NCBI RefSeq assembly: GCF_900142565.1
Contig: NZ_FRBH01000004.1
Coordinates: 62,001 to 126,000, forward strand
From: Chishuiella changwenlii
GTDB taxonomy: Bacteria; Bacteroidota; Bacteroidia; Flavobacteriales; Weeksellaceae
Direction of reading: 5' to 3'
Length of the DNA stretch: 64,000 nt
Both the position numbers and the translations under genes were made by a program. Position 1 is the first letter of the stretch. Each line of letters begins with the position of its first letter. This document shows positions 1-64,000 of the stretch, one piece after another. The notes beneath the pieces were generated by a model. That model was not told where the DNA came from. It searched no databases and saw only the letters and a list, made by a program, of their open reading frames with translations.

Positions 1-330
1 TGGAGCGGAAAAAATGTTTACGCAAAAGATATTATCGATTCTTATGATGATCCGAAACCAGCCAATACAACAATTTCTACTTTACTTAAGCGTATGTACG
101 ATAAAGGGTACATTGATTTTGAACAAATGGGAAATTCTCGCAGATATTATGCATTGGTTAAAAAAGAAGATTATTTCTCTAAAGAAGTGAAAGGTATAAT
201 TTCTAATTTCTTTAATAATTCGGCAACTCAATTTGCATCATTCTTTGCAAAATCAAACAACATGTCTGTAGAAGAATTAGAAAATTTACGTGATTTAATT
301 GACAATGAAATAGATCGAAAAAAGAAATAG
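1..330 (+). CDS. BlaI/MecI/CopY-family repressor, 5' truncated by window
   Basis: The reading frame is open from base 1 and ends in TAG at 328-330, so about 109 C-terminal residues are visible and the start lies outside the window. Residues resembling a winged-helix recognition region (TTISTLLKRMYDKGYI, then the wing FEQMGNSRRYYALV) followed by a helical dimerisation tail are typical of BlaI/MecI repressors. It sits 3 bp ahead of a BlaR1-like M56 protease gene, the classic two-gene arrangement in which the protease inactivates the repressor. The target genes are not in this window. An internal ATG at 94 is unlikely to be the start because the DNA-binding helices lie before it. Confidence 0.88.
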   Translation, partial: WSGKNVYAKDIIDSYDDPKPANTTISTLLKRMYDKGYIDFEQMGNSRRYYALVKKEDYFSKEVKGIISNFFNNSATQFASFFAKSNNMSVEELENLRDLIDNEIDRKKK

Positions 331-333
331 TTT

Positions 334-2025
334 ATGATTGCTTATCTAATAAAATTTATTCTCTGCTCTGGTTTTTTATATTCATTTTATAAGCTTTTAT
401 TGGAGCGAGAAAGCATGTATAAAATCAATAGATTTTATTTAATTTTTGCTTTATTATTTTCTCTTACAGCACCTTTGTATAAAATAGATTTACCTATTTC
501 TACAAGTGAAACCAATATTTCTCCGGAATTATTAGCTTTCATTATGCAAAATCCTGAATTATTTCAGCAAGAAGAAGGTATTAGTTTAGGTTCTATTTTA
601 GGTTTTATAGTTGGAATTATTTGTGTAATTCTTCTTGTAAAATTTATTTATAACTTATTTGAGCTTTTATTTAAAATAAACACAGATGAAAAAATTAAAG
701 ATAAGGAAATCACCTACGTTCTTGATTTAGAATCTGAGCAACCTTACAGTTTTTGGAAGTATATTTTTATTCCAGAAAAACAGCTTAATCAATTGCATCA
801 AAATCTGATAGATCACGAAAAAGCACATTGTATACAAAAACATAGCTTTGATATTTTATTTATTGAAATTTTTCAGATTATCTTTTGGTTTAACCCATTT
901 GTTTACTTCTACAAAAAATCCATTAAGCTTAATCACGAGTTTTTAGCTGATGAATATGTTTTGCAAAAAGAAACTGATATAAAAACCTATCAACATCAAA
1001 TTTTAGATTGTATTGCAACACAATCTCCATCTATAATGGCAAGTAATTTCAATTTTATTTTAACTAAAAAACGATTAATTATGATGACAAAAAATACATC
1101 TCAGCGAAAAATAAAATTTTTATCGTTCGCTTCTCTCCCATTTATTTTAAGTGCTTTTGTATTGTTTAGTCAAAAATCTTTTGCGCAAGAAGTAGAAAAG
1201 AATGCACAAAAAGTAGAAGAGACATTAGACAAAACAGTAAAATCCCAAGCAGATGATATTTTTGGTTCTAAAAATAATTTAGCTATAAAAGATACAATTA
1301 AAAAAAGCGGAAGTTTTAATACAATTGCAAACAGTGATTCTTCAAAAGCAAGTGATATAAAATCGATTGATGTTAACAAAAAAAACAACCAAGTAATTAT
1401 TGTAAAAAATAACAATGATACCATATACAAGTCTGTTTCAACATTTTCACAAAATAGCAATAAACCTATCATTATAAAAGATCTCAAAATAAATGATGTG
1501 ATTACTAGTGATGTTAAAAAAAGTTTAGAGGACTTAAATGTAAAAGATATCAAAGCTATAAATGTGATTAAAAATGACAAGAAAATGATTATTACAATGA
1601 ATGATTCTATTACGTATAATTATAATCTTGACGATAAAAAATTGACAGCTTTAAAGAAAGGTGATATTTCATTTCTAAAAAATGAAAAAGATAATCTTAA
1701 GAAGAATTTTAATATATCAATTGACCCTAAAAATGTTATTGTAAAAGATGGATTTTCAATTTATATTGATGATAAAGGTGTAGAACATAAAGTGAATAAT
1801 ACTAAGATTAACAAAATTTACATCTCTAATAAATCTGGTAATGATAATGTCGTTGTAAATGGTAAAAATGTTGGAACATCTAATACTTATACCTACACTT
1901 ATACTTCTAATGATAATAAATCTATCGATGAACAAATAAAAGATCTTAAACAAAAAGAACTTAATACCAAAAAACAAATTAAATCTTTAGAGAAACTGAA
2001 AAAAGAGCAAAAAGACAAAAAATAA
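334..2025 (+). CDS. BlaR1/MecR1-like M56 family membrane metalloprotease
   Basis: 563 residues. The N-terminal half has membrane segments near residues 4-22, 33-50 and 88-110 and a zinc-protease motif HEKAH at residues 161-165, followed by the FNPF.Y..KK.I..NHEFLADEYV block of peptidase M56. A fourth membrane segment lies near 262-280. The C-terminal ~280 residues are lysine/aspartate-rich, extracytoplasmic by topology, and are not a penicillin-binding sensor domain, so the signal is probably not a beta-lactam. The tail contains repeat-like stretches (KDIKAINVIKNDK and similar) and ends in a Lys/Glu coiled coil. It is cotranscribed with the BlaI-like repressor, whose cleavage it presumably triggers. 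Confidence 0.85.
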   Translation: MIAYLIKFILCSGFLYSFYKLLLERESMYKINRFYLIFALLFSLTAPLYKIDLPISTSETNISPELLAFIMQNPELFQQEEGISLGSILGFIVGIICVILLVKFIYNLFELLFKINTDEKIKDKEITYVLDLESEQPYSFWKYIFIPEKQLNQLHQNLIDHEKAHCIQKHSFDILFIEIFQIIFWFNPFVYFYKKSIKLNHEFLADEYVLQKETDIKTYQHQILDCIATQSPSIMASNFNFILTKKRLIMMTKNTSQRKIKFLSFASLPFILSAFVLFSQKSFAQEVEKNAQKVEETLDKTVKSQADDIFGSKNNLAIKDTIKKSGSFNTIANSDSSKASDIKSIDVNKKNNQVIIVKNNNDTIYKSVSTFSQNSNKPIIIKDLKINDVITSDVKKSLEDLNVKDIKAINVIKNDKKMIITMNDSITYNYNLDDKKLTALKKGDISFLKNEKDNLKKNFNISIDPKNVIVKDGFSIYIDDKGVEHKVNNTKINKIYISNKSGNDNVVVNGKNVGTSNTYTYTYTSNDNKSIDEQIKDLKQKELNTKKQIKSLEKLKKEQKDKK

Positions 2026-2070
2026 CTTTTTTTTCAATAATACATATTAGGCTAATAAAATAGTTTTATC

Positions 2071-2079
2071 TATGTTTGC
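2071..2079 (+). promoter_or_regulatory. Probable -7 box of outer-membrane barrel gene
   Basis: TATGTTTGC matches the Bacteroidota -7 consensus TANNTTTG and lies 18 bp before the ATG at 2098. The -33 element is weak (TTAG about 20 bp upstream). Confidence 0.5.
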
Positions 2080-2097
2080 GGCTCAAATTAATATTAT

Positions 2098-2712
2098 ATG
2101 AAAAAAATTTTATTATTGTTACCGTTATTAGTATTAGCTATTAACACAAATGCACAGACAAAATTCGGTGTAAAAGGAGGTATGAACGTTTCTAATCTTA
2201 CGGGAGATCTTCAAAATAATAAATCTAAAATTGGATTTTACGCTGGTGGATATGCGACAATCAAAATCGATGATAAATTCGCTTTCCAACCTGAGGTTTT
2301 ATATTCAGCTCAAGGAACAAAATTTAATTCAATTCAAGCTGTTGTACCTGAGTATGGTCCTGTAACATCTGATTTAAAATTTAACTTAGATTATGTTAAT
2401 ATTCCATTAATGTTTAAATATTATGCAACAGAAGGTTTAAACATAGAAGCTGGTCCACAAGTTGGTTTTCTAGTTAGTGCTAAAGGACATGCTAAAGCAA
2501 ACGTAGATGGTCAAAAGGTTAATGATACAGGAGATATAGACGAATTATTTAAATCAGTTGATTTCGGACTAAATTTAGGTTTAGGTTATGAATTAAGAAA
2601 TGGAATTAATTTTGGAGCAAGATATAATTTTGGATTAGCTAATATTTCTGATGTTGGTGGAAAAATTAAAAACTCTGTTTTCTCTATTGGTTTAGGTTAC
2701 TCTTTCAAATAA
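2098..2712 (+). CDS. Outer-membrane beta-barrel protein (porin family)
   Basis: 204 residues with a signal peptide ending at the NTNAQ cleavage region (about residue 20). The mature part alternates hydrophobic and polar residues in short strands: FGVKGGMNVSNLTG at the start, then GFYAGGYATIKIDDKFAFQPEVLYSAQG, YVNIPLMFKYYATEG and a final GARYNFGLANISD...SIGLGYSFK. It ends in an aromatic residue plus Lys. This is the small Bacteroidota barrel family (PF13568-type) of unknown transport role. It is monocistronic, with its own promoter and a strong terminator. Confidence 0.85.
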   Translation: MKKILLLLPLLVLAINTNAQTKFGVKGGMNVSNLTGDLQNNKSKIGFYAGGYATIKIDDKFAFQPEVLYSAQGTKFNSIQAVVPEYGPVTSDLKFNLDYVNIPLMFKYYATEGLNIEAGPQVGFLVSAKGHAKANVDGQKVNDTGDIDELFKSVDFGLNLGLGYELRNGINFGARYNFGLANISDVGGKIKNSVFSIGLGYSFK

Positions 2713-2736
2713 TAGAAAACTATCAAAATAAATATA

Positions 2737-2771
2737 AAAAACTCTCTTCAATAAACGAAGAGAGTTTTTTA
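2737..2771 (+). terminator. Rho-independent terminator after barrel gene
   Basis: AAAAACTCTCTTC, a 6-base loop, then GAAGAGAGTTTTTT: a perfect stem followed by a T run. Confidence 0.85.
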
Positions 2772-2842
2772 TTGCCCTAGGTTTTGGTTTATACATTTTC
2801 TACTTTTAAGAAGATTGTTTAACTTTCCTAAAAATTATTGAT

Positions 2843-5800
2843 TTGTTACAAGCAGGCGATTTCAAGATTTACAATGCATCTGCCGGTGCAGGTAAAACGT
2901 ACACATTGGTAAAAGAATTTCTTTCGTTGTTGTTAACACATGAAAGCGATTATCATTTTGAGCATATTTTAGCTATAACGTTTACCAACAAAGCGGCTGG
3001 TGAAATGAAAGAACGAATTATCGAAACTTTAGAAGAAATTGCTAAAAGTACAAATCCGAAAGAAGATCGTTATATAATGGAATTAGCTACAGAGCTAAAC
3101 ATGAAACCTGAAATTATAAAAACGAAGGCGCATCATATTTTAATTGCCATTCTACATAATTATTCTAAATTCTCTATTTCAACAATCGATAAATTCAATT
3201 TACGTTTAATGAAATCTTTTGCTCAAGATTTAGGTTTATCCATGAATTTTGATGTAGAAATGAACACCAACGAGATTATATCTGAATCTGTAGATTTATT
3301 GTATTCTAAAATTGGTGAAGATGAAAAACTAACGCAAACCATGATAAAAATTGCGCTAGATAACATGGACGATAACAAATCATGGGATATCAGAAAGTCT
3401 TTATCTGCCGATACAAATGATATTTCTAACGATCGTCATTTACAAGATTTAGAAAAACTAAAAAATATTTCTTTAGATGAGTTTGTTCGCTATCGTAATG
3501 TCATTTATCGTGATGTAAAAATTTTAAAAGAGGGTTTAATATTAATCGGAAATGAATTTCATGATTTGCTTTCAAATAATGGTATTTCTGTCAACGAATT
3601 ACCAGGAAAATCTCGTGGAATAGCTGCATTTTTTATTAAATTAAAAAATTATGATGGGTCAGGTTTAATTTTACCAACAGATGCTAATTCTAAAGATATG
3701 TTAGATGGTGGCTACTTATCAAAAGTAAAAGATGCAACTGCAGAAACCATTTTTCCTCAATTAAAAGATTTATTTGATAAAGCAGCTAGCATTAACGATC
3801 ATTTACTTTTATTATCATCAATCCAAAAAAATATTTCATCTATTTCTTTAATTAACGAAGTTGAGAAATCATTAGATGCTATAAAAAAAGAATCGAATGT
3901 TTTATTAATTAATGAGTTTAATACCATTATTAGTAAAAATTTACAAGAGCAACCTGCTAATTTTATTTACGAGAGAATTGGTTCTCGTTACAATCATTAT
4001 TTTATTGATGAGTTTCAAGATACTTCTACGCTACAATGGAATAATTTAGATCCTTTGGTAGAAAATGCACGCGCACAATCGGATACGATTATGTTGGTTG
4101 GTGATGCAAAACAATCTATATATCGTTGGCGTGGAGGAAATCCTGCGCAAATGATTGATTTGATTGATAGAAAAGGAGAAGAAAATATAAAGGTTGAAGA
4201 ACTTGAAAAAAATTGGCGTAGTCACGAAAAAATTATTCAATTCAATAACGAATTATATTCATTTATAGCACCTCAGCTTAATTTACCAAGTTTTCAGTAT
4301 TTATATGAAATTGGAAATAAACAATTGACCAATCACCAAAAAGATGGTTTTGTAAAAATTAATTTTATTGAGCAAGAAGGTCGATCTAAAGATTTATACA
4401 AAGAACAAAACCTAGAGTTGGTTCTTAAAACGATACATGAATGTTTAGAAAACGGATTTGCTTTAAGCGATATTGCTATTCTAGTTCGTAGTAATGCACA
4501 AGGTATTTTGTTAGCGAAACATTTAACAGAAAATAATTTAGTCGTTATTTCTAACGAAGCATTATTACTAAAGAATTCGTTCGAAATTCAGTTAATAGAA
4601 TATCTATTCAAAATAACGTCTAATCCAATGGACGAACAAGCAAAAATTCGTTTCTTAATGGTTGCTTATGAATTGAATCTTTTTACAACAGATGATTTAA
4701 CTATTACAGTAGAAAATGCTTTAAAAGGTGGTTTAACTAAATTTATAGAGCTTGCAAAATCTATCGGAATTGAATTAAGTTTTATTCTAGATCAGAATTT
4801 ATCGTTGTATGATTTTACTGAGAAAACTATTCGTTCGCTTAATTTACAAGATCGTTCTCCTGCTTATATTTTAAATTTCTTAGATGTTATTTTAGAATAT
4901 TCATCTAAAAACGAATCTGATTTAAATTCGTTTCTAGAATTCTGGGAAACTAAAAAAGATAAAGCAAGTATAAAAACACCAAAAGGAGTTGATGCTATTC
5001 AGATTATGACCATTCATAAATCGAAAGGATTAGAATTTCCTGTTGTTATTTTACCATTTTTAGATTGGCAAAAGAAAAATTCTAAAATCTGGATTCCATT
5101 ACAAAAAAATGAAGAAAATCCATTCGAGACATTTTATGTTGGAATTAATAGTGAATTGAAATCAATTAAAAACGAAGAAATTAAAACCAAAATTAACGAG
5201 GAAGAAAGTCTTGTACAATTAGATGAAATTAATACACTTTATGTAGCCACAACTCGCGCTAAAGAACAATTGTACATGATGGCTTTAAAACCAAAAGAGA
5301 AATCAACTTCTAGTTCTATTGCTAATTATTTACAAGAGTTTGTTTGGCAACAAGGTTTTTCTGATGATGAAGTTATTTTAAAAGGTTCACAGAACAGAGT
5401 TTCTCAACCAAAAATAAAAGAAAATGCATCTGCAGAACTTAAAATTTATTCTTCTGACTGGAATACGCGTTTGGTAATTAATACCAATTCTGAGAAAGCA
5501 CAAGAAAAACTAAAATTTACCGAATTTGGGAATACTGTTCACAATATTTTACAACAAATTATTACAGCAGATAATTTACCCAAAATCATTGAAAGTGAAA
5601 AACAACGGGGAACACTTTCTTATGAGAATACCGATCATTTGCAAAAAACTTTGCAAAATCTATTACAAGACCCTAAATTAGTTCCATATTTTGCTGATGG
5701 ATTAACGGTTTTAAATGAACGTGATTTTATAGATGAGCATGGTCAGATTTTTAGAGCCGATCGTGTTGTAATCGATTCAGATAATAATTGTTCTATTATT

Positions 5801-5953
5801 GATTATAAAACTGGACAACCAGATTTAGAGCAACATTTTCAGGTAAATAGATATGCCGAATTTTTCGAAAAATTAGGCTATCATATTCAATCAAAAATGT
5901 TAATTTATATTGACGATCAAAAGCAAAAAATAAATGTTGTAGAGATTAATTGA
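2843..5953 (+). CDS. UvrD/RecB-like (AddA-type) helicase-nuclease
   Basis: 1036 residues. Walker A is seen as ASAGAGKTYT at residues 12-21. Superfamily I helicase motifs follow (AITFTNKAAGEMKER; YNHYFIDEFQDTSTLQW; MLVGDAKQSIYRWRGG; MTIHKSKGLEFPVVILPF; TLYVATTRAKEQLYM). The C-terminal ~150 residues hold a RecB-type nuclease signature (FRADRVV...IIDYKTGQ). It should unwind and resect double-strand ends in recombinational repair. TTG at 2843 is the best start because the Walker A follows almost at once and no earlier ATG exists in frame. It overlaps uvrC by 1 bp, suggesting a repair operon. An AddB-like partner is not in the window. Confidence 0.87.
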   Translation: MLQAGDFKIYNASAGAGKTYTLVKEFLSLLLTHESDYHFEHILAITFTNKAAGEMKERIIETLEEIAKSTNPKEDRYIMELATELNMKPEIIKTKAHHILIAILHNYSKFSISTIDKFNLRLMKSFAQDLGLSMNFDVEMNTNEIISESVDLLYSKIGEDEKLTQTMIKIALDNMDDNKSWDIRKSLSADTNDISNDRHLQDLEKLKNISLDEFVRYRNVIYRDVKILKEGLILIGNEFHDLLSNNGISVNELPGKSRGIAAFFIKLKNYDGSGLILPTDANSKDMLDGGYLSKVKDATAETIFPQLKDLFDKAASINDHLLLLSSIQKNISSISLINEVEKSLDAIKKESNVLLINEFNTIISKNLQEQPANFIYERIGSRYNHYFIDEFQDTSTLQWNNLDPLVENARAQSDTIMLVGDAKQSIYRWRGGNPAQMIDLIDRKGEENIKVEELEKNWRSHEKIIQFNNELYSFIAPQLNLPSFQYLYEIGNKQLTNHQKDGFVKINFIEQEGRSKDLYKEQNLELVLKTIHECLENGFALSDIAILVRSNAQGILLAKHLTENNLVVISNEALLLKNSFEIQLIEYLFKITSNPMDEQAKIRFLMVAYELNLFTTDDLTITVENALKGGLTKFIELAKSIGIELSFILDQNLSLYDFTEKTIRSLNLQDRSPAYILNFLDVILEYSSKNESDLNSFLEFWETKKDKASIKTPKGVDAIQIMTIHKSKGLEFPVVILPFLDWQKKNSKIWIPLQKNEENPFETFYVGINSELKSIKNEEIKTKINEEESLVQLDEINTLYVATTRAKEQLYMMALKPKEKSTSSSIANYLQEFVWQQGFSDDEVILKGSQNRVSQPKIKENASAELKIYSSDWNTRLVINTNSEKAQEKLKFTEFGNTVHNILQQIITADNLPKIIESEKQRGTLSYENTDHLQKTLQNLLQDPKLVPYFADGLTVLNERDFIDEHGQIFRADRVVIDSDNNCSIIDYKTGQPDLEQHFQVNRYAEFFEKLGYHIQSKMLIYIDDQKQKINVVEIN

Positions 5954-7761
5954 TGGATGATAATATTAAATTAAAATTAGCTAGTTTACCCGAAACACCA
6001 GGTGTTTATCAGTATTATAACAAAAAAGGAGATTTGTTATACATTGGTAAAGCAAAAAACTTGAAACGTCGAGTAAATTCATATTTCAATAAACAGCACG
6101 ATTCTAAACGTTTGCGAGTTTTGGTAAGCAATATAGATAATATTGAAACCATTAACGTAAACTCTGAATACGATGCCTTATTATTGGAAAACAATTTAAT
6201 AAAAGAGCATCAGCCTCGTTACAATATTCTTCTAAAAGACGATAAAACTTATCCTTGGATTTGTATTAAAAAAGAGCATTTTCCTCGTATTTTTTATACT
6301 CGAAATATTATAAAAGATGGTTCTGAATATTTTGGTCCTTATTCCAATGTAAAAACAATGAAAGTTTTATTGGGATTAATTAAGGAATTGTACCAAATTA
6401 GAACGTGTTCTTACGATTTAAATGAAAAAAATATAGAGAATAATAAATATAAAGTTTGTTTAGAATATCATATTGGGAACTGTCAAGGTCCTTGTGAAGG
6501 TTATCAAACCGAAGAAGAATATAACAAACAAATTGCTGCAATTCGCAGTATCATAAAAGGAGAATTTAACGAAGCAAAGCAATATCTAGTTGACCAAATG
6601 ACAACATATGCCTCAGATTTAAAATTTGAAAAGGCACAAATGGTTAAGGAAAAGATTGAGGCTTTACAAAATTATCAGGCTCGTTCTACAATTGTTTCAC
6701 CAACGATTACAAATGTTGATGTTTTCTCTATTACGTCGGACGAAGAATATGCATATGTTAATTTCATGAAGATTTATCATGGTGCAATTATACAGTCTTA
6801 TACAGAAGAATGGAAAAAGAAATTAGATGAAACAGATGAGGATTTATTAGAACGTGCGATTATTGATTTTTCGGAACGATTTAATTTAACTTCTAAAGAA
6901 ATTTATGTTCCATTTGAATTAAGTTTAGAGATTCCGTTCAGAAAAATTGTTGTTCCTAAAATTGGAGATAAAAAGCAGATTGTAGATTTATCTATAAAAA
7001 ACACTAAAATATACCGTTTAGAACAACTTAAACAAACAAAAATTGTTGATCCTGATCGTCATACAAATCGTATCATGAATCAGATGAAGATTGATTTACG
7101 TTTACCAGAAGAACCAAGACATATAGAAGGTTTTGATAACTCTAATATTCAAGGTACAAATCCAGTTTCTGCTTGTGTAGTTTTTAAAAATGGAAAACCA
7201 AGTAAAAAAGATTATCGAATTTTTAATGTAAAAACTGTCGAAGGTCCAAATGATTTTGCGACAATGGAAGAGGTTATAGAAAGAAGGTATACTCGTGTTT
7301 TAGCAGAAGGAGAATCTTTGCCACAATTAATATTAATTGATGGTGGAAAAGGACAGTTAAGCTCTGCACTAAAATCTATTGATAAATTAGGATTAAGAGG
7401 AAAAGTATCTGTAATTGGAATTGCAAAGCGTTTGGAAGAAATTTATTATCCTGAAGATCCTTATCCATTATATTTAGATAAAAATTCTGAAACATTAAAA
7501 GTTTTACAACATGTTCGAGATGAATCTCATAGATTTGGGATTACTCGACATCGTAACCGTAGAAGTAAAAATGCCTATAATTCGGTTTTAGAAGAAATAG
7601 ATGGTATTGGTCCACAAACAATTAAAGAATTATTAACAAATTTTAAGTCAGTAGAACGAATAAAAAACGCATCTTTGTTAGAGTTAACTGACGTTATAGG
7701 AAAGTCTAAAGCAAAAAAAATAAAAGATTATTTTTCAAATGATAAAAAATCTACTAATTGA
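5953..7761 (+). CDS. uvrC: Excinuclease ABC subunit C
   Basis: 602 residues from the ATG at 5953, which overlaps the upstream TGA. The protein shows the full UvrC order: N-terminal GIY-YIG nuclease (TPGVYQYYNKKGDLLYIGKAKNL), a cysteine-containing stretch (CLEYHIGNCQGPCEGY), UVR motif near residues 195-230, the RNase H-like endonuclease domain (GFDNSNIQGTNPVSACVVF; LPQLILIDGGKGQLS) and C-terminal helix-hairpin-helix repeats (IDGIGPQTIKELLTNFKSVERI). It makes the dual incisions in nucleotide excision repair with UvrA/UvrB. Length is normal. Confidence 0.97.
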   Translation: MDDNIKLKLASLPETPGVYQYYNKKGDLLYIGKAKNLKRRVNSYFNKQHDSKRLRVLVSNIDNIETINVNSEYDALLLENNLIKEHQPRYNILLKDDKTYPWICIKKEHFPRIFYTRNIIKDGSEYFGPYSNVKTMKVLLGLIKELYQIRTCSYDLNEKNIENNKYKVCLEYHIGNCQGPCEGYQTEEEYNKQIAAIRSIIKGEFNEAKQYLVDQMTTYASDLKFEKAQMVKEKIEALQNYQARSTIVSPTITNVDVFSITSDEEYAYVNFMKIYHGAIIQSYTEEWKKKLDETDEDLLERAIIDFSERFNLTSKEIYVPFELSLEIPFRKIVVPKIGDKKQIVDLSIKNTKIYRLEQLKQTKIVDPDRHTNRIMNQMKIDLRLPEEPRHIEGFDNSNIQGTNPVSACVVFKNGKPSKKDYRIFNVKTVEGPNDFATMEEVIERRYTRVLAEGESLPQLILIDGGKGQLSSALKSIDKLGLRGKVSVIGIAKRLEEIYYPEDPYPLYLDKNSETLKVLQHVRDESHRFGITRHRNRRSKNAYNSVLEEIDGIGPQTIKELLTNFKSVERIKNASLLELTDVIGKSKAKKIKDYFSNDKKSTN

Positions 7762-8182
7762 TAGAGATTTAACTTCTCTTTTAAACAATCCAAAGTTACA
7801 AGCTATCTTAGCAATTGTACCAATTACATTATTTGTACTTGGTATGTTAAGCTATTTCGGAATTTTTTATTCTATGTTTAGCACAATAGATTCTCAATTA
7901 GGACATGTTGGGAGTTCAAAATCATTAATTACTGCATTTCTAGGAAATTTATTCATCTTTATCTTATTGGTTTTAACGAGTTTCTTTACAGGTATTATCT
8001 CATTTGTATATTTTATAGTACATGCCTTAAAAAATCCTCAATTAATAAAAACTGATGAGCGTTTGATATGGATTATCACAATTATTTTTGGTAATGTATT
8101 AGGTATTTTTGCTTATTGGCTAACGAAGATAAAACGTAGAAAACCTCGTCCAATAATTGATCTGTATACAGATGATATTTAG
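7739..8182 (+). CDS. PLDc_N-like small integral membrane protein
   Basis: 147 residues, starting inside the uvrC 3' end (23-bp overlap), so translationally coupled. There are three clear membrane segments (LAIVPITLFVLGMLSYFGIF; NLFIFILLVLTSFFTGIISF; LIWIITIIFGNVLGIFAYWL). The last resembles the PLDc_N segment found in many small Bacteroidota proteins, followed by a basic cytoplasmic tail (KIKRRKPRP). There are no catalytic motifs and the function is unknown. Confidence 0.7.
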   Translation: MIKNLLIDRDLTSLLNNPKLQAILAIVPITLFVLGMLSYFGIFYSMFSTIDSQLGHVGSSKSLITAFLGNLFIFILLVLTSFFTGIISFVYFIVHALKNPQLIKTDERLIWIITIIFGNVLGIFAYWLTKIKRRKPRPIIDLYTDDI

Positions 8183-8224
8183 AATTTAGAAACTAAATTT
8201 TATATTTTCAATTTCTATAAAATA

Positions 8225-8254
8225 TAAAAGACTTCTTTGCAGAAGTCTTTATAT
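8225..8254 (+). terminator. Terminator after 7739 gene
   Basis: AAAAGACTTC, loop, GAAGTCTTTAT forms a strong hairpin just downstream of the stop codon at 8182. Confidence 0.7.
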
Positions 8255-8524
8255 AAATCATAATTAGTGTTAATTGCAATATTACTAGGCTGTAATATTT
8301 AATGAATCAAAAATAGAATATTATATTTTCCGAAGCAAAAATTTTTAAGTATTTTTTAAATAATTCTTAACGTTTTTATTAGATTGACACTAAAAATTCA
8401 AAAAAAAAGAGATTTTTCAAATAATTTAGATGAAAAATAAAAATAATTCATTTTCATATCTCATAAAAAAAGCAACTCTAAATAGAGTTGCTTTTTTTAT
8501 ATAGCTATATATTTTAATTCTTGT
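8255..8524. other. Convergent intergenic region, no gene seen
   Basis: The stretch between the 7739 gene and gcvT is very AT-rich with stops in all frames. It holds a perfect 8-bp inverted repeat (AATATTAC/GTAATATT, 8278-8299) and the gcvT terminator (8465-8500). Nothing else is supported. Confidence 0.6.
8465..8500 (-). terminator. gcvT terminator (bidirectional)
   Basis: AAAAAAGCAACTCT, short loop, AGAGTTGCTTTTTTT: a symmetrical hairpin with A and T runs on the two sides, able to stop transcription in both directions. Confidence 0.8.
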
Positions 8525-9601
8525 TTAAACAAAAGGAATTTTAACAACTTCTGCTAAAATATTTTTATCACGAATCTGAATTCTAATCTTTGTTCCAACT
8601 TTAGCAAAGTCAATATGAACATAAGCTAAACCAATTCCTTGTTTTAAAATTGGCGATTGTGTACCAGATGTTACAATACCTAAAGTATTTTCGTAATCAT
8701 CTACCACTTTATAATCATGACGAGGAATTCCTCTTTCAATCATTTTAAATCCAACTAACTTCTTCTCTACTCCAGCCTCTTTTTGAGCTTTTAAAATATC
8801 AGAAGAAATAAAACCTGTATCTAATTTTGTTACCCAACCTAAACCAGCTTCTAATGGAGTTGTATCATCGTTAATATCATTTCCATATAAACAATAACCT
8901 TTCTCTAGACGTAAAGTATCACGAGAAGCTAAACCACAAGGCTCAATTTCAAAATCTTTTCCAGCTTCCATTACTTTATCCCAAATTTCGTTTGCTACTC
9001 CATTCGAAAAATAGATTTCAAAACCACCAGATCCTGTGTATCCAGTTGCAGAAATAATTACATTATCAATTCCAGCAAAAGTCCCAATCTCGAAATGATA
9101 GAAAGGAATTTCTGCTAAATTAATATCTGTTAAAGATTGCATCGCTTCTATTGCTTTAGGACCTTGAATTGCTAACAAAGACATTTCGTCTGATTTGTTT
9201 ATTAATTCTACTCCAAAAGAATTGTGCTTGTTCATCCATTCCCAATCTTTCTCAATATTAGAAGCATTCACAACAGCCATCCATTCATTGTCAGCAATTT
9301 TATAGATAATTAAATCATCTACAATTCCACCTTTTTCGTTTGGCATTGCATTATATTGTGCTTGTTCTATGGCAACTTTTGTTACATCATTTGTTAATAA
9401 ATATTGTAATAAATCTGTTGCTTTTTCTCCTTTTAAGAAAAACTGTCCCATGTGAGAAACATCAAAAACTCCTACTTTTTCACGTACTGCAAAGTGTTCT
9501 TGGTTAACACCCGCGTATTGTACTGGCATTTCGTATCCAGCAAAAGGAACCATTTTCGCACCTAAATCTTTGTGCTTTTGGTTTAATGCAGTTATTTTCA
9601 T
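8525..9601 (-). CDS. gcvT: Glycine cleavage system T protein (aminomethyltransferase)
   Basis: 358 residues, full length. It opens with [26 protein letters not shown] and carries the folate-binding and GcvT signature blocks ([51 protein letters not shown]). It transfers the methylene group from the aminomethyl-lipoyl H protein to tetrahydrofolate. The other gcv genes are not adjacent, as is usual in Flavobacteriia. Confidence 0.97.
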
Positions 9602-9634
9602 TGTTTGTTTGCTTTGATAATTTTATAATTGTTC

Positions 9635-9642
9635 CAAAAATA
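9635..9642 (-). promoter_or_regulatory. Probable gcvT -7 box
   Basis: On the minus strand TATTTTTG matches TANNTTTG, 33 bp before the gcvT ATG. Confidence 0.45.
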
Positions 9643-9678
9643 AGGAATTAATCTGTAGAAAAATGATTAGATAAAATT

Positions 9679-10041
9679 TTATCTTATTTTGTGTGTTAAT
9701 TTTAAATCTCCGTCTGTAGCTTTATAAGGATCAAATCGTATAATTGATTTTCCTCCTTCGAAAAAGTTCATAAATTTCTGATTGATTTTTCCTGTAAGTT
9801 TTACAGTTTTACAGTCTTCACAAGGTCTAATAAGAATAGTATCATTTACTTCTCCTTTTAGTTTTACAATTTCATAACTGTATTTTTTATCTGGTTTTGA
9901 TGATATTGTACTTTCAATAGATTTATTAAAATCATCAACAAAAAAAACTCTTCTATTTTTATTACTTCCAATAACAATAGCAACACCAATTATAATTAAG
10001 ATTGTAACAATTGATATGGTCAAAATTTTTTTATAATCCAT
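9679..10041 (-). CDS. Small single-pass membrane protein, unknown function
   Basis: About 120 residues from MDYKKILT. A longer upstream frame exists but overlaps the divergent gene, so the ATG at 10041 is preferred. One membrane segment (ILTISIVTILIIIGVAIVIGS) is followed by an extracytoplasmic domain with a CEDC motif. I do not recognise the family. It is divergent from the YiiX-like lipoprotein gene with about 43 bp between starts. Confidence 0.6.
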   Translation of the reverse strand: MDYKKILTISIVTILIIIGVAIVIGSNKNRRVFFVDDFNKSIESTISSKPDKKYSYEIVKLKGEVNDTILIRPCEDCKTVKLTGKINQKFMNFFEGGKSIIRFDPYKATDGDLKLTHKIR

Positions 10042-10084
10042 CTTTTTGGTTAATTCGTAGTCTAAATGTAACAATTCATTCCGA

Positions 10085-10792
10085 ATGAAAAAAATATTCA
10101 TTTTATTTCCTATCTTTTCAATTCTATTTGCGTTGATTATGAATAGTTGTTCTAACAATATAAAAGATCGTTCTACAGTTTTTCAAAAATTTATAATTCC
10201 AGAAAAATTAATTCAATTAAAAGAAATACAAGACGGAGATTTAATTTTTGTTGGTGCACAAACAGAAGAACTTTCAGGTGCAATAAGCAGAGTAACAAAA
10301 ATATCAAATGAAACAAATTTTGATCATGTTGGTTTAATTGAAAAAACTGCTGATTCTATTTTTGTTTTACATGCTGCTCCAATGGGAGGATCTCAACGCG
10401 AAGAAATTCATCATTTCTATACTTCTCAAACAGAAAAGAAAAATTTAATTGTTATTTACAGGTTAAAAAAGGAGTTTCAACCTAGTATTCCAAATGCGAT
10501 TATAAAAGCTAAAACAATGTTAGGAAAACCATATAATTGGTTATATATATTGAATGATGATGAATTGTATTGTTCTGACTTTATTGAACGAGCTTTCCGA
10601 GATGACAAAATATTTGAATTAATTCCGATGAATTTTAAAAATAAAGAAACTGGAATTATTGATAATTTTTGGATTGATTTCTATAAAAAGAAAGGTAAAG
10701 ATGTTCCACAAGATGAGCCAGGTACAAATCCAAATCAGTTAGCGACTTCTGAGAAATTAGAAAAAATTGGAGTTTTAGAGTTAGAAAGGTAA
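10085..10792 (+). CDS. YiiX-like permuted NlpC/P60 lipoprotein hydrolase
   Basis: 235 residues with a lipoprotein signal peptide (ALIMNSCSNN, lipobox Cys near residue 22). The catalytic signatures of the permuted papain-like YiiX/YebB group are present: QDGDLIFVG, then FDHVGLIEK (His) and ELYCSDFIERAF (Cys). The likely substrate is an amide in the envelope (peptidoglycan stem or lipid), but this is inferred from the family only. The C-terminus is coded up to the TAA at 10790-10792; the repeat region begins just after. Confidence 0.8.
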   Translation: MKKIFILFPIFSILFALIMNSCSNNIKDRSTVFQKFIIPEKLIQLKEIQDGDLIFVGAQTEELSGAISRVTKISNETNFDHVGLIEKTADSIFVLHAAPMGGSQREEIHHFYTSQTEKKNLIVIYRLKKEFQPSIPNAIIKAKTMLGKPYNWLYILNDDELYCSDFIERAFRDDKIFELIPMNFKNKETGIIDNFWIDFYKKKGKDVPQDEPGTNPNQLATSEKLEKIGVLELER

Positions 10793-10815
10793 TTTGTATG
10801 TCCTTTAGAAAACAA

Positions 10816-10863
10816 AAGCATTTATTAATATAGATAAGGCTATTCAATTTGAAAAACATGCAA
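10816..10863 (+). pseudogene. Decayed 3' fragment of a GIY-YIG gene
   Basis: The sequence TTTATTAATATAGATAAGG and the following CTATTCAATTTGAAAAACA closely match the intact GIY-YIG gene around 11123-11163, then jump directly into the palindromic repeat at 10869. This looks like an older copy of the same gene-plus-repeat unit that has lost most of its coding sequence. Confidence 0.65.
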
Positions 10864-10868
10864 AATTC

Positions 10869-10935
10869 TTCGACAGGCTCAAAATGACAAGGAATTTAAT
10901 AATAAAAAGAACACTGTCACGTTGAGCCTGTCGAA
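10869..10935. repeat. Palindromic repeat copy 1 (TTCGACAGGCTCA type)
   Basis: A 13-bp arm TTCGACAGGCTCA (10869-10881) and its exact complement TGAGCCTGTCGAA (10923-10935) flank about 41 bp. The arms are much richer in GC than the surroundings. Copy 2 lies at 11253-11319; the two bracket the GIY-YIG gene. Confidence 0.85.
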
Positions 10936-10962
10936 ACGTTAAACCTAATTAATTGAATTATT

Positions 10963-11271
10963 ATGAAAAACTATTATGTATATATCATAAAATGCTCAGA
11001 TAAATCTTACTATGTAGGAATAACAAATAATATTGAAAGAAGAATTTTCGAACATCAAGAAGGTATTGATCCTTATAGTTATACATTTAAAAGAAGACCA
11101 ATAGAATTAATGTTTAAAAAAGAATTTATTAATGTAGATCAAGCTATTCAATTTGAAAAACAATTAAAAGGATGGAGTAGAAAGAAAAAAGAAGCTATTA
11201 TAAATAATCAATGGGATAAACTTTCCGAATTATCTAAAAACAATCAAGATTCTTCGACAGGCTCAGAATGA
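10963..11271 (+). CDS. GIY-YIG nuclease family protein (UPF0213-like)
   Basis: 102 residues, a single GIY-YIG domain: YYVYIIKCSDKSYYVGITNNIERRIFEHQEG carries the GIY-YIG strand pair and the conserved Arg, and FEKQLKGWSRKKKEAI carries the catalytic Glu region. The last residues (DSSTGSE) are encoded by the left arm of the second palindromic repeat, so the gene's stop codon lies within the repeat. The molecular target is unknown. Confidence 0.85.
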   Translation: MKNYYVYIIKCSDKSYYVGITNNIERRIFEHQEGIDPYSYTFKRRPIELMFKKEFINVDQAIQFEKQLKGWSRKKKEAIINNQWDKLSELSKNNQDSSTGSE

Positions 11272-11319
11272 CAAGGAATTCAATAATAAAAAGCCACCTG
11301 TCTCGTTGAGCCTGTCGAA
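11253..11319. repeat. Palindromic repeat copy 2 (TTCGACAGGCTCA type)
   Basis: The same 13-bp arms are at 11253-11265 and 11307-11319. The inner part (TGACAAGGAATT, AATAATAAAAAG) is shared with copy 1. The left arm supplies the end of the GIY-YIG coding sequence. Confidence 0.85.
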
Positions 11320-11367
11320 ACGTTGAACCAACACATTTTAAAAACCTATAAATAAAATTACTTAATA

Positions 11368-11706
11368 ATGGACAATCAAAATAAATTTACAATCATATAT
11401 TCGTTCAAAATTTTCGATAATAAAGATATCGAATTTATTCAATGTTGGAAAGAGCTAACAGAATTGATTTACAAATTTGAAGGTAGTTATGGTTCAAAAC
11501 TCCATAAAGTGAATGATAACTTATTTATAGCTTATGCTCAATGGCCTAATAAAGATGTTTTTAATCAATCAGGAAACAATCTTCCAAAAACTGCTAATAG
11601 TTTAAGACAAAAAATGCGTGAATGTTGTGTAGAAATAAAAAAAGAATTTGAAATGAATAGTATAGTTATTGATTTATTAAGTGATAAACAATACAATGAT
11701 ATTTAA
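11368..11706 (+). CDS. Antibiotic biosynthesis monooxygenase (ABM)-like protein
   Basis: 112 residues with a ferredoxin-like alpha/beta pattern: FTIIYSFKIFDNKDIEFIQCWKELTELI, GSYGSKLHKV and LFIAYAQWPNKDVF are typical of the ABM/dimeric barrel fold. The specific reaction is unknown; many such proteins are uncharacterised. It probably forms a short unit with the two small membrane protein genes that follow (10-bp gap). Confidence 0.6.
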   Translation: MDNQNKFTIIYSFKIFDNKDIEFIQCWKELTELIYKFEGSYGSKLHKVNDNLFIAYAQWPNKDVFNQSGNNLPKTANSLRQKMRECCVEIKKEFEMNSIVIDLLSDKQYNDI

Positions 11707-11716
11707 TTTATAAAAC

Positions 11717-12121
11717 ATGCTTTTAATTAACATCTTAATAATATTATCCATTAATTTATTAATAGGAATTGAAACTAAAGCAAAGAATAAAATAATTCTT
11801 ATTGTTTTATTAGTTATTGGATTTATAACTTTAAATCTAACCTTTAAAACATTCGAAAATCTTTCTCTTATATATATTGTTTTATTGTTTTCTCTAGGAA
11901 TTATTCTCACGAAACTATTTGAAAAATATGCTCCTATAAATGGTAAAATTGAAGGCTCTGAAAATTTCAAAAAATTTAGATTTGTAATTTTTAGAATTAT
12001 TTTTCCATTTTTAATAACTGTTTTTCAAATTTTATTACTTAGCAATACTAAATTACAAAAAGATATATTAGATAACAATCAACAGAAGAATCAACAAAAT
12101 CTCATAAAAGCTATTAAATAA
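11717..12121 (+). CDS. Small integral membrane protein, unknown
   Basis: 134 residues with membrane segments near residues 2-17, 24-42, 48-68 and 90-112 and a Gln/Asn/Lys-rich cytoplasmic tail. No family is recognised. It starts 10 bp after the ABM-like gene and precedes another membrane protein by 16 bp. Confidence 0.55.
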   Translation: MLLINILIILSINLLIGIETKAKNKIILIVLLVIGFITLNLTFKTFENLSLIYIVLLFSLGIILTKLFEKYAPINGKIEGSENFKKFRFVIFRIIFPFLITVFQILLLSNTKLQKDILDNNQQKNQQNLIKAIK

Positions 12122-12137
12122 TACATATTTTTACAGC

Positions 12138-12320
12138 ATGAAACAAAACATTTTATATTCTGTTCTATTCTTTTTTGTATTATTTGGATTAAAGTATTTA
12201 TTTGATAAAAGTGATATACAATCCATGTTATTTACATCGATAATTGGAGCTATCATCTTTTTTATCTACCGTATAATTATTCGAAAATATTTACATAAAA
12301 AAAATGACCAAGAAGATTAA
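12138..12320 (+). CDS. 60-residue two-pass membrane protein, unknown
   Basis: Two hydrophobic segments (ILYSVLFFFVLFGLKYLF and MLFTSIIGAIIFFIYRIII) and a charged tail (RKYLHKKNDQED). The end overlaps the converging peroxiredoxin gene within a shared terminator. The product is short but the coding pattern and position are plausible. Confidence 0.5.
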   Translation: MKQNILYSVLFFFVLFGLKYLFDKSDIQSMLFTSIIGAIIFFIYRIIIRKYLHKKNDQED

Positions 12321-12337
12321 TCTTTTTGGTCATTTTT
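12303..12337. terminator. Bidirectional terminator shared by converging genes
   Basis: ATGACCAA...TTGGTCAT with flanking A and T runs spans both stop codons (12320 and 12317). Confidence 0.75.
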
Positions 12338-12769
12338 TATTGCTTCTATCGCTTTTTCAATATGAATATTAGCAAGATTAGAAACTATGTGTTCTATTAA
12401 TTTTCCTTGTTTGTTAAAGACAAATGTTTCTCTTGGTGTTAGCAAGCCAAATTTCTTTTTAATACCCAATAGTTTAGACAATTTTGCTCCTTTGTCCGAA
12501 AGTAATGGAAAATTAAGTTGATGTTTCGTATAGAATCTTTCATGAGAAGAAGTTGATTGTCCGTTAATACCAACTACAACAGCGTCTAATGCTTTAAAAT
12601 CTGCATTTACATCTCTAAATTCACAAACTTCTTTTGTACAAGTTGGTGTAAAATCCATCGGATAAAAGAATAAGACAAAGTGTTTTTTATATAAAAACTC
12701 ATCCGAATTAAACCAATTTCCTTTATTATCTTCCAACGAAAAAGTTGGTATATGATCTCCTATTTTCAT
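12317..12769 (-). CDS. Peroxiredoxin, Bcp/PrxQ type
   Basis: 150 residues. The thioredoxin-fold peroxidase motif FFYPMDFTPTCTKEVCEF places the peroxidatic Cys at residue 44, with Thr41 and a resolving Cys at 49, the one-helix CxxxxC pattern of Bcp/PrxQ enzymes. It reduces hydroperoxides in the cytoplasm at the expense of thioredoxin. Its start overlaps the queD-like stop by 4 bp, so it is the last gene of the idi-queD-prx run. Confidence 0.9.
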   Translation of the reverse strand: MKIGDHIPTFSLEDNKGNWFNSDEFLYKKHFVLFFYPMDFTPTCTKEVCEFRDVNADFKALDAVVVGINGQSTSSHERFYTKHQLNFPLLSDKGAKLSKLLGIKKKFGLLTPRETFVFNKQGKLIEHIVSNLANIHIEKAIEAIKNDQKD

Positions 12770-13176
12770 TCTCCGGTGTATTCTACAAAATTTCGTGGTG
12801 TCTCGTACAAAGTAACTTTCAATTCTAATTCTGCGGCTAATTTTGCTCTAATTTTATTCCAAATTAAAATGACAATATTTTCTGCCGAAGGATTTACAGA
12901 CTGAAATTCTTTAATATCGATATTTAAATTTTTATGATCTAAATATTCTTCAACCTCTTCTTCTATTATACTTCTCAATAAATCCAAATTCATCACAAAA
13001 CCAGTTGTTGGATCTACATCGCCTTTTACAGCAACAATAATCTCGTAATTATGTCCATGATAATTTGGATAAGAACATTTACCAAAAACTTCGAAGTTTT
13101 TTTCATCACTCCAGTCTTTGTTAAATAATCTATGTGCCGCATTAAAGTGAGCTTTTCTATTTACAGTTACTTTCAT
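12766..13176 (-). CDS. queD: 6-carboxytetrahydropterin synthase / PTPS family
   Basis: 136 residues. Zinc ligands His15, His40 and His42 are visible (AHFNAAHRL; YPNYHGHNY), along with the candidate catalytic Cys34 (FGKCSYPN) and the C-terminal Glu motif (LYETPRNFVEY). It converts dihydroneopterin triphosphate to carboxytetrahydropterin in queuosine synthesis; a sepiapterin-type PTPS activity cannot be excluded from sequence. It lies between idi and the peroxiredoxin with overlaps or gaps of a few bases. Confidence 0.88.
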   Translation of the reverse strand: MKVTVNRKAHFNAAHRLFNKDWSDEKNFEVFGKCSYPNYHGHNYEIIVAVKGDVDPTTGFVMNLDLLRSIIEEEVEEYLDHKNLNIDIKEFQSVNPSAENIVILIWNKIRAKLAAELELKVTLYETPRNFVEYTGE

Positions 13177-13181
13177 TTGCG

Positions 13182-13703
13182 TTATATTTTAGTTTCAATA
13201 TACGAAACATAATGTTCGAAAATTATTTTAAACCACGCTGTGTAATCTTGTGGATTAGCTTCTATATCACTTTTTAAATCTTCTAAATCAATCCAACGAT
13301 AAGCCATTACCTCTTTCGGATTTAATTTTGGCTCGCCATCAAACAGACCTATAAAAACATAATCTAACTCGTGTTCTGTTAAATTATTATCTAAGTGTGC
13401 TTTATAAGTAAAATTAAATTTATAATCTAAATCACAGTCAAAACCCATCTCTTCTATTAAGCGTCTATGTGCCGCTTCTTCGTAAGATTCATTATCACGC
13501 GGATGACTACAACAAGTATTTGTCCATAAAGTTGGCGAATGATACTTATCTGCAGCTCGTTGTTGAATCATCAACTTTCCTTCAGAATTAAACACAAAAA
13601 CAGAAAATGCACGATGCAATAAACCTGCAACATGCGCTTGTTGTTTTTCCATTAATCCTAATTTTTGATCATCTTGATCAACTAAAACTACAAATTCTTC
13701 CAT
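13182..13703 (-). CDS. idi: Isopentenyl-diphosphate delta-isomerase, type I
   Basis: 173 residues, Nudix-like fold. The active-site Cys is in LWTNTCCSHPRDNESYEEAA (Cys64/65 region) with the conserved Nudix-like RLIEEMGFDCDL and a C-terminal Trp-containing EVMAYRWIDLEDL. It interconverts IPP and DMAPP in isoprenoid synthesis. It is first in the leftward idi-queD-prx group. Confidence 0.93.
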   Translation of the reverse strand: MEEFVVLVDQDDQKLGLMEKQQAHVAGLLHRAFSVFVFNSEGKLMIQQRAADKYHSPTLWTNTCCSHPRDNESYEEAAHRRLIEEMGFDCDLDYKFNFTYKAHLDNNLTEHELDYVFIGLFDGEPKLNPKEVMAYRWIDLEDLKSDIEANPQDYTAWFKIIFEHYVSYIETKI

Positions 13704-13730
13704 AAAACAAAAATAGTTTTTTATCTACGA

Positions 13731-14444
13731 TTAAAAAAGAAGTTCAATTTCTTTATGTCTAAATTCTTGTAATTTATTATCAATTTCTATCATCAAATTA
13801 CCTGCATTATTAACATCTCTAATTATTCCTTTTGTAATTTCTCCGTTCAATTTAAATTTAGAAACCTCACCTTTTCTAAAAAGATGTTTAAGATACGTTT
13901 CATGAATTAAATCAAAATTCTTTTCTTCTAAAATCGAATATTGATTTTGAAATTCCTGCATTAATTCTGACAAAATTTCCTGAATGTCATATTCCTTGTC
14001 AGTAACATTTCGAATAGAACTTGCTTTTGGTAAGTGATTAAAATCAGTCTGATTAATATTTAATCCAATTCCTACAATTGAATGCATTTCCTGATTTGAT
14101 CTGTAATTTTCAATCAATATTCCACAAACCTTTTTATCGTTCAAGATAATATCATTTGGCCATTTTACATTTGATTTTGAACTAAATTGCATTAAATAGG
14201 AGCAAATAACATTCGAAATCCATTCATTAAAATAAATTAAATTCTGAAATGTATAACTTGTTTTTAACAAAAAACTAAAGGTTAAATTTTCACCAGCAGT
14301 TACTTTCCACTCGTTACCAGCAAATCCTTTTCCTTTTAATTGGGTTTTTGCATGTATGACAGTCCAACTATTGGCACCTTTTTTGGATAAATCTATTAAA
14401 TATTCGTTGGTATTAGATAAGGAATCAAAACTTATTAAGTTCAT
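13731..14444 (-). CDS. birA: Biotin-[acetyl-CoA-carboxylase] ligase
   Basis: 237 residues. The catalytic core is recognisable: TQLKGKGFAGNEWKVTAGENLTFSFLL (biotinyl-AMP loop, here with a GKGFAGNEW variant), VKWPNDIILNDKKVCGILIE and IVGIGLNIN. No N-terminal helix-turn-helix is present, so it is a ligase only and not a repressor. It is divergent from rsfS with about 94 bp between starts, the usual flavobacterial neighbourhood. Confidence 0.93.
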   Translation of the reverse strand: MNLISFDSLSNTNEYLIDLSKKGANSWTVIHAKTQLKGKGFAGNEWKVTAGENLTFSFLLKTSYTFQNLIYFNEWISNVICSYLMQFSSKSNVKWPNDIILNDKKVCGILIENYRSNQEMHSIVGIGLNINQTDFNHLPKASSIRNVTDKEYDIQEILSELMQEFQNQYSILEEKNFDLIHETYLKHLFRKGEVSKFKLNGEITKGIIRDVNNAGNLMIEIDNKLQEFRHKEIELLF

Positions 14445-14512
14445 TTTTTTTTATTACTTTTATAAGAGGTTAAAGTTATTTTAAAAAAAATTAATCTTTA
14501 ATAAGGATTCAC

Positions 14513-14521
14513 TAAATTTGC
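14513..14521 (+). promoter_or_regulatory. Probable rsfS-ftsH -7 box
   Basis: TAAATTTGC matches TANNTTTG, 18 bp before the rsfS ATG at 14539. No clear -33 TTTG is visible. Confidence 0.5.
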
Positions 14522-14538
14522 GAATTACAAAATAGAAG

Positions 14539-14907
14539 ATGATAGATACTCAATATACAAAGGACTTGCTAGATAGCATTGTTGAAGGAATTACAAACGT
14601 TAAAGGTGAAGAAATCACTATATTAGATTTAAGAGAAATAGAAAATGCTTTTTGCCAGTACTTTGTAATCTGCACAGGAAATTCAAATACTCAAGTTAGC
14701 GGTATAGCTGCTTCTATAGAAAGAACTGTAAAAACAGAAATGTCCGAAAGACCTTTTCATATAGAAGGAACACAAAATAATCAGTGGATTTTGTTGGACT
14801 ATACTAATGTTATTGTTCATGTTTTCCAAAAAGAATTTAGAGAATATTACGATATAGAAAGTCTTTGGGGTGATGCCATAGAGACACGTATCGAAATGGA
14901 ATATTAA
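14539..14907 (+). CDS. rsfS: Ribosomal silencing factor RsfS
   Basis: 122 residues. Signature blocks: ENAFCQYFVICTGNSNTQVSGIAASIER, HIEGTQNNQWILLDYTNVIVHVF and FREYYDIESLWGDA. It binds ribosomal protein L14 and prevents subunit joining when nutrients are low. It precedes ftsH by 19 bp and is probably cotranscribed. Confidence 0.95.
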   Translation: MIDTQYTKDLLDSIVEGITNVKGEEITILDLREIENAFCQYFVICTGNSNTQVSGIAASIERTVKTEMSERPFHIEGTQNNQWILLDYTNVIVHVFQKEFREYYDIESLWGDAIETRIEMEY

Positions 14908-14926
14908 TTTAACGAAACCAAATAAA

Positions 14927-16939
14927 TTGAAAAAAAATAACTTAAAACCATCAGGTTTTAATCCGACATGGATTTATGCCATCATAGGATTACTACTGAT
15001 TGCCGTATTATTATTTTCGGATAATATTGGCGGGATGTCTGGTACTACGAAAAATATTGACCGTACAACATTTTTAACATACGTACAAAAAGGATATGTT
15101 AAGGAAGCTAATTTAGAAAAAGAATCTGGTAGAGTTACCGTTTATTTAACTGATGCAGCTTTAAATACAGAGGAATTTAAAAAGTTTAAAAAATCTAACG
15201 AGAATTTAAATCCATTTGTTGGTCCAAATCCAAATTTTACATTTAATGTAGCTGATGCAGGAAATTTTGAAAAAGATTTCTACGATAATGTTGAAAAAAG
15301 TGCAAATAAAACTGCAAAATTAAATACACAAGTTCCAAGTGGTTTTGGAGGTTTATTTGTTAATTTATTTATTTCTTTAATCTTCTTCGGATTAATCTAT
15401 TTCTTCTTATTTAGAAGGATGGGTGCTGGAGGATCTGCAGGTGGTGGCGGAGGAATTTTCTCTGTTGGAAAATCTAAAGCAAAATTATTTGAAGGTGATG
15501 ATCACATCAAAACAACTTTTAAAGATGTTGCAGGATTAGAAGGTGCAAAAGAAGAAATTGAAGAAATTGTAGAATTCTTAAAACACCCAGAAAAATTTAC
15601 TAAACTTGGTGGACGAATCCCTAAAGGAGCGTTATTAGTAGGACCTCCAGGTACAGGTAAAACATTATTAGCAAAAGCTGTTGCTGGTGAAGCAAAAGTA
15701 CCTTTCTTTTCTTTATCTGGTTCAGATTTCGTAGAAATGTTTGTTGGTGTAGGTGCTTCTCGTGTTCGTGATTTATTTAAGAATGCAAAAGAAAAATCTC
15801 CTTCTATTATATTTATTGACGAGGTTGATGCAATTGGTCGTGCACGTGGAAAATCAAACTTCACAGGTTCTAATGACGAAAGAGAAAACACTTTAAATCA
15901 GTTATTAACTGAGATGGATGGTTTCGGAACAGAATCTAATGTAATTGTAATTGCTGCAACAAACCGCGCCGATGTATTAGATAAAGCTTTAATGCGTCCA
16001 GGTCGTTTTGATAGAATTATACATGTTGATTTACCAGAATTAAACGAACGTAAAGAAATTTTCCAAGTTCACTTACGTCCATTAAAATTAGGTGAAGATG
16101 TTGAAGTAGAATTTTTAGCTAAACAAACTCCAGGTTTCTCTGGTGCAGATATTTTTAATGTTTGTAATGAAGCTGCATTAGTTGCTGCTCGTAAAAACAA
16201 AGATGTTGTTGAAAAGCAAGATTTCTTAGATGCTGTTGACCGTATTATTGGTGGTTTAGAAAAGAAAAGTAAAGTTATTAAACCTTCAGAGAAAAAGCGT
16301 ATTGCTTATCATGAAGCTGGTCACGCAACAATTGGTTGGTTAACTGAACATGCTGCTCCATTAGTAAAAGTAACTATTGTTCCTCGTGGACGTTCTTTAG
16401 GTGCTGCTTGGTACTTACCAGAAGAAAGACAAATAACTACTACAGAGCAATTGTTAGACGAGATGTGTATGACAATGGGAGGACGTGCTGCAGAAGAAGT
16501 TGTTTTTAACAATATTTCTACAGGAGCATTAAGTGACTTAGAAAAAGTGACTAAACAAGCCTCTGCAATGGTTAGTATATATGGTTTAAACAAAGAAGTT
16601 GGTAATATATCTTATTACGATTCTTCTGGACAAAACGAATACGGATTTAGTAAACCATATTCTGAGCAAACAGCTCAAACTATTGATAAAGAGGTTAAGA
16701 AAATGATTGAAAATCAATATGAAAGAGCAAAAATTATTTTAGGTCAAAACCGAGATAAATTAGATATTCTTGCTCAGAAATTGATTGAAAAAGAAGTTAT
16801 TTTTAGAGAAGATTTAGAAGAAATTTTTGGTCCAAGACCTTTTGTAAATGAACTAGATCAAATCGAAGAAAAAGGAAAAGAGATTATTGTTCCAGATCCA
16901 GATCAGGTTATTCAACCACAATCAGGTAATGATATTTAA
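14927..16939 (+). CDS. ftsH: ATP-dependent zinc metalloprotease FtsH
   Basis: 670 residues from a TTG start. Two membrane segments (about 15-31 and 141-162) flank a periplasmic domain. The AAA+ module has Walker A GPPGTGKT at 239-246 and Walker [12 protein letters not shown] near 295. The M41 protease has HEAGH at 462-466 and a downstream LSDLEKVT region. It degrades membrane and regulatory proteins. There is an acidic C-terminal tail of about 40 residues. No ATG lies close to the expected N-terminus, which supports TTG. Confidence 0.97.
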
Positions 16940-16960
16940 TAATCAACTAAATAATAAAAG

Positions 16961-16989
16961 AAAATCGTCCCAAAAGGACGATTTTTTTA
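16961..16989 (+). terminator. Terminator after ftsH
   Basis: AAATCGTCC, short loop, GGACGATTTTTTTA: a 9-bp stem and T run. Confidence 0.85.
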
Positions 16990-17071
16990 TTACTTTCAAT
17001 TTATATTGTTAAAATTTATTACCTTTAGGCTATTGATTAAATTTATGTCATAAAAAAACCAATGAGTTTTC

Positions 17072-17677
17072 ATGTGGAAAGCAATAAAAAACCTATTTAA
17101 AAAGACAAATAGAGCAGCAGAAGATGAACAAGAAAAAAATAATATAGATCTTTTTCATCCTAATTATTCTGATGAAGATTTATCCATAGATGAAGTTTTT
17201 GCAACAAACTTTAACGCTGGTGGAGGGCATTTCCTGTTTTGTGATAATAAAGAAGAAACTTTACATAATTTAAAAGAAATTGTTAAATACGAAAATGTTT
17301 CAGAATTAATATGTTTAGACTCAAATTTGCAAACTATTCTAGATAATGTAAATATTCCTTATGTAGAAAACCCTCAAGATTCTCGTTATACACTAAGTTT
17401 TCTTAATTGTGAGTTTCTTATCGCATTTGATGGAAGTATAATGTTATCTGCTCATCAAACTTATGGAAGAAATATTAATGATTTTCCGTCAAATTTTATT
17501 ATCTATGCACGCCCATCGCAATTAGTAGAAAATATTGGATCGGCATTGCAAAAATTAAGAATATTAAAAAAAGAAAACCTTCCATCTAAAATAACTTCTA
17601 TTCGAGGTAAGAATATGCACAAATTTCCTAACCTACAGAATGCGAAGAATATTTATTTGTTGTTGGTTGAAGATTAG
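17072..17677 (+). CDS. LUD domain (LutC/YkgG-like) protein
   Basis: 201 residues. The C-terminal ~120 residues fit the LUD fold (NCEFLIAFDGSIMLSAHQTYGR, PSNFIIYARPSQLVENI, KNIYLLLVED). An N-terminal ~60-residue extension is acidic. In other bacteria LUD proteins take part in lactate oxidation, but this stand-alone version next to cdsA-psd is a conserved flavobacterial arrangement without an assigned role. It is 2 bp from cdsA, so the three genes form one operon. Confidence 0.75.
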   Translation: MWKAIKNLFKKTNRAAEDEQEKNNIDLFHPNYSDEDLSIDEVFATNFNAGGGHFLFCDNKEETLHNLKEIVKYENVSELICLDSNLQTILDNVNIPYVENPQDSRYTLSFLNCEFLIAFDGSIMLSAHQTYGRNINDFPSNFIIYARPSQLVENIGSALQKLRILKKENLPSKITSIRGKNMHKFPNLQNAKNIYLLLVED

Positions 17678-17679
17678 CT

Positions 17680-18528
17680 ATGAAGAATTTAGCAACTAGA
17701 ACTTTATCTGGTTTTATTTACGCTCTTATTGTTTTTTTCGGAACAACAATACATCCAAAAGGTTTGATTGTCTTAATGATAATCTTTGGACTTTTTTGTC
17801 TTTATGAATTTTTTAAATTAACAAATCTTCAAAATAAGCTTTATCAATTAATAACATTACTAGCCTCATTAGTTGTTTTTGGATATTATGGTAAAGAATT
17901 TTTGAATGCTTTCGAAATATCTAATCATTACTTTTTCTATTTAAAAAGTTCTTATTTCATTATTCCTGTTTTATTTGTTATTAGTATTTATACAATTTTT
18001 AAATCAACAAACGAATTATTAAATAATTTTGGAAAAGCTACATTAGGTATAACTTATATAATTGCTCCATTTGCATTGGCTTTAACATTACCAAGTTTTG
18101 ATTACAACTTGGGTGAGAAAATAATGCACTTCGAAGTCTTTTTTATTTTCTTATTAATTTGGTGTAGTGATTCTTTTGCTTATTTAACAGGAAATTTAAT
18201 TGGTAAACATAAATTCGCTCCTAAAATTTCTGGGGCAAAAACTTGGGAAGGTTTCTTTGGAGGGGTTGTTTTTACAATTATTGCAGGAATATTAATTCAG
18301 AAATTTAATGGAGGAACATTACACGGAAACTGGATTATTATCAGTATCATTGTCGCTTTATTAGGACCAATAGGAGATTTGACAGAATCTAAACTAAAAA
18401 GATTTTTTAACGTAAAAGACAGTGGAAACTTAATTCCAGGTCACGGAGGTTTTTTAGATCGGTTAGATAGTTTTATATTTGTCATTCCGTTTGTTTATTT
18501 ATATTATTTATTCATTTATACTTTATGA
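17680..18528 (+). CDS. cdsA: Phosphatidate cytidylyltransferase
   Basis: 282 residues, about eight membrane segments. The CDP-alcohol signature is complete near the C-terminus (ESKLKRFFNVKDSGNLIPGHGGFLDRLDS). Another conserved block is WCSDSFAYLTGNLIGKHKFAPKISGAKTWEG. It makes CDP-diacylglycerol for phospholipid synthesis and overlaps psd by 4 bp. Confidence 0.95.
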   Translation: MKNLATRTLSGFIYALIVFFGTTIHPKGLIVLMIIFGLFCLYEFFKLTNLQNKLYQLITLLASLVVFGYYGKEFLNAFEISNHYFFYLKSSYFIIPVLFVISIYTIFKSTNELLNNFGKATLGITYIIAPFALALTLPSFDYNLGEKIMHFEVFFIFLLIWCSDSFAYLTGNLIGKHKFAPKISGAKTWEGFFGGVVFTIIAGILIQKFNGGTLHGNWIIISIIVALLGPIGDLTESKLKRFFNVKDSGNLIPGHGGFLDRLDSFIFVIPFVYLYYLFIYTL

Positions 18529-19175
18529 AACTTCACAGAGAAGGAACAGCTATTTTAATAGGTTGCTTAATTATATTTGCAATCTTAACTGGTGTATTGC
18601 ATAATTTTTTCCCTTTATATGGATTATACTTTGCATTACCTTTATGGATATTATATGGATTTATCGTTTGGTTTTTCCGTAATCCTATTCGCGAATCTGA
18701 TTCTTCAGACAATTGTATCATAGCTCCAGTAGATGGAAAGGTGGTTGTTTTAGAAGAAGTTTATGAAAATGAATATTTAAATCAAAAATGTATTCAACTT
18801 TCTATATTTATGACGCCATTAAACGTTCACGTAACGCGTTATCCTATTAATGGAAAAGTTGTTTATTCTAAATATCATCCAGGAAAATTTTTGGTTGCAT
18901 TTCATCCAAAATCATCAGAATTAAATGAAAGAACTACAGTTGTTGTAGAAAATGAAAATCATACTAAAGTTCTTTTTAGACAAATTGCTGGAGCTGTTGC
19001 TCGTAGAATTGTTTGTTACAGTAAAGAGAATGATACTGCTGTTGCAGGAAAAGAATATGGTTTTATAAAATTTGGTTCTCGCGTTGATATCTTCTTACCT
19101 CTTAATACAGAAATTAATGTAAAAGTTGGAGATAAAACAAAAGGTGGAATTCAGAAAATAGCTGTATTGAAATAA
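18525..19175 (+). CDS. psd: Phosphatidylserine decarboxylase proenzyme
   Basis: 216 residues, the short PSD-A form. N-terminal membrane segments (ILIGCLIIFAILTGVLHNFF; LYFALPLWILYGFIVWFFR) are followed by APVDGKVV, IFMTPLNVHVTRYPINGKV and the self-cleavage Gly-Ser in IKFGSRVDIFLPLN, where Ser becomes the pyruvoyl cofactor. It makes phosphatidylethanolamine. It is directly downstream of cdsA, matching consecutive steps of the pathway. Confidence 0.94.
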   Translation: MKLHREGTAILIGCLIIFAILTGVLHNFFPLYGLYFALPLWILYGFIVWFFRNPIRESDSSDNCIIAPVDGKVVVLEEVYENEYLNQKCIQLSIFMTPLNVHVTRYPINGKVVYSKYHPGKFLVAFHPKSSELNERTTVVVENENHTKVLFRQIAGAVARRIVCYSKENDTAVAGKEYGFIKFGSRVDIFLPLNTEINVKVGDKTKGGIQKIAVLK

Positions 19176-19203
19176 ATCAGTTTTAGAAAAACAATTTTTT
19201 AAT

Positions 19204-19211
19204 TATTTTTG
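19204..19211 (+). promoter_or_regulatory. Probable -7 box for His-rich lipoprotein
   Basis: TATTTTTG fits TANNTTTG, 47 bp before the ATG at 19258. Confidence 0.4.
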
Positions 19212-19257
19212 TAAAATAAAACTTAATAATATATCCTTACATAAATATTTGTACAAC

Positions 19258-19536
19258 ATGAAAAAATTAATTCTTTTAGTAGCAGTAGCTGCTTTCGCTA
19301 CAGCTTGTAATTCTAAAGCAGGTGTAAATCATGGTGTTTTAAAACAAGAACACGAACCAGCAACTGCAGAAGAAATGCACGAAAAAACACATGCTGCACA
19401 TGAAGAACATGCAAAGCACGAAGAGTACACAGAAGAACATGCTGAAACAAAACATGAAGAAGTAAAAGATTCTACTAAAGTTGCAACAGAAGCTTCTAAA
19501 GAAGAAAAAGGACATACAGAAAAAGCTGGTCATTAA
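19258..19536 (+). CDS. Histidine/glutamate-rich small lipoprotein
   Basis: 92 residues from ATG 19258. The signal peptide ends in a lipobox (FATACNSKAG). The mature part is low complexity with about twelve His in His-Glu and Glu-Glu-His pairs (HEKTHAAHEEHAKHEEY, HAETKHEEVK) and many Glu and Lys. No family is recognised. The composition would suit divalent metal binding at the cell surface or periplasm, but that is inference. It is monocistronic, with a terminator that overlaps the stop codon. Confidence 0.75.
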   Translation: MKKLILLVAVAAFATACNSKAGVNHGVLKQEHEPATAEEMHEKTHAAHEEHAKHEEYTEEHAETKHEEVKDSTKVATEASKEEKGHTEKAGH

Positions 19537-19549
19537 GACTCAGCTTTTT
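19514..19549 (+). terminator. Terminator overlapping lipoprotein stop
   Basis: AAAAAGCTG...CAGCTTTTTTTT brackets the TAA at 19534-19536. Confidence 0.7.
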
Positions 19550-19550
19550 T

Positions 19551-20174
19551 TTATTCTATTACCTCTACTCTATCCGATAAATCTTTTAAAATAATAGCTT
19601 TACTTTTTTTACTTGGAGATATTAAATACGTTTTCTTTGCTAATTTAATTAACTCTAAATCATGGTAAGAATCTGTAAAAAAGAGTTCTATCTTCTCATT
19701 TTCTTTTATAAATCCTTGTTGAATGAGATTTGTAATTTTATTCTGTTCAAAATTCTCTATTAAATTACCATTTTCTAAAAATGCCCCTATAACTAGGACT
19801 TTATCTGAAATATAATCCTTAACAAATCTTTCTAAATAACGATTTGGAGCAGCAGACGATATAGCAATTTTATATTTCCTTTCCTCTAATTCTTTCAAGT
19901 AATTAAAAACTATTGGATGAATATATTTAGATAATTTTTTTCCAAAAGCAATATCATAGCTCTTATGAAGTTTTAATTCCATCAATTTTATTTTAAACTC
20001 TTGATGAGAATCCATTTTTAAAATTTTACGAGAAATTATGAGCTTAGAAACTTTTATAAATAACTTAATATTTAATTTCTTTATAGAATGAAGCCAAAGA
20101 AAAACCACCCAACTCTTAAAAGAGTTGACTTTAATTAATGTTTCGTCAAAATCAAATACTACTTTTCTATCCAT
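19551..20174 (-). CDS. HAD-IB family phosphatase
   Basis: 207 residues. Motif I VFDFDETLIKVNSF, motif II region AISSAAPNRYLERF and motif III/IV FFTDSYHDLELI are present, with a helical cap as in SerB-like HAD-IB enzymes. The substrate is unknown. It overlaps the upstream phosphoribosyltransferase-like gene by 8 bp, so the two are cotranscribed and probably act on linked substrates. Confidence 0.8.
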   Translation of the reverse strand: MDRKVVFDFDETLIKVNSFKSWVVFLWLHSIKKLNIKLFIKVSKLIISRKILKMDSHQEFKIKLMELKLHKSYDIAFGKKLSKYIHPIVFNYLKELEERKYKIAISSAAPNRYLERFVKDYISDKVLVIGAFLENGNLIENFEQNKITNLIQQGFIKENEKIELFFTDSYHDLELIKLAKKTYLISPSKKSKAIILKDLSDRVEVIE

Positions 20175-20742
20175 CTAACGACCAAGGAAATCTAATTAAT
20201 ACTTCCGAATGTAAATAAAAATCTGGCCAAATACAAGTATTCTTATTTGTTACCACAACACACATTGAATAAATATTTACAGATGTTTTTTCTTTTATTG
20301 TATTAATCACATTTTTCAAAGAATGACCAGAATCTACAGCATCATCTACAATTAAAATTTTATTATATCTCGTTAAATCTATCTTATGTGGTAAAGTAAC
20401 TTCTCTAATAGAATTCACCTCTTTCCTCATTAATACGGAATGTTCAATATTTCGTAAGAAATTAAGTAAAAATATTGGAGAGGCTTTTAAAATCTTTTGA
20501 AGTAAGTTTTTTATTACTTGATTATTTTTTTTAGCTTTTGTAGAAGGTCGTTGGCACTTTACTCCTATAAGCTCCACTTTCATATTCTTTTTAAGAAAAT
20601 AATCTTTCACAATTTCTGCTAAAGGCACACCTCCTTCTTCAATTCCTATTACTAAACAATTTTCATTTTTAGTTAAAAAATTATTCAATTGACTTTCTAA
20701 AAAATCATCAAAAACATTTTTATCAAACTTAATTACTTTCAT
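20167..20742 (-). CDS. Phosphoribosyltransferase-family protein
   Basis: 191 residues. The PRPP-binding loop is visible as ILIVDDAVDSGHSLKNVI and the fold also shows an N-terminal GIEEGGVPLAEIVKDYF. Base specificity cannot be told. There is a lysine-rich central insertion (about residues 68-110). It is first gene of the pair with the HAD phosphatase. Confidence 0.75.
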   Translation of the reverse strand: MKVIKFDKNVFDDFLESQLNNFLTKNENCLVIGIEEGGVPLAEIVKDYFLKKNMKVELIGVKCQRPSTKAKKNNQVIKNLLQKILKASPIFLLNFLRNIEHSVLMRKEVNSIREVTLPHKIDLTRYNKILIVDDAVDSGHSLKNVINTIKEKTSVNIYSMCVVVTNKNTCIWPDFYLHSEVLIRFPWSLDG

Positions 20743-21053
20743 GGAGAATATTTACTCGATAGGAAATTGTTAAAAAACGAATATATTAATTAAACAACAT
20801 TTAAACAATATACATTTTTAAAAATAGTAACACTTTTTATTTTTTAATACTTCTCAAAAATAAATACCATAAATTACGATATAAATAAAAAAACAACTCA
20901 TTTTTAGTTGAAATTTAAAAATTAAATACCAAAAGTGCTATTTCATAAAAATATCTTCAAAAACCTACATTTATTTTAATTGCTTTTTAATTATTTACTT
21001 TATTTATATATATTTTCACTTCTTATAATTAAAAAAATTAACACATTTGTTTT
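20743..21053. other. Divergent intergenic region, promoters only
   Basis: About 310 bp, extremely AT-rich, between the leftward PRTase/HAD pair and the rightward permease. I see no gene. Weak inverted repeats (CAACT/AGTTG near 20895) are within chance for this composition. Confidence 0.5.
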
Positions 21054-22463
21054 ATGTCAATATGGAAAACAAAGCCTCTTTCTAAATTAATTGAGGATTC
21101 TGAAGAAAAAGAAGGAGGATTAAAAAGGTCTCTATCATCATCCGCATTAGTTGCACTGGGAATTGGAGCAATTATAGGTGCTGGATTATTTAGTTTAACA
21201 GGAATTGCTGCAGCAGACCATGCTGGACCAGCAGTTACATTATCTTTTGTTTTAGCTGCATTTGGTTGTGCTTTCGCAGGACTTTGCTATGCAGAATTTG
21301 CATCTATGATACCTGTTGCTGGTAGTGCATACACTTATTCTTATGCTACAATGGGTGAATTTATTGCTTGGATTATTGGATGGGACTTAGTGTTAGAATA
21401 TGCATTGGCTGCTGCCACCGTTAGTGTGAGTTGGTCTGCTTATTTGGATAAGTTTTTACAACAGTTAAACATATTTATACCGGAGGAGTTTTTACATGCT
21501 CCAGCAGATGGAGGTATTATTAATTTACCTGCCATATTTATTGTTTGTCTTTTATCTCTTGTATTAATTAGAGGAACAAAAGAGTCTGCTTTTATCAACA
21601 ATATTTTAGTTATATTAAAAGTTACTGTAGTTATTGTTTTTATCGTTTTAGGATGGAACCATATAACTCCAGAAAATCATATTCCATTTATTCCTAAAAA
21701 TATTCCTGGAACACAATTCGGAGGAATGCCTGGTATTGCCGCTGGTGCTGCTGTTGTATTCTTTGCTTTTGTTGGATTTGATGCTGTTTCTACAGCTGCA
21801 CAAGAAGCGAAAAATCCACAAAAAGGTATGCCTATTGGAATATTAGGTTCATTGGTTATTTGTACAATATTATATGTATTATTCTCTTGGGTTATGACAG
21901 GTTTAGTTCCTTATACAACATTTAAAGGAGATGCTTCACCTGCTGCAACTGCATTTGCTGTAACAGGATATACATTCTTACAAACTGTTTTAATTTTAGC
22001 TATTATAGCTGGATATACTTCTGTTATTTTAGTTATGTTATTAGGACAAAGTCGTGTTTTTTACAGTATGAGTAACGATGGTTTATTACCTTCATTCTTT
22101 TCTGATGTTCATAAAAAATTCAGTACGCCATGGAAAACAAACTTATTCTTTTTAGTATTTGTAAGTATTTTCGCTGGTTTTGTTCCTATTAAAGATTTAG
22201 GACACATGGTAAGCATTGGTACATTATTCGCGTTTACATTAGTGTGTATCGGAATTATAATTATGCGTAAAAAAATGCCAAATATAGAACGTAAATTCAA
22301 AGTTCCTTTCGTTCCATTAATTCCTATTTTAGGTGTTGCTGTTTGTTTATATTTAATGAGCTCACTTACATTAGAAAGTTGGTACAGACTTTTAATTTGG
22401 CTTGCTATTGGTATTTTTATTTACTTTTTCTATGGTAAGAAAAATAGTAAAGTAGAAGATTAA
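21054..22463 (+). CDS. APC-family amino acid permease (cationic amino acid transporter type)
   Basis: 469 residues with about twelve membrane segments. The N-terminal block SSSALVALGIGAIIGAGLFSLTGIAA and the later AAVVFFAFVGFDAVSTAAQEAKNPQKGMPIGI are hallmarks of the CAT/YfnA branch of the APC superfamily. It should import amino acids by proton symport or exchange; the substrate is not determinable. It is monocistronic with a strong terminator, beyond which the Mu-like element begins. Confidence 0.9.
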   Translation: MSIWKTKPLSKLIEDSEEKEGGLKRSLSSSALVALGIGAIIGAGLFSLTGIAAADHAGPAVTLSFVLAAFGCAFAGLCYAEFASMIPVAGSAYTYSYATMGEFIAWIIGWDLVLEYALAAATVSVSWSAYLDKFLQQLNIFIPEEFLHAPADGGIINLPAIFIVCLLSLVLIRGTKESAFINNILVILKVTVVIVFIVLGWNHITPENHIPFIPKNIPGTQFGGMPGIAAGAAVVFFAFVGFDAVSTAAQEAKNPQKGMPIGILGSLVICTILYVLFSWVMTGLVPYTTFKGDASPAATAFAVTGYTFLQTVLILAIIAGYTSVILVMLLGQSRVFYSMSNDGLLPSFFSDVHKKFSTPWKTNLFFLVFVSIFAGFVPIKDLGHMVSIGTLFAFTLVCIGIIIMRKKMPNIERKFKVPFVPLIPILGVAVCLYLMSSLTLESWYRLLIWLAIGIFIYFFYGKKNSKVED

Positions 22464-22485
22464 AATACTATTTCATTTATAAACT

Positions 22486-22523
22486 CAAAAAGAGGCTTTC
22501 TAAAAATAGAAAGCCTCTTTTTG
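22486..22523 (+). terminator. Terminator after permease
   Basis: CAAAAAGAGGCTTTCTA and its exact complement (22486-22502 and 22507-22523) around a 4-base loop. The symmetrical stem works in both directions and insulates the permease from the element. Confidence 0.9.
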
Positions 22524-22630
22524 ATTGTATTGACTTCACAAATTGATTGCTTATAAAATTTTACTCAACTATTTTTTTAAAAATTATCTCTTTATTCAAA
22601 TCGAATATCTATATACAGTAAATTTCTCTT

Positions 22631-22660
22631 TATAATCCGCAAAACGAAAAATGCAAAATT
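22631..22660 (+). repeat. Left terminal MuA-binding-like site
   Basis: The site contains CCGCAAAACGAAAAATGC and matches the inverted right-end site at 22 of 30 positions without gaps. The core ACGAAAAATGCAAAA resembles the Mu end consensus (CGTTTCA..NNAAATGCGAAAA type). It lies 10 bp from the end of the spanin gene. Confidence 0.7.
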
Positions 22661-22669
22661 GACAAGAGT

Positions 22670-23218
22670 TTATTTAAGATATTTTCTCTTAAAATGATTA
22701 AGAATAATTAATACACACACAATAAAAAAAGCAAAAATATAAATCCAAATTGAAAAGTCTACCTTGTACTTTTCTGTATTCTTACGAAAAGTATTTGTTG
22801 CTACTTTTAATGATCCTTGATTAGATTGACTGGATTGATCTACTTTAATAGAATCTAAGGTTTTTACAATATTCTTATTGTTAACTAAAGAACTACTATT
22901 CGATTGTTCATTATAGTTTATTTTCCCTTTTCCTCCTATTTTTAAATCAATCCCCTCTTTTTTATTACTAAAAGAAACTTTTAAACTATCATTTAACTCT
23001 CCATTATATGAAATATTTAAACTCTTTAGAAGGCTTGAGAACTCATCAAAATTTTTAATTTCTTCAATTTTTGTACTAAATGAATAGTTAGTAGAAATGC
23101 TATCCTTATTTATTATGTATTCAGTATTAGCATTTATTTTTTCAATCTCTTTTATTTTATGTTTTGTTGCACAATTAAATAAAAGAAGAAAACTAAGAAA
23201 AGTATAAAAAAGCTTCAT
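22670..23218 (-). CDS. Unimolecular spanin-like lipoprotein (u-spanin topology)
   Basis: 182 residues. An N-terminal lipoprotein signal (SFLLLFNCATKHK) would anchor it in the outer membrane. A C-terminal membrane segment (WIYIFAFFIVCVLIILNHF, about residues 157-175) with a basic tail would anchor it in the inner membrane. Between them is a ~130-residue Ser/Asn/Lys-rich periplasmic linker. This is exactly the topology of phage T1 gp11-type u-spanins that fuse the two membranes in the last step of lysis. It overlaps the endolysin gene by 26 bp. Sequence similarity to known spanins is not visible; the call rests on topology and position. Confidence 0.7.
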   Translation of the reverse strand: MKLFYTFLSFLLLFNCATKHKIKEIEKINANTEYIINKDSISTNYSFSTKIEEIKNFDEFSSLLKSLNISYNGELNDSLKVSFSNKKEGIDLKIGGKGKINYNEQSNSSSLVNNKNIVKTLDSIKVDQSSQSNQGSLKVATNTFRKNTEKYKVDFSIWIYIFAFFIVCVLIILNHFKRKYLK

Positions 23219-23639
23219 CTTTTCTACGTTTTACAAGTCCATTTAATCTTTTTCCACCAGCATTTATCCATTTCTCAAATTCTTGTTGAATAGTAGGATC
23301 ATTTGGATTTAGATTGATTTTTTTCAACAATGTAGATTTTGATAGATTTGTAGCTCCTAAATTATATGTAAATGATACCAAAGCATCAAACTGATTTTGA
23401 TTAATAACTTTTTTTACTAATCTATTTACTTGATCTTCATAAACCCTTAGCATATCTACAAGTAAACTAAAAGCTTCTTTTTCTGTAATTGGTTTATCTT
23501 GCATTGTTACTTTTTTCTTATTTGGATAGTAAGTTGCTCCATAACCAATTGTTGGAATACCAATTGGGTCACGATAAGGCTTCGAATAGAAGCCTTCGTA
23601 TTTTTTTATAAGGTCTAAGCCTTTTTTTTGCGTTTTCAT
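23193..23639 (-). CDS. Endolysin, T4-type lysozyme (GH24)
   Basis: 148 residues from ATG 23639. A nine-codon longer frame would begin upstream of the fibre gene stop, so the shorter start is preferred. The catalytic triad of T4 lysozyme is reproduced with identical spacing: Glu15 (KKYEGF), Asp24 (YRDPIG), Thr30 (PTIGYGAT). Downstream ALVSFTYNLGATNL and the RRKDEAFLY end are family-typical. It lacks a signal peptide, so it needs a holin, which I could not identify with confidence. Confidence 0.93.
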   Translation of the reverse strand: MKTQKKGLDLIKKYEGFYSKPYRDPIGIPTIGYGATYYPNKKKVTMQDKPITEKEAFSLLVDMLRVYEDQVNRLVKKVINQNQFDALVSFTYNLGATNLSKSTLLKKINLNPNDPTIQQEFEKWINAGGKRLNGLVKRRKDEAFLYFS

Positions 23640-23652
23640 AGCTGATTTTTTA

Positions 23653-25368
23653 TTAATAATCAAATTCTTTTATATAATTCCATCCTCCTGAAATATAAAC
23701 TAAATGAATAGAAACAGTAGGTTGTAATAATATAGAATCACCTCCATCATTTACAGGACTTACAGTTACATCAACATCGTTTGTCAAATTCATTATAATT
23801 ATTTCTTGACCTTCAATAAACCCTGATGAATCTAGAGTAATATTCCCTGAAGAATCTAAAGTATAAGCTATAAATGTTTTATTTCTAGATATATCTGATA
23901 CATTCAAAGTATGATTGTAAGTACTTGGATAAAAAACCTTTGTTTTATAATGATCTAAATATTCTTTAGTAATTAAAGATTTTGAGTTACTCTCTATTAA
24001 AGAATTTGTTATTGTAGGAGCCGTTACTAAACCATTTCTGTATACATTTAAACCATCTCGTCTTATAGTATTGCCACTACCATTATTATAACCTACCCCT
24101 ATTCCAAAAATTCTAGCCTCATCTATATAATCATACCCTGAAAGACTTGTGTCTTGAATTGTTGCTTGACTACCAAATATTGTTTCTCCAGATGTAACAG
24201 CATAATTGTCATATCCGCTAACAAGATTATAATAGCCTTGAGCTTTATTTTGCTCTCCTCCTAAGATAAATGATGAATAAGCTGGTCTATTTGTATTTAC
24301 ATTATTAAATATCTCATTATTCCATCCACCAATTATTGCATTTCTAGAATTATGTACACCAAGTCTTGGATTTTGTTCACCAGTTATTTTATTTCCGTAA
24401 CCTCCTAAAATTACACTTTCAATCGAATTTGTTATGTAATGCTGTCTACCGCCAAAAATACCATTATAATATTTAGCCGTATTAGATGTTCCTCTTTCTT
24501 CTAATATTGTAGAATATGCTCCTACAATATGATTTAATTGACCACTACTTCTATTACCTAAACCTGCTACAAATGTTCCTGAACCTAATACAGAATTTTG
24601 CAATCCTATCACAAATGAACTAGTTCCATTAGCTCCATATGGAAAGCTAATTTCTGCAGAAGCAGAAGTATTTCTTGAAAAATCTACAGCATTATTTCCT
24701 AATGTACCATAGAAAGTCGGATTATTTAATCTATATTTTAAAGACCAACCATTTCCATTCTTAACAAACTCATTAATAGGAATATTAAGTTGTGATGTAT
24801 TTATATTCCCTTCATTGTCTGACACCAAGATCTTATCATATGTTGCATCACCACTCTTATCCTCTAAACCGCTAAATCTCTGAGAAGGATTAGAAAAAAC
24901 AAGAGGCATTCCAAAATCTACTGTAGCTTCTCCTGTATGCTTTCTATCTTCATCTACTTCCAAATCTGTATTTGCAAAATTACTTCCTAAGTTATCTGAA
25001 GATAATATACTGTAAACTGTACTATTAAAACTTTTGATAGAGTTCCCATTTTCTAATCCAAATTCTGGATAATCTTCTGTAATCTTTACAGATTCATCTG
25101 TCATTTCTAAATCCTCAATACCAAGTTTAGATTGCCAATTAATGATATTTTCTTCATTTAAAGAACTCGCATCATTTGTTGCATATTGAGCATGATTATG
25201 GTTATTTTCGGCCTTATTATTTAAGATATTTTCTAAGTTTTCTACATTAGAAATAGGTAATTTTTCATCCTTATGCCAAAAACTATCCCAGGTAGACCAA
25301 AATTGTCCTTGTGTTGGTTTTAAACCAGTTTTAAACCAATTTTTTATTATATTTTTATCTGTTGACAT
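23653..25368 (-). CDS. Tail fibre paralogue 3 (YadA-head-like repeats)
   Basis: 571 residues. Residues 1 to about 190 are nearly identical to the two upstream fibre genes (IIKNWFKTGLKPTQGQFWS; ISNVENLENILNNKAENNHN; DFGMPLVFSNPSQRFSGL) and presumably attach to the baseplate. The distal half differs: it has runs such as GTFVAGLGNRSSG, ESVILGGYGNKITG and SFILGGEQNKAQG, resembling the 14-residue repeats of trimeric adhesin heads. It ends in a beta-rich domain (ISGGWNYIKEFDY). It is probably a trimeric receptor-binding fibre. Confidence 0.82.
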   Translation of the reverse strand: MSTDKNIIKNWFKTGLKPTQGQFWSTWDSFWHKDEKLPISNVENLENILNNKAENNHNHAQYATNDASSLNEENIINWQSKLGIEDLEMTDESVKITEDYPEFGLENGNSIKSFNSTVYSILSSDNLGSNFANTDLEVDEDRKHTGEATVDFGMPLVFSNPSQRFSGLEDKSGDATYDKILVSDNEGNINTSQLNIPINEFVKNGNGWSLKYRLNNPTFYGTLGNNAVDFSRNTSASAEISFPYGANGTSSFVIGLQNSVLGSGTFVAGLGNRSSGQLNHIVGAYSTILEERGTSNTAKYYNGIFGGRQHYITNSIESVILGGYGNKITGEQNPRLGVHNSRNAIIGGWNNEIFNNVNTNRPAYSSFILGGEQNKAQGYYNLVSGYDNYAVTSGETIFGSQATIQDTSLSGYDYIDEARIFGIGVGYNNGSGNTIRRDGLNVYRNGLVTAPTITNSLIESNSKSLITKEYLDHYKTKVFYPSTYNHTLNVSDISRNKTFIAYTLDSSGNITLDSSGFIEGQEIIIMNLTNDVDVTVSPVNDGGDSILLQPTVSIHLVYISGGWNYIKEFDY

Positions 25369-25382
25369 TGATTTACTAATTT

Positions 25383-26912
25383 TTAATTAAACTTAAATGC
25401 CTTTAAAATTTTACCTTGAATTATTTGATTATCATTAAAATGAAATCCTCTTCCTAAAATTTGAGTAAATATGGAATATCCACTATTATTAGATAGAGTT
25501 TTAATCTCTATATAATCATTATAAGTTATTTTGAATAGATTTCCTGTTTTTGTAATTATTACATTAACTGAATATGGTGTCTGAAACGTACCATTTGTCA
25601 CAATTCTAGAATCCTGAAAAAAACTATACGTGAAATACACTAATGAATCTTGATTAGTAGAAAGTTCCGTATCTGAATAACCTAGTCCTATTCTAGATGT
25701 ATTCCAATCAGCATCAGAGGCTTTTCTACTAAAATCTAATTGAATTTCTATATAAAAATCTTCTCCTTCAGCAAATAATTCTGAAGATTTTAAATTTACT
25801 TTTGGAATTGGACTAGCTCCTTGTGGCGTTTCGATCGTGAAATCTCCACCAGAAGCTATATCATTAATAGATGGTGTAACTCCATCTGCATAAACCCACT
25901 CCCATTGAATAGCGTTAATATTTATATTTTCTATTTGGTTTAAAATTTTAAATTCTTGGGATGTTGTATAAACCTTTCCTCCACTTGTCAATCTTAATAC
26001 ATAAGTTCCTTCACTAAATTGATAAAAATTAAAATAAAAAATTAATTCTGTAGAACTTTCAGAAATTACTTGATCATTAGGAATTGTTGCAACAACTTCA
26101 GTTGATATTTTATCTAAAATTTCAATTTTTCTAATTGTCGATAATTTTAAATTTGCCCCTCTTAAAAGAACATATTCAACAGAATCAAATCTATTCTGAA
26201 TAACGTACGGTGAAATTGTATTCACCGAAATTGCGCCTGCATCTCCAGTACCACCACCTAGTAATTGTCCAATTCTTAAACCTTGTTCAGATGTTGTTCC
26301 TTGTAATGTTTTTTCAAACAAATTTGCTATTTGTGTTGCTCTAGCAAGATTCCCTTGCTCATCTGTTACTTGAAAAGCATTATAATTTTCATCATCGCTC
26401 TTATCTTGCAATCCACTAAATCTCTGAGAAGGATTAGAAAAAATAAGAGGCATTCCAAAATCTACTGTTGCTTCTCCAGTATGTTTTCTATCTTCATTTA
26501 CCTCAAGATCTGTATTTGCAAAATTACTTCCTAAGTTATCTGAAGATAACATACTGTAAACTGTACTATTAAAGCTTTTGATAGAGTTCCCATTATCTAA
26601 TCCAAATTCTGGATAATCTTCTGTAATCTTTACAGACTCATCTGTCATTTCTAAATCCTCAATACCAAGTTTAGCTTGCCAATTAATGATATTTTCTTCA
26701 CTTAAGGAACTAGCATCATTCGTTGCATATTCAGCATGATTATGGTTATTTTCAGCTTTATTATTTAAAATATTTTCTAAGTTTTCTACATTAGAAATGG
26801 GTAGTTTTTCATCCTTATGCCAAAAACTATCCCAGGTAGACCAGAATTGTCCTTGGGTTGGTTTTAAACCAGTTTTAAACCAATTTTTTATTATATTTTT
26901 ATCTGTTGACAT
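25383..26912 (-). CDS. Tail fibre paralogue 2
   Basis: 509 residues. It shares the ~190-residue N-terminus with its neighbours, then a segment LFEKTLQGTTSEQGLRIGQLLGGGTGDAGA shared only with paralogue 1. The C-terminal ~270 residues are related to paralogue 1 but clearly diverged (both end in KAFKFN), suggesting different receptor specificity on the same scaffold. The intergenic spacers of the array (about 14 bp) are themselves near-identical. Confidence 0.82.
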   Translation of the reverse strand: MSTDKNIIKNWFKTGLKPTQGQFWSTWDSFWHKDEKLPISNVENLENILNNKAENNHNHAEYATNDASSLSEENIINWQAKLGIEDLEMTDESVKITEDYPEFGLDNGNSIKSFNSTVYSMLSSDNLGSNFANTDLEVNEDRKHTGEATVDFGMPLIFSNPSQRFSGLQDKSDDENYNAFQVTDEQGNLARATQIANLFEKTLQGTTSEQGLRIGQLLGGGTGDAGAISVNTISPYVIQNRFDSVEYVLLRGANLKLSTIRKIEILDKISTEVVATIPNDQVISESSTELIFYFNFYQFSEGTYVLRLTSGGKVYTTSQEFKILNQIENININAIQWEWVYADGVTPSINDIASGGDFTIETPQGASPIPKVNLKSSELFAEGEDFYIEIQLDFSRKASDADWNTSRIGLGYSDTELSTNQDSLVYFTYSFFQDSRIVTNGTFQTPYSVNVIITKTGNLFKITYNDYIEIKTLSNNSGYSIFTQILGRGFHFNDNQIIQGKILKAFKFN

Positions 26913-26926
26913 TGAGTTACTAATTT

Positions 26927-28477
26927 TTAATTAAACTTAAATGCTTTAACAATTTGACCTTGTATAATTTGGCCCCCAACAGCTTGACCTACAAACTGAG
27001 CAAATACAGAATATCCACTATTGTTACTAAGAGTTTTAGTAATAGTATTAGAACCTATAGTTGTTTTAAATAAATTACCAGTTTTTGTTATTTTAACAGG
27101 TAGAATACCTGAACCATATAACAGTGTACCATATTGTCCATTATTATAATATCTTACAGCTTGGCTAAAACCATGTAAATTCATATAATTCATATATACT
27201 TCACTACCAATATTAATTGAGTTCGCTGTAGAACTGTAACCTATACCTATATATGATAAGTTACTGTCATCTATTCCTGTAGAGAATGCACTAAAATTGA
27301 TATTCATTTCTATATAGAAATCATCACCCTCAACAAATAATTCACTCGATTTTAGATTAACTTTAGGAATAGCTCCCACTCCCTGAGGAATTTCAATAGT
27401 AAATCTATTCCCTGTAGCAGAATTATTTACTGATGGTGATATGTCATCTGTATAAAACCATTCCCAAGTGGTTTTAGAGAAATCAATATCCTCAATATCT
27501 TTAACTACAGTTAATTCTTGATCTACAGAATAAACTTTAGAACCACTTGTTATTCTTGGAAAATAAACTCCTTCAGGAAAGGAATTAAAATTGTAGTAAA
27601 AGCTTAATTCATTTGAACTTTCAGAAATTATTTGATTATTTGGAATTTCTATAACAACTAAACCAGTCTGTTTATTTATTATTTCGATTTTCCTATCATT
27701 TGATAATTTTAAATTAGCTCCATATAATAACACCCATTCTACGGCATCATATCTATTCTGAATTACAGGAGGTGATATTGTATGTACACTCATTTGACCT
27801 GCATCTCCAGCTCCTCCTCCTAATAGTTGACCAATTCTTAAAGCTTGTTCAGATGTTGTTCCTTGTAATGTTTTTTCAAACAGGTTTGCTATTTGTGTTG
27901 CTCTAGCAAGATTCCCTTGCTCATCTGTTACTTGAAAAGCATTAAAATTTTCATCACCACTCTTATCCTGCAACCCGCTAAATTTCTGAGAAGGATTAGA
28001 AAAAACAAGAGGCATTCCAAAATCTACTGTTGCTTCTCCAGTATGTTTTCTATCTTCATCTACTTCTAAATCTGTATTTGCAAAATTACTTCCTAAGTTA
28101 TCTGAAGATAACATACTGTAAACTGTACTATTAAAACTTTTGATAGAGTTCCCATTTTCTAATCCAAATTCTGGATAATCTTCTGTAATCTTTACAGATT
28201 CATCTGTCATTTCCAAATCCTCAATACCAAGTTTAGCTTGCCAATTATTGATATTTTCTTCATTTAAAGAACTAGCATCATTCGTTGCATATTCTACATG
28301 ATTATGGTTATTTTCTGCCTTATTATTTAAAATATTTTCTAAGTTTTCTACATTTGAAATAGGTAATTTCTCATCTTTATGCCAAAAACTATCCCATGTA
28401 GACCAAAATTGAGCTTGGGTTGGTTTTAAACCGGTTTTAAACCAGTTTTTAATAATATTCAATTCTGTTTTTGCCAT
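26927..28477 (-). CDS. Tail fibre paralogue 1
   Basis: 516 residues; first of three tandem fibre genes. The N-terminus begins MAKTELNIIKNWF instead of MSTDKNIIKNWF but is otherwise conserved to about residue 190. The middle contains LRIGQLLGGGAGDAGQM, followed by IgG-like beta-strand segments and a concanavalin-like C-terminus (KVNLKSSELFVEGDDFYIEM). It starts 4 bp after the collar-fibre stop. Confidence 0.82.
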   Translation of the reverse strand: MAKTELNIIKNWFKTGLKPTQAQFWSTWDSFWHKDEKLPISNVENLENILNNKAENNHNHVEYATNDASSLNEENINNWQAKLGIEDLEMTDESVKITEDYPEFGLENGNSIKSFNSTVYSMLSSDNLGSNFANTDLEVDEDRKHTGEATVDFGMPLVFSNPSQKFSGLQDKSGDENFNAFQVTDEQGNLARATQIANLFEKTLQGTTSEQALRIGQLLGGGAGDAGQMSVHTISPPVIQNRYDAVEWVLLYGANLKLSNDRKIEIINKQTGLVVIEIPNNQIISESSNELSFYYNFNSFPEGVYFPRITSGSKVYSVDQELTVVKDIEDIDFSKTTWEWFYTDDISPSVNNSATGNRFTIEIPQGVGAIPKVNLKSSELFVEGDDFYIEMNINFSAFSTGIDDSNLSYIGIGYSSTANSINIGSEVYMNYMNLHGFSQAVRYYNNGQYGTLLYGSGILPVKITKTGNLFKTTIGSNTITKTLSNNSGYSVFAQFVGQAVGGQIIQGQIVKAFKFN

Positions 28478-28481
28478 AAGT

Positions 28482-29312
28482 TTATCCTTTGTACATAATT
28501 TTTGCTAAAACATAAAATGGTGGTCTATTTTCGTGATAATCTAAAGCATTCAAACTCATTGATGAATTAATAGTAATACCTGTATATGACCTCTCACTGA
28601 TTGCTGTTGTATCTCTATCATTTCGGGCATTAGGATGACTACCATTGGAATGTCTATCATCTCCTAGTTTAAATGTAACTCTGTGAGTATGACCTGGATC
28701 ATAAACTGTATGATTATGCTCTCTTAACCCTGACTGTCTACTCGTTAATAAAACTTCTTTTTCACCTCCCGTTTTTCCAACTTGGTTATATTCTGCATTA
28801 CGATCATCATAACCGACTGTAAATAAACCTCTTAAATCTGGTGTTCCGTTTTGTCCATCACATAAATACCACCCTACAGGAATTTTATTAATATCTCCAT
28901 AATAATCTTGAATAAAACCAGGATGAACCAATCGTTTTTCAATTTCTTTTATGGTAATTGAACGATAAAAATCTGACCATTTATAGGTCTTAACGGCTCC
29001 AATACCGAAAGTAGCAAAACGTGTAATTAACACATCTTTCTGAACTCCATTTTCGAATTCTCGTTTTTCTATCTCCTCAACAACTCTAATATTATCTTGT
29101 TTTAAACCTCCTTTAAATGGTAACAACTCGCCCTCAATAAAAACTACTCCATCAGAAATATTATTACTATTTTCCGTACAGCCACTTACAATAGCTAAAG
29201 GAGCTATTATATGTCCTAGTTCTTGTGAAATTTGATTGGCTTTTTGTCCAAAATCTAAAATGTTAACATCTAATGGAAAACCTTCTGTTTGATTATATTC
29301 TACCTTATTCAT
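28482..29312 (-). CDS. Phage tail collar domain fibre protein
   Basis: 276 residues. The C-terminal part is a typical tail collar domain: VGWYLCDGQNGTPDLRGLF, GKTGGEKEVLLTSRQ, HNHTVYDPGHTHRV (His pairs that bind iron in such fibres) and a closing ENRPPFYVLAKIMYKG. The N-terminal ~130 residues would bind the baseplate. Overlaps the I-like gene by 8 bp. Confidence 0.88.
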   Translation of the reverse strand: MNKVEYNQTEGFPLDVNILDFGQKANQISQELGHIIAPLAIVSGCTENSNNISDGVVFIEGELLPFKGGLKQDNIRVVEEIEKREFENGVQKDVLITRFATFGIGAVKTYKWSDFYRSITIKEIEKRLVHPGFIQDYYGDINKIPVGWYLCDGQNGTPDLRGLFTVGYDDRNAEYNQVGKTGGEKEVLLTSRQSGLREHNHTVYDPGHTHRVTFKLGDDRHSNGSHPNARNDRDTTAISERSYTGITINSSMSLNALDYHENRPPFYVLAKIMYKG

Positions 29313-29775
29313 TGTGTATTATTTTGTAGCGCTTGCTTGCTAGTTTATATCGATTAACCAAAGCTTCTTGCTTATAGTTATTGTTATTTATATCAATTGT
29401 TTTAGGAAAAACAACAAAAAAATCTATACCTGTATCAGCATAATCGGATGCTGGTCGCAGAAATATTTTTCCTATTTTTCTTGGTTTATTCTCTCCTAGA
29501 GTGAATAAATACTGACGATCATAAAGTTGACCATCTGTAATTCTAATACCCCTTTCTAAATCATCAAATTCATCATTTAAAGCTTTGCGTAAATAACAAA
29601 CTTGAGAATTATGAAACAACCACTCTTCATGATTTTTTTTTTCCTGTAACCATTGATTATGCAGTTTTAATAATTCTTCAGAAAAAAGAGATAAAAAAGC
29701 TATCATTCTCTGTTTCCTAAGAAAAGTTGGTAAAAGTTGAACAATTAACTTGTTAAAATTGAGATTATACCACAT
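29305..29775 (-). CDS. Baseplate/tail protein I-like (position-based)
   Basis: About 156 residues from ATG 29775 (MWYNLNFNK), overlapping the J-like gene by 11 bp; a slightly longer frame to 29799 is less likely. Content: TFLRKQRMIAFLSLFSEELLKLHNQWL (helical), then YDRQYLFTLGENKPRKIGKIFLRP. It occupies the position of P2/Mu protein I, between J and the fibres. Similarity is not strong enough to be sure. Confidence 0.55.
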   Translation of the reverse strand: MWYNLNFNKLIVQLLPTFLRKQRMIAFLSLFSEELLKLHNQWLQEKKNHEEWLFHNSQVCYLRKALNDEFDDLERGIRITDGQLYDRQYLFTLGENKPRKIGKIFLRPASDYADTGIDFFVVFPKTIDINNNNYKQEALVNRYKLASKRYKIIHNE

Positions 29776-30604
29776 AACTAATATTATCAAAAGATTCAAC
29801 TTTAAAATATCCAGATATGGGAATAGCTTTTACATCAATACCTATTGGTTCTGCATAAGAATTTGTACTAGCATCAATCCAAGATGTTGAAGCAGAAATT
29901 ATTGTAGGAATACTTACACCTTCTACAGTTTGTAATTTATCTACTAAATGTGCTAAAACTAACTCTCCGTTAAAAGGTAATTCTCTCATATATTCTTTTA
30001 TAGCATCTACAACAGGATAATTCGTATTAATCAAATGCATTCCTGTTTTTGATAGAACTAAAGGATCGTAATTAATTTTTAAATCAAGAAATAGTTTATC
30101 TGCATCGTAATTAATAACTGTTAATTTAACTCCGGCGTCACGAATTTCTTCCATGTATTCTCTAAAACAGAATACTTCTTCTTCATTTAACTTACTTAAT
30201 TCTTTATTTTTTTCACCTGCTACTTTAATAATCAGTCTGCCATTATCATCATTTTCACTTACGGCAGCGTATTTTATTATTTTAGAAGCATCAATTTGTT
30301 CTGTTGTTTTATCGGTATTATTAAAATTATCGCTATCTGCTAGCAAATCAAATCCAAACTGAAATGCTAATGCCTTAGATCTATACCAACGAGCTGTATG
30401 TACTTTTTGTTCCGTTAACTTAGTTGAAACATCCTTTAAATGCTTATCCAGAATAAGCTCGAATGTATAAATGGCAAAAGACATAATATAAACCCATAAT
30501 TGCCAAATAGAGGTCTTTTTTGTAGATGTTAAATCTTGTAACTCTACTTTTTTATTTTTTTCTTCAAAAATTGAAGTTTGTATATTTTCTATTGATCTTG
30601 CCAT
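29765..30604 (-). CDS. Baseplate wedge J-like protein
   Basis: 279 residues. It begins with a helical segment (IWQLWVYIMSFAIYTFELIL), then RWYRSKALAFQFG, and ends in the J-like pattern of a shared ferredoxin-like domain with an exposed loop (VVDAIKEYMRELPFNGELVLAHLVDKLQTVEGVSIP). It is placed between the LysM-like and I-like genes as in other contractile tails. Family assignment is by pattern and synteny. Confidence 0.65.
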   Translation of the reverse strand: MARSIENIQTSIFEEKNKKVELQDLTSTKKTSIWQLWVYIMSFAIYTFELILDKHLKDVSTKLTEQKVHTARWYRSKALAFQFGFDLLADSDNFNNTDKTTEQIDASKIIKYAAVSENDDNGRLIIKVAGEKNKELSKLNEEEVFCFREYMEEIRDAGVKLTVINYDADKLFLDLKINYDPLVLSKTGMHLINTNYPVVDAIKEYMRELPFNGELVLAHLVDKLQTVEGVSIPTIISASTSWIDASTNSYAEPIGIDVKAIPISGYFKVESFDNISYVV

Positions 30605-30605
30605 G

Positions 30606-30905
30606 TTATCTTATTATAAATGATTCCTCTATTACCATTAATCCTATTCCGAAATCTTCTGGTACTATAATCTCTAATCCATTCATTCCTGTTGCTGGTT
30701 TCAATTGTTCGTTCTGAAAATATTCAGCAACTAAACTATCTCGTAAAGCGTAATTTTTGGGAATTTCTAATTCTTGTCCAGCCTCTATATCATCTGTTAA
30801 TGCAATATTATTTTCTATTGCAAGTTCTAATGCACCTACAGCTGTCCCAAATAAGTAAATAGAGAGATCTAAAAGAGTTTGATTATCTAAAGCTTTTATC
30901 TGCAT
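30606..30905 (-). CDS. LysM-like tail protein (protein X / gp53-like)
   Basis: 99 residues. LLDLSIYLFGTAVGALELAIENNIALTDDIEAGQELEIP fits a LysM fold in which a start helix is followed by 'I...N.L.....I..GQ.L.IP'. Small LysM proteins link the tail tube or hub to the baseplate in contractile tails. It overlaps the coiled-coil gene by 23 bp. Confidence 0.7.
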   Translation of the reverse strand: MQIKALDNQTLLDLSIYLFGTAVGALELAIENNIALTDDIEAGQELEIPKNYALRDSLVAEYFQNEQLKPATGMNGLEIIVPEDFGIGLMVIEESFIIR

Positions 30906-31251
30906 TTTTCTCGAGTTCTAAGTTTCTTCTTTTTAATTCTGCATTCTCTATTCGAAGCATCTTTACTTTTTGTTTCAACATGTTGATTTCATTTTTAAGT
31001 ACACGTTCTTTATTTGTGTATAGTTTTTCAACATTTTGAAATTTCTCTTCGTATCGTGTCCCTAAATCATCCAACATTTTTTGATAATAATCAGAAAGTT
31101 TAATTTCATTATCAATCATTTTAGATTTCGTATTTTCTTCTTCTCCTTCGGCTTCTGCATTTAATTTTTTACGGGTAAAAAACCATCCAAAAAAACCTCC
31201 TAAACCACCTGCAGCCAAACTGTTGATAATGATTTCTAATATATCGTTCAT
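30883..31251 (-). CDS. Membrane-anchored coiled-coil protein, possible lysis or tail accessory
   Basis: 122 residues. There is one N-terminal hydrophobic stretch (ILEIIINSLAAGGLGGFFGWFF, residues 4-25) followed by RKK and about 90 residues of heptad-like charged helix. The topology would suit an Rz-like inner-membrane spanin component or a holin accessory, but its place inside the baseplate operon and the presence of a separate u-spanin make that uncertain. No family is recognised. Confidence 0.5.
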   Translation of the reverse strand: MNDILEIIINSLAAGGLGGFFGWFFTRKKLNAEAEGEEENTKSKMIDNEIKLSDYYQKMLDDLGTRYEEKFQNVEKLYTNKERVLKNEINMLKQKVKMLRIENAELKRRNLELEKNADKSFR

Positions 31252-31535
31252 TAAATTGTAATTTTTGTATTCTCTATACCATCGGATATATCAATTTCAA
31301 CATTTGAATAATTATCATAATCAAGTTGTATTTTTAAGTCTCTCTCAAATTGATAAGAAGTTGTATTGGTTTTGATGTAATTAATTGCTCCAAATCCCAC
31401 TTGAGGATATTCTTTAAATTCTCCTTTCTGCGCTATAAAAATATCTTCTACATGTTGTTGATCACTTTCAGCAATTACAAAATCGCCGTTTTTTATCTCT
31501 AGGTCTAAATCATCTGTTCGTTTAAAATCTTTCAT
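31251..31535 (-). CDS. Baseplate wedge gp25/W-like protein
   Basis: 94 residues, matching the size and pattern of the gp25-like lysozyme-fold wedge: DLDLEIKNGDFVIAESDQQHVEDIFIAQKGEFKEYPQVGFG and a closing beta strand IDISDGIENTKITI. It sits next to the spike/hub genes as expected. Confidence 0.78.
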   Translation of the reverse strand: MKDFKRTDDLDLEIKNGDFVIAESDQQHVEDIFIAQKGEFKEYPQVGFGAINYIKTNTTSYQFERDLKIQLDYDNYSNVEIDISDGIENTKITI

Positions 31536-31537
31536 TC

Positions 31538-31741
31538 TTATTCTATTTTTCCTACTCCTGTAAAAGGTCCTTGGCTAGATGATCCAGTGATTTGTACAGT
31601 AGCAGATGTCAAATATTTTTTAATACAGGCTACTAGCTTTTCAGCATATAGTCTTTTACTCTCATTATAGTTTTCGGATTTAATCATTTCATCTTGTAAA
31701 CTGATTACTTCCTGTATAAATAGTTCGTCGTTTAAAGGCAT
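31538..31741 (-). CDS. Small conserved tail-operon protein, unknown
   Basis: 67 residues: a helical N-terminus (DELFIQEVISLQDEMIKSENYNESKRLYAEKLVACIKKYL) and a beta-like tail (ATVQITGSSSQGPFTGVGKIE). It is packed 2 bp from the gp25-like gene and overlaps the spike gene stop by 1 bp, so it belongs to the tail operon. No function assigned. Confidence 0.55.
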   Translation of the reverse strand: MPLNDELFIQEVISLQDEMIKSENYNESKRLYAEKLVACIKKYLTSATVQITGSSSQGPFTGVGKIE

Positions 31742-32226
31742 TAGAATAATAATTTATTGATTTGTTGATTTAAAGATTTAAACTTCTCTGTATTAGCTTC
31801 GATAAATTTTCCAGGTCCAGAGGGAGTTTGAATAATAGCAGTTTCTAGAGTTGTAAACAGATCATTAAAAATTTGTTTAAGGTTAGTCTCTTTATTTACT
31901 ACTCTAAATTTGTCATCTTTCATTTCAAATACTTGATCTTTCATTTTAATAATTACTCGATCTATTTCTGAATATTTTAAGACAAACAAATCGTCACTAT
32001 CATTCAAACGTCCATAGATTATTTTTGAACCTACTTTTGGATAAACAGTTATATTTGATTCTAGATCAGTATCAATGGAATTTAATCGAATATCATCAAT
32101 CCCATCAGATGTTGTACAAGTTGTTTCACTAACTTCTGTAACTGTTTCCAACATTAATGGAAATCTTCTAATACCTTTTTTATTCGCTCTTTTTACCGCT
32201 GCTTCAAATAATTCTTTTATTTCCAT
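31741..32226 (-). CDS. Baseplate spike-region protein (V-like)
   Basis: 161 residues. The central part could be an OB-fold (TVTEVSETTCTTSDGIDDIRL; VYPKVGSKIIYGRLNDSDDLFVLKYSEIDRVIIKM) followed by an alpha-helical C-terminus instead of the usual beta-helix tip. It follows the hub gene by 2 bp in the place where protein V (spike) is normally found. Function inferred from order and fold impression. Confidence 0.55.
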   Translation of the reverse strand: MEIKELFEAAVKRANKKGIRRFPLMLETVTEVSETTCTTSDGIDDIRLNSIDTDLESNITVYPKVGSKIIYGRLNDSDDLFVLKYSEIDRVIIKMKDQVFEMKDDKFRVVNKETNLKQIFNDLFTTLETAIIQTPSGPGKFIEANTEKFKSLNQQINKLLF

Positions 32227-32228
32227 TT

Positions 32229-33239
32229 TTATAGTTTATAACTAATTTTTAAACTCCTTTTAATTCCGTTTGAACCACTTACATTAATTGATACACTTTC
32301 TACAAAATATCGCCCATTCTGATGTCCATCTTCGTAATATGGTCGAAATAAATCTACTGCGTCTCCTTCTTTTACCAGCGGATAACACCAAGTATCTATA
32401 GAACCTTCAAAACCATCAGAAGTTTTAGATTTATACATATTTTCTGTAAAACTTTCAAGCTCGGATTTACTTAGCCCAGGTCTTTTAATTGTTTGTTCTG
32501 TCTCTCCTTTTTCTCCTACAGTTTTTTTAATAATGGAACCATCTTTTTGTTGAGATTCAATTGTTAAAAGTAATTTCTTACTTTCTTTTTGTTCAAACTT
32601 AATACTTGAACCTTTTCTAATGTTCTGAGAGAAATTTAGTTGATGTGCAATACGTGGTTTAAAATCAACTGTCATTCCGACATTTAACTTTCCTTCATTA
32701 TCAAACCAGGCACGCATAAAAGCTTTTTCTTTTAATTCTTGTAGAACTTCATAAGGCGTTGCGTCTTCTATTTTCCATTTTCCAATAAAATAATCAGCAT
32801 CATAAACAACTTCATATTTTGATGGAATAACAGCTTTTAGAATCTCCTTTACATTTCCTGTTTTAAAATAACCCGAATAACGCTTTTCATGCTTCAAGTT
32901 AAACATCTCATCTTCACACTCTATCACTAAAGGAATATCTGAATTTATCTTGGTTACATATCCTACAAATTCTTTAGAAAAATGACCATCGTAACCAAAT
33001 GAAATTTCAACTTTATCTTTACGTTTAATAAAATCTAGAATAGATTTCTGCTCTATGTTTACCGATTTATTAGTGTTTTCTTCGTTTACAGCATTACGAT
33101 ATTCTCTTGGTAATGTAATTTTTGCTGTATTAATTAATGTTTCAACACTTTTCTCAATTTGTATAGATTGACAACGATAAAAACTAATACGATCTCCTAT
33201 CTTTATTTTTAAATTAATATTATGGTATAAGTAATTCAT
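32229..33239 (-). CDS. Baseplate hub protein (late control D / gp27-like)
   Basis: 336 residues. Typical hub signatures: ISFYRCQSIQIEKSVETLINTAKITLP, DKVEISFGYDGHFSKEFVGYVTKI, ATPYEVLQELKEKAFMRAWFDNEGKLNVG, and a C-terminal gp27-like DTWCYPLVKEGDAVDLFRPYYEDG...YFVESVSINVSG. It caps the tail tube and carries the spike. Confidence 0.82.
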   Translation of the reverse strand: MNYLYHNINLKIKIGDRISFYRCQSIQIEKSVETLINTAKITLPREYRNAVNEENTNKSVNIEQKSILDFIKRKDKVEISFGYDGHFSKEFVGYVTKINSDIPLVIECEDEMFNLKHEKRYSGYFKTGNVKEILKAVIPSKYEVVYDADYFIGKWKIEDATPYEVLQELKEKAFMRAWFDNEGKLNVGMTVDFKPRIAHQLNFSQNIRKGSSIKFEQKESKKLLLTIESQQKDGSIIKKTVGEKGETEQTIKRPGLSKSELESFTENMYKSKTSDGFEGSIDTWCYPLVKEGDAVDLFRPYYEDGHQNGRYFVESVSINVSGSNGIKRSLKISYKL

Positions 33240-33254
33240 TTTTCATTTATTCTA

Positions 33255-34052
33255 TTAGGTATTCATGTTTCCATTTGAACTTGAACTGTTCATATCTGGC
33301 TTATCTAAAGTGAATGAAACAGGTTTAATACTTGTTGCATTTATACTAAATTGAATGGTGTCTTGAAACCCTACAAGAGGTGAAAAATCAATCGATTTGA
33401 AATAAATACTTGCTATATCTTTATCTAAAAATTGAGCTCCAGTTACTTTTATAATCGTATTATTCTTCCATAACTTATTTAAACTATTTATTTTATCTTC
33501 TGGATAATTATGCTCTTCCATATCGATTAATAAGCCTTTTATACTTATACTCCATGGTTTTGTTCCCCAGCGCTCAACAATTATTGGATTATCATCGTTT
33601 ACTTCTGTTTCTACTAAAGATTTTTCTTGAGAAAAATCCATTATTAAAGGAGGTGAATAAATATGTTTTATATTTTTTTTTATATTTTTTTCCTTGTCTT
33701 CAAACTCTTTTATTCCATCTTTATTCCCTACATAAAGCATAGGAGAAAATACAAACTTAAACTCATCAAACACCTCTTTTATAGAACTTTTAGAATCATA
33801 ACTTGTATCTATTTTAGCATTATTGACAAACTCAAATATACTTGTCTCGAAGTCATTATTTTTATTCGTATAAGTTTGAATCTTATCCTTATAAAGATTC
33901 TCTTTTAAATCCTTTTTATCATGAATTTTCTTAACTAATTTATTTACTAATCCAACGCCAAAAGCACTTGCATATCTAGCAGCTAAGTCTATTGTCACAT
34001 TTTCAGGAAATTTAAAGGAGTCATTAAATACTTTAGTGTATTGATTATCCAT
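33255..34052 (-). CDS. Tail/baseplate structural protein (DUF6046-like)
   Basis: 265 residues. The C-terminal part (PIIVERWGTKPWSISIKGLLIDMEEHNYPEDKINSLNKLW, then FLDKDIASIYFKSIDFSPLVGF) matches my memory of the DUF6046 family of Bacteroidota contractile-tail clusters. It lies where the tape measure is normally located, just after the chaperone frameshift region, and its ATG overlaps the end of that frame. The role may be as a tube-baseplate adaptor. Confidence 0.6.
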   Translation of the reverse strand: MDNQYTKVFNDSFKFPENVTIDLAARYASAFGVGLVNKLVKKIHDKKDLKENLYKDKIQTYTNKNNDFETSIFEFVNNAKIDTSYDSKSSIKEVFDEFKFVFSPMLYVGNKDGIKEFEDKEKNIKKNIKHIYSPPLIMDFSQEKSLVETEVNDDNPIIVERWGTKPWSISIKGLLIDMEEHNYPEDKINSLNKLWKNNTIIKVTGAQFLDKDIASIYFKSIDFSPLVGFQDTIQFSINATSIKPVSFTLDKPDMNSSSSNGNMNT

Positions 34053-34244
34053 TTTCGTTCTTTTTTGGTGTTATAATTCCTTTATCCATTAACCATTTTA
34101 CTTGAGCCCACTTCATTGCCCATGTATCATCATCCAATTGCTCTGGGCATGGGACGTGTAGAAAATGACTTATGAACGCGTTTATTTTAAAAACTTGATC
34201 ATAATTGTCATCATCTACTAATCCTGTGCAATCGGTTAATACTT
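34045..34244 (-). CDS. Frameshift extension of tail assembly chaperone (-1 frame)
   Basis: The stretch between the chaperone gene and the next gene is coding in the -1 frame: VLTDCTGLVDDDNYDQVFKI, HFLHVPCPEQLDDD and WAMKWAQVKWLMDKGIITP, ending in TAA at 34047-34045. It has no good start codon (the in-frame codons up to the overlap contain no ATG before residue ~40). The zero-frame gene crosses GGAAAAG at 34248-34242 just before its stop at 34238-34236, a suitable place for a -1 slip. The fused product would be about 168 residues, as in lambda G/GT and P2 E/E'. Confidence 0.72.
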
Positions 34245-34553
34245 TTCCACTTTTGCTACTGCAATTGGAATAATCTCTGCAATTCCAGAAACTGCAGATA
34301 AGAATAATGTATCGTTTGCTTTTACTAAATCTTTATCTGTTAATAAACATCCATTAACAAGAATCTCCTGTGCTTTATTAGGGTTTACATTGGCGTACTT
34401 TAAATATTCTCCAATTGTTGTTCTATCAGGAACACGTGCAATAACCTCTAATTCCTGTTCTTGTTCATCTTTTAAAATTAGACGACGTAAATTCTTTTCT
34501 CCTCCAGCTTTTTCTACGATTTCTGCTGTTACTGTTTTTTTATTTTTAGCCAT
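34236..34553 (-). CDS. Tail assembly chaperone, short form
   Basis: 105 residues, mainly alpha-helical, with two domains suggested by LRRLILKDEQEQELEVIARVPDRTTIGEYLKYANVNPNKAQEIL and LTDKDLVKANDTLFLSAVSGIAEIIPIAVAKVEKY. It follows the tube gene by 7 bp, the canonical slot for the chaperone that feeds the tape measure into the tail. The end of the gene carries a probable -1 frameshift site. Confidence 0.75.
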   Translation of the reverse strand: MAKNKKTVTAEIVEKAGGEKNLRRLILKDEQEQELEVIARVPDRTTIGEYLKYANVNPNKAQEILVNGCLLTDKDLVKANDTLFLSAVSGIAEIIPIAVAKVEKY

Positions 34554-34560
34554 TTTAGTC

Positions 34561-34977
34561 TTATTTAGTGTTTAATTTTACTGATAGAGCAAATAATGGA
34601 TATTCCATCTTTAACCCCATTTCTCCTGTTACTTCTCTTCCTTCTTTTTGAAATTTCACCAAAAGTGTATCAATCACTTGAACATTATTTTCGTTTGTAA
34701 AAGTAACTTGTACGTTAAATGGTTTAATATCTAAAATACTTCCACTTGCAGCTAATTCTAAAGGAGTAACATCGTGCATCATAATTCCCATTGTTGCACT
34801 AGGCGTTCTTTTTCCTGTACTCCAACTTGTTGCTTCGCTAGAACCAAGCGTCCAGTTTAACTGATTTTCTTGCTCATTACCATAAGTTAAAGAAGTAACT
34901 TCTATAGGTGCTCCGTTGATTGTACACTTTACATCTACACTGTCGTATGTTTTACCGTTACGTGTTATTTTTGCCAT
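34561..34977 (-). CDS. Tail tube protein
   Basis: 138 residues, beta-rich, of gp19/FII size: MAKITRNGKTYDSVDVKCTI, EVTSLTYGNEQENQLNW, RTPSATMGIMMHDVTPLELAASG, and EKGLKMEYPLFALSVK-like end. It overlaps the sheath stop by 1 bp; the sheath-tube pair is the defining core of a contractile tail. Confidence 0.8.
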   Translation of the reverse strand: MAKITRNGKTYDSVDVKCTINGAPIEVTSLTYGNEQENQLNWTLGSSEATSWSTGKRTPSATMGIMMHDVTPLELAASGSILDIKPFNVQVTFTNENNVQVIDTLLVKFQKEGREVTGEMGLKMEYPLFALSVKLNTK

Positions 34978-36212
34978 TATAAATTGTTTTTAATATTAAT
35001 AGTTCCTGTAATTTCTCCCACTGATCCCATTGGAATAACAACAAAACTTACAATAAGTTCTTTCTTTACTAATAAATCTGAACTAGGATCAATAGTTGTT
35101 TTTCCTGAGCTAATTTCACTTGCATTTTGCATATCTGTAAAGACATCATCACCAATTTGTTCTAATGCTACAAGCGGTCCTGCTAATAATTTACCTTGCT
35201 CATCTAAAGGATAAGTTTTCTTGATTTTTGGTAAATAAACAGCTCTTAATTGTCTAATAACATCATCCATTACACGACCATAAGCAATCGTATGTTCGTT
35301 AATATTCCCTTCTTGATCTACTACAATTGGTGCACAAACGTGATCATTATTAATACGGATACCTGATAATCCGGCATAGCTTAAACCAAAGATGTATCCT
35401 TTGTTTTCTAATGTTTGCAATTGAGAATGAACTTCAGTATTCTTTTTATGACTAGAAAGTCCTGCAACCATCCATGCATCTTTCGTAGAATCATTTAAAT
35501 CAAAAGCTTCATTATCTCCAATGTTTTGTGCAATACTAGCAGAAGAACAAACTCCTAATACAGTTCCAACGTCTGCATATTTTTGTGCTAATCCAGTTTT
35601 TGTCGATGCATATTTCCAGTCTTGCCCTATAACAACTGATACTTTAGTCGCTGCAACGTTTTCAATATCTCTTAAATCTGGTAAAACACTTGATTCTCCA
35701 TCTAATTGATATCCTTCTAAAAAGATTTGACAAGGCATGTTTTGTTCAGATGCCCAATTTGCTAAACCTTGCGCAAATGGAATTGCTTCCGTAACATCTG
35801 TAGGAATACCATCTGTACTCTCTGCTGCTGTTGTAGGATTTAATGCAAATGCAATTTGACGAACTTCATAATCAGCTGTTGCTAATAAAGTTTTTGTAGC
35901 TTCAGTCTGAACTAACGTTTTAAGTGTTTCTGTTTGCGCAACAAGCATTAAATGTAATTCTGTTCCTTCACCAGCCATTCTATAAAACTCTGAAACATGT
36001 CTGTAAACATTTACATTATTTTCTTTATCAAAAGCTGCATCTAAACCATACTGCTCAAGATCATTTGTACTGTAAATTGTTACAGGTGTATTGAATGCTA
36101 AACCTGCTAAAACAACTGAACTGACAACTAATGCCGATACAGTTCTTTGGTTATCAGAACGATTTGCTCCGATTTTTCCTCTTTTAATTGTAACTCCGTT
36201 AAGATTATTCAT
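34977..36212 (-). CDS. Contractile tail sheath protein (DUF2586-like)
   Basis: 411 residues. It opens MNNLNGVTIKRGKIGANRSDNQRTVSALV with the short N-terminal extension used for sheath interlacing. The middle resembles the sheath domain (TPVTIYSTNDLEQYGLDAAFDKENNVNVYRHVSEFYRMAGEGTELHLMLV) and the end is a beta hairpin (GEITGTINIKNNL). It is the first gene of the leftward tail operon, with more than 500 bp of untranslated DNA before it. Confidence 0.85.
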   Translation of the reverse strand: MNNLNGVTIKRGKIGANRSDNQRTVSALVVSSVVLAGLAFNTPVTIYSTNDLEQYGLDAAFDKENNVNVYRHVSEFYRMAGEGTELHLMLVAQTETLKTLVQTEATKTLLATADYEVRQIAFALNPTTAAESTDGIPTDVTEAIPFAQGLANWASEQNMPCQIFLEGYQLDGESSVLPDLRDIENVAATKVSVVIGQDWKYASTKTGLAQKYADVGTVLGVCSSASIAQNIGDNEAFDLNDSTKDAWMVAGLSSHKKNTEVHSQLQTLENKGYIFGLSYAGLSGIRINNDHVCAPIVVDQEGNINEHTIAYGRVMDDVIRQLRAVYLPKIKKTYPLDEQGKLLAGPLVALEQIGDDVFTDMQNASEISSGKTTIDPSSDLLVKKELIVSFVVIPMGSVGEITGTINIKNNL

Positions 36213-36761
36213 ATAATTATAAATTATTATACTGTTTAATATTTATTGGCTTTCTGCCATTTTATTTGTTATACTATTTTGCTTTTTTAAAACAAGTCTG
36301 ATGGATCAAAATTCATCGTAAATTCCTCTTTACTATTTCTATCTCTTTTGTCAATTAATTGATGATTGCTCCATCAAGACTTTAAAACTTCAATACAACA
36401 AATAAGCTTGATTTTATCGCACCATTGTTGTTTGATGAAGCAAAGATTGGTTGATTATTTTTCCAATCCTAAATCATCAGCAAGGCTTTCGTCTTTATTA
36501 GATTACAAGTTGTTTTTATGTGATTTTTGTGGTAAAATTTTAATGAATCGTAAGAAGTTTATCGCTTTTTATTTAATAGTAAATAAGCACATATTACGAT
36601 AAAAGTAAACCTTGTTTAAAACAGGTTTAAAATGAATTTTAAAGGAACTTAATCTAAGTTTTGAGGTAATGGATAATAAGTTTTGAGATATACTATTAAT
36701 CTCAATAAACAAGATTCATTGGTAAAATATAAACGTAAACAATAATGAAATAAAATATAAT
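36213..36761. other. Divergent late control region of the element
   Basis: 549 bp between the leftward sheath operon and rightward tape-measure operon. It contains two direct repeats TAAGTTTTGAGRTA (36655-36668 and 36677-36690, 22 bp apart), an imperfect palindrome CCTTGTTTAAAACAGG (36610-36625), and a related inverted motif TTTTAAAACAAG near 36286-36297. On the minus strand short open pieces end like proteins (DESLADDLGLEK stop; KEEFTMNFDPSDLF stop) and may be remnants of lost genes. A 78-codon frame on the plus strand (36366-36602) is not convincing. Confidence 0.55.
36655..36690 (+). promoter_or_regulatory. Two direct repeats, candidate late-activator sites
   Basis: TAAGTTTTGAGGTA and TAAGTTTTGAGATA, 13 of 14 identical, 22 bp apart (about two helical turns), about 70-105 bp before the tape-measure ATG. 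Placement suits an activator analogous to Mor/C of Mu, although no Mor/C-like gene was found. Confidence 0.45.
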
Positions 36762-38735
36762 ATGGCAAATAATTTGAACGTATTGTTAGACTTATCGAAA
36801 AAATTATTTAACAATACATTAAATAATGTTAATCAGCTTATAAATAGAGGAATTGGTTCTTTAAAGAAAGCTTTGGAAAGCTTAGGTAGTCTTACTATTA
36901 GGGTTTTCACACATTTTGGAAAAAAAATAACAGAAATTACGGGTAAACTTATTACGCTTGGTAACAAGTTTGGAGGTATTAGTCAATCTTTTAACTCTTT
37001 TAGTAGAACAGCAAATTTCAATCCTTTGAAAGTTTCACTAACGCAAGTGAATGTTGTGATTATGAATGCTCAAAAATCTGTTGCTAATCTGGGTAATAAT
37101 CTTCGAAACACATTAAATCAAGCTTCTACAGCTGGAAATAGTACTGGAGGATCATTAAGTAAATTAAAGGATGGATTAAATACAGTTTCAGAAATTGGGA
37201 AAAAACTTGATTTCGTTAATGACATTAATAAAACAAAAGTTGCTCTTGAACAGATGGGTGTTGTGGATGTTGACAAAACAGCTGCAAGCGTTAATCGTCT
37301 TAGTAAAAGAATGGGAGAAGATCCTAATAAAATTGCTCACGTAGCAAATACTATTACCAAACAAATGGGTGGTAGTATGGACGAGAATATTGCTTTATTT
37401 GAACAAGCTGTTAGTAAAGGTGCAAACCTAAATAGCGACATGCTTGCAAAGTTACAAGAAGCCCCTGCTAGTTTGAATGAAATGGGAATGCCTGTAAAAG
37501 ATTACTTGGCTATTATGGCACAAGTAGGAAAAGACGGAATTTTACCAGAAACCATTTTTAGTTCCTTAGAAAATGGTGGATTAAAATTCCAAGAATTTGG
37601 AAAGATTCAAGAAGGTGTTCTAAGTAAAATTGGAATGAACCAAAAAGATTTAGAAGGAAAATCTACTTGGGATAATTTACAAACAGTCTTGAATGCAATG
37701 GAAAAAGCTGGACTAAGTATTGATGAAAAACAGAAAGGATTAAATAATCTATTTAAAGGTGCTGGAGAAGATAGAGGAAAAACTCTATTAGATGGACTAG
37801 CTAAAGGTGTTCCTAATTTTGATGCTATGAAAGAAGTTGATGCTCCAGGAACAGCTTTAAAAGATATTACTTCTGGTGTTGAATCTGCTGTAGCTGATAT
37901 TACTGGACCTTTTGTTCCATATATGGAAGCAATTGAACCGCTTTCTGGAATGATAGAAACCATAACCTCACTTATTCCTTTATGGACTGCAGCACAAGGT
38001 TATCTAAATATTGCTCTTTTTGCAAACCCTGTAGGGCTTATAGTTTTAGCTGTAGGTGTACTTATTGGTCTTATAGCAGTAGCTATATATAAATGGGATG
38101 AATGGGGAGCAGCTTTATTACAATTTATGGGTCCTATAGGATGGATTATAAATGCTTTTATGTCGATAAAAAACAATTGGGAAAGCATTATAGAAGCATT
38201 TAAAACAGAAGGTATTATTGGTGGATTGAAAAGAATTCGATTAGTCTTATTTGATGCTTTAATAAAACCTTTACAGCAAATTTTAGAAATGATTAATGAA
38301 TATGATCCAACTGATTTTTCTACTAAAATGTTGAATTCTGTAAAAGATTTTAGAAAAAATAATGGATTAATAACAAATGAAGAACTTAAGGTAAAAACAG
38401 AGGATAAAAAACCTAAAACAGGAGTCGCTCCGGAAGGTGCAGTTTTTAACACAACAGGTTCAACTTCATTATATGGAGTTAATGATAACAAAAAAGGTAA
38501 GGGATTAGGAGTTTCTAGTGGTTTAGGAAACAATAAAACGACAGGTGATATTAATAAAGTTACAGGACAAGCAAATCAAGTTAAAAAGATTGACATTCGT
38601 ATAGATGCGTTTAATAAAGGTGGTATAAATGTTACAAACGCTGGAGGCGCAGGAATGTCTGTAGATGAAGTTGAAAGATGGATGAAAGAGATGTTGAATA
38701 GAATTATTATTGATGCAGATAATGCTGTAACATAA
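36762..38735 (+). CDS. Tail tape measure protein
   Basis: 657 residues. Long amphipathic helices open the protein; the central part is a TP901-type tape-measure core (NRLSKRMGEDPNKIAHVANTITKQMGGSMDEN; GANLNSDMLAKLQEAPASLNEMGM; GLNNLFKGAGEDRGKTLLDGL). Hydrophobic segments lie near residues 405-450 (IALFANPVGLIVLAVGVLIGLIAVAIYKW). The C-terminus is Gly/Asn-rich. With the rule of about 0.15 nm per residue the tail would be near 100 nm. It is on the opposite strand from every other tail gene, which is unusual. Confidence 0.85.
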   Translation: MANNLNVLLDLSKKLFNNTLNNVNQLINRGIGSLKKALESLGSLTIRVFTHFGKKITEITGKLITLGNKFGGISQSFNSFSRTANFNPLKVSLTQVNVVIMNAQKSVANLGNNLRNTLNQASTAGNSTGGSLSKLKDGLNTVSEIGKKLDFVNDINKTKVALEQMGVVDVDKTAASVNRLSKRMGEDPNKIAHVANTITKQMGGSMDENIALFEQAVSKGANLNSDMLAKLQEAPASLNEMGMPVKDYLAIMAQVGKDGILPETIFSSLENGGLKFQEFGKIQEGVLSKIGMNQKDLEGKSTWDNLQTVLNAMEKAGLSIDEKQKGLNNLFKGAGEDRGKTLLDGLAKGVPNFDAMKEVDAPGTALKDITSGVESAVADITGPFVPYMEAIEPLSGMIETITSLIPLWTAAQGYLNIALFANPVGLIVLAVGVLIGLIAVAIYKWDEWGAALLQFMGPIGWIINAFMSIKNNWESIIEAFKTEGIIGGLKRIRLVLFDALIKPLQQILEMINEYDPTDFSTKMLNSVKDFRKNNGLITNEELKVKTEDKKPKTGVAPEGAVFNTTGSTSLYGVNDNKKGKGLGVSSGLGNNKTTGDINKVTGQANQVKKIDIRIDAFNKGGINVTNAGGAGMSVDEVERWMKEMLNRIIIDADNAVT

Positions 38736-38768
38736 TTTGTAGAAAAACTGAATTAAAAAAAGAACAAA

Positions 38769-39281
38769 ATGATAAATTTTTATAATAAAATAATTGCAAA
38801 GTTTGAGTCCGAAGAAGTACTCAATAGTTTTGAGGAAGATAACATATCACCACCAAAACAAATTGGTATGTATATGAGACAGGATTTGGATCCTAATAAT
38901 TTAGATTTATTTGAAGACAATTTCTTATTTATAGATTGGAAAGTAGATCATTCTATAGACTATCCTATTGCTACTATTAGTTTTAGGTTACCATATAAAC
39001 AATTACGAGATATTTCTAATCCTGTAAATAGAGATTTTGAAGTTAATTTCCTAAAGTATGTGAATAAAGTAAGAGAGATATTAAATGAATTTGAAACTGA
39101 CACAACTGGAAAACTAGAATTTATTGAAGAAAAGTTTAGTAGAAAGAAAACAGTTGTTGACACGTATGTTTTAAAATTTGAATGTAGTTATATAGGCATT
39201 AAGAAACAAGAAGATGAATTGGGTACTTATGAAGAACTATACTTGTCTTCTACTAAATTTTATAATCCTATTATAGATTAA
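38769..39281 (+). CDS. Unknown protein cotranscribed with tape measure
   Basis: 170 residues, mixed alpha/beta, acidic (KFESEEVLNSFEEDNISPPKQIGMYMRQDLD; YPIATISFRLPYKQLRDISNP; VDTYVLKFECSYIGI). No family is recognised. It is 33 bp after the tape measure and before a terminator. A tail-terminator or tail-completion role would fit, since no other candidate for that protein is present, but this is inference. Confidence 0.6.
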   Translation: MINFYNKIIAKFESEEVLNSFEEDNISPPKQIGMYMRQDLDPNNLDLFEDNFLFIDWKVDHSIDYPIATISFRLPYKQLRDISNPVNRDFEVNFLKYVNKVREILNEFETDTTGKLEFIEEKFSRKKTVVDTYVLKFECSYIGIKKQEDELGTYEELYLSSTKFYNPIID

Positions 39282-39306
39282 AAACAATTTTGGGAACTAT
39301 TGTTTT

Positions 39307-39342
39307 AAGAGTAATTTGCATTTGCAAGTTGCTCTTTTTTTA
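39307..39342 (+). terminator. Terminator after tape-measure operon
   Basis: AGAGTAATTTGC, loop, GCAAGTTGCTCTTTTTTT: an imperfect stem with a T run, between converging operons. Confidence 0.7.
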
Positions 39343-39360
39343 TTCTAAGATTTAAAAAAC

Positions 39361-39588
39361 TTAAAACAATTTTACCTGATTTACATTATCCTTTTCCTGT
39401 AAATCTTTTAATTGCTTTTTTACATTAACACCTAAATAATTCTCATAAGTTCGTTGACATATATTAAATTCATTTTCTATGTATAAATAAAAAATCTCTT
39501 TAAAATATAATCCTTTTGCACGATGCTCTAGTGTTATTTGCTGAACTTTTAATACTTTATTCAAGTAATTCCTACGATTGTATGCCAT
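39361..39588 (-). CDS. Small early protein of Mu-like element
   Basis: 75 residues, basic and helical (MAYNRRNYLNKVLKVQQITLEHRAKGLYFKEIFYLYIENEFNICQRTYENYLG). I recall similar 70-80-residue proteins beginning MAYNRKNYL in Bacteroidota transposable phages, where they have no known role. The RTYENYLG end suggests a helix-turn-helix-like DNA contact. Last gene of the leftward early operon. Confidence 0.6.
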   Translation of the reverse strand: MAYNRRNYLNKVLKVQQITLEHRAKGLYFKEIFYLYIENEFNICQRTYENYLGVNVKKQLKDLQEKDNVNQVKLF

Positions 39589-39642
39589 CTTTCAAATTAT
39601 TTCTTCTCCTATTCTTTTTTGTAATTCTGCTGAAATTCCCTT

Positions 39643-39939
39643 TTAATTTTGATTAAAGGAGAGGTGCTTATTTTTTTGCAACCAAGCTTTAATTCCTAAT
39701 TGTATAATTGTGTTATTATGATTTTTTTCTAATGCTCTAAATTGCTTTATTAACAAGTCTAATTCATCTAAATTATACCTATACAATTCCTTTTTTAATA
39801 CACTCCTCTTTAACATCCAATTATTAAATTTCTCCCAAGAATCTACCTCTTTTATCCCTGTTCTAGTTGCAATTGTTAAGGCAATGCTCCGCTTGTTACG
39901 TAACATTATCTGCTGTTCGTAATTATTATTCATAACCAT
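39643..39939 (-). CDS. Small early protein of Mu-like element (GemA position)
   Basis: 98 residues, helical and basic (KRSIALTIATRTGIKEVDSWEKFNNWMLKRSVLKKELYRYNLDELDLLIKQFRALE). Its place after the transposition genes corresponds to gp16/GemA in Mu, but similarity to GemA is not clear. ATG at 39933 (third codon) is an alternative start. Confidence 0.55.
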   Translation of the reverse strand: MVMNNNYEQQIMLRNKRSIALTIATRTGIKEVDSWEKFNNWMLKRSVLKKELYRYNLDELDLLIKQFRALEKNHNNTIIQLGIKAWLQKNKHLSFNQN

Positions 39940-39960
39940 ATTTATTTTAATTTGTTCCTG

Positions 39961-39979
39961 CCAAGGACTCGAACCTTGG
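39961..39979 (-). other. Orphan tRNA-like T-arm
   Basis: On the minus strand CCAAGGTTCGAGTCCTTGG forms a perfect 6-bp stem with the universal T-loop TTCGAGT, followed by GCAGGAACA like an acceptor 3' strand. No matching D-arm, anticodon arm or 5' acceptor strand (TTCCTGC) is found in the 100 bases upstream. It may be a tRNA fragment acquired by the element or a tRNA mimic. Confidence 0.5.
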
Positions 39980-40095
39980 TGTTTGCCTATCAGGATATTT
40001 TTAAGTTTATTTATCTCGATTATTCGATAAATGAAGTATTATTAGAAGCATACAAAGTATAACAAGGACAAGTAGACCGAAAACAATATTAACTA

Positions 40096-40746
40096 TCATA
40101 AGCTAGAGAAATTAAGCGTTATATCATTCCATTTTTTTGTATCATTATCCTTAGTATATACCCTAATATATTTTGCAGATCCTACAACTTTCTGACAATC
40201 TATTAGCTTATCAAACTCATTTATTAATTCTTCATCTCCTATCTCTCTTACTTGTCTACGCGCTTTTGTTAATAATTTTGGATCATATTCTCCTTTAGAG
40301 TTTTTCATAAGAATACCATCTAATAAATTATAAAAGGCTTTATTTCTTCCTTCGAATTTTTTACGAAAAATATCTCTGATAGAGTTAATATGAACAATAG
40401 CTTCATCTGCAAAAGAGAAAAGCTCTTTTTCTTCTACCATTAACCTCACAGTTTCATTTTCTAGTTTAAAAGATTTTGTTTCTTTTACTGGTTTACCTTC
40501 AATTTCGTACATCAACTTATTAAAGTTCTCTGCTTCATGAATTGTTGTTGTTTTCAATTCTTTTAGAACACTTTGCACCTCTTGATATTTTGATACAACT
40601 GCATCTAAAAAATTATTTTTATCACTGTAATACGCCTGTTTACGCTCAGTATTCTTTTTTAATTGTTCTGCTTTTTTCTTATTTGCAAATGCAAATAATT
40701 CTTCTACAGACATTTCATTTATTAACTTATTCGTTGCTGTTTCCAT
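40096..40746 (-). CDS. DUF3164-like early protein
   Basis: 216 residues, mostly helical and highly charged. The segment DAVVSKYQEVQSVLKELKTTTIHEAENFNKLMYEI and the C-terminal VGSAKYIRVYTKDNDTKKWNDITLNFS resemble the DUF3164 proteins that follow MuB in Mu-like phages. It is 33 bp after the MuB-like gene in the same operon. Molecular role unknown. Confidence 0.65.
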   Translation of the reverse strand: METATNKLINEMSVEELFAFANKKKAEQLKKNTERKQAYYSDKNNFLDAVVSKYQEVQSVLKELKTTTIHEAENFNKLMYEIEGKPVKETKSFKLENETVRLMVEEKELFSFADEAIVHINSIRDIFRKKFEGRNKAFYNLLDGILMKNSKGEYDPKLLTKARRQVREIGDEELINEFDKLIDCQKVVGSAKYIRVYTKDNDTKKWNDITLNFSSL

Positions 40747-40778
40747 AATTTTTTATGTTTGTTTATTAAAATTTGTTA

Positions 40779-41705
40779 TTAATGGTTTGTGAATAATTCA
40801 TTTAACATTTCTACTGTTACGGGCTCTTTACTTTTTTCACTTTCAATTAATACTGTTGTGATAATATTCTTTAAAGAGTCAAAATCTTTTACTCTAGAAA
40901 TCAACCAATTGATTACAGTCTTTCTATCAATACCTACCGTTTCACATATTTTTTCAATATCTTCAGAGATATCCGATGAAAAAAATATCCAACCAAAAGA
41001 CCAACGACGATTAACCTGAATAAACCCTTGTTTACGGCGTTCTGCAGATAAGGAAAGCATTTTCTCTACATCTATTCCAAGTACAACCAATGGAACTACA
41101 TTTTCTAATTCATCTGCCAAATATTTAATAACTGGTATAATACCCTTTTTAGAATTTTCAAATTCATCAATTATTAAAAAAGCTTCCTCTTTAGATTTTA
41201 GTTTATCAATAATATTTTTTAGAATTCTATTTTTTGTACCTATTGTAGGAAGATCTAATTGTTCTGCTAATGAAATAACAAACTCCTTTGTATTAGCTAT
41301 TTCATCGCATTTCACAAGTGTTACAATTTTTGGATATCTCTTTTTAAAAGCTGTTGCTACATACGTTTTTCCTAAACCTGTATCTCCATCAATACCTCTA
41401 CGTTCCTTATTTTTTCTAGCATTTTCAAAAGTTAGAATAGCTTGCTTAAAATTGAATGTATTAAAATGCTGCCAATATGTTTTCTCTAACTCATAACCTA
41501 TTGCGTTAGCAATTTTTTGATAATATTTATCTGCTATTTTAGTTTGTCCATTATATTCAATTCCTCTAAAAATTAAACTAACAGTTCCTTTATTTACACC
41601 AGATAATCTTGCTATTTCTGGTTGTTTTATTCCTCTATCATCTAAGAAAACTTTCATAGCTTGTGGAATATCATAAATTCGTTGATTCTGTGTTAAATTT
41701 GTCAT
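40779..41705 (-). CDS. MuB-like transposition ATPase
   Basis: 308 residues from ATG 41705, just after the transposase stop; an eight-codon longer frame overlaps the transposase. An N-terminal helix-turn-helix (KVFLDDRGIKQPEIARLSGVNKGTVSLIFRG) is followed by a AAA ATPase with Walker A GDTGLGKT (107-114) and Walker B AFLIIDEF. As in Mu, it should bind target DNA and direct the transposase, giving target immunity. Confidence 0.9.
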   Translation of the reverse strand: MTNLTQNQRIYDIPQAMKVFLDDRGIKQPEIARLSGVNKGTVSLIFRGIEYNGQTKIADKYYQKIANAIGYELEKTYWQHFNTFNFKQAILTFENARKNKERRGIDGDTGLGKTYVATAFKKRYPKIVTLVKCDEIANTKEFVISLAEQLDLPTIGTKNRILKNIIDKLKSKEEAFLIIDEFENSKKGIIPVIKYLADELENVVPLVVLGIDVEKMLSLSAERRKQGFIQVNRRWSFGWIFFSSDISEDIEKICETVGIDRKTVINWLISRVKDFDSLKNIITTVLIESEKSKEPVTVEMLNELFTNH

Positions 41706-41719
41706 ATTATAAAATTTTG

Positions 41720-43900
41720 CTAAGACCATTCACTATTATTAAAATCTCGATCTATACGTAGTTTGGTTTTAGTTTGTTTATTACTAATTTTTACTCTTTC
41801 ACTTTTCCCCTTAGAAGCATTATACATTTCTTTATTACTTCCTAGTGCCATAGATTGGCTGTAACCAATTTCTTGAAAAGCATCTACTAAAGCTTTCTCA
41901 AAATCATCTACAGCCTTAGTCTGCATTTTCTTACGATTCATTTGGTGATTTAATCCATTTACAAAATCATCATTCAACTCTGCATGCGACTGGATTGATT
42001 TTATTGCTGGTAAACAGGTTAAAATATATTTCCCTTCTAATGTGTATAAATCAGCAGCATTTTCATCCCAAATAACTTTTACTTTTGCATGAGCTGAATA
42101 ACCAACAGCTTTCGCTATTTGCTCTGTACCTTCGCCCCCATAATTAGGAATTTCAAACTGATATTGTGTAGATTCATTATATCCTTTTGTCTTACTAACA
42201 TTTACAAAACCACGCATATAACTTAAATCAACTTTTGTATGCTCCGCAAACAAATACCTTAAAATAATAGGATCTATTGATTGACAATTAGGATGTATAT
42301 TATATTCATATCTTTCGTTTGGAGAAACCTGATCTCTTTGTTTTGTTTCATTCCAGCGTTTAATTAGATGATGCATTATAATACAAGATTCTTCATAAGT
42401 AGGTAAATCGTTAATATTGATGTAATCTGGATTCGACTGCCCATCTATTCCTGCATTCCAACTTGTAGAAATAAAAGATTCTATATCTTTTAAACTACGT
42501 TTAAACAACCTAAACTGAGTTTCTGCCGGATTTGCCTGAGAGTTACCTACTTCTATTGTTCTCACTTTATCGAATATCATATTAAGAAAGGATTTACTTT
42601 CTACAGATGTAAAAGCACCATGATTATCTGAAATAAACTCGAACATTGTTCTATTTCCCGTTTCTTCAATTGCCATTTTCATAGCATTTATAACCATTTG
42701 CGTCGTTTCTTTATGAGATCCTTTAGAAGAAGGTGCCCAACCTACAATTTTTTTACTTGCAACATCTGTAATTAATATTACATACAGCTTCATTGTATTT
42801 CTTTTTCCATTTTTATCTGTGTAGGAATAATTTATTGTTCCTGACCCATCTGCACAGAATAAAGAATGCGAATATTTTAATCTTTCCGCTGTTACATAAG
42901 TCTGTATATTCTTTTTATAATGTTCGATCCCATGTCTTTCTCTAGCGGTTTTAATTTCATTATTAAATCGCGACAAATGATGGCAAAATGTTCTGTATGA
43001 TATAGGTTTCATTCCAAATTCTACTATATCATTACAATACTTATCTTCCCAAAGCGCGTGTAAAAATTCCTTTGTAGCAGAACCAGGATTCATATATAAA
43101 TTAAACATCATTGCTTGATGAATATCAAATTGAAAAATTTCTCCTGTATCCTCATTAAATATTGGATATTTACCAACTATCTGAGCATTTTGATTCCCAT
43201 ATTTATTTGAAATAAAAAAATCAAGCTGCGCTTTATTATCACTTTTAGGGAATTTATATATTACTATATTTCTTAAATATTCTGCAGAACTAATTTTAAA
43301 CCCTTCAAGGTTTAGAGGTGCTAAAATCTCTGAACAGATTGAATAAAAATCTTGTTTTCTAAGTATTCCAAGTTGTTTAAAATTATTATCACTCAATTGT
43401 TTCAAAATCCAAACACACCATGCTTTCGCAGTAGCCATTTCTTCTGCCTGTTTTCTTGTAAATGTTACATGAGCTTCGTACATATAGTACTTTACATCAT
43501 TATTTTTTACAGTAGACATTACTTGATTAGTAATATTATTTTTAATAAAATCCTCATTACCAATATCATTAATACTCGTTAAAATTTGATATTGCTGTAG
43601 AAGTTCATGTTTTGTTCCTAATTTAGATTTATAAAATTTAGGTTTTCTATCAGGGATACAATCATAGTCATAGTAAAACTGACCTTTTACCTTTGCCCAT
43701 CTCCAAGACTTTCCTGTATATGGTAGATAATCTGTTTGCTTACATACTTGTTCTGATATTGATTTTTTGAACATGTTTCTGATACGCCAAGTATATTCTT
43801 CTGAAATCTGACATACTTCCATTAAAAGTCGTTGAGAAATCCAAAGACTCTCTTCCTCCTTATATTTACGTAGAATTATATCATTATTCAGAATTCTCAT
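41720..43900 (-). CDS. MuA-like DDE transposase
   Basis: 726 residues, a little longer than MuA (663). The N-terminal half has DNA-binding winged-helix regions (SQRLLMEVCQISEEYTWRIRNMFKK; later YCNDIVEFGMKPISYRTFCHHL). The catalytic RNase H-like core carries Asp351 (LFCADGSG), Asp425 (FISDNHGAF) and Glu460 (ANPAETQFR), with a 35-residue gap between the last two. The C-terminal domain would contact the ATPase. It is the first large gene of the early operon and is intact. Confidence 0.93.
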   Translation of the reverse strand: MRILNNDIILRKYKEEESLWISQRLLMEVCQISEEYTWRIRNMFKKSISEQVCKQTDYLPYTGKSWRWAKVKGQFYYDYDCIPDRKPKFYKSKLGTKHELLQQYQILTSINDIGNEDFIKNNITNQVMSTVKNNDVKYYMYEAHVTFTRKQAEEMATAKAWCVWILKQLSDNNFKQLGILRKQDFYSICSEILAPLNLEGFKISSAEYLRNIVIYKFPKSDNKAQLDFFISNKYGNQNAQIVGKYPIFNEDTGEIFQFDIHQAMMFNLYMNPGSATKEFLHALWEDKYCNDIVEFGMKPISYRTFCHHLSRFNNEIKTARERHGIEHYKKNIQTYVTAERLKYSHSLFCADGSGTINYSYTDKNGKRNTMKLYVILITDVASKKIVGWAPSSKGSHKETTQMVINAMKMAIEETGNRTMFEFISDNHGAFTSVESKSFLNMIFDKVRTIEVGNSQANPAETQFRLFKRSLKDIESFISTSWNAGIDGQSNPDYININDLPTYEESCIIMHHLIKRWNETKQRDQVSPNERYEYNIHPNCQSIDPIILRYLFAEHTKVDLSYMRGFVNVSKTKGYNESTQYQFEIPNYGGEGTEQIAKAVGYSAHAKVKVIWDENAADLYTLEGKYILTCLPAIKSIQSHAELNDDFVNGLNHQMNRKKMQTKAVDDFEKALVDAFQEIGYSQSMALGSNKEMYNASKGKSERVKISNKQTKTKLRIDRDFNNSEWS

Positions 43901-43934
43901 TTTTGTTTTACTAAAGATTTTATTTTAAATAATA

Positions 43935-44012
43935 TTATTTCTCATTATTAATCTCATTTACCAGAACTTTAAAAAAAGCATCTAACACTATTTCTAAGTT
44001 TGTTTCTTGCAT
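43935..44012 (-). CDS. Possible 25-residue peptide between regulator and transposase
   Basis: MQETNLEIVLDAFFKVLVNE then INNEK and TAA. The ATG overlaps the end of the Ner/Cro-like gene in another frame, suggesting translational coupling. It is short and could be chance; the amphipathic helix pattern is the only support. Confidence 0.3.
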   Translation of the reverse strand: MQETNLEIVLDAFFKVLVNEINNEK

Positions 44013-44188
44013 GGTTCTAATATTTTTGATAACTCATCAAATTTTTCCATTATCTGTTTAGCTCCTTTAGATCTTTTTTTACGATCTCCCATAACAACCT
44101 TTTTACAATAAGAAGAACTAAAACCTGTTGCTTTATGTAGCTGATACCAAATATTATTACTTCTTGCATTCTTAACTATACTACTCAT
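43994..44188 (-). CDS. Small helix-turn-helix regulator (Ner/Cro-like)
   Basis: 64 residues: SNNIWYQLHKATGFSSSYCKKVVMGDRKKRSKGAKQIMEKFDELSKIL fits a compact helix-turn-helix. It is the first gene of the leftward early operon and opposes the repressor gene, exactly the position of ner in Mu. It presumably shuts off the repressor or early promoters during lytic growth. Confidence 0.7.
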   Translation of the reverse strand: MSSIVKNARSNNIWYQLHKATGFSSSYCKKVVMGDRKKRSKGAKQIMEKFDELSKILEPCKKQT

Positions 44189-44229
44189 ATATCAATATTT
44201 TATCTTATTTTTGTGAGAGTGCAACGGGA

Positions 44230-44259
44230 CAAATATACGCAAACTGAGTACAAAAACAA
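44230..44259 (-). promoter_or_regulatory. Early promoter of the element
   Basis: On the minus strand TTG (44259-44257), 19 bases, then TATATTTG (44237-44230): a good Bacteroidota promoter, about 41 bp before the Ner/Cro-like ATG. Operator 1 lies between the two boxes and touches the -7 box. Confidence 0.72.
44236..44250. promoter_or_regulatory. Repressor operator 1
   Basis: TACGCAAACTGAGTA, an imperfect palindrome TACgCA-N3-TGaGTA. The same 15-mer with one change recurs at operator 2, 42 bp away (four helical turns). Confidence 0.7.
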
Positions 44260-44277
44260 CAAAACGCATAATAAATT

Positions 44278-44292
44278 TACGCAAAATGAGTA
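44278..44292. promoter_or_regulatory. Repressor operator 2
   Basis: TACGCAAAATGAGTA, 14 of 15 identical to operator 1. It contains the repressor's own ATG (44286) and overlaps a -7-like TAAATTTA (44272-44279), suggesting autoregulation and possibly a leaderless transcript. Confidence 0.65.
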
Positions 44293-45152
44293 AAAATTTA
44301 GATAAGAAATTCATTTTAAACACGATAAAGGAGTTATATGATTTTAACTCAGATACAGATTTTGCTAAATTTTTAGGAATAAAGCCGCAAACGCTTTCTT
44401 CATGGCATTCAAGAAATACTTTCGACACAGAACTCCTTTACGCAAAATGCGAAGAAGTATCTGCAGAATTTCTATTAACTGGAGATAAAAAGAAGTTAAA
44501 ACGAAATCAACAAAATACCTTACAATATGAAACTGTAAGAAAAAGTGTAAGTATTTCTGATGATACAAGAAATACAAATTCCCTTACAGTTCTAAGAGAA
44601 AGTCAGGAAAATTATTCTCATACACCAAGAGTAGTTACAGTTGATAAACAAGGTCGAGATAATGTTGTTTTAGTTCCTAACAAAGCTGCAGCAGGATATC
44701 TTTCCGGATATGGTGATACTGCTTTTATACAGTCTTTACCAACATATAATCTACCCAATATAAATAATGGTACATTTAGAATGTTTCAGGTTGCAGGAGA
44801 TTCTATGGAACCAACAATACAAAACCAGTCTTATGTTGTTGGAGAATGGAAAGAAAACTGGAGTGAAGATATAAAAGACGGAAGAGTATATATATTTGTA
44901 ATACAAACAGATGACTATGAAGGTATATTAGTTAAAAGAGCTTTAAATCGTATAGATAAATATGGTAATATACTTTTAAAATCTGATAACAGAGTTTACA
45001 GCACAAAAAATTTCATTCCGTCTGATATAAAAGAAGTTTGGGAAGTAAAATTATATCTATCGTTCAACATCCCTGATCCTTCAACAATTTATGATAGAAT
45101 GAATGATCTTGAAGCAGATATTTTCCAACTAAAAGAACAATTAAAAAAATAA
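44286..45152 (+). CDS. S24-family (LexA/CI-like) repressor of the element
   Basis: 288 residues. The N-terminus is a helix-turn-helix (NTIKELYDFNSDTDFAKFLGIKPQTLSSWHSRNT), the middle a linker, and the C-terminus an S24 self-cleavage domain with Ser173 (FQVAGDSMEPTI) and Lys217 (GILVKRAL). A predicted cleavage site could be near VPNKAAAGYLSGYG. Such repressors are inactivated by RecA during DNA damage, so the element is probably SOS-inducible. It is last gene before the right end. Confidence 0.9.
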   Translation: MSKNLDKKFILNTIKELYDFNSDTDFAKFLGIKPQTLSSWHSRNTFDTELLYAKCEEVSAEFLLTGDKKKLKRNQQNTLQYETVRKSVSISDDTRNTNSLTVLRESQENYSHTPRVVTVDKQGRDNVVLVPNKAAAGYLSGYGDTAFIQSLPTYNLPNINNGTFRMFQVAGDSMEPTIQNQSYVVGEWKENWSEDIKDGRVYIFVIQTDDYEGILVKRALNRIDKYGNILLKSDNRVYSTKNFIPSDIKEVWEVKLYLSFNIPDPSTIYDRMNDLEADIFQLKEQLKK

Positions 45153-45159
45153 AGTTAAT

Positions 45160-45189
45160 ATTATTGTATTTTTCATTTAACGTATGATA
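45160..45189 (-). repeat. Right terminal MuA-binding-like site
   Basis: Read inward on the minus strand it contains ACGTTAAATGAAAAATAC and aligns with the left-end site at 22 of 30 positions. It lies 7 bp beyond the repressor stop and 5 bp before the ATG of the flanking LytTR gene. Confidence 0.7.
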
Positions 45190-45194
45190 GATTG

Positions 45195-45947
45195 ATGAAA
45201 AAATTAAATCCTTCGATAAAGCATCATATAATATTAGGAGCTTTTATCAGCATATGGTTTTTTATTTTTGCTTTTTTAATTAGACCATTTGACGATGGAA
45301 CGATTAGCTTTTATAACTGGATTATTATTAGTGTTGGATTTAGTGTAATAGCATTTTTGTGCTACATTGTTCTTGCCCTAATTCAAAAAAGAGTTTATAA
45401 TAAACTCTCAAAATGGAATATAACATTTGAAATAATAAGTTTACTTTTTTTTCAATTACTTTTTTTAGTAAGTACCTATTCTTTTTATAAAAGTACCATA
45501 CTAAACGGAGGTTATAATTTTTTGGAATTTCTTTGGGTAATCATTTTTAGGTTGATTTTAATTTCGACTCCAATAATAATTTTAGCGAGAATATACATCG
45601 TTAAATTAATTCCAGTTAAAAATGACATCATTACTATTAGAGGAGATAACAAACTAGATATTTTAAAAATAAATAAAGAAGATTTAGTCTGTATTTCTAA
45701 TTCACAAAACTATATTGAGGTCTTCTTTTTAGAAGGAAACAAATTAAAAACAAAACTTCTTAGAAGCACACTTAAAAAAGTACAGAGTGATTTTGATTTT
45801 TTAGTTCAGGTTCATCGTTCACACTTAATAAATCCTACTCATTTCAAATCTTGGAAAAATCAGTATACTATTTTTCTTACTCAAATAGAACTTCCTGTTT
45901 CCAAAAATTACAAACCTTATTTATTATCCTTACAACTCCATCCCTAA
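45195..45947 (+). CDS. Membrane-bound LytTR transcription regulator
   Basis: 250 residues from ATG 45195. Four membrane segments in the first ~145 residues (HHIILGAFISIWFFIFAFLI; WIIISVGFSVIAFLCYIVLAL; ISLLFFQLLFLVSTYSF; FLWVIIFRLILISTPIIILA) precede a LytTR DNA-binding domain (LVCISNSQNYIEVFFLEGNKLKTKLLRSTLKKV; FLVQVHRSHLINPTHF). It is a one-component regulator. The Mu-like element ends 5 bp upstream, so its native promoter is displaced. It may regulate the amidohydrolase that follows. Confidence 0.85.
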   Translation: MKKLNPSIKHHIILGAFISIWFFIFAFLIRPFDDGTISFYNWIIISVGFSVIAFLCYIVLALIQKRVYNKLSKWNITFEIISLLFFQLLFLVSTYSFYKSTILNGGYNFLEFLWVIIFRLILISTPIIILARIYIVKLIPVKNDIITIRGDNKLDILKINKEDLVCISNSQNYIEVFFLEGNKLKTKLLRSTLKKVQSDFDFLVQVHRSHLINPTHFKSWKNQYTIFLTQIELPVSKNYKPYLLSLQLHP

Positions 45948-46036
45948 AACGATACACTTCATCCCTAATCCCTGAATAGCTACTGTTTAAGAGCATTTTT
46001 AGATTTACTTTGTTTTTGATTAAAAGTAAATTATTT

Positions 46037-47557
46037 ATGAAAAAAAATGGAATCCGAAAAGTTCTATATTCGTTTGTTATACTATTGAGTATTCTTATTT
46101 GTGTCTTCGTATGGGCAGACTATGAGTTAAATAAAGTTAATGGAAAATCTACTGAAGTTATTGATTTTTCTTCCATTCATAAAGCGAATAAAATAAGTGT
46201 AATACGAAATGTCAATATACTTTCAGAAGATTGTACCCATTTCATCAAAAATCAAGATGTAATAATAAAAAATGGTACAATTATCAAAATATCTCAAAGA
46301 CAAAGTTTTGATGAAACAGTCACTATTATTGACGGAACAGATAAATTTTTGATTCCTGGACTCATAGACAGTCATGTACATTTAAAAGAAAGTAAAAATG
46401 ATTTATTTTTATATCTCGCAAATGGTGTAACCTATATTAGAGAGATGGCAGGCCAACCTCATATCTTGGAATGGAGAAAATCAATCAAAAAAAACGGTCT
46501 TGGACCACGAATGTTTGTTGCCTCTCCTCCTATATTTAGTGAAAACGGATTGGGCGGTTATTATTACAGTTGGACTAGGCAATCTATCAATTATTCAAAC
46601 AGAGAAGATGCTGAAAAAGCAATCGAAAAGATAAGCGAACAAGGTTATGATGCCATTAAAATGTATGGTTTTGTAAATCCAGAAATTTTTAAAACCACCA
46701 TAGAAATTGCAAATAAAAAACATATTCCAGTTATTGGACATATTCCTTTGGTTGATCTTGAAACTTTTTATAAATCGGGACAGAAAGAAGTGGCGCATGT
46801 TGAAGAATTAGTGGTAAAAAGCATCGATGAGTTTGGAAAACCAATTTCTAAAAACCAAAAAGAATACTTAGACTTTTTGAAGATACGCTCGTCCCAAATC
46901 GCAAAAAAAATTAAAGAAAATAACATGAGTGTAACCTCAACAGTTTGGTTATGTGAAAGTTTTGAAGATCAGAGATTCGATTTAAAATCTAAGCTTCAAA
47001 AAATTGAATTAAAATTTGTTAATCCAAAAATAATAGAAGGAACTATGCTCTATAAAATGGGATGGTTACCTGGCACAAATGGATATGAATACGATGGAAA
47101 AGATAACCCTGATGCTAAAAAATTATCACTCATATTCTGGAAGACTTACACAGAAGCTGTTCATATAATGACAAAAGCATTATTAGATCATAAAGTAACA
47201 ATTATGGCAGGAACAGATGCTAATGTAGCAACTGTAGTTCCTGGATTTTCTCTTCACAATGAGTTAGAGTCTTTATCAAAGTCAGGAATGACAAACTCAG
47301 AGATCATTTATTCTGCTACTGTTGCTCCAGCTAATTGGATGAAAACTAAAGTTGGAAAAATAAAAACAGGATATTATTCAGATTTAGTATTGCTCTCAAA
47401 AAATCCATTAGAGGATATAAAAAACACAAAAACTATTGAATATGTATTTTTTAATAAATATATAATTGACAAAGCTCAAATCAAAACAATTTTCAAAGGT
47501 ATAGAAGATGCTAATAACAAAAATAGAAATGTGAAAATTGATGAATATTTAAATTAA
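46037..47557 (+). CDS. Imidazolonepropionase-like amidohydrolase, membrane-anchored
   Basis: 506 residues from ATG 46037. An N-terminal segment (VLYSFVILLSILICVFVWA) is either an uncleaved anchor or signal. Metal-binding features of the amidohydrolase superfamily: LIPGLIDSHVHLKES (HxH), YDAIKMYG (Lys), VIGHIPL and VAHVEEL (His), and MAGTDANVATV (Asp). It ends with the usual AGxxADLVLL-type block (IKTGYYSDLVLLSKNPLEDI). Probably a periplasmic hydrolase of a small cyclic or peptide substrate. Confidence 0.85.
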   Translation: MKKNGIRKVLYSFVILLSILICVFVWADYELNKVNGKSTEVIDFSSIHKANKISVIRNVNILSEDCTHFIKNQDVIIKNGTIIKISQRQSFDETVTIIDGTDKFLIPGLIDSHVHLKESKNDLFLYLANGVTYIREMAGQPHILEWRKSIKKNGLGPRMFVASPPIFSENGLGGYYYSWTRQSINYSNREDAEKAIEKISEQGYDAIKMYGFVNPEIFKTTIEIANKKHIPVIGHIPLVDLETFYKSGQKEVAHVEELVVKSIDEFGKPISKNQKEYLDFLKIRSSQIAKKIKENNMSVTSTVWLCESFEDQRFDLKSKLQKIELKFVNPKIIEGTMLYKMGWLPGTNGYEYDGKDNPDAKKLSLIFWKTYTEAVHIMTKALLDHKVTIMAGTDANVATVVPGFSLHNELESLSKSGMTNSEIIYSATVAPANWMKTKVGKIKTGYYSDLVLLSKNPLEDIKNTKTIEYVFFNKYIIDKAQIKTIFKGIEDANNKNRNVKIDEYLN

Positions 47558-47600
47558 AATAACAAAACAATGTCTGCAAAATGGATATCTGATGGATGAC

Positions 47601-47646
47601 TTATCAATTTCATTTAGAATATTAGTTCCCTAAATGAAATTGATAA
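47601..47646. repeat. Perfect 17-bp inverted repeat
   Basis: TTATCAATTTCATTTAG (47601-47617), 12-base loop, CTAAATGAAATTGATAA (47630-47646). The stem is perfect but not followed by a T run, so it differs from the terminator just downstream. Confidence 0.7.
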
Positions 47647-47667
47647 TAACTAAGAATTAATCTAAAA

Positions 47668-47702
47668 AAAGGTTTAATGATTATAAACCATTAAACCTTT
47701 TT
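47668..47702. terminator. Bidirectional terminator
   Basis: AAAAAGGTTTAATG, 9-base loop, CATTAAACCTTTTT, between converging genes. Confidence 0.85.
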
Positions 47703-47716
47703 AGATTTTTAAATCA

Positions 47717-48262
47717 TTAGTTCTTCAAGAACTCTTCAGTACATTTTACATCAGCATATATAAATGATAAAGCCGATAGAAATGCATGATGAACATCTTC
47801 TGCTTTAACTATTTTTCCATTAATTTCTAAATCTCTCGAAGCGCAAGCATCTCCAATTACAGTACATTTATATTCAAAATCAAATGCAGCTCTAGTTGTT
47901 GCATCTACACACATATGTGTCATCATTCCTGTAATTACAACTTCTGTTACTTCATTTTCTTTTAAATAATCTAACAAATCTGTTTCTCTAAAACTATTCG
48001 GATAACTTTTCTGAAAAACTTTTTCATCTTTAAGAGGTTTTACGTTTTCATGAATTTCAACACCATTAGTTCCTACACTCATAAATGGAGCATCACTTGG
48101 ATTTACATGTTGAATATGAGCAATTGGTAGATTATTTGCTCTAAAATATTCGAGAACTTTACTTGCGTTAATACTTGCTTCTACAGGATTAACTAATGGA
48201 AAAGCGCCATTTTCAAAATAATCATTTTGAATATCAATAACGATTAATGCTTGTTTACTCAT
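47717..48262 (-). CDS. Isochorismatase-family cysteine hydrolase
   Basis: 181 residues. Asp10 (LIVIDIQNDY), Lys85 (FQKSYPNSF) and Cys118 (TGMMTHMCVDAT) form the triad of the isochorismatase-like hydrolases (nicotinamidase-related). The substrate is unknown; the closely linked AraC regulator (61 bp upstream on the same strand) probably controls it. A broken copy of its C-terminus is found at 51.8 kb. Confidence 0.9.
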   Translation of the reverse strand: MSKQALIVIDIQNDYFENGAFPLVNPVEASINASKVLEYFRANNLPIAHIQHVNPSDAPFMSVGTNGVEIHENVKPLKDEKVFQKSYPNSFRETDLLDYLKENEVTEVVITGMMTHMCVDATTRAAFDFEYKCTVIGDACASRDLEINGKIVKAEDVHHAFLSALSFIYADVKCTEEFLKN

Positions 48263-48323
48263 AACTATTCTATTTTATGAGACAAAAATACCTTTAGCTA
48301 AAAACATTAATACTACCAAAAGA

Positions 48324-49196
48324 TTAATAAGAGATACCATTTTGATAATCCTCTAAAAACTCACTTGTTGTGATTCCTGTTTGACGTTTAAAAAACCTCA
48401 TTAAATGATTAGGTTCTGAAAAATGAAGTTTGTTAGCTATTTGCGCAACAGTTAACTCTGTATGAATAAGATAATCTTTTATTTCAAAAAGCAATCGTTG
48501 TTTTAAAAGTTCTGTTGCAGTAATATTAAATTGCTCTTTTACTGCTTTATTTAATGAAATACGACTAATATTTAAAAGCTCTATATAATCATTAATTCTT
48601 TGTTTCTCTTTAATATGAGTTTCCATTAATTGTTTAAATAGAAAAGCATAATTGGTATCATCCTTTTTATAAGATAAGTTATACTTCTCAGCATATTCTC
48701 TATTAAGTTTTTGCAGAATATAATAGATAAGAGAACGAATAATATGTACACTATCTTCTTTCGTTTTTTGTAATTCCTCTTTCATTTCTGATAAGAATAC
48801 ACAATATCGCTTTATTATTTCATTATCAACATTAAGAATTAAAGGAAATTCTGTTTGATAAAAATAGTGCAATCTGTAAGTAAAAAGTTTATCTGAAAAG
48901 AAATCATTCAAAAAATCCTCTTGAAAAACTAATAATGTAAATTCTAAATTCTCAACATTAACATTCCAACTCTTTTTTTGATAAGGAGAAATAAACACTA
49001 TCGAATTATCGGAAATCTCACTTTTCTTATGATTTAATATTAAATGTCCATTTCCTTTTTTAAAGAAGAAAACTTCAAAAAAATCTGTATTGGAATACTC
49101 TGAAGTAAAATAATTTTCTCTAAAATCTATACTATGTATAACATTTAGCAAAAAGTCGACTCCACATTCTGTTTTATTGAATTTTAATGTTTCCAA
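48324..49196 (-). CDS. AraC-family transcription regulator
   Basis: 290 residues. An N-terminal cupin-like sensor (NTDFFEVFFFKKGNGHLIL; SIVFISPYQKKSWNV) and two C-terminal helix-turn-helices (INDYIELLNISRISLNKAVKEQF; VAQIANKLHFSEPNHLMRFFKRQTGITTSEF) are visible. Probably regulates the adjacent isochorismatase-family gene. Confidence 0.88.
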   Translation of the reverse strand: METLKFNKTECGVDFLLNVIHSIDFRENYFTSEYSNTDFFEVFFFKKGNGHLILNHKKSEISDNSIVFISPYQKKSWNVNVENLEFTLLVFQEDFLNDFFSDKLFTYRLHYFYQTEFPLILNVDNEIIKRYCVFLSEMKEELQKTKEDSVHIIRSLIYYILQKLNREYAEKYNLSYKKDDTNYAFLFKQLMETHIKEKQRINDYIELLNISRISLNKAVKEQFNITATELLKQRLLFEIKDYLIHTELTVAQIANKLHFSEPNHLMRFFKRQTGITTSEFLEDYQNGISY

Positions 49197-49270
49197 ATCT
49201 TAGTATTCTTTTAAACAAAGATACAAACTATGTTATTTAGATTTCCAAAGCTTCAGAAAAAGCAAAAAAA

Positions 49271-49304
49271 CCAACAGATTACTCTATTGGGTTTTCTTAG
49301 CGGA
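49271..49304. repeat. tRNA-Ser terminator/3'-end repeat, copy A
   Basis: 34 bases identical to 52079-52112 (CCAACAGATTACTCTATTGG followed by GTTTTCTTAGCGGA). The match stops one or two bases into the tRNA acceptor. Confidence 0.8.
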
Positions 49305-49416
49305 CTAAAAGGTATTTCTGTCAGATAATTATTAATATCCTCATCAAAAAAATCGACCTAAAAACAATATAACAAATAGTTACGCAAATATTTTTAGTAT
49401 AATTTTCATTAAAAAA

Positions 49417-50196
49417 CTATATATTCTTAATAAACTCTTTAACCGCATTAAAAGTTAATTCTGGTGCTTCTTTATGTGGCGTGTGTCCTACATTCTTGAT
49501 AATGTATTTTTCGGCTTTTCCATTTATTTGACTAATGGTTTTTTCAACTTGTTCTAGTGTTCCATATTCATCTAATTCTCCTTGCACAAATAAAAGAGGA
49601 CAGGTAATTTGTGGTAAAAAATATTCAATATTCCAATCTCTGTAATCGCTGCGTGTCCACGTTTCCGTCCACGATCTGAATATAGCCTCTACTTTATCGT
49701 TGTGATACTTTGCTAAACGTTCAGGAAGATTGGATGTTTTATAAGCTTCCATTGCTTTATAAATACCTTTTAAAGTAACATCTTCTACAAAAATGTGTCC
49801 TGCTTCACAAATCAGGGCTTTCATTTTTTCGGGATATTTACTTGCTGAAATTAAAGCAATAGAACCACCATCACTGTGTCCAAATAAAATAACATTGTTT
49901 ATTTCCAATATGGTTAATAATTCATTCAAAACATCTGCTTCTAGTTCTAAATAATCAACTGGTCTTTCATGTGTCAGCATCGGTTCTGACTTACCATAAC
50001 CTAAACGATCATAAACTAATACATTATTTTGTGTGGCTTCAGCTAATTTTTGTGGAAAATCACGCCATAGTTGTACACAACCTAAACTATCATGTAAAAA
50101 AACAATAGTTGGTTTATTTGGGTAATTGTATTGTAATTCAACATAAAGCTGTTTACCGTTTACGTCTATCAATGAATGGATGTTTTTCTGTTGCAT
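49417..50196 (-). CDS. Alpha/beta hydrolase
   Basis: 259 residues. Oxyanion motif FLHDSLGC, nucleophile elbow FGHSDGG with Ser108, acid in VQGELDEYGT and His in NVGHTPHKEAP. It lies 22 bp after the EamA exporter gene in an operon divergent from an Lrp regulator; together they form the cassette bounded by tRNA-Ser repeats. Confidence 0.9.
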   Translation of the reverse strand: MQQKNIHSLIDVNGKQLYVELQYNYPNKPTIVFLHDSLGCVQLWRDFPQKLAEATQNNVLVYDRLGYGKSEPMLTHERPVDYLELEADVLNELLTILEINNVILFGHSDGGSIALISASKYPEKMKALICEAGHIFVEDVTLKGIYKAMEAYKTSNLPERLAKYHNDKVEAIFRSWTETWTRSDYRDWNIEYFLPQITCPLLFVQGELDEYGTLEQVEKTISQINGKAEKYIIKNVGHTPHKEAPELTFNAVKEFIKNI

Positions 50197-50218
50197 AATA
50201 TATTTGGTAGATTTACTT

Positions 50219-51118
50219 TTAAGGGATTAGTTCTACAGTTTTATTTTCTTTTTTCGCTTTTACAAGGTTTAGCCAGATAATAGATCCAATCATTATTGCT
50301 ATTCCGATGATTTGTAAAAAAGTAATATGTTCCCCAAGTATAATATGAGCACAAAAAACAACTGCTGGCAGTTCCAATGTCAATAATATAGAACTCAAAC
50401 CTGCACCGATTTTAGGCATTCCAATTGTAAAACATATAGGCGGAATTACGGTTCCAAAAAAGGCTAAAAATATCCCCCATTTCAACAAGCCAATATCAAG
50501 GTGTGCACTCGTTGTAATGGATTGAAAATTGATTAAAAGTATCATCATTGCTGAACCTGTTGTCATCAATGCACTTTTTTCAAACATAGGTGTTTCATTA
50601 CCTAATTTACTCATGAAGAGTACATAAATAGTATAAAGAAAGGCTGACGATAATGCTAATAAAATTCCTGTGACTGAAAAATTAAGATTGTTTACATTCA
50701 GTAAATTTCCTGCTAAAACAGTTCCGAAAACAATGATAACAGAAGCAATAATTTGCAATTTAGAAAGTCGTTTTTTGAAAACCAACCATTCAGCTAAATT
50801 GCTAATCCACGAAACTTGCATTAGCAAAACAATCGCCAATGAAACTGGAATATATTTTACCGAAAGATAAAAACTGAAAGCTGAAAAACCCATTGAAGTT
50901 CCTGCTAAAATAAGTTTCCAATTTCCTACTAATTTTAACGAACGATTTTTCACACTTTTAAACAATACAACTGACCATAAAATAATTGCCCCAATAGCTG
51001 CTTGTACAAAAGTAATTTCCCCAGCAGTATAACCTTGTCCATAAGCAATTTTTGCAAATGATGTTAATGTGCCATAACTAATAGCACCTAATGCAACTAT
51101 AATTATATATTTAGTCAT
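50219..51118 (-). CDS. DMT/EamA-family transporter
   Basis: 299 residues, ten membrane segments in two EamA repeats (GAISYGTLTSFAKIAYGQGYTAGEITFVQAAIGAIILW; later TVIPPICFTIGMPKIGAGLSSILLTLELPAVVFCA). Likely an exporter of amino acids or related metabolites; regulation by the adjacent Lrp/AsnC protein fits amino acid export. Confidence 0.88.
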   Translation of the reverse strand: MTKYIIIVALGAISYGTLTSFAKIAYGQGYTAGEITFVQAAIGAIILWSVVLFKSVKNRSLKLVGNWKLILAGTSMGFSAFSFYLSVKYIPVSLAIVLLMQVSWISNLAEWLVFKKRLSKLQIIASVIIVFGTVLAGNLLNVNNLNFSVTGILLALSSAFLYTIYVLFMSKLGNETPMFEKSALMTTGSAMMILLINFQSITTSAHLDIGLLKWGIFLAFFGTVIPPICFTIGMPKIGAGLSSILLTLELPAVVFCAHIILGEHITFLQIIGIAIMIGSIIWLNLVKAKKENKTVELIP

Positions 51119-51268
51119 AATCTTATTTTATCCATACAAAATTATAAATTATCATATTTAGTATTTATTAAACAATATAAATATGTAAAAATTCCTATTA
51201 ATTGAATTAAAAATCGTTTTTTATACAAAATTTATATTTACTTTTTTATCTTTAACGGAAAAAATCCG

Positions 51269-51730
51269 ATGGAAGAACTAAACAAACAGGAAATTGAGTT
51301 GTTGAGATCATTACAAAAAAACTCACGCTTTGATATTTCAGACTTAACAGAACGCCTAAATATGTCTCGTACTTCTGTTTATGATAAAATAAAAAAATTG
51401 GAAAACGAGGGTTATATTAAAGAGTATGTTGCTATTATTGACCAAAAAAAGTTAGGACTTAAATTTACTGTGATCGTTAATGTTTCTCTGAACAGCCAAC
51501 GTATTGAATATGTAGATGAATTTTTAGAAAGAATTTCTAATTTGAATGAAGTTATGGAAGCCTATGTAACAGGCGGTATATTTGATGTAGTTTTAAAAGT
51601 TGTTGTAAAAGACCCTGAAGCATATAACGACTTTGTTGCCAATAAACTTTCAGCGATACCACACATCAGTAAAATACAAAGCTCTTTTGTAATGCGTTAT
51701 ATAAAGCAAACATCAGCCTTACCATTTTAG
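51269..51730 (+). CDS. Lrp/AsnC-family regulator
   Basis: 153 residues. N-terminal helix-turn-helix (NKQEIELLRSLQKNSRFDISDLTERLNMSRTSVYDKIKKLENEGYI) and C-terminal RAM ligand-binding domain (VMEAYVTGGIFDVVLKVVVKDPEAYNDFVANKLSAIPHI). Divergent from the exporter by 150 bp, which it likely controls in response to an amino acid. Confidence 0.92.
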   Translation: MEELNKQEIELLRSLQKNSRFDISDLTERLNMSRTSVYDKIKKLENEGYIKEYVAIIDQKKLGLKFTVIVNVSLNSQRIEYVDEFLERISNLNEVMEAYVTGGIFDVVLKVVVKDPEAYNDFVANKLSAIPHISKIQSSFVMRYIKQTSALPF

Positions 51731-51761
51731 AAAGTACACAACAGTTTCATATTATTAATTA

Positions 51762-51845
51762 CTACTTCAAAATCTCTTTAATTAGTATTACAAATCCAAT
51801 GTCTTTATTTCCATTCATTTCTAAATATCTAGAAGCACAAGCGTA
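51762..51845 (-). pseudogene. C-terminal fragment of an isochorismatase-family gene
   Basis: The minus strand reads ACASRYLEMNGNKD, matching ACASRDLEINGK of the intact hydrolase (47717-48262), then diverges and stops. A stop codon replaces the upstream part. The nucleotide match (TTTCTAAATATCTAGAAGC against TTTCTAAATCTCTCGAAGC) is clear. Confidence 0.65.
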
Positions 51846-52108
51846 CTAATCATAGTAAATTTATTTTGAAAAATAGAATTTTCAAAAACCTCAGGAAAAA
51901 CAAAAAAAACCCAACAGATTGCTCTCTTGGGTTTTCTTAGCGGAGAGTGAGGAATTATTTCATATTCCCAATTAAAGGAAAGTGATTCTAAGAAAACCCT
52001 ATATGCTCCGCATCTATTTTTTTGTTTTTCTTTCACTCTTTGAAATATAATTTCAAGAGTTTCAAAAAAACAAAAAACCCAACAGATTACTCTATTGGGT
52101 TTTCTTAG
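51846..52108. other. Region of tRNA-terminator repeats, no gene
   Basis: Holds two of the three repeat copies and an inverted piece (CTAAGAAAACCC near 51994). An open frame crossing the tRNA is not a gene. Confidence 0.6.
51911..51952. repeat. tRNA-Ser terminator/3'-end repeat, copy B
   Basis: CCAACAGATTGCTCTCTTGG, GTTTTCTTAGCGGAGAGTGA and GG: matches copy C with two changes and extends about 11 bases into the tRNA acceptor/T-stem end before diverging. Confidence 0.8.
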
Positions 52109-52112
52109 CGGA
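52068..52112 (-). terminator. tRNA-Ser terminator (repeat copy C)
   Basis: AAAACCCAA, 12-base loop, TTGGGTTTT; on the minus strand it lies directly downstream of the tRNA. It is the source of the repeat copies A and B. Confidence 0.75.
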
Positions 52113-52193
52113 GAGTGAGGGATTCGAACCCCCGGAGGTGTGACCCTCAACAGTTTTCAAGACTGCCGCATTCGACCACTCTGCCAACTCTCC
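52109..52193 (-). tRNA. tRNA-Ser (anticodon TGA)
   Basis: On the minus strand acceptor GGAGAGT pairs with ACTCTCC. The D-arm is TTGGCAGAGTGGTCGAATGC, the anticodon loop CTTGAAA within CAGTCTTGAAAACTG, a long variable arm (GAGGGTCACACCTC) typical of class II serine tRNAs, and T-loop GGGGGTTCGAATCCC. CCA is not encoded. Confidence 0.96.
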
Positions 52194-52541
52194 TGCAACA
52201 CCGACTATTTCGATATTGAGAGTGCAAATATAGTAGCTTTTTTTGTTTTATCAAATAAAATTTAAAATCAACTCTATTAACGAAAACGTTATAGTTAAAC
52301 CTTTCTTATAACACAAAAACTCATAAAAACCAATTATACAACTATTTAAATCAACTATTTTTTGTTGAAAAATATTTTAAGATTATTCTATAAACTTAGT
52401 TTTTATGTTGTTTTCGTGTGCCCATTTTCTAAAATACATGATAATAATTAGTTTTAACAAAAAAAAGTTACGAAATCGTTATAATTGATTACTTTTGCAA
52501 TTAATAATTATAAACACAACAACAAAAAACAATTCCTTAAA
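52194..52541. other. Intergenic region before gapdh
   Basis: 348 bp, very AT-rich, no gene seen. It contains the tRNA promoter (minus strand) and the GAPDH promoter at its right end. Confidence 0.5.
52490..52498 (+). promoter_or_regulatory. Probable GAPDH -7 box
   Basis: TACTTTTGC matches TANNTTTG, 44 bp before the chosen ATG at 52542. Its position inside the longer frame argues for the downstream start. Confidence 0.5.
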
Positions 52542-53981
52542 ATGAACAACCTTTCTTATGACCAGCAACTTAACTCATTTAATGAGGTAAATAAAAAAGT
52601 TGCGGAACTTATAAAAATCGTTTCTGATTTATGGTATGAACAATCAATAGAATTAGTGATTTTTCGTAACCAGTTAATTGACAAAAATGTTAGCGATGTT
52701 ATTAATTTACATCAATATGCAGAGGAATTTGTAGGAGAAAGCATTACTGTAGCGGATACTTTATCTATAGCGAAAATTATTTCGGAGCTTAATTTACCAG
52801 CTTCTCGTTTAGATATAGGAAAATTGGCAACAGAATACAAAAGAGGAAACTATAGTTCTTTACAAAGTTTCGTAGAAGACAAATTATCTACTGGTAAAGA
52901 AACTAAAAATGTTGAACCAAAAGATGTTGTATTATATGGTTTTGGTAGAATTGGACGTTTATTAGCGCGTGAATTAGCTTCTAAAACTGGTAAAGGTCAA
53001 CAATTAAGACTTCGTGCAGTTGTTACAAGAGATAAAAATGATGCTGTTTTATTAGAGAAACGCGCTTCTTTATTACGTCACGATTCTGTTCACGGGGATT
53101 TTAATGGTAATGTAATTACAGATCATGAGAATAATGCTTTAATTATAAACGGTGTTACTGTTTACATGATTTATGCAGCTCAACCAGAAGATGTAGATTA
53201 TACAGCTTATGGTATAAACAATGCTTTAGTAATAGATAATACAGGTGTTTTTAAAGATGACGTTGCATTGTCTCGCCATTTAGTTTCTAAAGGTGCTGAT
53301 AAAGTATTATTAACTGCTCCAGGAAAAAATGTTCCGAATATTGTTTACGGAGTAAATCATGAAGAATATTCTCCAAAAGAGGTTAATATTTTTTCGGCTG
53401 CATCTTGTACAACAAATGCTATTACACCAATTTTAAAAGTTATTGAAGATAATTTAGGTGTTGTAAAAGGACATTTAGAAACGATACATGCTTATACTAA
53501 TGACCAAAATTTGGTTGATAATATGCACAAAAAATATCGCCGTGGACGTGCTGCTGCACTTAATATGGTGATAACAGAAACTGGCGCTGGAACTGCTGTA
53601 GCAAAAGCTTTACCTAGTTTATCTGGTAAATTAACATCGAATGCTATTCGCGTTCCTGTTCCAAATGGTTCTTTAGTTGTTTTAAATTTAGAAGTTGATA
53701 AAAATACTTCTATTGAAAATGTAAACAACATTATGAAAGAAGCTGCTTTAAATGGAGAATTAGTTGAGCAAATAAAATACTCTTTAAACAACGAGTTGGT
53801 TTCTTCTGATATTGTAGGAACTTCTGCTCCTTCTATTTTTGACAGCAATGCAACAATAGTTTCTGCAGATGGTAAAAACATTGTACTATATGTTTGGTAC
53901 GATAACGAATATGGATACAGCCACCAAGTAATGCGTTTAGCAAAACATATTGCTGGTGTTAGACGATATACATACTATTAG
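52542..53981 (+). CDS. Glyceraldehyde-3-phosphate dehydrogenase, long form
   Basis: 479 residues from ATG 52542. The NAD-binding motif VLYGFGRIGRLLARELA begins near residue 132 and the catalytic Cys289 is in SAASCTTNAITPI; the C-terminal domain has the usual WYDNEYGYSHQVMRLAKHI. An extra ~125-residue helical N-terminal domain (DLWYEQSIELVIFRNQLIDKNVSDVINLHQYAEEF) is absent from standard 330-residue enzymes. Long GAPDHs of this kind occur in Bacteroidota and proteobacteria, usually beside a short paralogue, and may work in gluconeogenesis. Confidence 0.9.
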   Translation: MNNLSYDQQLNSFNEVNKKVAELIKIVSDLWYEQSIELVIFRNQLIDKNVSDVINLHQYAEEFVGESITVADTLSIAKIISELNLPASRLDIGKLATEYKRGNYSSLQSFVEDKLSTGKETKNVEPKDVVLYGFGRIGRLLARELASKTGKGQQLRLRAVVTRDKNDAVLLEKRASLLRHDSVHGDFNGNVITDHENNALIINGVTVYMIYAAQPEDVDYTAYGINNALVIDNTGVFKDDVALSRHLVSKGADKVLLTAPGKNVPNIVYGVNHEEYSPKEVNIFSAASCTTNAITPILKVIEDNLGVVKGHLETIHAYTNDQNLVDNMHKKYRRGRAAALNMVITETGAGTAVAKALPSLSGKLTSNAIRVPVPNGSLVVLNLEVDKNTSIENVNNIMKEAALNGELVEQIKYSLNNELVSSDIVGTSAPSIFDSNATIVSADGKNIVLYVWYDNEYGYSHQVMRLAKHIAGVRRYTYY

Positions 53982-54002
53982 TAGTATTTTTTCCCTTTAT
54001 TT

Positions 54003-54044
54003 TAAAATTAACCCATCATCATTTCTGATTGATGGGTTTTTCTT
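54003..54044. terminator. Bidirectional terminator
   Basis: TTAACCCATCA, loop, TGATGGGTTTTT, between GAPDH and the converging gene, overlapping the latter's stop. Confidence 0.75.
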
Positions 54045-55068
54045 TTAAGCTATCATGAATTGCCTTATCTAATATTTCTCCCATTTGGGTAAAATTAAGA
54101 TAGTCTGGATTTTTATAAAATCTTGCAAATCCGCTTTGTAATTGTTTTATATTTTCTGGAGTGGATATAGCATCTACTTTAATAATCTTCATTAAATCAC
54201 GAAAACGTTTAGAACTGTTTGAGATTCTTTTTGTAATTAATGACCGTACTTCTTTCCTATACTGAACAATAGAGTTTGGTTTCAATCTACTCTCCACCAT
54301 ATCAACCATTACTTTATTTTCTTTGAAATATTGTGGTCGATAAACTTTTAGATTTCCTTCATAACATTGTTGATCAAAATCGATAGGACGAATACGGTAA
54401 ATTACTTGGTCAAAATCGTGAATGGGAATAACAACATAATTATATGAACGCATATCTCCAAGAAGTCCAATAAAGCATCGTTCATTAAATTTAACAAACT
54501 CTTTTGCTATTTGACTCTTCTCTAAATCGGTACATTTATCTAAATAATTATTAATAAAAACATCTCCTGGAATTCCAGAAATATGTTCCTCTATTAATGT
54601 ATTTTTATAAACTAAGAAATTAATTCGGTGCGGAGATAAAATATCTTCTAATTCTAAGCCATAAACACGTGAAGCGTCAGCTTGCTTAATGTAAAAATTG
54701 GTGTAATTATCATTCAGAATATTTCTAACACGAATACGAAATGGTTTAGAGTTTCCGAAAGTGCAATAATCAATAGAATCAACAACCAAATAAGGCAAAG
54801 AATCCTCATCTCCATCAGAATGTAAATACGTATAAATTCTATTTAAGTTATCTTGTATTTCTTGATGTTCAGAATCAGGATAATATAATCCTAACCAATG
54901 TGTATCATTTCCATTTTTGTCCTCTAATGCAACACAACCAGTAAATCGCATTAAATCTTCATATTCTAAGGTTACTTTAGTCGTACGATTATATTTTTGT
55001 AAGTATTGATTGAGTCCTTTGCTTATTGGATAAATGGGTTTTCTGAATTCTATTTTTACATCTTTCAT
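54019..55068 (-). CDS. Conserved unknown protein with kinase-like motif pattern
   Basis: 349 residues. I do not recognise a named family. GLLGDMRSYNYVVIPI and VIYRIRPIDFDQQCYEG look like the HxDxxxxN and DFG-like region of an atypical kinase/phosphotransferase fold, but an ATP-binding loop is not obvious. It is divergent from the GNAT/nitrilase fusion with 109 bp between starts; in my memory these two genes are neighbours in other flavobacteria, suggesting a shared pathway. Confidence 0.55.
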   Translation of the reverse strand: MKDVKIEFRKPIYPISKGLNQYLQKYNRTTKVTLEYEDLMRFTGCVALEDKNGNDTHWLGLYYPDSEHQEIQDNLNRIYTYLHSDGDEDSLPYLVVDSIDYCTFGNSKPFRIRVRNILNDNYTNFYIKQADASRVYGLELEDILSPHRINFLVYKNTLIEEHISGIPGDVFINNYLDKCTDLEKSQIAKEFVKFNERCFIGLLGDMRSYNYVVIPIHDFDQVIYRIRPIDFDQQCYEGNLKVYRPQYFKENKVMVDMVESRLKPNSIVQYRKEVRSLITKRISNSSKRFRDLMKIIKVDAISTPENIKQLQSGFARFYKNPDYLNFTQMGEILDKAIHDSLKEKPINQK

Positions 55069-55177
55069 TCTTCAAAAATTATCTCTGATTGAATTATATA
55101 ATGCTAAAATTACTTATAATAATTGGTACTTGAATTAATATTTGCTAATTTTCAGTATCATCTAAAATATATAAAAC

Positions 55178-56686
55178 ATGAATATTCAGGTCAGAAATTT
55201 AACACTTGAAGATTATAGCGATTTAACACAATCTACGAAAGAAGCTTATGATAATCTTTTAGGGACGTGGTCTGTTGATGAAATAAAAGAACTTTTAACA
55301 ATTTTCCCAAAAGGACAATTCTGTATAGAAGTTGATGGTAAAGTTGTTGCCTCAGCACTTAGTATAATTGTAAATTCTAAGAAAACAAATTTAGCTGCTA
55401 ATTATGATACAATTACATCTAACGGAAAGTTTCTTAAACACGATTTAGATGGAGACGTAATGTATGGTATAGAAGTATTTGTACATCCTAATTACCGTCA
55501 ATTACGTTTAGGAAGACGTTTGTATGATGTTCGAAAAGAACTATGCGAGGAAATGAATTTAAAATCTATTGTAGCTGGTGGTCGAATTCCGAATTATCAT
55601 AATTACTCAAACGAATTATCTCCTCGTCAATATATAGAAAAAGTAAAAAGTAAAGAGATTTACGATGGTACTTTAGCTTTTCAATTATCAAATGATTTCA
55701 ATGTCAAGAAAATTTTAAAAAATTATTTAAAAGATGATAAAGAGTCGTTAGAATATGCAACTTTATTGGAATGGAATAATATTTATTACGAGCCAGATTT
55801 AACTTCTAATTCACCTACCAAGCGTACAACTAGATTAGGATTAGTACAATGGCAGATGAGGTTGTTTAATGGATTACAAGATTTTTATGATCAAGTAGAA
55901 TTTTTCGTAAGTGCAGTAAGTGATTATGGTTCTGACTTTGTATTGTTCCCAGAATTCTTTAATAGTCCATTAATGCGTCCTTACAATCATTTAAAAGAGA
56001 TTGAAGCAATGCATCAATTGGCAACAATGACAGACGATATTGTTGCAAAAATTCAGGAATTTGCAATTACATATAATGTGAATATTATTTCCGGTTCTAT
56101 GCCACATTTAAAAGAAGGAAAGTTGTATAACACTTCTTTCTTATGTCACCGTTCGGGAAAATTAGATTCTTACAGTAAAGTTCATATTACACCAAATGAG
56201 TTTAAATATTACGCATTAAATGGTGGAGACGAGATAAAAATTTTTGAAACTGATAGTGGAAAAGTTGGTCTTTGTATTTGTTATGATGTCGAATTCCCTG
56301 AATTAAGTAGAATATTAGCCGACCAAGGAATGGATATTTTATTTGTTCCATTTATGACTGATACTCAAAATGGTTATACGCGTGTCCGTAGCTGCGCTCA
56401 AGCAAGAGCAATAGAAAACGAATGTTATGTTGCAATTGCTGGTTCTGTTGGTAATTTACCCCATGTAAATAATATGGATATCCAGTATTCGCAATCTGCT
56501 GTTTTTACACCTTCAGACTTCTCTTTTCCTAATAATGGAGTTAAAGCAGAAGCAACACCAAATTCTGAAATGGTATTAATCGCAGATGTCGATTTATATT
56601 TATTACGAGAATTACATGAATATGGAACCGTAAAAACAATGAAGGATAGACGTAGAGATCTCTATCAAGTAAAATTAATTAAATAA
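55178..56686 (+). CDS. Bifunctional GNAT acetyltransferase / carbon-nitrogen hydrolase
   Basis: 502 residues, a fusion. Residues 1 to ~200 are a GNAT domain (LTLEDYSDLTQSTKEAYDNLLGTW; YGIEVFVHPNYRQLRLGRRLYDVRKELC). Residues ~215-502 are a nitrilase-superfamily amidase with the triad Glu (FVLFPEFFNSP), Lys (YSKVHITPNE) and Cys (GLCICYDVEFPE). The fusion is common in Bacteroidota; the substrate is unknown, plausibly an acyl-amine released by one domain and used by the other. Confidence 0.9.
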   Translation: MNIQVRNLTLEDYSDLTQSTKEAYDNLLGTWSVDEIKELLTIFPKGQFCIEVDGKVVASALSIIVNSKKTNLAANYDTITSNGKFLKHDLDGDVMYGIEVFVHPNYRQLRLGRRLYDVRKELCEEMNLKSIVAGGRIPNYHNYSNELSPRQYIEKVKSKEIYDGTLAFQLSNDFNVKKILKNYLKDDKESLEYATLLEWNNIYYEPDLTSNSPTKRTTRLGLVQWQMRLFNGLQDFYDQVEFFVSAVSDYGSDFVLFPEFFNSPLMRPYNHLKEIEAMHQLATMTDDIVAKIQEFAITYNVNIISGSMPHLKEGKLYNTSFLCHRSGKLDSYSKVHITPNEFKYYALNGGDEIKIFETDSGKVGLCICYDVEFPELSRILADQGMDILFVPFMTDTQNGYTRVRSCAQARAIENECYVAIAGSVGNLPHVNNMDIQYSQSAVFTPSDFSFPNNGVKAEATPNSEMVLIADVDLYLLRELHEYGTVKTMKDRRRDLYQVKLIK

Positions 56687-56696
56687 TAGTTTTCAA

Positions 56697-56727
56697 ATCC
56701 CTTTAATAAAAATTAAAGGGATTTTTA
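56697..56727 (+). terminator. Terminator after GNAT/nitrilase gene
   Basis: AAATCCCTTTAAT, 4-base loop, ATTAAAGGGATTTTTA. Confidence 0.85.
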
Positions 56728-56918
56728 TTTTAGTAATAAATATCATAAATAAATTCTACTTCATTATTTATTAATAAATGTTTATTTACCAGATAAATAA
56801 ACGATTAAAAACGATTAACAAATAATAACTTATTGATTTACAACATTTTTTAACTATTCTTATAAAGGTATGTTACGAGAATAACGAATATTTTTAACAA
56901 ACCTAATTAATATATAAT

Positions 56919-58328
56919 ATGAAAAAAAATCTACTATTTTTTTGTTTATTTATGATGATTGAATTAGCGTACAGTCAATCTACAAACAAAATTATTTTTT
57001 CTGATGATTTCGGAAAATCCACAAAACGAATTGGTTCCCAGTATATACCTCAATCCGGGAAAGATAGATCTTTAGGAACATTTGATAGTCATGGTTCTAG
57101 TTTTTATCAATTAGCAGATAAATATTTCCAAGTTGCCCCAAATCCTCAACGAACAGATCGAAAAAGAGCAAATCAGGATGTTTGGAATATCGATAATGGT
57201 TATTATGCTGTAATAGCGCCTAAATCTATTTATAATTTTAATGATCCTATACCGGATATGCATATAGATTGGAGAGGTGATTTCTGGAGAAGTATAGTTA
57301 ATCATACAGATTCTTCTGATGACGGAGCTGTTTTAGTTGTAAACGGTGGAACAATACTAAACCAATATTATAGAAGAGCGATTTTAGTTGAATCTGGAAA
57401 ATCATACAAAATATCTGCATGGTTTTATGGTTCCAATAATAATAATGTAGGTGTTAACTTTGAAGTACAAGACATCGTTACAGAAGAAATTTTAGGTTCT
57501 TCTAATAAAGACTTAGGAATTCTACCTCATGAATATTGGACAAATAGTGAAACAAATTTAAAAGAGCAAAATAAATGGGAAAAAATGTCTTGGACTTTTA
57601 AAGTACCTCAACATGATACCTCACACACAATTGCTGTAGCATTACGTAATAACATCATTGCAAATCAAGGAAATGATTTCTATGTAGATGATATTACGTT
57701 AGAAGAAGTTTCTTCGGGAGGAAATACAATTGATTCTCCTTCTAATTCTGATGTTGATAATGTAATAAAAGCAAATGATGATTATATTTCTCCAACCAAA
57801 GAAACAGCTTCTTATGACATTATTATGAATGATTCTTATAATAACGAAACGGGAAATATTGTTTTATCGGGTTCACATAAAAATTCTACCATTTCTACTA
57901 CAGGAACATGGCCAACAGGAATAACACTTGATACAGCAACAGGACAAATAACAATAAAAAATGATGCAGTAATACCGTCAGATCCGTTAACTTATCAATT
58001 ATGTAATACATTAGGTGTATGTTCTGCAGCAAAGATATTTTTAACATCAACTTCTAGTTGCACACAAGATCCTAAAACAGGGACTCCTACAGGCTATACA
58101 CTTATTGGTATTTCAACATTATCTAAAACAGAGAATTTTCCTTTAAATATTCCTAATGGAATTCTTGCTTTACAGTCTACAAACAAAGGATTTGTAATTT
58201 CTCGTACAAGTTCTGATAAAATTCTTACTCCAATAGAAGGTATGCTTATTTATGATACCACAAAACAATGTGTTAAACTCTACAATGGATCTTCTTGGAA
58301 TTGTATCAAAAAATCGTGTAATAATTAA
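56919..58328 (+). CDS. Secreted protein with carbohydrate-binding-like and Ig-like modules
   Basis: 469 residues with a signal peptide (FFCLFMMIELAYSQ). Residues ~140-275 resemble a jelly-roll binding module (AILVESGKSYKISAWFYGSN; WEKMSWTFKVPQHDTSHTIAVALRNN; NDFYVDDITLEEV). Residues ~290-375 resemble an Ig/cadherin-like repeat (DIIMNDSYNNETGNIVLSG; PLTYQLCNTLGVC). The end has GMLIYDTTKQCVKLYNGSSW, a short motif also used at the tips of phage fibres and surface proteins. There is no type IX sorting tail. It is 12 bp ahead of a smaller secreted gene. Confidence 0.7.
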   Translation: MKKNLLFFCLFMMIELAYSQSTNKIIFSDDFGKSTKRIGSQYIPQSGKDRSLGTFDSHGSSFYQLADKYFQVAPNPQRTDRKRANQDVWNIDNGYYAVIAPKSIYNFNDPIPDMHIDWRGDFWRSIVNHTDSSDDGAVLVVNGGTILNQYYRRAILVESGKSYKISAWFYGSNNNNVGVNFEVQDIVTEEILGSSNKDLGILPHEYWTNSETNLKEQNKWEKMSWTFKVPQHDTSHTIAVALRNNIIANQGNDFYVDDITLEEVSSGGNTIDSPSNSDVDNVIKANDDYISPTKETASYDIIMNDSYNNETGNIVLSGSHKNSTISTTGTWPTGITLDTATGQITIKNDAVIPSDPLTYQLCNTLGVCSAAKIFLTSTSSCTQDPKTGTPTGYTLIGISTLSKTENFPLNIPNGILALQSTNKGFVISRTSSDKILTPIEGMLIYDTTKQCVKLYNGSSWNCIKKSCNN

Positions 58329-58339
58329 ATTATAAAAAA

Positions 58340-58852
58340 ATGAAACTATCTATTACCATCTTATTATTTACAATATTTTTTACCAATAAAATAAATGCAC
58401 AACTTATTATTGGTACCGATATCAATAATATAACTTCAACAACCTCATCTCTTATCCAGTTTCAAGATAATAGTTCGAAAGGAATTATTTTACCTGCCAA
58501 TACAAAAACTCCTACCTCTCCTACTAATGGTACATTTTTATATGATCAAACAGACCAAAAAGTTAAAATGTACGAAAACAATAGCTGGGTAAATTTAAGT
58601 GACACTGGAGATAATTCTAGTCTTGTAAAAAATGTTTCTAATGACAATGGAGATGGAATTATTTTGGGAGCAAATAATTCTTCTGCAAAAGGTGTTCTAG
58701 TCTTAGAATCATCCGACAAAGCGCTTGTTTTACCAAGAGTAAACGATCCTGTTACAACCGTTATTTCTCCTTATCCAGGAATGATATGCTACGACACAAC
58801 ATCTAAAACAATTGCCATTTTTGATGGTAAAAAATGGAATTTTTGGAAATAA
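58340..58852 (+). CDS. Secreted protein sharing the C-terminal YDTT motif
   Basis: 170 residues with a signal peptide (ILLFTIFFTNKINAQ). Two copies of a weak repeat (SKGIILPANTKTPTSPTNGTFLYDQTDQKVKMYENNSW; KALVLPRV...GMICYDTTSKTIAIFDGKKW) resemble the C-terminus of the preceding protein. Cotranscribed with it; both are likely exported surface or extracellular proteins. Confidence 0.65.
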   Translation: MKLSITILLFTIFFTNKINAQLIIGTDINNITSTTSSLIQFQDNSSKGIILPANTKTPTSPTNGTFLYDQTDQKVKMYENNSWVNLSDTGDNSSLVKNVSNDNGDGIILGANNSSAKGVLVLESSDKALVLPRVNDPVTTVISPYPGMICYDTTSKTIAIFDGKKWNFWK

Positions 58853-58854
58853 TT

Positions 58855-58891
58855 AAAAAAAGGGACTTTTAAATTAAAGTCCCTTTTTTAT
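58855..58891. terminator. Bidirectional terminator
   Basis: AAAAAGGGACTTT, loop, AAAGTCCCTTTTTT, between converging genes. Confidence 0.85.
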
Positions 58892-58934
58892 ATATTTTTA
58901 ATGAATAAAGTTGTTTAAAATAAGCCTCACAACT

Positions 58935-60134
58935 TTAAACAGTTTTCTTATCGCTTACTTTTAATAATACTGAGATAATTAAAAGAAGAAAAACAGAGAA
59001 GATTAAATATCTCCAAGATAGTCCATTCTGAGAATCAATTTTACCAGTAACAGAAACAATAAAACTTGTAAAAGAAGTTATTACATAGGTCATTCCTCCC
59101 ATTAAACCTCCTGCAATTCCCGCATTTTTAGGAAATTTCATCATGTTTGCTGTAAAAAACGAAGTAAATAATATACCCAAGCATATATGTATAAAGAAAG
59201 CAAAAGCCATTAATACAAAAAGGTTTTGAACAAAGAATCCTATCAATATTAATAAGACAATTAATATTAATTGAATAACAACTGGTAATCCTATACTTTC
59301 TTTAAAATCTAAATGCATTCTTTTTTTACCAACAAATCCACCTATCATCCAAGAAAAACCTAAAATCAATGTACAATATCCAATGACAACAGAATTAAAT
59401 TTAAAAATATTTTCAATTAAAAATGGACCTGTAATATTAAACAACATCACGATAGAATAAGCAATTGCTTGTATCATAATTCCTAAAACAAAAACTTTAT
59501 TCTGAAGCATCATTTTATAAATTTCTACGGTATTCTTTAAGTTCAATTTCGTTTTTGATGCTATTGTTTCGAATCCAAAACCTATTTCAAGTGCTAATAA
59601 AATAAAAGCATAAATAGCTAAGAAATAAAAATTAGCGTGCCAATTGAATAACTTCTCTAAAAATCCACCTAAAAATGGTGCTATAATAGGTCCACAAGAC
59701 CAAGCTATTGTAAAATAACCTAAATAATGTTTTGCTTTTTCTGGTGTATGTATATCAACAAAAAGTGCTCGAGTCGAAATTACAATTATCGAAACTGCAA
59801 TTCCTTGTATTATTCGAAGTAAACAAATAAAAAGAATATTATCTGTAAAAGCTATCGCTAAGCTCGAAATTAAAACAATTACAAGAGAAATTAACTTTGG
59901 ATAATATCTTCCTATAGCGTCTAAAAAACTTCCTATAAACAACTGCGAAATCCCGTAACTTAATAAAAAACATGTTAATGTTAATTGAATACTAGATTCA
60001 GGAACCATTAATGTTTTTGCCATGGCGGGAAATGATGGTAAATAAATATCTGTAACGAAACCAGATATTGGAATAGATAAAAATCCAATAATACTGATTA
60101 TATTTTTTCTTTTTTCTGAAATATTGCTTGACAT
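58935..60134 (-). CDS. MFS exporter, Bcr/CflA-type
   Basis: 399 residues, twelve membrane segments. The Bcr/CflA opening is clear (SIPISGFVTDIYLPSFPAMAKTL; SYGISQLFIGSFLDAIGRYYPKLISL). It should export a drug or metabolite by proton antiport. It lies 83 bp downstream of an AraC regulator on the same strand, which probably controls it. Confidence 0.88.
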   Translation of the reverse strand: MSSNISEKRKNIISIIGFLSIPISGFVTDIYLPSFPAMAKTLMVPESSIQLTLTCFLLSYGISQLFIGSFLDAIGRYYPKLISLVIVLISSLAIAFTDNILFICLLRIIQGIAVSIIVISTRALFVDIHTPEKAKHYLGYFTIAWSCGPIIAPFLGGFLEKLFNWHANFYFLAIYAFILLALEIGFGFETIASKTKLNLKNTVEIYKMMLQNKVFVLGIMIQAIAYSIVMLFNITGPFLIENIFKFNSVVIGYCTLILGFSWMIGGFVGKKRMHLDFKESIGLPVVIQLILIVLLILIGFFVQNLFVLMAFAFFIHICLGILFTSFFTANMMKFPKNAGIAGGLMGGMTYVITSFTSFIVSVTGKIDSQNGLSWRYLIFSVFLLLIISVLLKVSDKKTV

Positions 60135-60157
60135 AAATCACACTAATTATTACTTGA

Positions 60158-60165
60158 CAAATGTA
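60158..60165 (-). promoter_or_regulatory. Probable -7 box of MFS gene
   Basis: TACATTTG on the minus strand fits TANNTTTG, 24 bp before the ATG at 60134. Confidence 0.5.
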
Positions 60166-60217
60166 TGGTGCTTCAAAAAATAAAAAATTAAACAAGACAA
60201 ATAAAAAATTACAAAAA

Positions 60218-61144
60218 TCAAATAACGACTTTTCGTACTTGTTTAAATTTTAAAGGGGAAATTGATGTATGTTTTTTGAAAAAATTATTAAAGTGTGTAG
60301 GTTCATCAAAACCTAGAGTATAACCCACCTGTGCTATATCCCAATCCGTATAAAGCAATAGACTTTTGGCTTCCTCTACTATTTTTTGTTTAATAATTTG
60401 AGTTGTTGTTTGATTTGTAACAGACTTTACAGATAAATTTAAATGATTAACATGCACATTTAGTTGATGAGCATAATTAGAAGGTGATTTCATGCTTAAA
60501 GGATGAGCAGGAGAATCAACAGGAAATTGATTATTTAGTAGTTCATCAAATCGTTTGTATAGTCGGATATTTGAGGGTAAATCATTTACTCGAATTTCCG
60601 TTGCTTCTAACTCTAAAATATAATGTAATAAAGCTGCTAGATGATTTCTGATACTATGAAAACGCAATGAGTATTTTGATTGATTTAAACGATACATTTG
60701 CTCAAAATAAGAAAGCGCAATAGGTATTTGTTCTTCATTTAATTCGATTAAAGGATAAGTCCATTCTTTAAAAAGAGATGTTTTTTTGAATACTTCAAAT
60801 TCTTTATTTTCAGCAAAAAACTGTTGATTAAATAAACAAAAAAAACCTTCTTGTAAACTTGTTTTGCATTCCCATGTATACGATATATGAGGGGAAGGTA
60901 TAAATAACATTGGTTTTGAAACATGTATTTCCTTGTCTCCGTATCTCAGAATACCTTCTCCTATAAAAAGACTGATTTTATAGTAATCACGTCTTGTGTA
61001 TGGACTCCTAAAACTGCAATATTTACGTAATGAAATATTAAAATGTTCTTTATCCTGTTCAAAACTATTCGAATTCATCAATTCAGCTTGTTCTGAACTT
61101 ATTTTGCTATAATAATCTGCAATAGTTTCTAATTCTTGACTCAT
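60218..61144 (-). CDS. AraC-family transcription regulator
   Basis: 308 residues. N-terminal cupin sensor (RDYYKISLFIGEGILRYGDKEIHVSKPMLFIPSPHISYTW) and C-terminal AraC domain (HLNLSVKSVTNQTTTQIIKQKIVEEAKSLLLYTDWDIAQVGYTLGFDEPTHFNNFFKKHTSISPLKFKQ). Neighbouring MFS exporter is the probable target. Confidence 0.88.
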   Translation of the reverse strand: MSQELETIADYYSKISSEQAELMNSNSFEQDKEHFNISLRKYCSFRSPYTRRDYYKISLFIGEGILRYGDKEIHVSKPMLFIPSPHISYTWECKTSLQEGFFCLFNQQFFAENKEFEVFKKTSLFKEWTYPLIELNEEQIPIALSYFEQMYRLNQSKYSLRFHSIRNHLAALLHYILELEATEIRVNDLPSNIRLYKRFDELLNNQFPVDSPAHPLSMKSPSNYAHQLNVHVNHLNLSVKSVTNQTTTQIIKQKIVEEAKSLLLYTDWDIAQVGYTLGFDEPTHFNNFFKKHTSISPLKFKQVRKVVI

Positions 61145-61164
61145 CTTCTATTTCTTACAAAATT

Positions 61165-61180
61165 CAAATATACAAATATA
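61165..61180 (-). promoter_or_regulatory. Tandem -7-like boxes of AraC gene
   Basis: TATATTTG occurs twice on the minus strand (61180-61173 and 61172-61165), 21-36 bp before the AraC ATG. Confidence 0.4.
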
Positions 61181-61277
61181 TAGCAAAAGCTATGTTTACT
61201 CATTTTTAATTAGGGTTAATGATATTCTTCATTAAGAAATATCAATAATCTTAATAACTTCGCAGAAAATTTTAACG

Positions 61278-61643
61278 TTGTTTAAATCCTACTTTTTCAT
61301 CATCACCGTAGTGCTTATTACATGCAGACCGCTTCTGCCTGTGATAGATTATTTGGTGAATTACGAAAAAATAGTTGCTGAACTTTGTGTAAATAGAGAT
61401 CGACCAGAATTAAATTGTAACGGTGTTTGTTATTTACACAATGAAGTTTCTAAAACTGTAGAAAATGAACAAAAAGAAAAAATACCAACTTCAGTAAAAT
61501 CAATAGACTTTTTTGTTTATCAATCTACATTACAAATAAAAGAGCCTTTATTAGAACATTCTACAAAAATAAAATATCAATTAAAAAAAGAGGATTTACC
61601 TCAATTTCAATTGTCAGAATTACTACACCCTCCTATTGTATAA
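61278..61643 (+). CDS. Small Cys-containing exported protein at head of metal-uptake operon
   Basis: 121 residues from a TTG start; no ATG is available before the conserved part. There is an N-terminal hydrophobic segment (YFFIITVVLITCRPLLPVIDYL). The conserved core is ELCVNRDRPELNCNGVCYLHNEV, with three cysteines; similar 'N.DRPEL.CNGKCYL' proteins precede metal-uptake receptors in Bacteroidota. The role is unknown; metal handling is inferred from context. Confidence 0.65.
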   Translation: MFKSYFFIITVVLITCRPLLPVIDYLVNYEKIVAELCVNRDRPELNCNGVCYLHNEVSKTVENEQKEKIPTSVKSIDFFVYQSTLQIKEPLLEHSTKIKYQLKKEDLPQFQLSELLHPPIV

Positions 61644-61743
61644 TTAATTTCTTTTCATACAATTTATTATCATTTTTTACTGATAAAGAACTTGTATTAC
61701 ATTATTTAAACTAGAAATTAATCTTAATTTTCTATGGTCTCAA

Positions 61744-61765
61744 CTTACAATAAAATCATTGTAAG
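61744..61765. promoter_or_regulatory. 8-bp perfect inverted repeat before lipoprotein gene
   Basis: CTTACAAT, 6-base spacer, ATTGTAAG, about 50 bp before the ATG at 61817. It could be an operator or RNA hairpin between the first two genes. Confidence 0.4.
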
Positions 61766-61816
61766 CACTAGAATTACATCTATACATTCCATCGGAAATT
61801 AAAAAATAAACATCAC

Positions 61817-62758
61817 ATGAAGTTTATAAAAAAAAGCTGCGCATTAAAACTATTTAATGTACTGACTCTATTATTTCTTTTCATGATTTCGTCTTGCACG
61901 CTAGATATGACAGATTATGAAGCAGAAAGAAATGACACTGTAGAAGAAGTTATAGAATTTCGTGAAGCAATTGTCATTAATCAAGACAGTTATAAAATAA
62001 GTATTGAGGCTTTAAACGGAAAATTTCACAAAGGTTACAACGAGATTAGATTAAAATTATCAAAAAATAATCTTTCGATTTCAGACGGAAAAGTTACTTT
62101 TCTTCCTATCATAACAAATGAAAAAGGTGAACATTCTTCTTGTCCGCATTTGTATAATTTAAATTACAACGTAACAGCGAATTATTATACAGGTTATGTT
62201 GTTTTTACAGAGGAGAGCAACATAAGCAATTGGAAATTATATCTTAATTTTTCTCAAGACAATAAAGTTTATAAAATTGAGCAATCTATTGAGGTTTTAA
62301 AACAACCGAACATGAATCTCAATATGACATCATTTACAGGAAAAGATGGTGAGCAATATATTATTGCATTGGTTGCGCCTCAAAACCCAAAGGTTGCAGA
62401 AAACAATTTAGTAGCTGGAATTTACAAATACAATAAAGTTGAAAAATCAGAAACTACTTTTCCAGATCCTACACAATTTTCATATAGCGAAGTTTCAAAC
62501 TTTACGTTGGCTATAGATCCAAGAATGCCAGAACCATCTATGGGAAATCATTCTTCGCCTAACAACAAAGATTTGATTCAAGAAAATGACGGTTTATATC
62601 ACGGTGTGGTTAATTACACAATGACGGGAAATTGGACATTAAATTTTATTCTATACAATCAGAATGGTTTAATTATAAAAGGAACAAAAGTTTCAACAGA
62701 TTTTACACCAGGTATAGAAGGTCAGAAAAGTGAATTGCATATCAATACTTTATTCTAA
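61817..62758 (+). CDS. Lipoprotein with Met/His-rich metal-binding-like region
   Basis: 313 residues with lipobox (FMISSCTLDM). Two immunoglobulin-like halves are suggested. The second contains DPRMPEPSMGNHSSPNNKDL followed by GLYHGVVNYTMTGNWTLNFILYN, which resembles the copper-associated YtkA/FixH-like fold with Met and His ligands. The first half has SCPHLYNLNY. It lies between the Cys protein and the OprC-like receptor, 4 bp before the latter. Probably a surface or periplasmic copper-binding partner. Confidence 0.65.
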   Translation: MKFIKKSCALKLFNVLTLLFLFMISSCTLDMTDYEAERNDTVEEVIEFREAIVINQDSYKISIEALNGKFHKGYNEIRLKLSKNNLSISDGKVTFLPIITNEKGEHSSCPHLYNLNYNVTANYYTGYVVFTEESNISNWKLYLNFSQDNKVYKIEQSIEVLKQPNMNLNMTSFTGKDGEQYIIALVAPQNPKVAENNLVAGIYKYNKVEKSETTFPDPTQFSYSEVSNFTLAIDPRMPEPSMGNHSSPNNKDLIQENDGLYHGVVNYTMTGNWTLNFILYNQNGLIIKGTKVSTDFTPGIEGQKSELHINTLF

Positions 62759-62762
62759 AGAG

Positions 62763-64000
62763 ATGAGAAAAATTATTGTACCAATTCTCTTTTTGGGAAT
62801 ACTCGCTCAAGCACAAAGTAATGAGGAGTCAAAAGACAGCATTCATTTTCTTGAAGAAGTAAAATTAAGTAGACAGAAAAAACTAGAAACAGACCTTAAA
62901 ATGAATATTTCTGTTGATGAATATCTTTCGTCATCAGAGAATATTAGTTTTATAAAAAGAGGTGCTTACGCATGGGAACCATTACTAAACAATATGAGTA
63001 CAGAACGCTCTATGGTAACCATTGACGGAATGCATATTTTCGGTGCTTGTACCGATAAAATGGATCCTGTTACTTCTTATGTTGAAAGCAATAATCTTTC
63101 TGCGATTGATATAAAATCTGGACAAGCAGGAAATTTACATGGTTCTACAATTGCTGGAAGTATCGATTTAAAACGTAAAAACACGCCTTTCGGATTATCA
63201 AAAAAATGGAACGGAGCGTACCAAACTGGATTTGAATTTAATAATAAACAAGTCTCTAATTTGGGTAATTTTTCTTATTCTGGAGATAAACTGGTTGTTG
63301 ACGGAAGTATAGCTTATCGTGAGGCTGAAAATTATAAAGATGGAAATAATAAAGAAGTTAATCATTCACAATACAAGAAATTTAATAGTTCTTTAGGCGT
63401 AGCTTATAAAACAAGCGATTTATCTTCTCTTAGATTTGATGCTATTTTTGATGTTGCAAAAGATGTTGGTTTTCCTGCATTACCAATGGATTTATGGTTA
63501 TCGAGAGCATTAATAACATCTGTATCTTACAAACAATTATTTGAAAAAGGAATAATAAAAGCATGGGATACAAAAGTATATTTTAATGCAATTGAGCATT
63601 ATATGGACGACACAAAACGTCCAGAAAATTTAGTACACATGGATATGCCTGGTTGGAGTACAACGTATGGTTTATTATCTAAAATAAATTTAAAAAAGGA
63701 GCATTATTCATCCGAAATACAATTGAATGCTTATCAGAATTTATCCATTGCAGAAATGCGAATGTATCCACAAGATAGAAGTAAAAGAACAATGTTTGCT
63801 TACAGCTGGCCTTGGGTTACCACTTCTTTTGCTGGATTGTCTATGAATAATTCTTGGGAGATTTCAGATAGAAGTCAATTAAATGTTGGAGGTTCTCTTG
63901 GCATCAATCATAATCGTTCAAAATATGTGGAATTTAACTGGATTTTTCATCCTGGAGCTCCACAAGAAAAAACAAGAGTTTTACCAAGTTTACATGCTTC
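62763..64000 (+). CDS. TonB-dependent receptor, OprC/NosA-like, truncated by window
   Basis: Open from ATG 62763 to the window end (412 residues visible). A signal peptide (IIVPILFLGILAQAQS) is followed by a short plug domain with VTIDGMHIFGACTDKMDPVT, SYVESNNLSAIDIKSGQAG and GSTIAGSIDL, then barrel strands. The CxxxM motif (Cys at 63048-63050, Met at 63060-63062) corresponds to the copper-binding motif of OprC, and HMDM at 63636-63647 may be the second site. Probably imports copper across the outer membrane using TonB. Confidence 0.82.
   Translation, partial: MRKIIVPILFLGILAQAQSNEESKDSIHFLEEVKLSRQKKLETDLKMNISVDEYLSSSENISFIKRGAYAWEPLLNNMSTERSMVTIDGMHIFGACTDKMDPVTSYVESNNLSAIDIKSGQAGNLHGSTIAGSIDLKRKNTPFGLSKKWNGAYQTGFEFNNKQVSNLGNFSYSGDKLVVDGSIAYREAENYKDGNNKEVNHSQYKKFNSSLGVAYKTSDLSSLRFDAIFDVAKDVGFPALPMDLWLSRALITSVSYKQLFEKGIIKAWDTKVYFNAIEHYMDDTKRPENLVHMDMPGWSTTYGLLSKINLKKEHYSSEIQLNAYQNLSIAEMRMYPQDRSKRTMFAYSWPWVTTSFAGLSMNNSWEISDRSQLNVGGSLGINHNRSKYVEFNWIFHPGAPQEKTRVLPSLHA

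Follow-up and report, generated by a model that had tools for sequence, protein, structure and literature searches.

A GIY-YIG gene between inverted repeats

At the centre of the locus we see a short, single-domain GIY-YIG gene (10963–11271, forward strand; 102 amino acids), lying within the window—the whole stretch of 64,000 nucleotides of Chishuiella changwenlii DNA that was analysed. Its product matches PF01541 with an E-value of 1.8e-18, has the conserved residues intact, and carries a C-terminal SKN, the tail of type A (see below). In agreement with an initial sequence-only reading of this DNA, the gene sits between two 67-bp palindromes (10869–10935 and 11253–11319), both with the exact 13-bp arms TTCGACAGGCTCA. 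Each palindrome is a pair of REPs arranged tail-to-tail: R1 (10865–10889, reverse strand; closing an older, decayed unit) with R2 (10915–10939, forward strand; TGTCACGTTGAGCCTGTCGAAACGT, with a type A core), and R3 (11249–11273, reverse strand; TGTCATTCTGAGCCTGTCGAAGAAT on that strand) with R4 (11299–11323, forward strand; the outer REP on the 3′ side of the gene). All four are 25 nt in length and start with TGTC; after the tag come a short stem, the core TGAGCCTGTCGAA and the other, matching half of the stem. The gene is flanked by R2 and R3, whose tags face outward (‘HH’), and the sequence of this 359-bp unit (10915–11273, forward strand) runs TGTCA...TGACA; the TGACA end of R3 provides the stop codon of the gene (TGA, 11269–11271), placing it inside the downstream repeat, as had been noted. 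The arm occurs at four sites in the window, all exact, against a mean of 0.50 in shuffled sequence even with two mismatches allowed; palindromes arising by chance are ruled out by the shuffle, reversed-sequence and locus-background controls.

Joined to the first palindrome on its upstream side is a decayed GIY-YIG fragment (10814–10865, forward strand), 87% identical over 52 nt to positions 11118–11169 and also matched by tblastn (23 residues, 61%), bearing out the earlier suggestion that an older piece of the same gene lies here. Read from the sequence, the fusion of fragment and palindrome looks like an internal deletion of 80 bp, between AAAAACA repeats, at the R1 junction. As the R1/R2 and R3/R4 pairs are 88% alike, spacers included, and a decayed GIY-YIG end is fused to R1, we read the locus as a tandem, in part decayed, of gene-REP-spacer-REP units. 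The sequence-only reading had gene and palindromic repeat spreading as one unit; the notion of a joint unit holds, in that inverted REPs flank the gene across phyla, but the unit that recurs elsewhere is the gene between its inner REPs (10915–11273), the 67-bp palindromes being the seams of adjacent units.

The neighbouring ORFs at 10085–10789 and 11368–11703 gave no match in Pfam to a methyltransferase, the partner expected beside a GIY-YIG restriction enzyme. The interval 11368–12121, 3′ of the GIY-YIG unit, holds two ORFs (112 and 134 amino acids), for which tblastn found no match between the flanking genes in 12 collinear congeners; this gap looks like an insertion hotspot, since some congeners carry different extra sequence there.

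The repeat family and its hairpin

Counting the 13-mer arm across the genome, as the sequence-only reading had suggested, gives 24 exact sites and a further 35 with one mismatch, compared with none in a control read backwards. All 20 exact sites outside the window were taken as own-genome stretches for examination; ten of the 20 hold HH pairs without a gene, 11 pairs in total, and in eight of the 11 the cores are separated by 24–27 nt. One further stretch of this genome (L165; G000:C9:64000-65400) has type-A REPs and type-C-like sequence together.

Across 39 own-genome REPs (those of the 20 stretches, of stretch L191 and of the window) the three variable stem pairs are Watson–Crick in 36/39, 33/39 and 34/39 cases, against shuffle means of 18.9, 16.2 and 23.8; in the 80 loci of the profile scan described below, Watson–Crick pairing holds at the third pair in 123/130 type-A REPs (shuffle mean 35.0) and in 93/101 type-B REPs (shuffle mean 26.8), with related copies inflating all of these counts. 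From this covariation, the REP hairpin is probably under selection. In the same scan loci [CT]GTC stands at a fixed place in 104/130 type-A and 88/101 type-B REPs, and an outer A-T pair is present in 31 of the 39 own-genome REPs.

These features invite comparison with the CGTC-tagged superfamily of Di Nocera, De Gregorio and Rocco (2013; PMC3733652). As described there, its members have a CGTC, TGTC or CCTC tag, a stem of 8–9 bp starting with A-T, a loop of 4–5 and an unpaired tail, mostly CCA, occur predominantly as head-to-head dimers, and include the dRS3 repeats of Neisseria and RPE-4/6 of Rickettsia; the paper also places REPs mostly downstream of coding regions, describes the superfamily as one whose members ‘apparently lack a dedicated transposase’, and found no tyrosine transposase gene with flanking CGTC repeats. 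Our repeats share the CGTC/TGTC/CCTC tag, the A-T stem start and the HH dimers, and several of the proteobacterial loci discussed below also have perfect stems of 7–9 bp, and many proteobacterial REPs have the CCA tail; what differs is that our repeats go with a GIY-YIG gene, whereas the paper reports no dedicated enzyme for theirs. Whilst the described stem is of 8–9 bp, REPs of the window’s genome have a short stem ahead of a bulged core, and those of the window itself have a bulged stem of 4–5 bp, a larger loop region and no CCA tail; because of this difference in stem and tail we call the window’s REPs CGTC-like rather than members of a described family.

The enzyme

Searched against Pfam, the 102-residue protein matches only PF01541 and an overlapping T5orf172, with no separate DNA-binding domain; neither NCBIfam nor PHROGs has a family for it. 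Six residues (Y7, Y17, G19, R27, H31 and E65), which we take to have catalytic roles, are invariant in 21 aligned rows, the window protein included. The predicted structure (pLDDT 81.9, pTM 0.66) has the UPF0213 structures 1zg2 and 1ywl as its nearest folds, followed by Slx1, with moderate TM-scores of 0.5–0.6. Single-domain proteins of the UPF0213/YazA type share both sequence profile and fold with the window protein; the Bacillus and Listeria yazA genes examined, however, lie in the order trmN-yazA-rsmI without REPs, unlike the window gene. Slx1 is a larger protein that works with Slx4 and cuts branched DNA, whereas the window protein is a lone domain. GIY-YIG homing endonucleases are also known, including freestanding ones; these resemble the window protein in their catalytic domain and in apparent mobility, but differ from it in that the latter has no separate DNA-binding domain that we could find, and has REP hairpins flanking its gene.

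The gene family has two members in the window’s genome, that of the window included. PF01797 (Y1_Tnp, RAYT-type) is absent from this genome at an E-value of 0.001, the controls being detected.

Association of gene and REPs in relatives

A profile scan of 84,980 genomes, with a query (A1) built from relatives whose flanks had mostly been viewed already, gave 562 confirmed matches, of which the best 80 by protein similarity were kept. In these best 80 of 562 a REP is located within about 300 bp of the gene at 68 loci, and on both sides at 48; REP density is 2.76/kb near the gene and 0.081/kb far from it, a 34-fold difference, with a single match for the structured REP scan in shuffled sequence. 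The orientation seen in the window also prevails in its relatives: on each side the innermost REP faces outward at 46 loci versus inward at 12 (46/58). At 11 of the 80 a REP starts exactly 20 nt before the stop codon, as it does in the window. An inverted flank match scoring at least 14 is present at 48/77 GIY loci (three of the 80, at edges, being excluded) versus 8/649 control ORFs of the same loci. The link between repeat and GIY-YIG gene put forward in the sequence-only reading is upheld by the scan and, as set out below, REP type tracks nuclease type.

Among the matches listed, 61 were typed as a family sample. In this sample, drawn from the window’s own family, a REP of type A–D is found at 55 of the 56 typed CSD-clade loci and at 0/5 loci of the ‘YVYILTNK’-clade (0/3 among held-out loci); four of those five, read by eye and without a formal count, have other TGTC-tagged hairpins. 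Y1_Tnp loci have a type A–D REP in 0/12 cases (12 of 42 listed, a single locus being taken from each of 12 genomes of this sample).

Counted per genome, REP cores have a median of 28 and a minimum of 11 where a type-A gene is detected (n = 17, two of these having a decayed gene only), a median of 2 in 131 other genomes (p = 1.2e-10, by a test that ignores relatedness), and a median of 6 in the 36 genomes with other GIY types only. Repeats abundant without any GIY-YIG link had been named as evidence that would weigh against the idea; we see that the repeats are most numerous in genomes that carry the matching gene, but that at least 15 cores are present in 12 of the 131 genomes without a detected type-A gene, which argues against strict dependence. 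Type-A genes may be missed in these counts, as typing covered the matches listed. Three larger GIY-domain genes of the window’s genome have no A, B or D core within loci of 3.1–3.2 kb; a loose type-C pattern occurs 1, 5 and 0 times at them, so this control is not clean.

Coupling of enzyme clade and REP type

A typed REP is present at 89 of 94 loci (A 32, B 32, C 19, D 6), with one REP type alone at 85 of the 89. On a tree of 92 of the 94 proteins (two truncated ones being excluded) the REP label changes 12 times, compared with a shuffled mean of 47.9 and uncorrected for relatedness, falling to seven times when untyped rows are ignored. Six genomes—the window’s, G007, G009, G021, G022 and that of Epilithonimonas mollis—each contain two GIY clades and two REP types, so the pairing is not simply host background.

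The residues that follow the conserved KKEALI helix track REP type in 122 typed proteins, the fitted set in which the motifs were picked by eye: S[KR]N for type A (29/35; 4/87 others), CxNx[ST]H for type B (40/45; 0/77 others), [SAV][KR]KxF for type C (31/32; 0/90 others), and SKRKF or AYRD for type D. The A and B motifs are found again in KGYM, a clade apart, where 15/15 members match. In a held-out test drawn from an order-wide search (60 matches examined, 2 dropped, 44 predictions) the motif gave the correct REP type in 39/44 cases, against a permutation mean of 16.7 and a maximum of 28 in 10,000; all 44 proteins share less than 90% identity with every fitted one, and for those less than 70% identical to any fitted protein 12/15 were correct. 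The five misses comprise one tie and four loci without a REP by regex; read afterwards, those four have GAGTG...TATCGA hairpins that fit the prediction, a post hoc observation left uncounted. Saying this, the permutation, tree and count tests all ignore relatedness. Judged from sequence comparison, the computational case for a cognate pairing of small GIY-YIG nucleases with CGTC-like REPs is strong.

Wherever REP-encoded codons exist, the motif precedes them. At two loci (L028 and L032) the GIY-YIG frame apparently traverses the repeat, gaining the C-termini GIAGQARNDAA and GFDSAQPDTV.

Presence and absence at orthologous sites

In 12 of 13 congeners no GIY-YIG gene lies between the C92 peptidase gene, which in the window precedes the unit, and the conserved genes that come next; the 13th is rearranged at this site. 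A second site, between cinA and a dicarboxylate symporter gene, is occupied in two congeners and empty in seven, with G010 nearly identical around the insertion point. One fixed orthologous locus, a state that the sequence-only reading had named as contrary evidence, is ruled out, as congeners lack GIY-YIG at both sites; the presence/absence polymorphism that it had proposed to check is real. In G003 (L047, L062) the C92 peptidase gene and the dicarboxylate symporter gene have become joined, with REP-like remnants next to the junction; this looks like the outcome of a rearrangement that broke close to both GIY/REP sites.

Azospirillum lipoferum has a GIY-YIG unit with REP pairs on both sides, located between sufB and sufC (L301, 11986–12279). 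At the Azospirillum suf site the insert is present in one record, whilst the other 11 listed each align as two segments that lack it; its absence was confirmed by reading A. oryzae and A. ramasamyi, which are about 95% identical. These two empty sites (L312 and L313) have no REP, and the intergenic region also differs around the insert. Eleven records of Sphingobium sp. Tom strains include seven that cover their site fully (one with a partial GIY match) and four without the insert, as judged by coverage. One empty allele, that of strain TomTYG74, was read: it consists of a lone palindrome tagged at either end, made up of the left arm of one REP and the right arm of the other. Such a structure could have come from two inverted palindromes by deletion between their 8-bp direct repeats, or could be the target of homing. 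REP-like pieces persist in this allele and also at the cinA/symporter site in G010 and G003, so all three may have lost the unit and need not represent the state before insertion. We saw no target-site duplication, and the empty sites yielded no cut-site or target-site rule.

A different arrangement is seen in G022 (L183, 14700–16700; G022:C1:870700-872700), where four GIY-YIG genes stand in tandem about 375 bp apart, just after tRNA-like sequence; behind each of them lie a palindrome and a stretch that resembles part of the tRNA.

More distant bacteria

REPs like those of the CGTC families are present within 350 bp in 14 of 17 non-control distant loci (11 of the 14 first viewed and all three new ones) and in 0/2 yazA controls; at L291, L292 and L298 the formal scan found no REP within 350 bp. 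In the 11 distant loci with 24-kb flanks, 8 of them previously viewed at 1 kb, REPs are nine times as dense near the gene as in the remainder of the locus, on a scan background that is not negligible (35 matches in shuffled sequence); the Photobacterium locus, one of the three new ones, has 34 further REP matches far from the gene. GIY matches in the plasmid collection often have around them REPs that resemble those which Di Nocera et al. (2013) placed in CGTC families, and a Neisseria gonorrhoeae GIY copy has eight dRS3-like repeats around it. In Planktothrix (L307, 11989–12273) a DISARM defence cluster includes a GIY-YIG gene with TGTC-tagged repeats, flanked by drmA and an MmeI-type gene.

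Discussion

The features computed here are the association of gene and repeat, a preferred orientation, hairpin covariation, the coupling of clade to REP type, a predictive tail motif, and presence/absence at orthologous sites. We consider it likely that the gene encodes the dedicated partner nuclease of TGTC-tagged REPs resembling the CGTC class, and that gene and two inverted REPs together form a small mobile unit. Because the gene is found between inverted hairpins in many bacteria, and each enzyme type has its own repeat type, the small GIY-YIG protein is probably the partner enzyme that has been missing for this widespread kind of bacterial repeat.

In its layout the unit resembles the REPtrons of REP/RAYT systems, with one small gene between inverted REPs and non-autonomous REP pairs elsewhere; those systems, however, have a GTAG tag and a Y1 (HUH) transposase that cuts single-stranded REP at the tag, whereas the window has a TGTC tag, a different hairpin and a GIY-YIG nuclease (PF01541), in a genome without Y1. 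The analogy drawn in the sequence-only reading, with an enzyme of another type, has therefore stood up, both in the window’s genome and at the 12 Y1 loci. REP-gene-REP would be a ‘REPtron’ in which a GIY-YIG enzyme replaces the RAYT transposase, and REPs that stand singly or in pairs at other places in the genome would be its non-autonomous relatives. The protein may ‘read’ the REP loop through its C-terminal tail and could, as a structure-specific nuclease, cut the extruded hairpin or cruciform; given that Slx1, which with UPF0213 supplies its nearest folds, cuts branched DNA, cutting of an extruded REP hairpin is the natural inference. Repair of the break would then copy REPs, or the whole REP-gene-REP, to sites, or lose them, in line with the idea of the sequence-only reading that the nuclease may mobilise the repeat.

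The best-surviving alternative, though in our view an unlikely one, is homing, in which the nuclease would cut bare REPs elsewhere and the gene would copy itself in by double-strand-break repair, with the REP arms as homology and REP spread having another cause. GIY-YIG homing enzymes exist, the gene does sit between REPs, and the single Sphingobium palindrome with a tag at either end is what a target might look like; yet deletion between 8-bp direct repeats accounts for that palindrome just as well, the empty Azospirillum sites L312 and L313 are without a REP, and the window’s genome has 11 gene-less HH pairs, in half of the 20 stretches, against two members of the gene family. Less probable again is a caretaker role, with an Slx1-like enzyme resolving REP hairpins, and so protecting the chromosome, whilst REPs spread by other means. 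Such a role sits well with the nearest folds (UPF0213 proteins and Slx1) and with hairpins whose stems covary, but leads one to expect conserved sites where we see polymorphic ones; the correspondence of clade and tail with REP type better fits a cognate selfish pair, and the two yazA relatives examined have no REP.

That REPs of separate origin often land beside the gene, or serve as its terminator, and are left untouched by the protein, we hold to be very improbable: REPs do lie mostly downstream of coding regions (PMC3733652), and a REP end supplies the window gene’s stop codon, but against this reading stand the 34-fold enrichment over the rest of the same loci, the 8/649 control ORFs, the 0/12 Y1_Tnp loci, and a REP type that co-varies with clade and tail. 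Ordinary RAYT-mobilised REPs with an incidental GIY-YIG gene are the least credible reading of all, rejected for the window’s genome, which has no Y1, and unlikely in general, since although 14 of the 17 genomes with a type-A GIY gene also encode Y1_Tnp, the three of the window’s genus among those 17 do not, the 12 Y1 loci examined (of 42 listed) have no type A–D REP, the tag is TGTC and not GTAG, and Di Nocera et al. saw no tyrosine transposase gene flanked by CGTC repeats (PMC3733652).

Returning to a dedicated GIY-YIG partner, we found no earlier report of such a pairing with REPs in the open-access material searched, where absence is no proof. A broader proposal, on which we are evenly balanced, is that a nuclease of about 100 residues with a loop-reading tail is the sole enzyme of CGTC-type REPs: a new class of mobile element, working through cut hairpins instead of HUH or DDE transposition, from which a repeat class that ranks among the commonest in bacteria may have arisen (dRS3 and the palindromes of alphaproteobacteria and Bacteroidota included). 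The present work supplies a specific candidate enzyme for REPs described as enzyme-less in 2013 (PMC3733652). Since many hosts offer matched substrates, and there are a motif for specificity, empty sites in nature and a catalytic domain open to mutation, the question becomes directly testable. If correct, the pairing would give a function to many small genes annotated as ‘GIY-YIG nuclease family’, and would explain why some of them have terminal codons encoded by a repeat.
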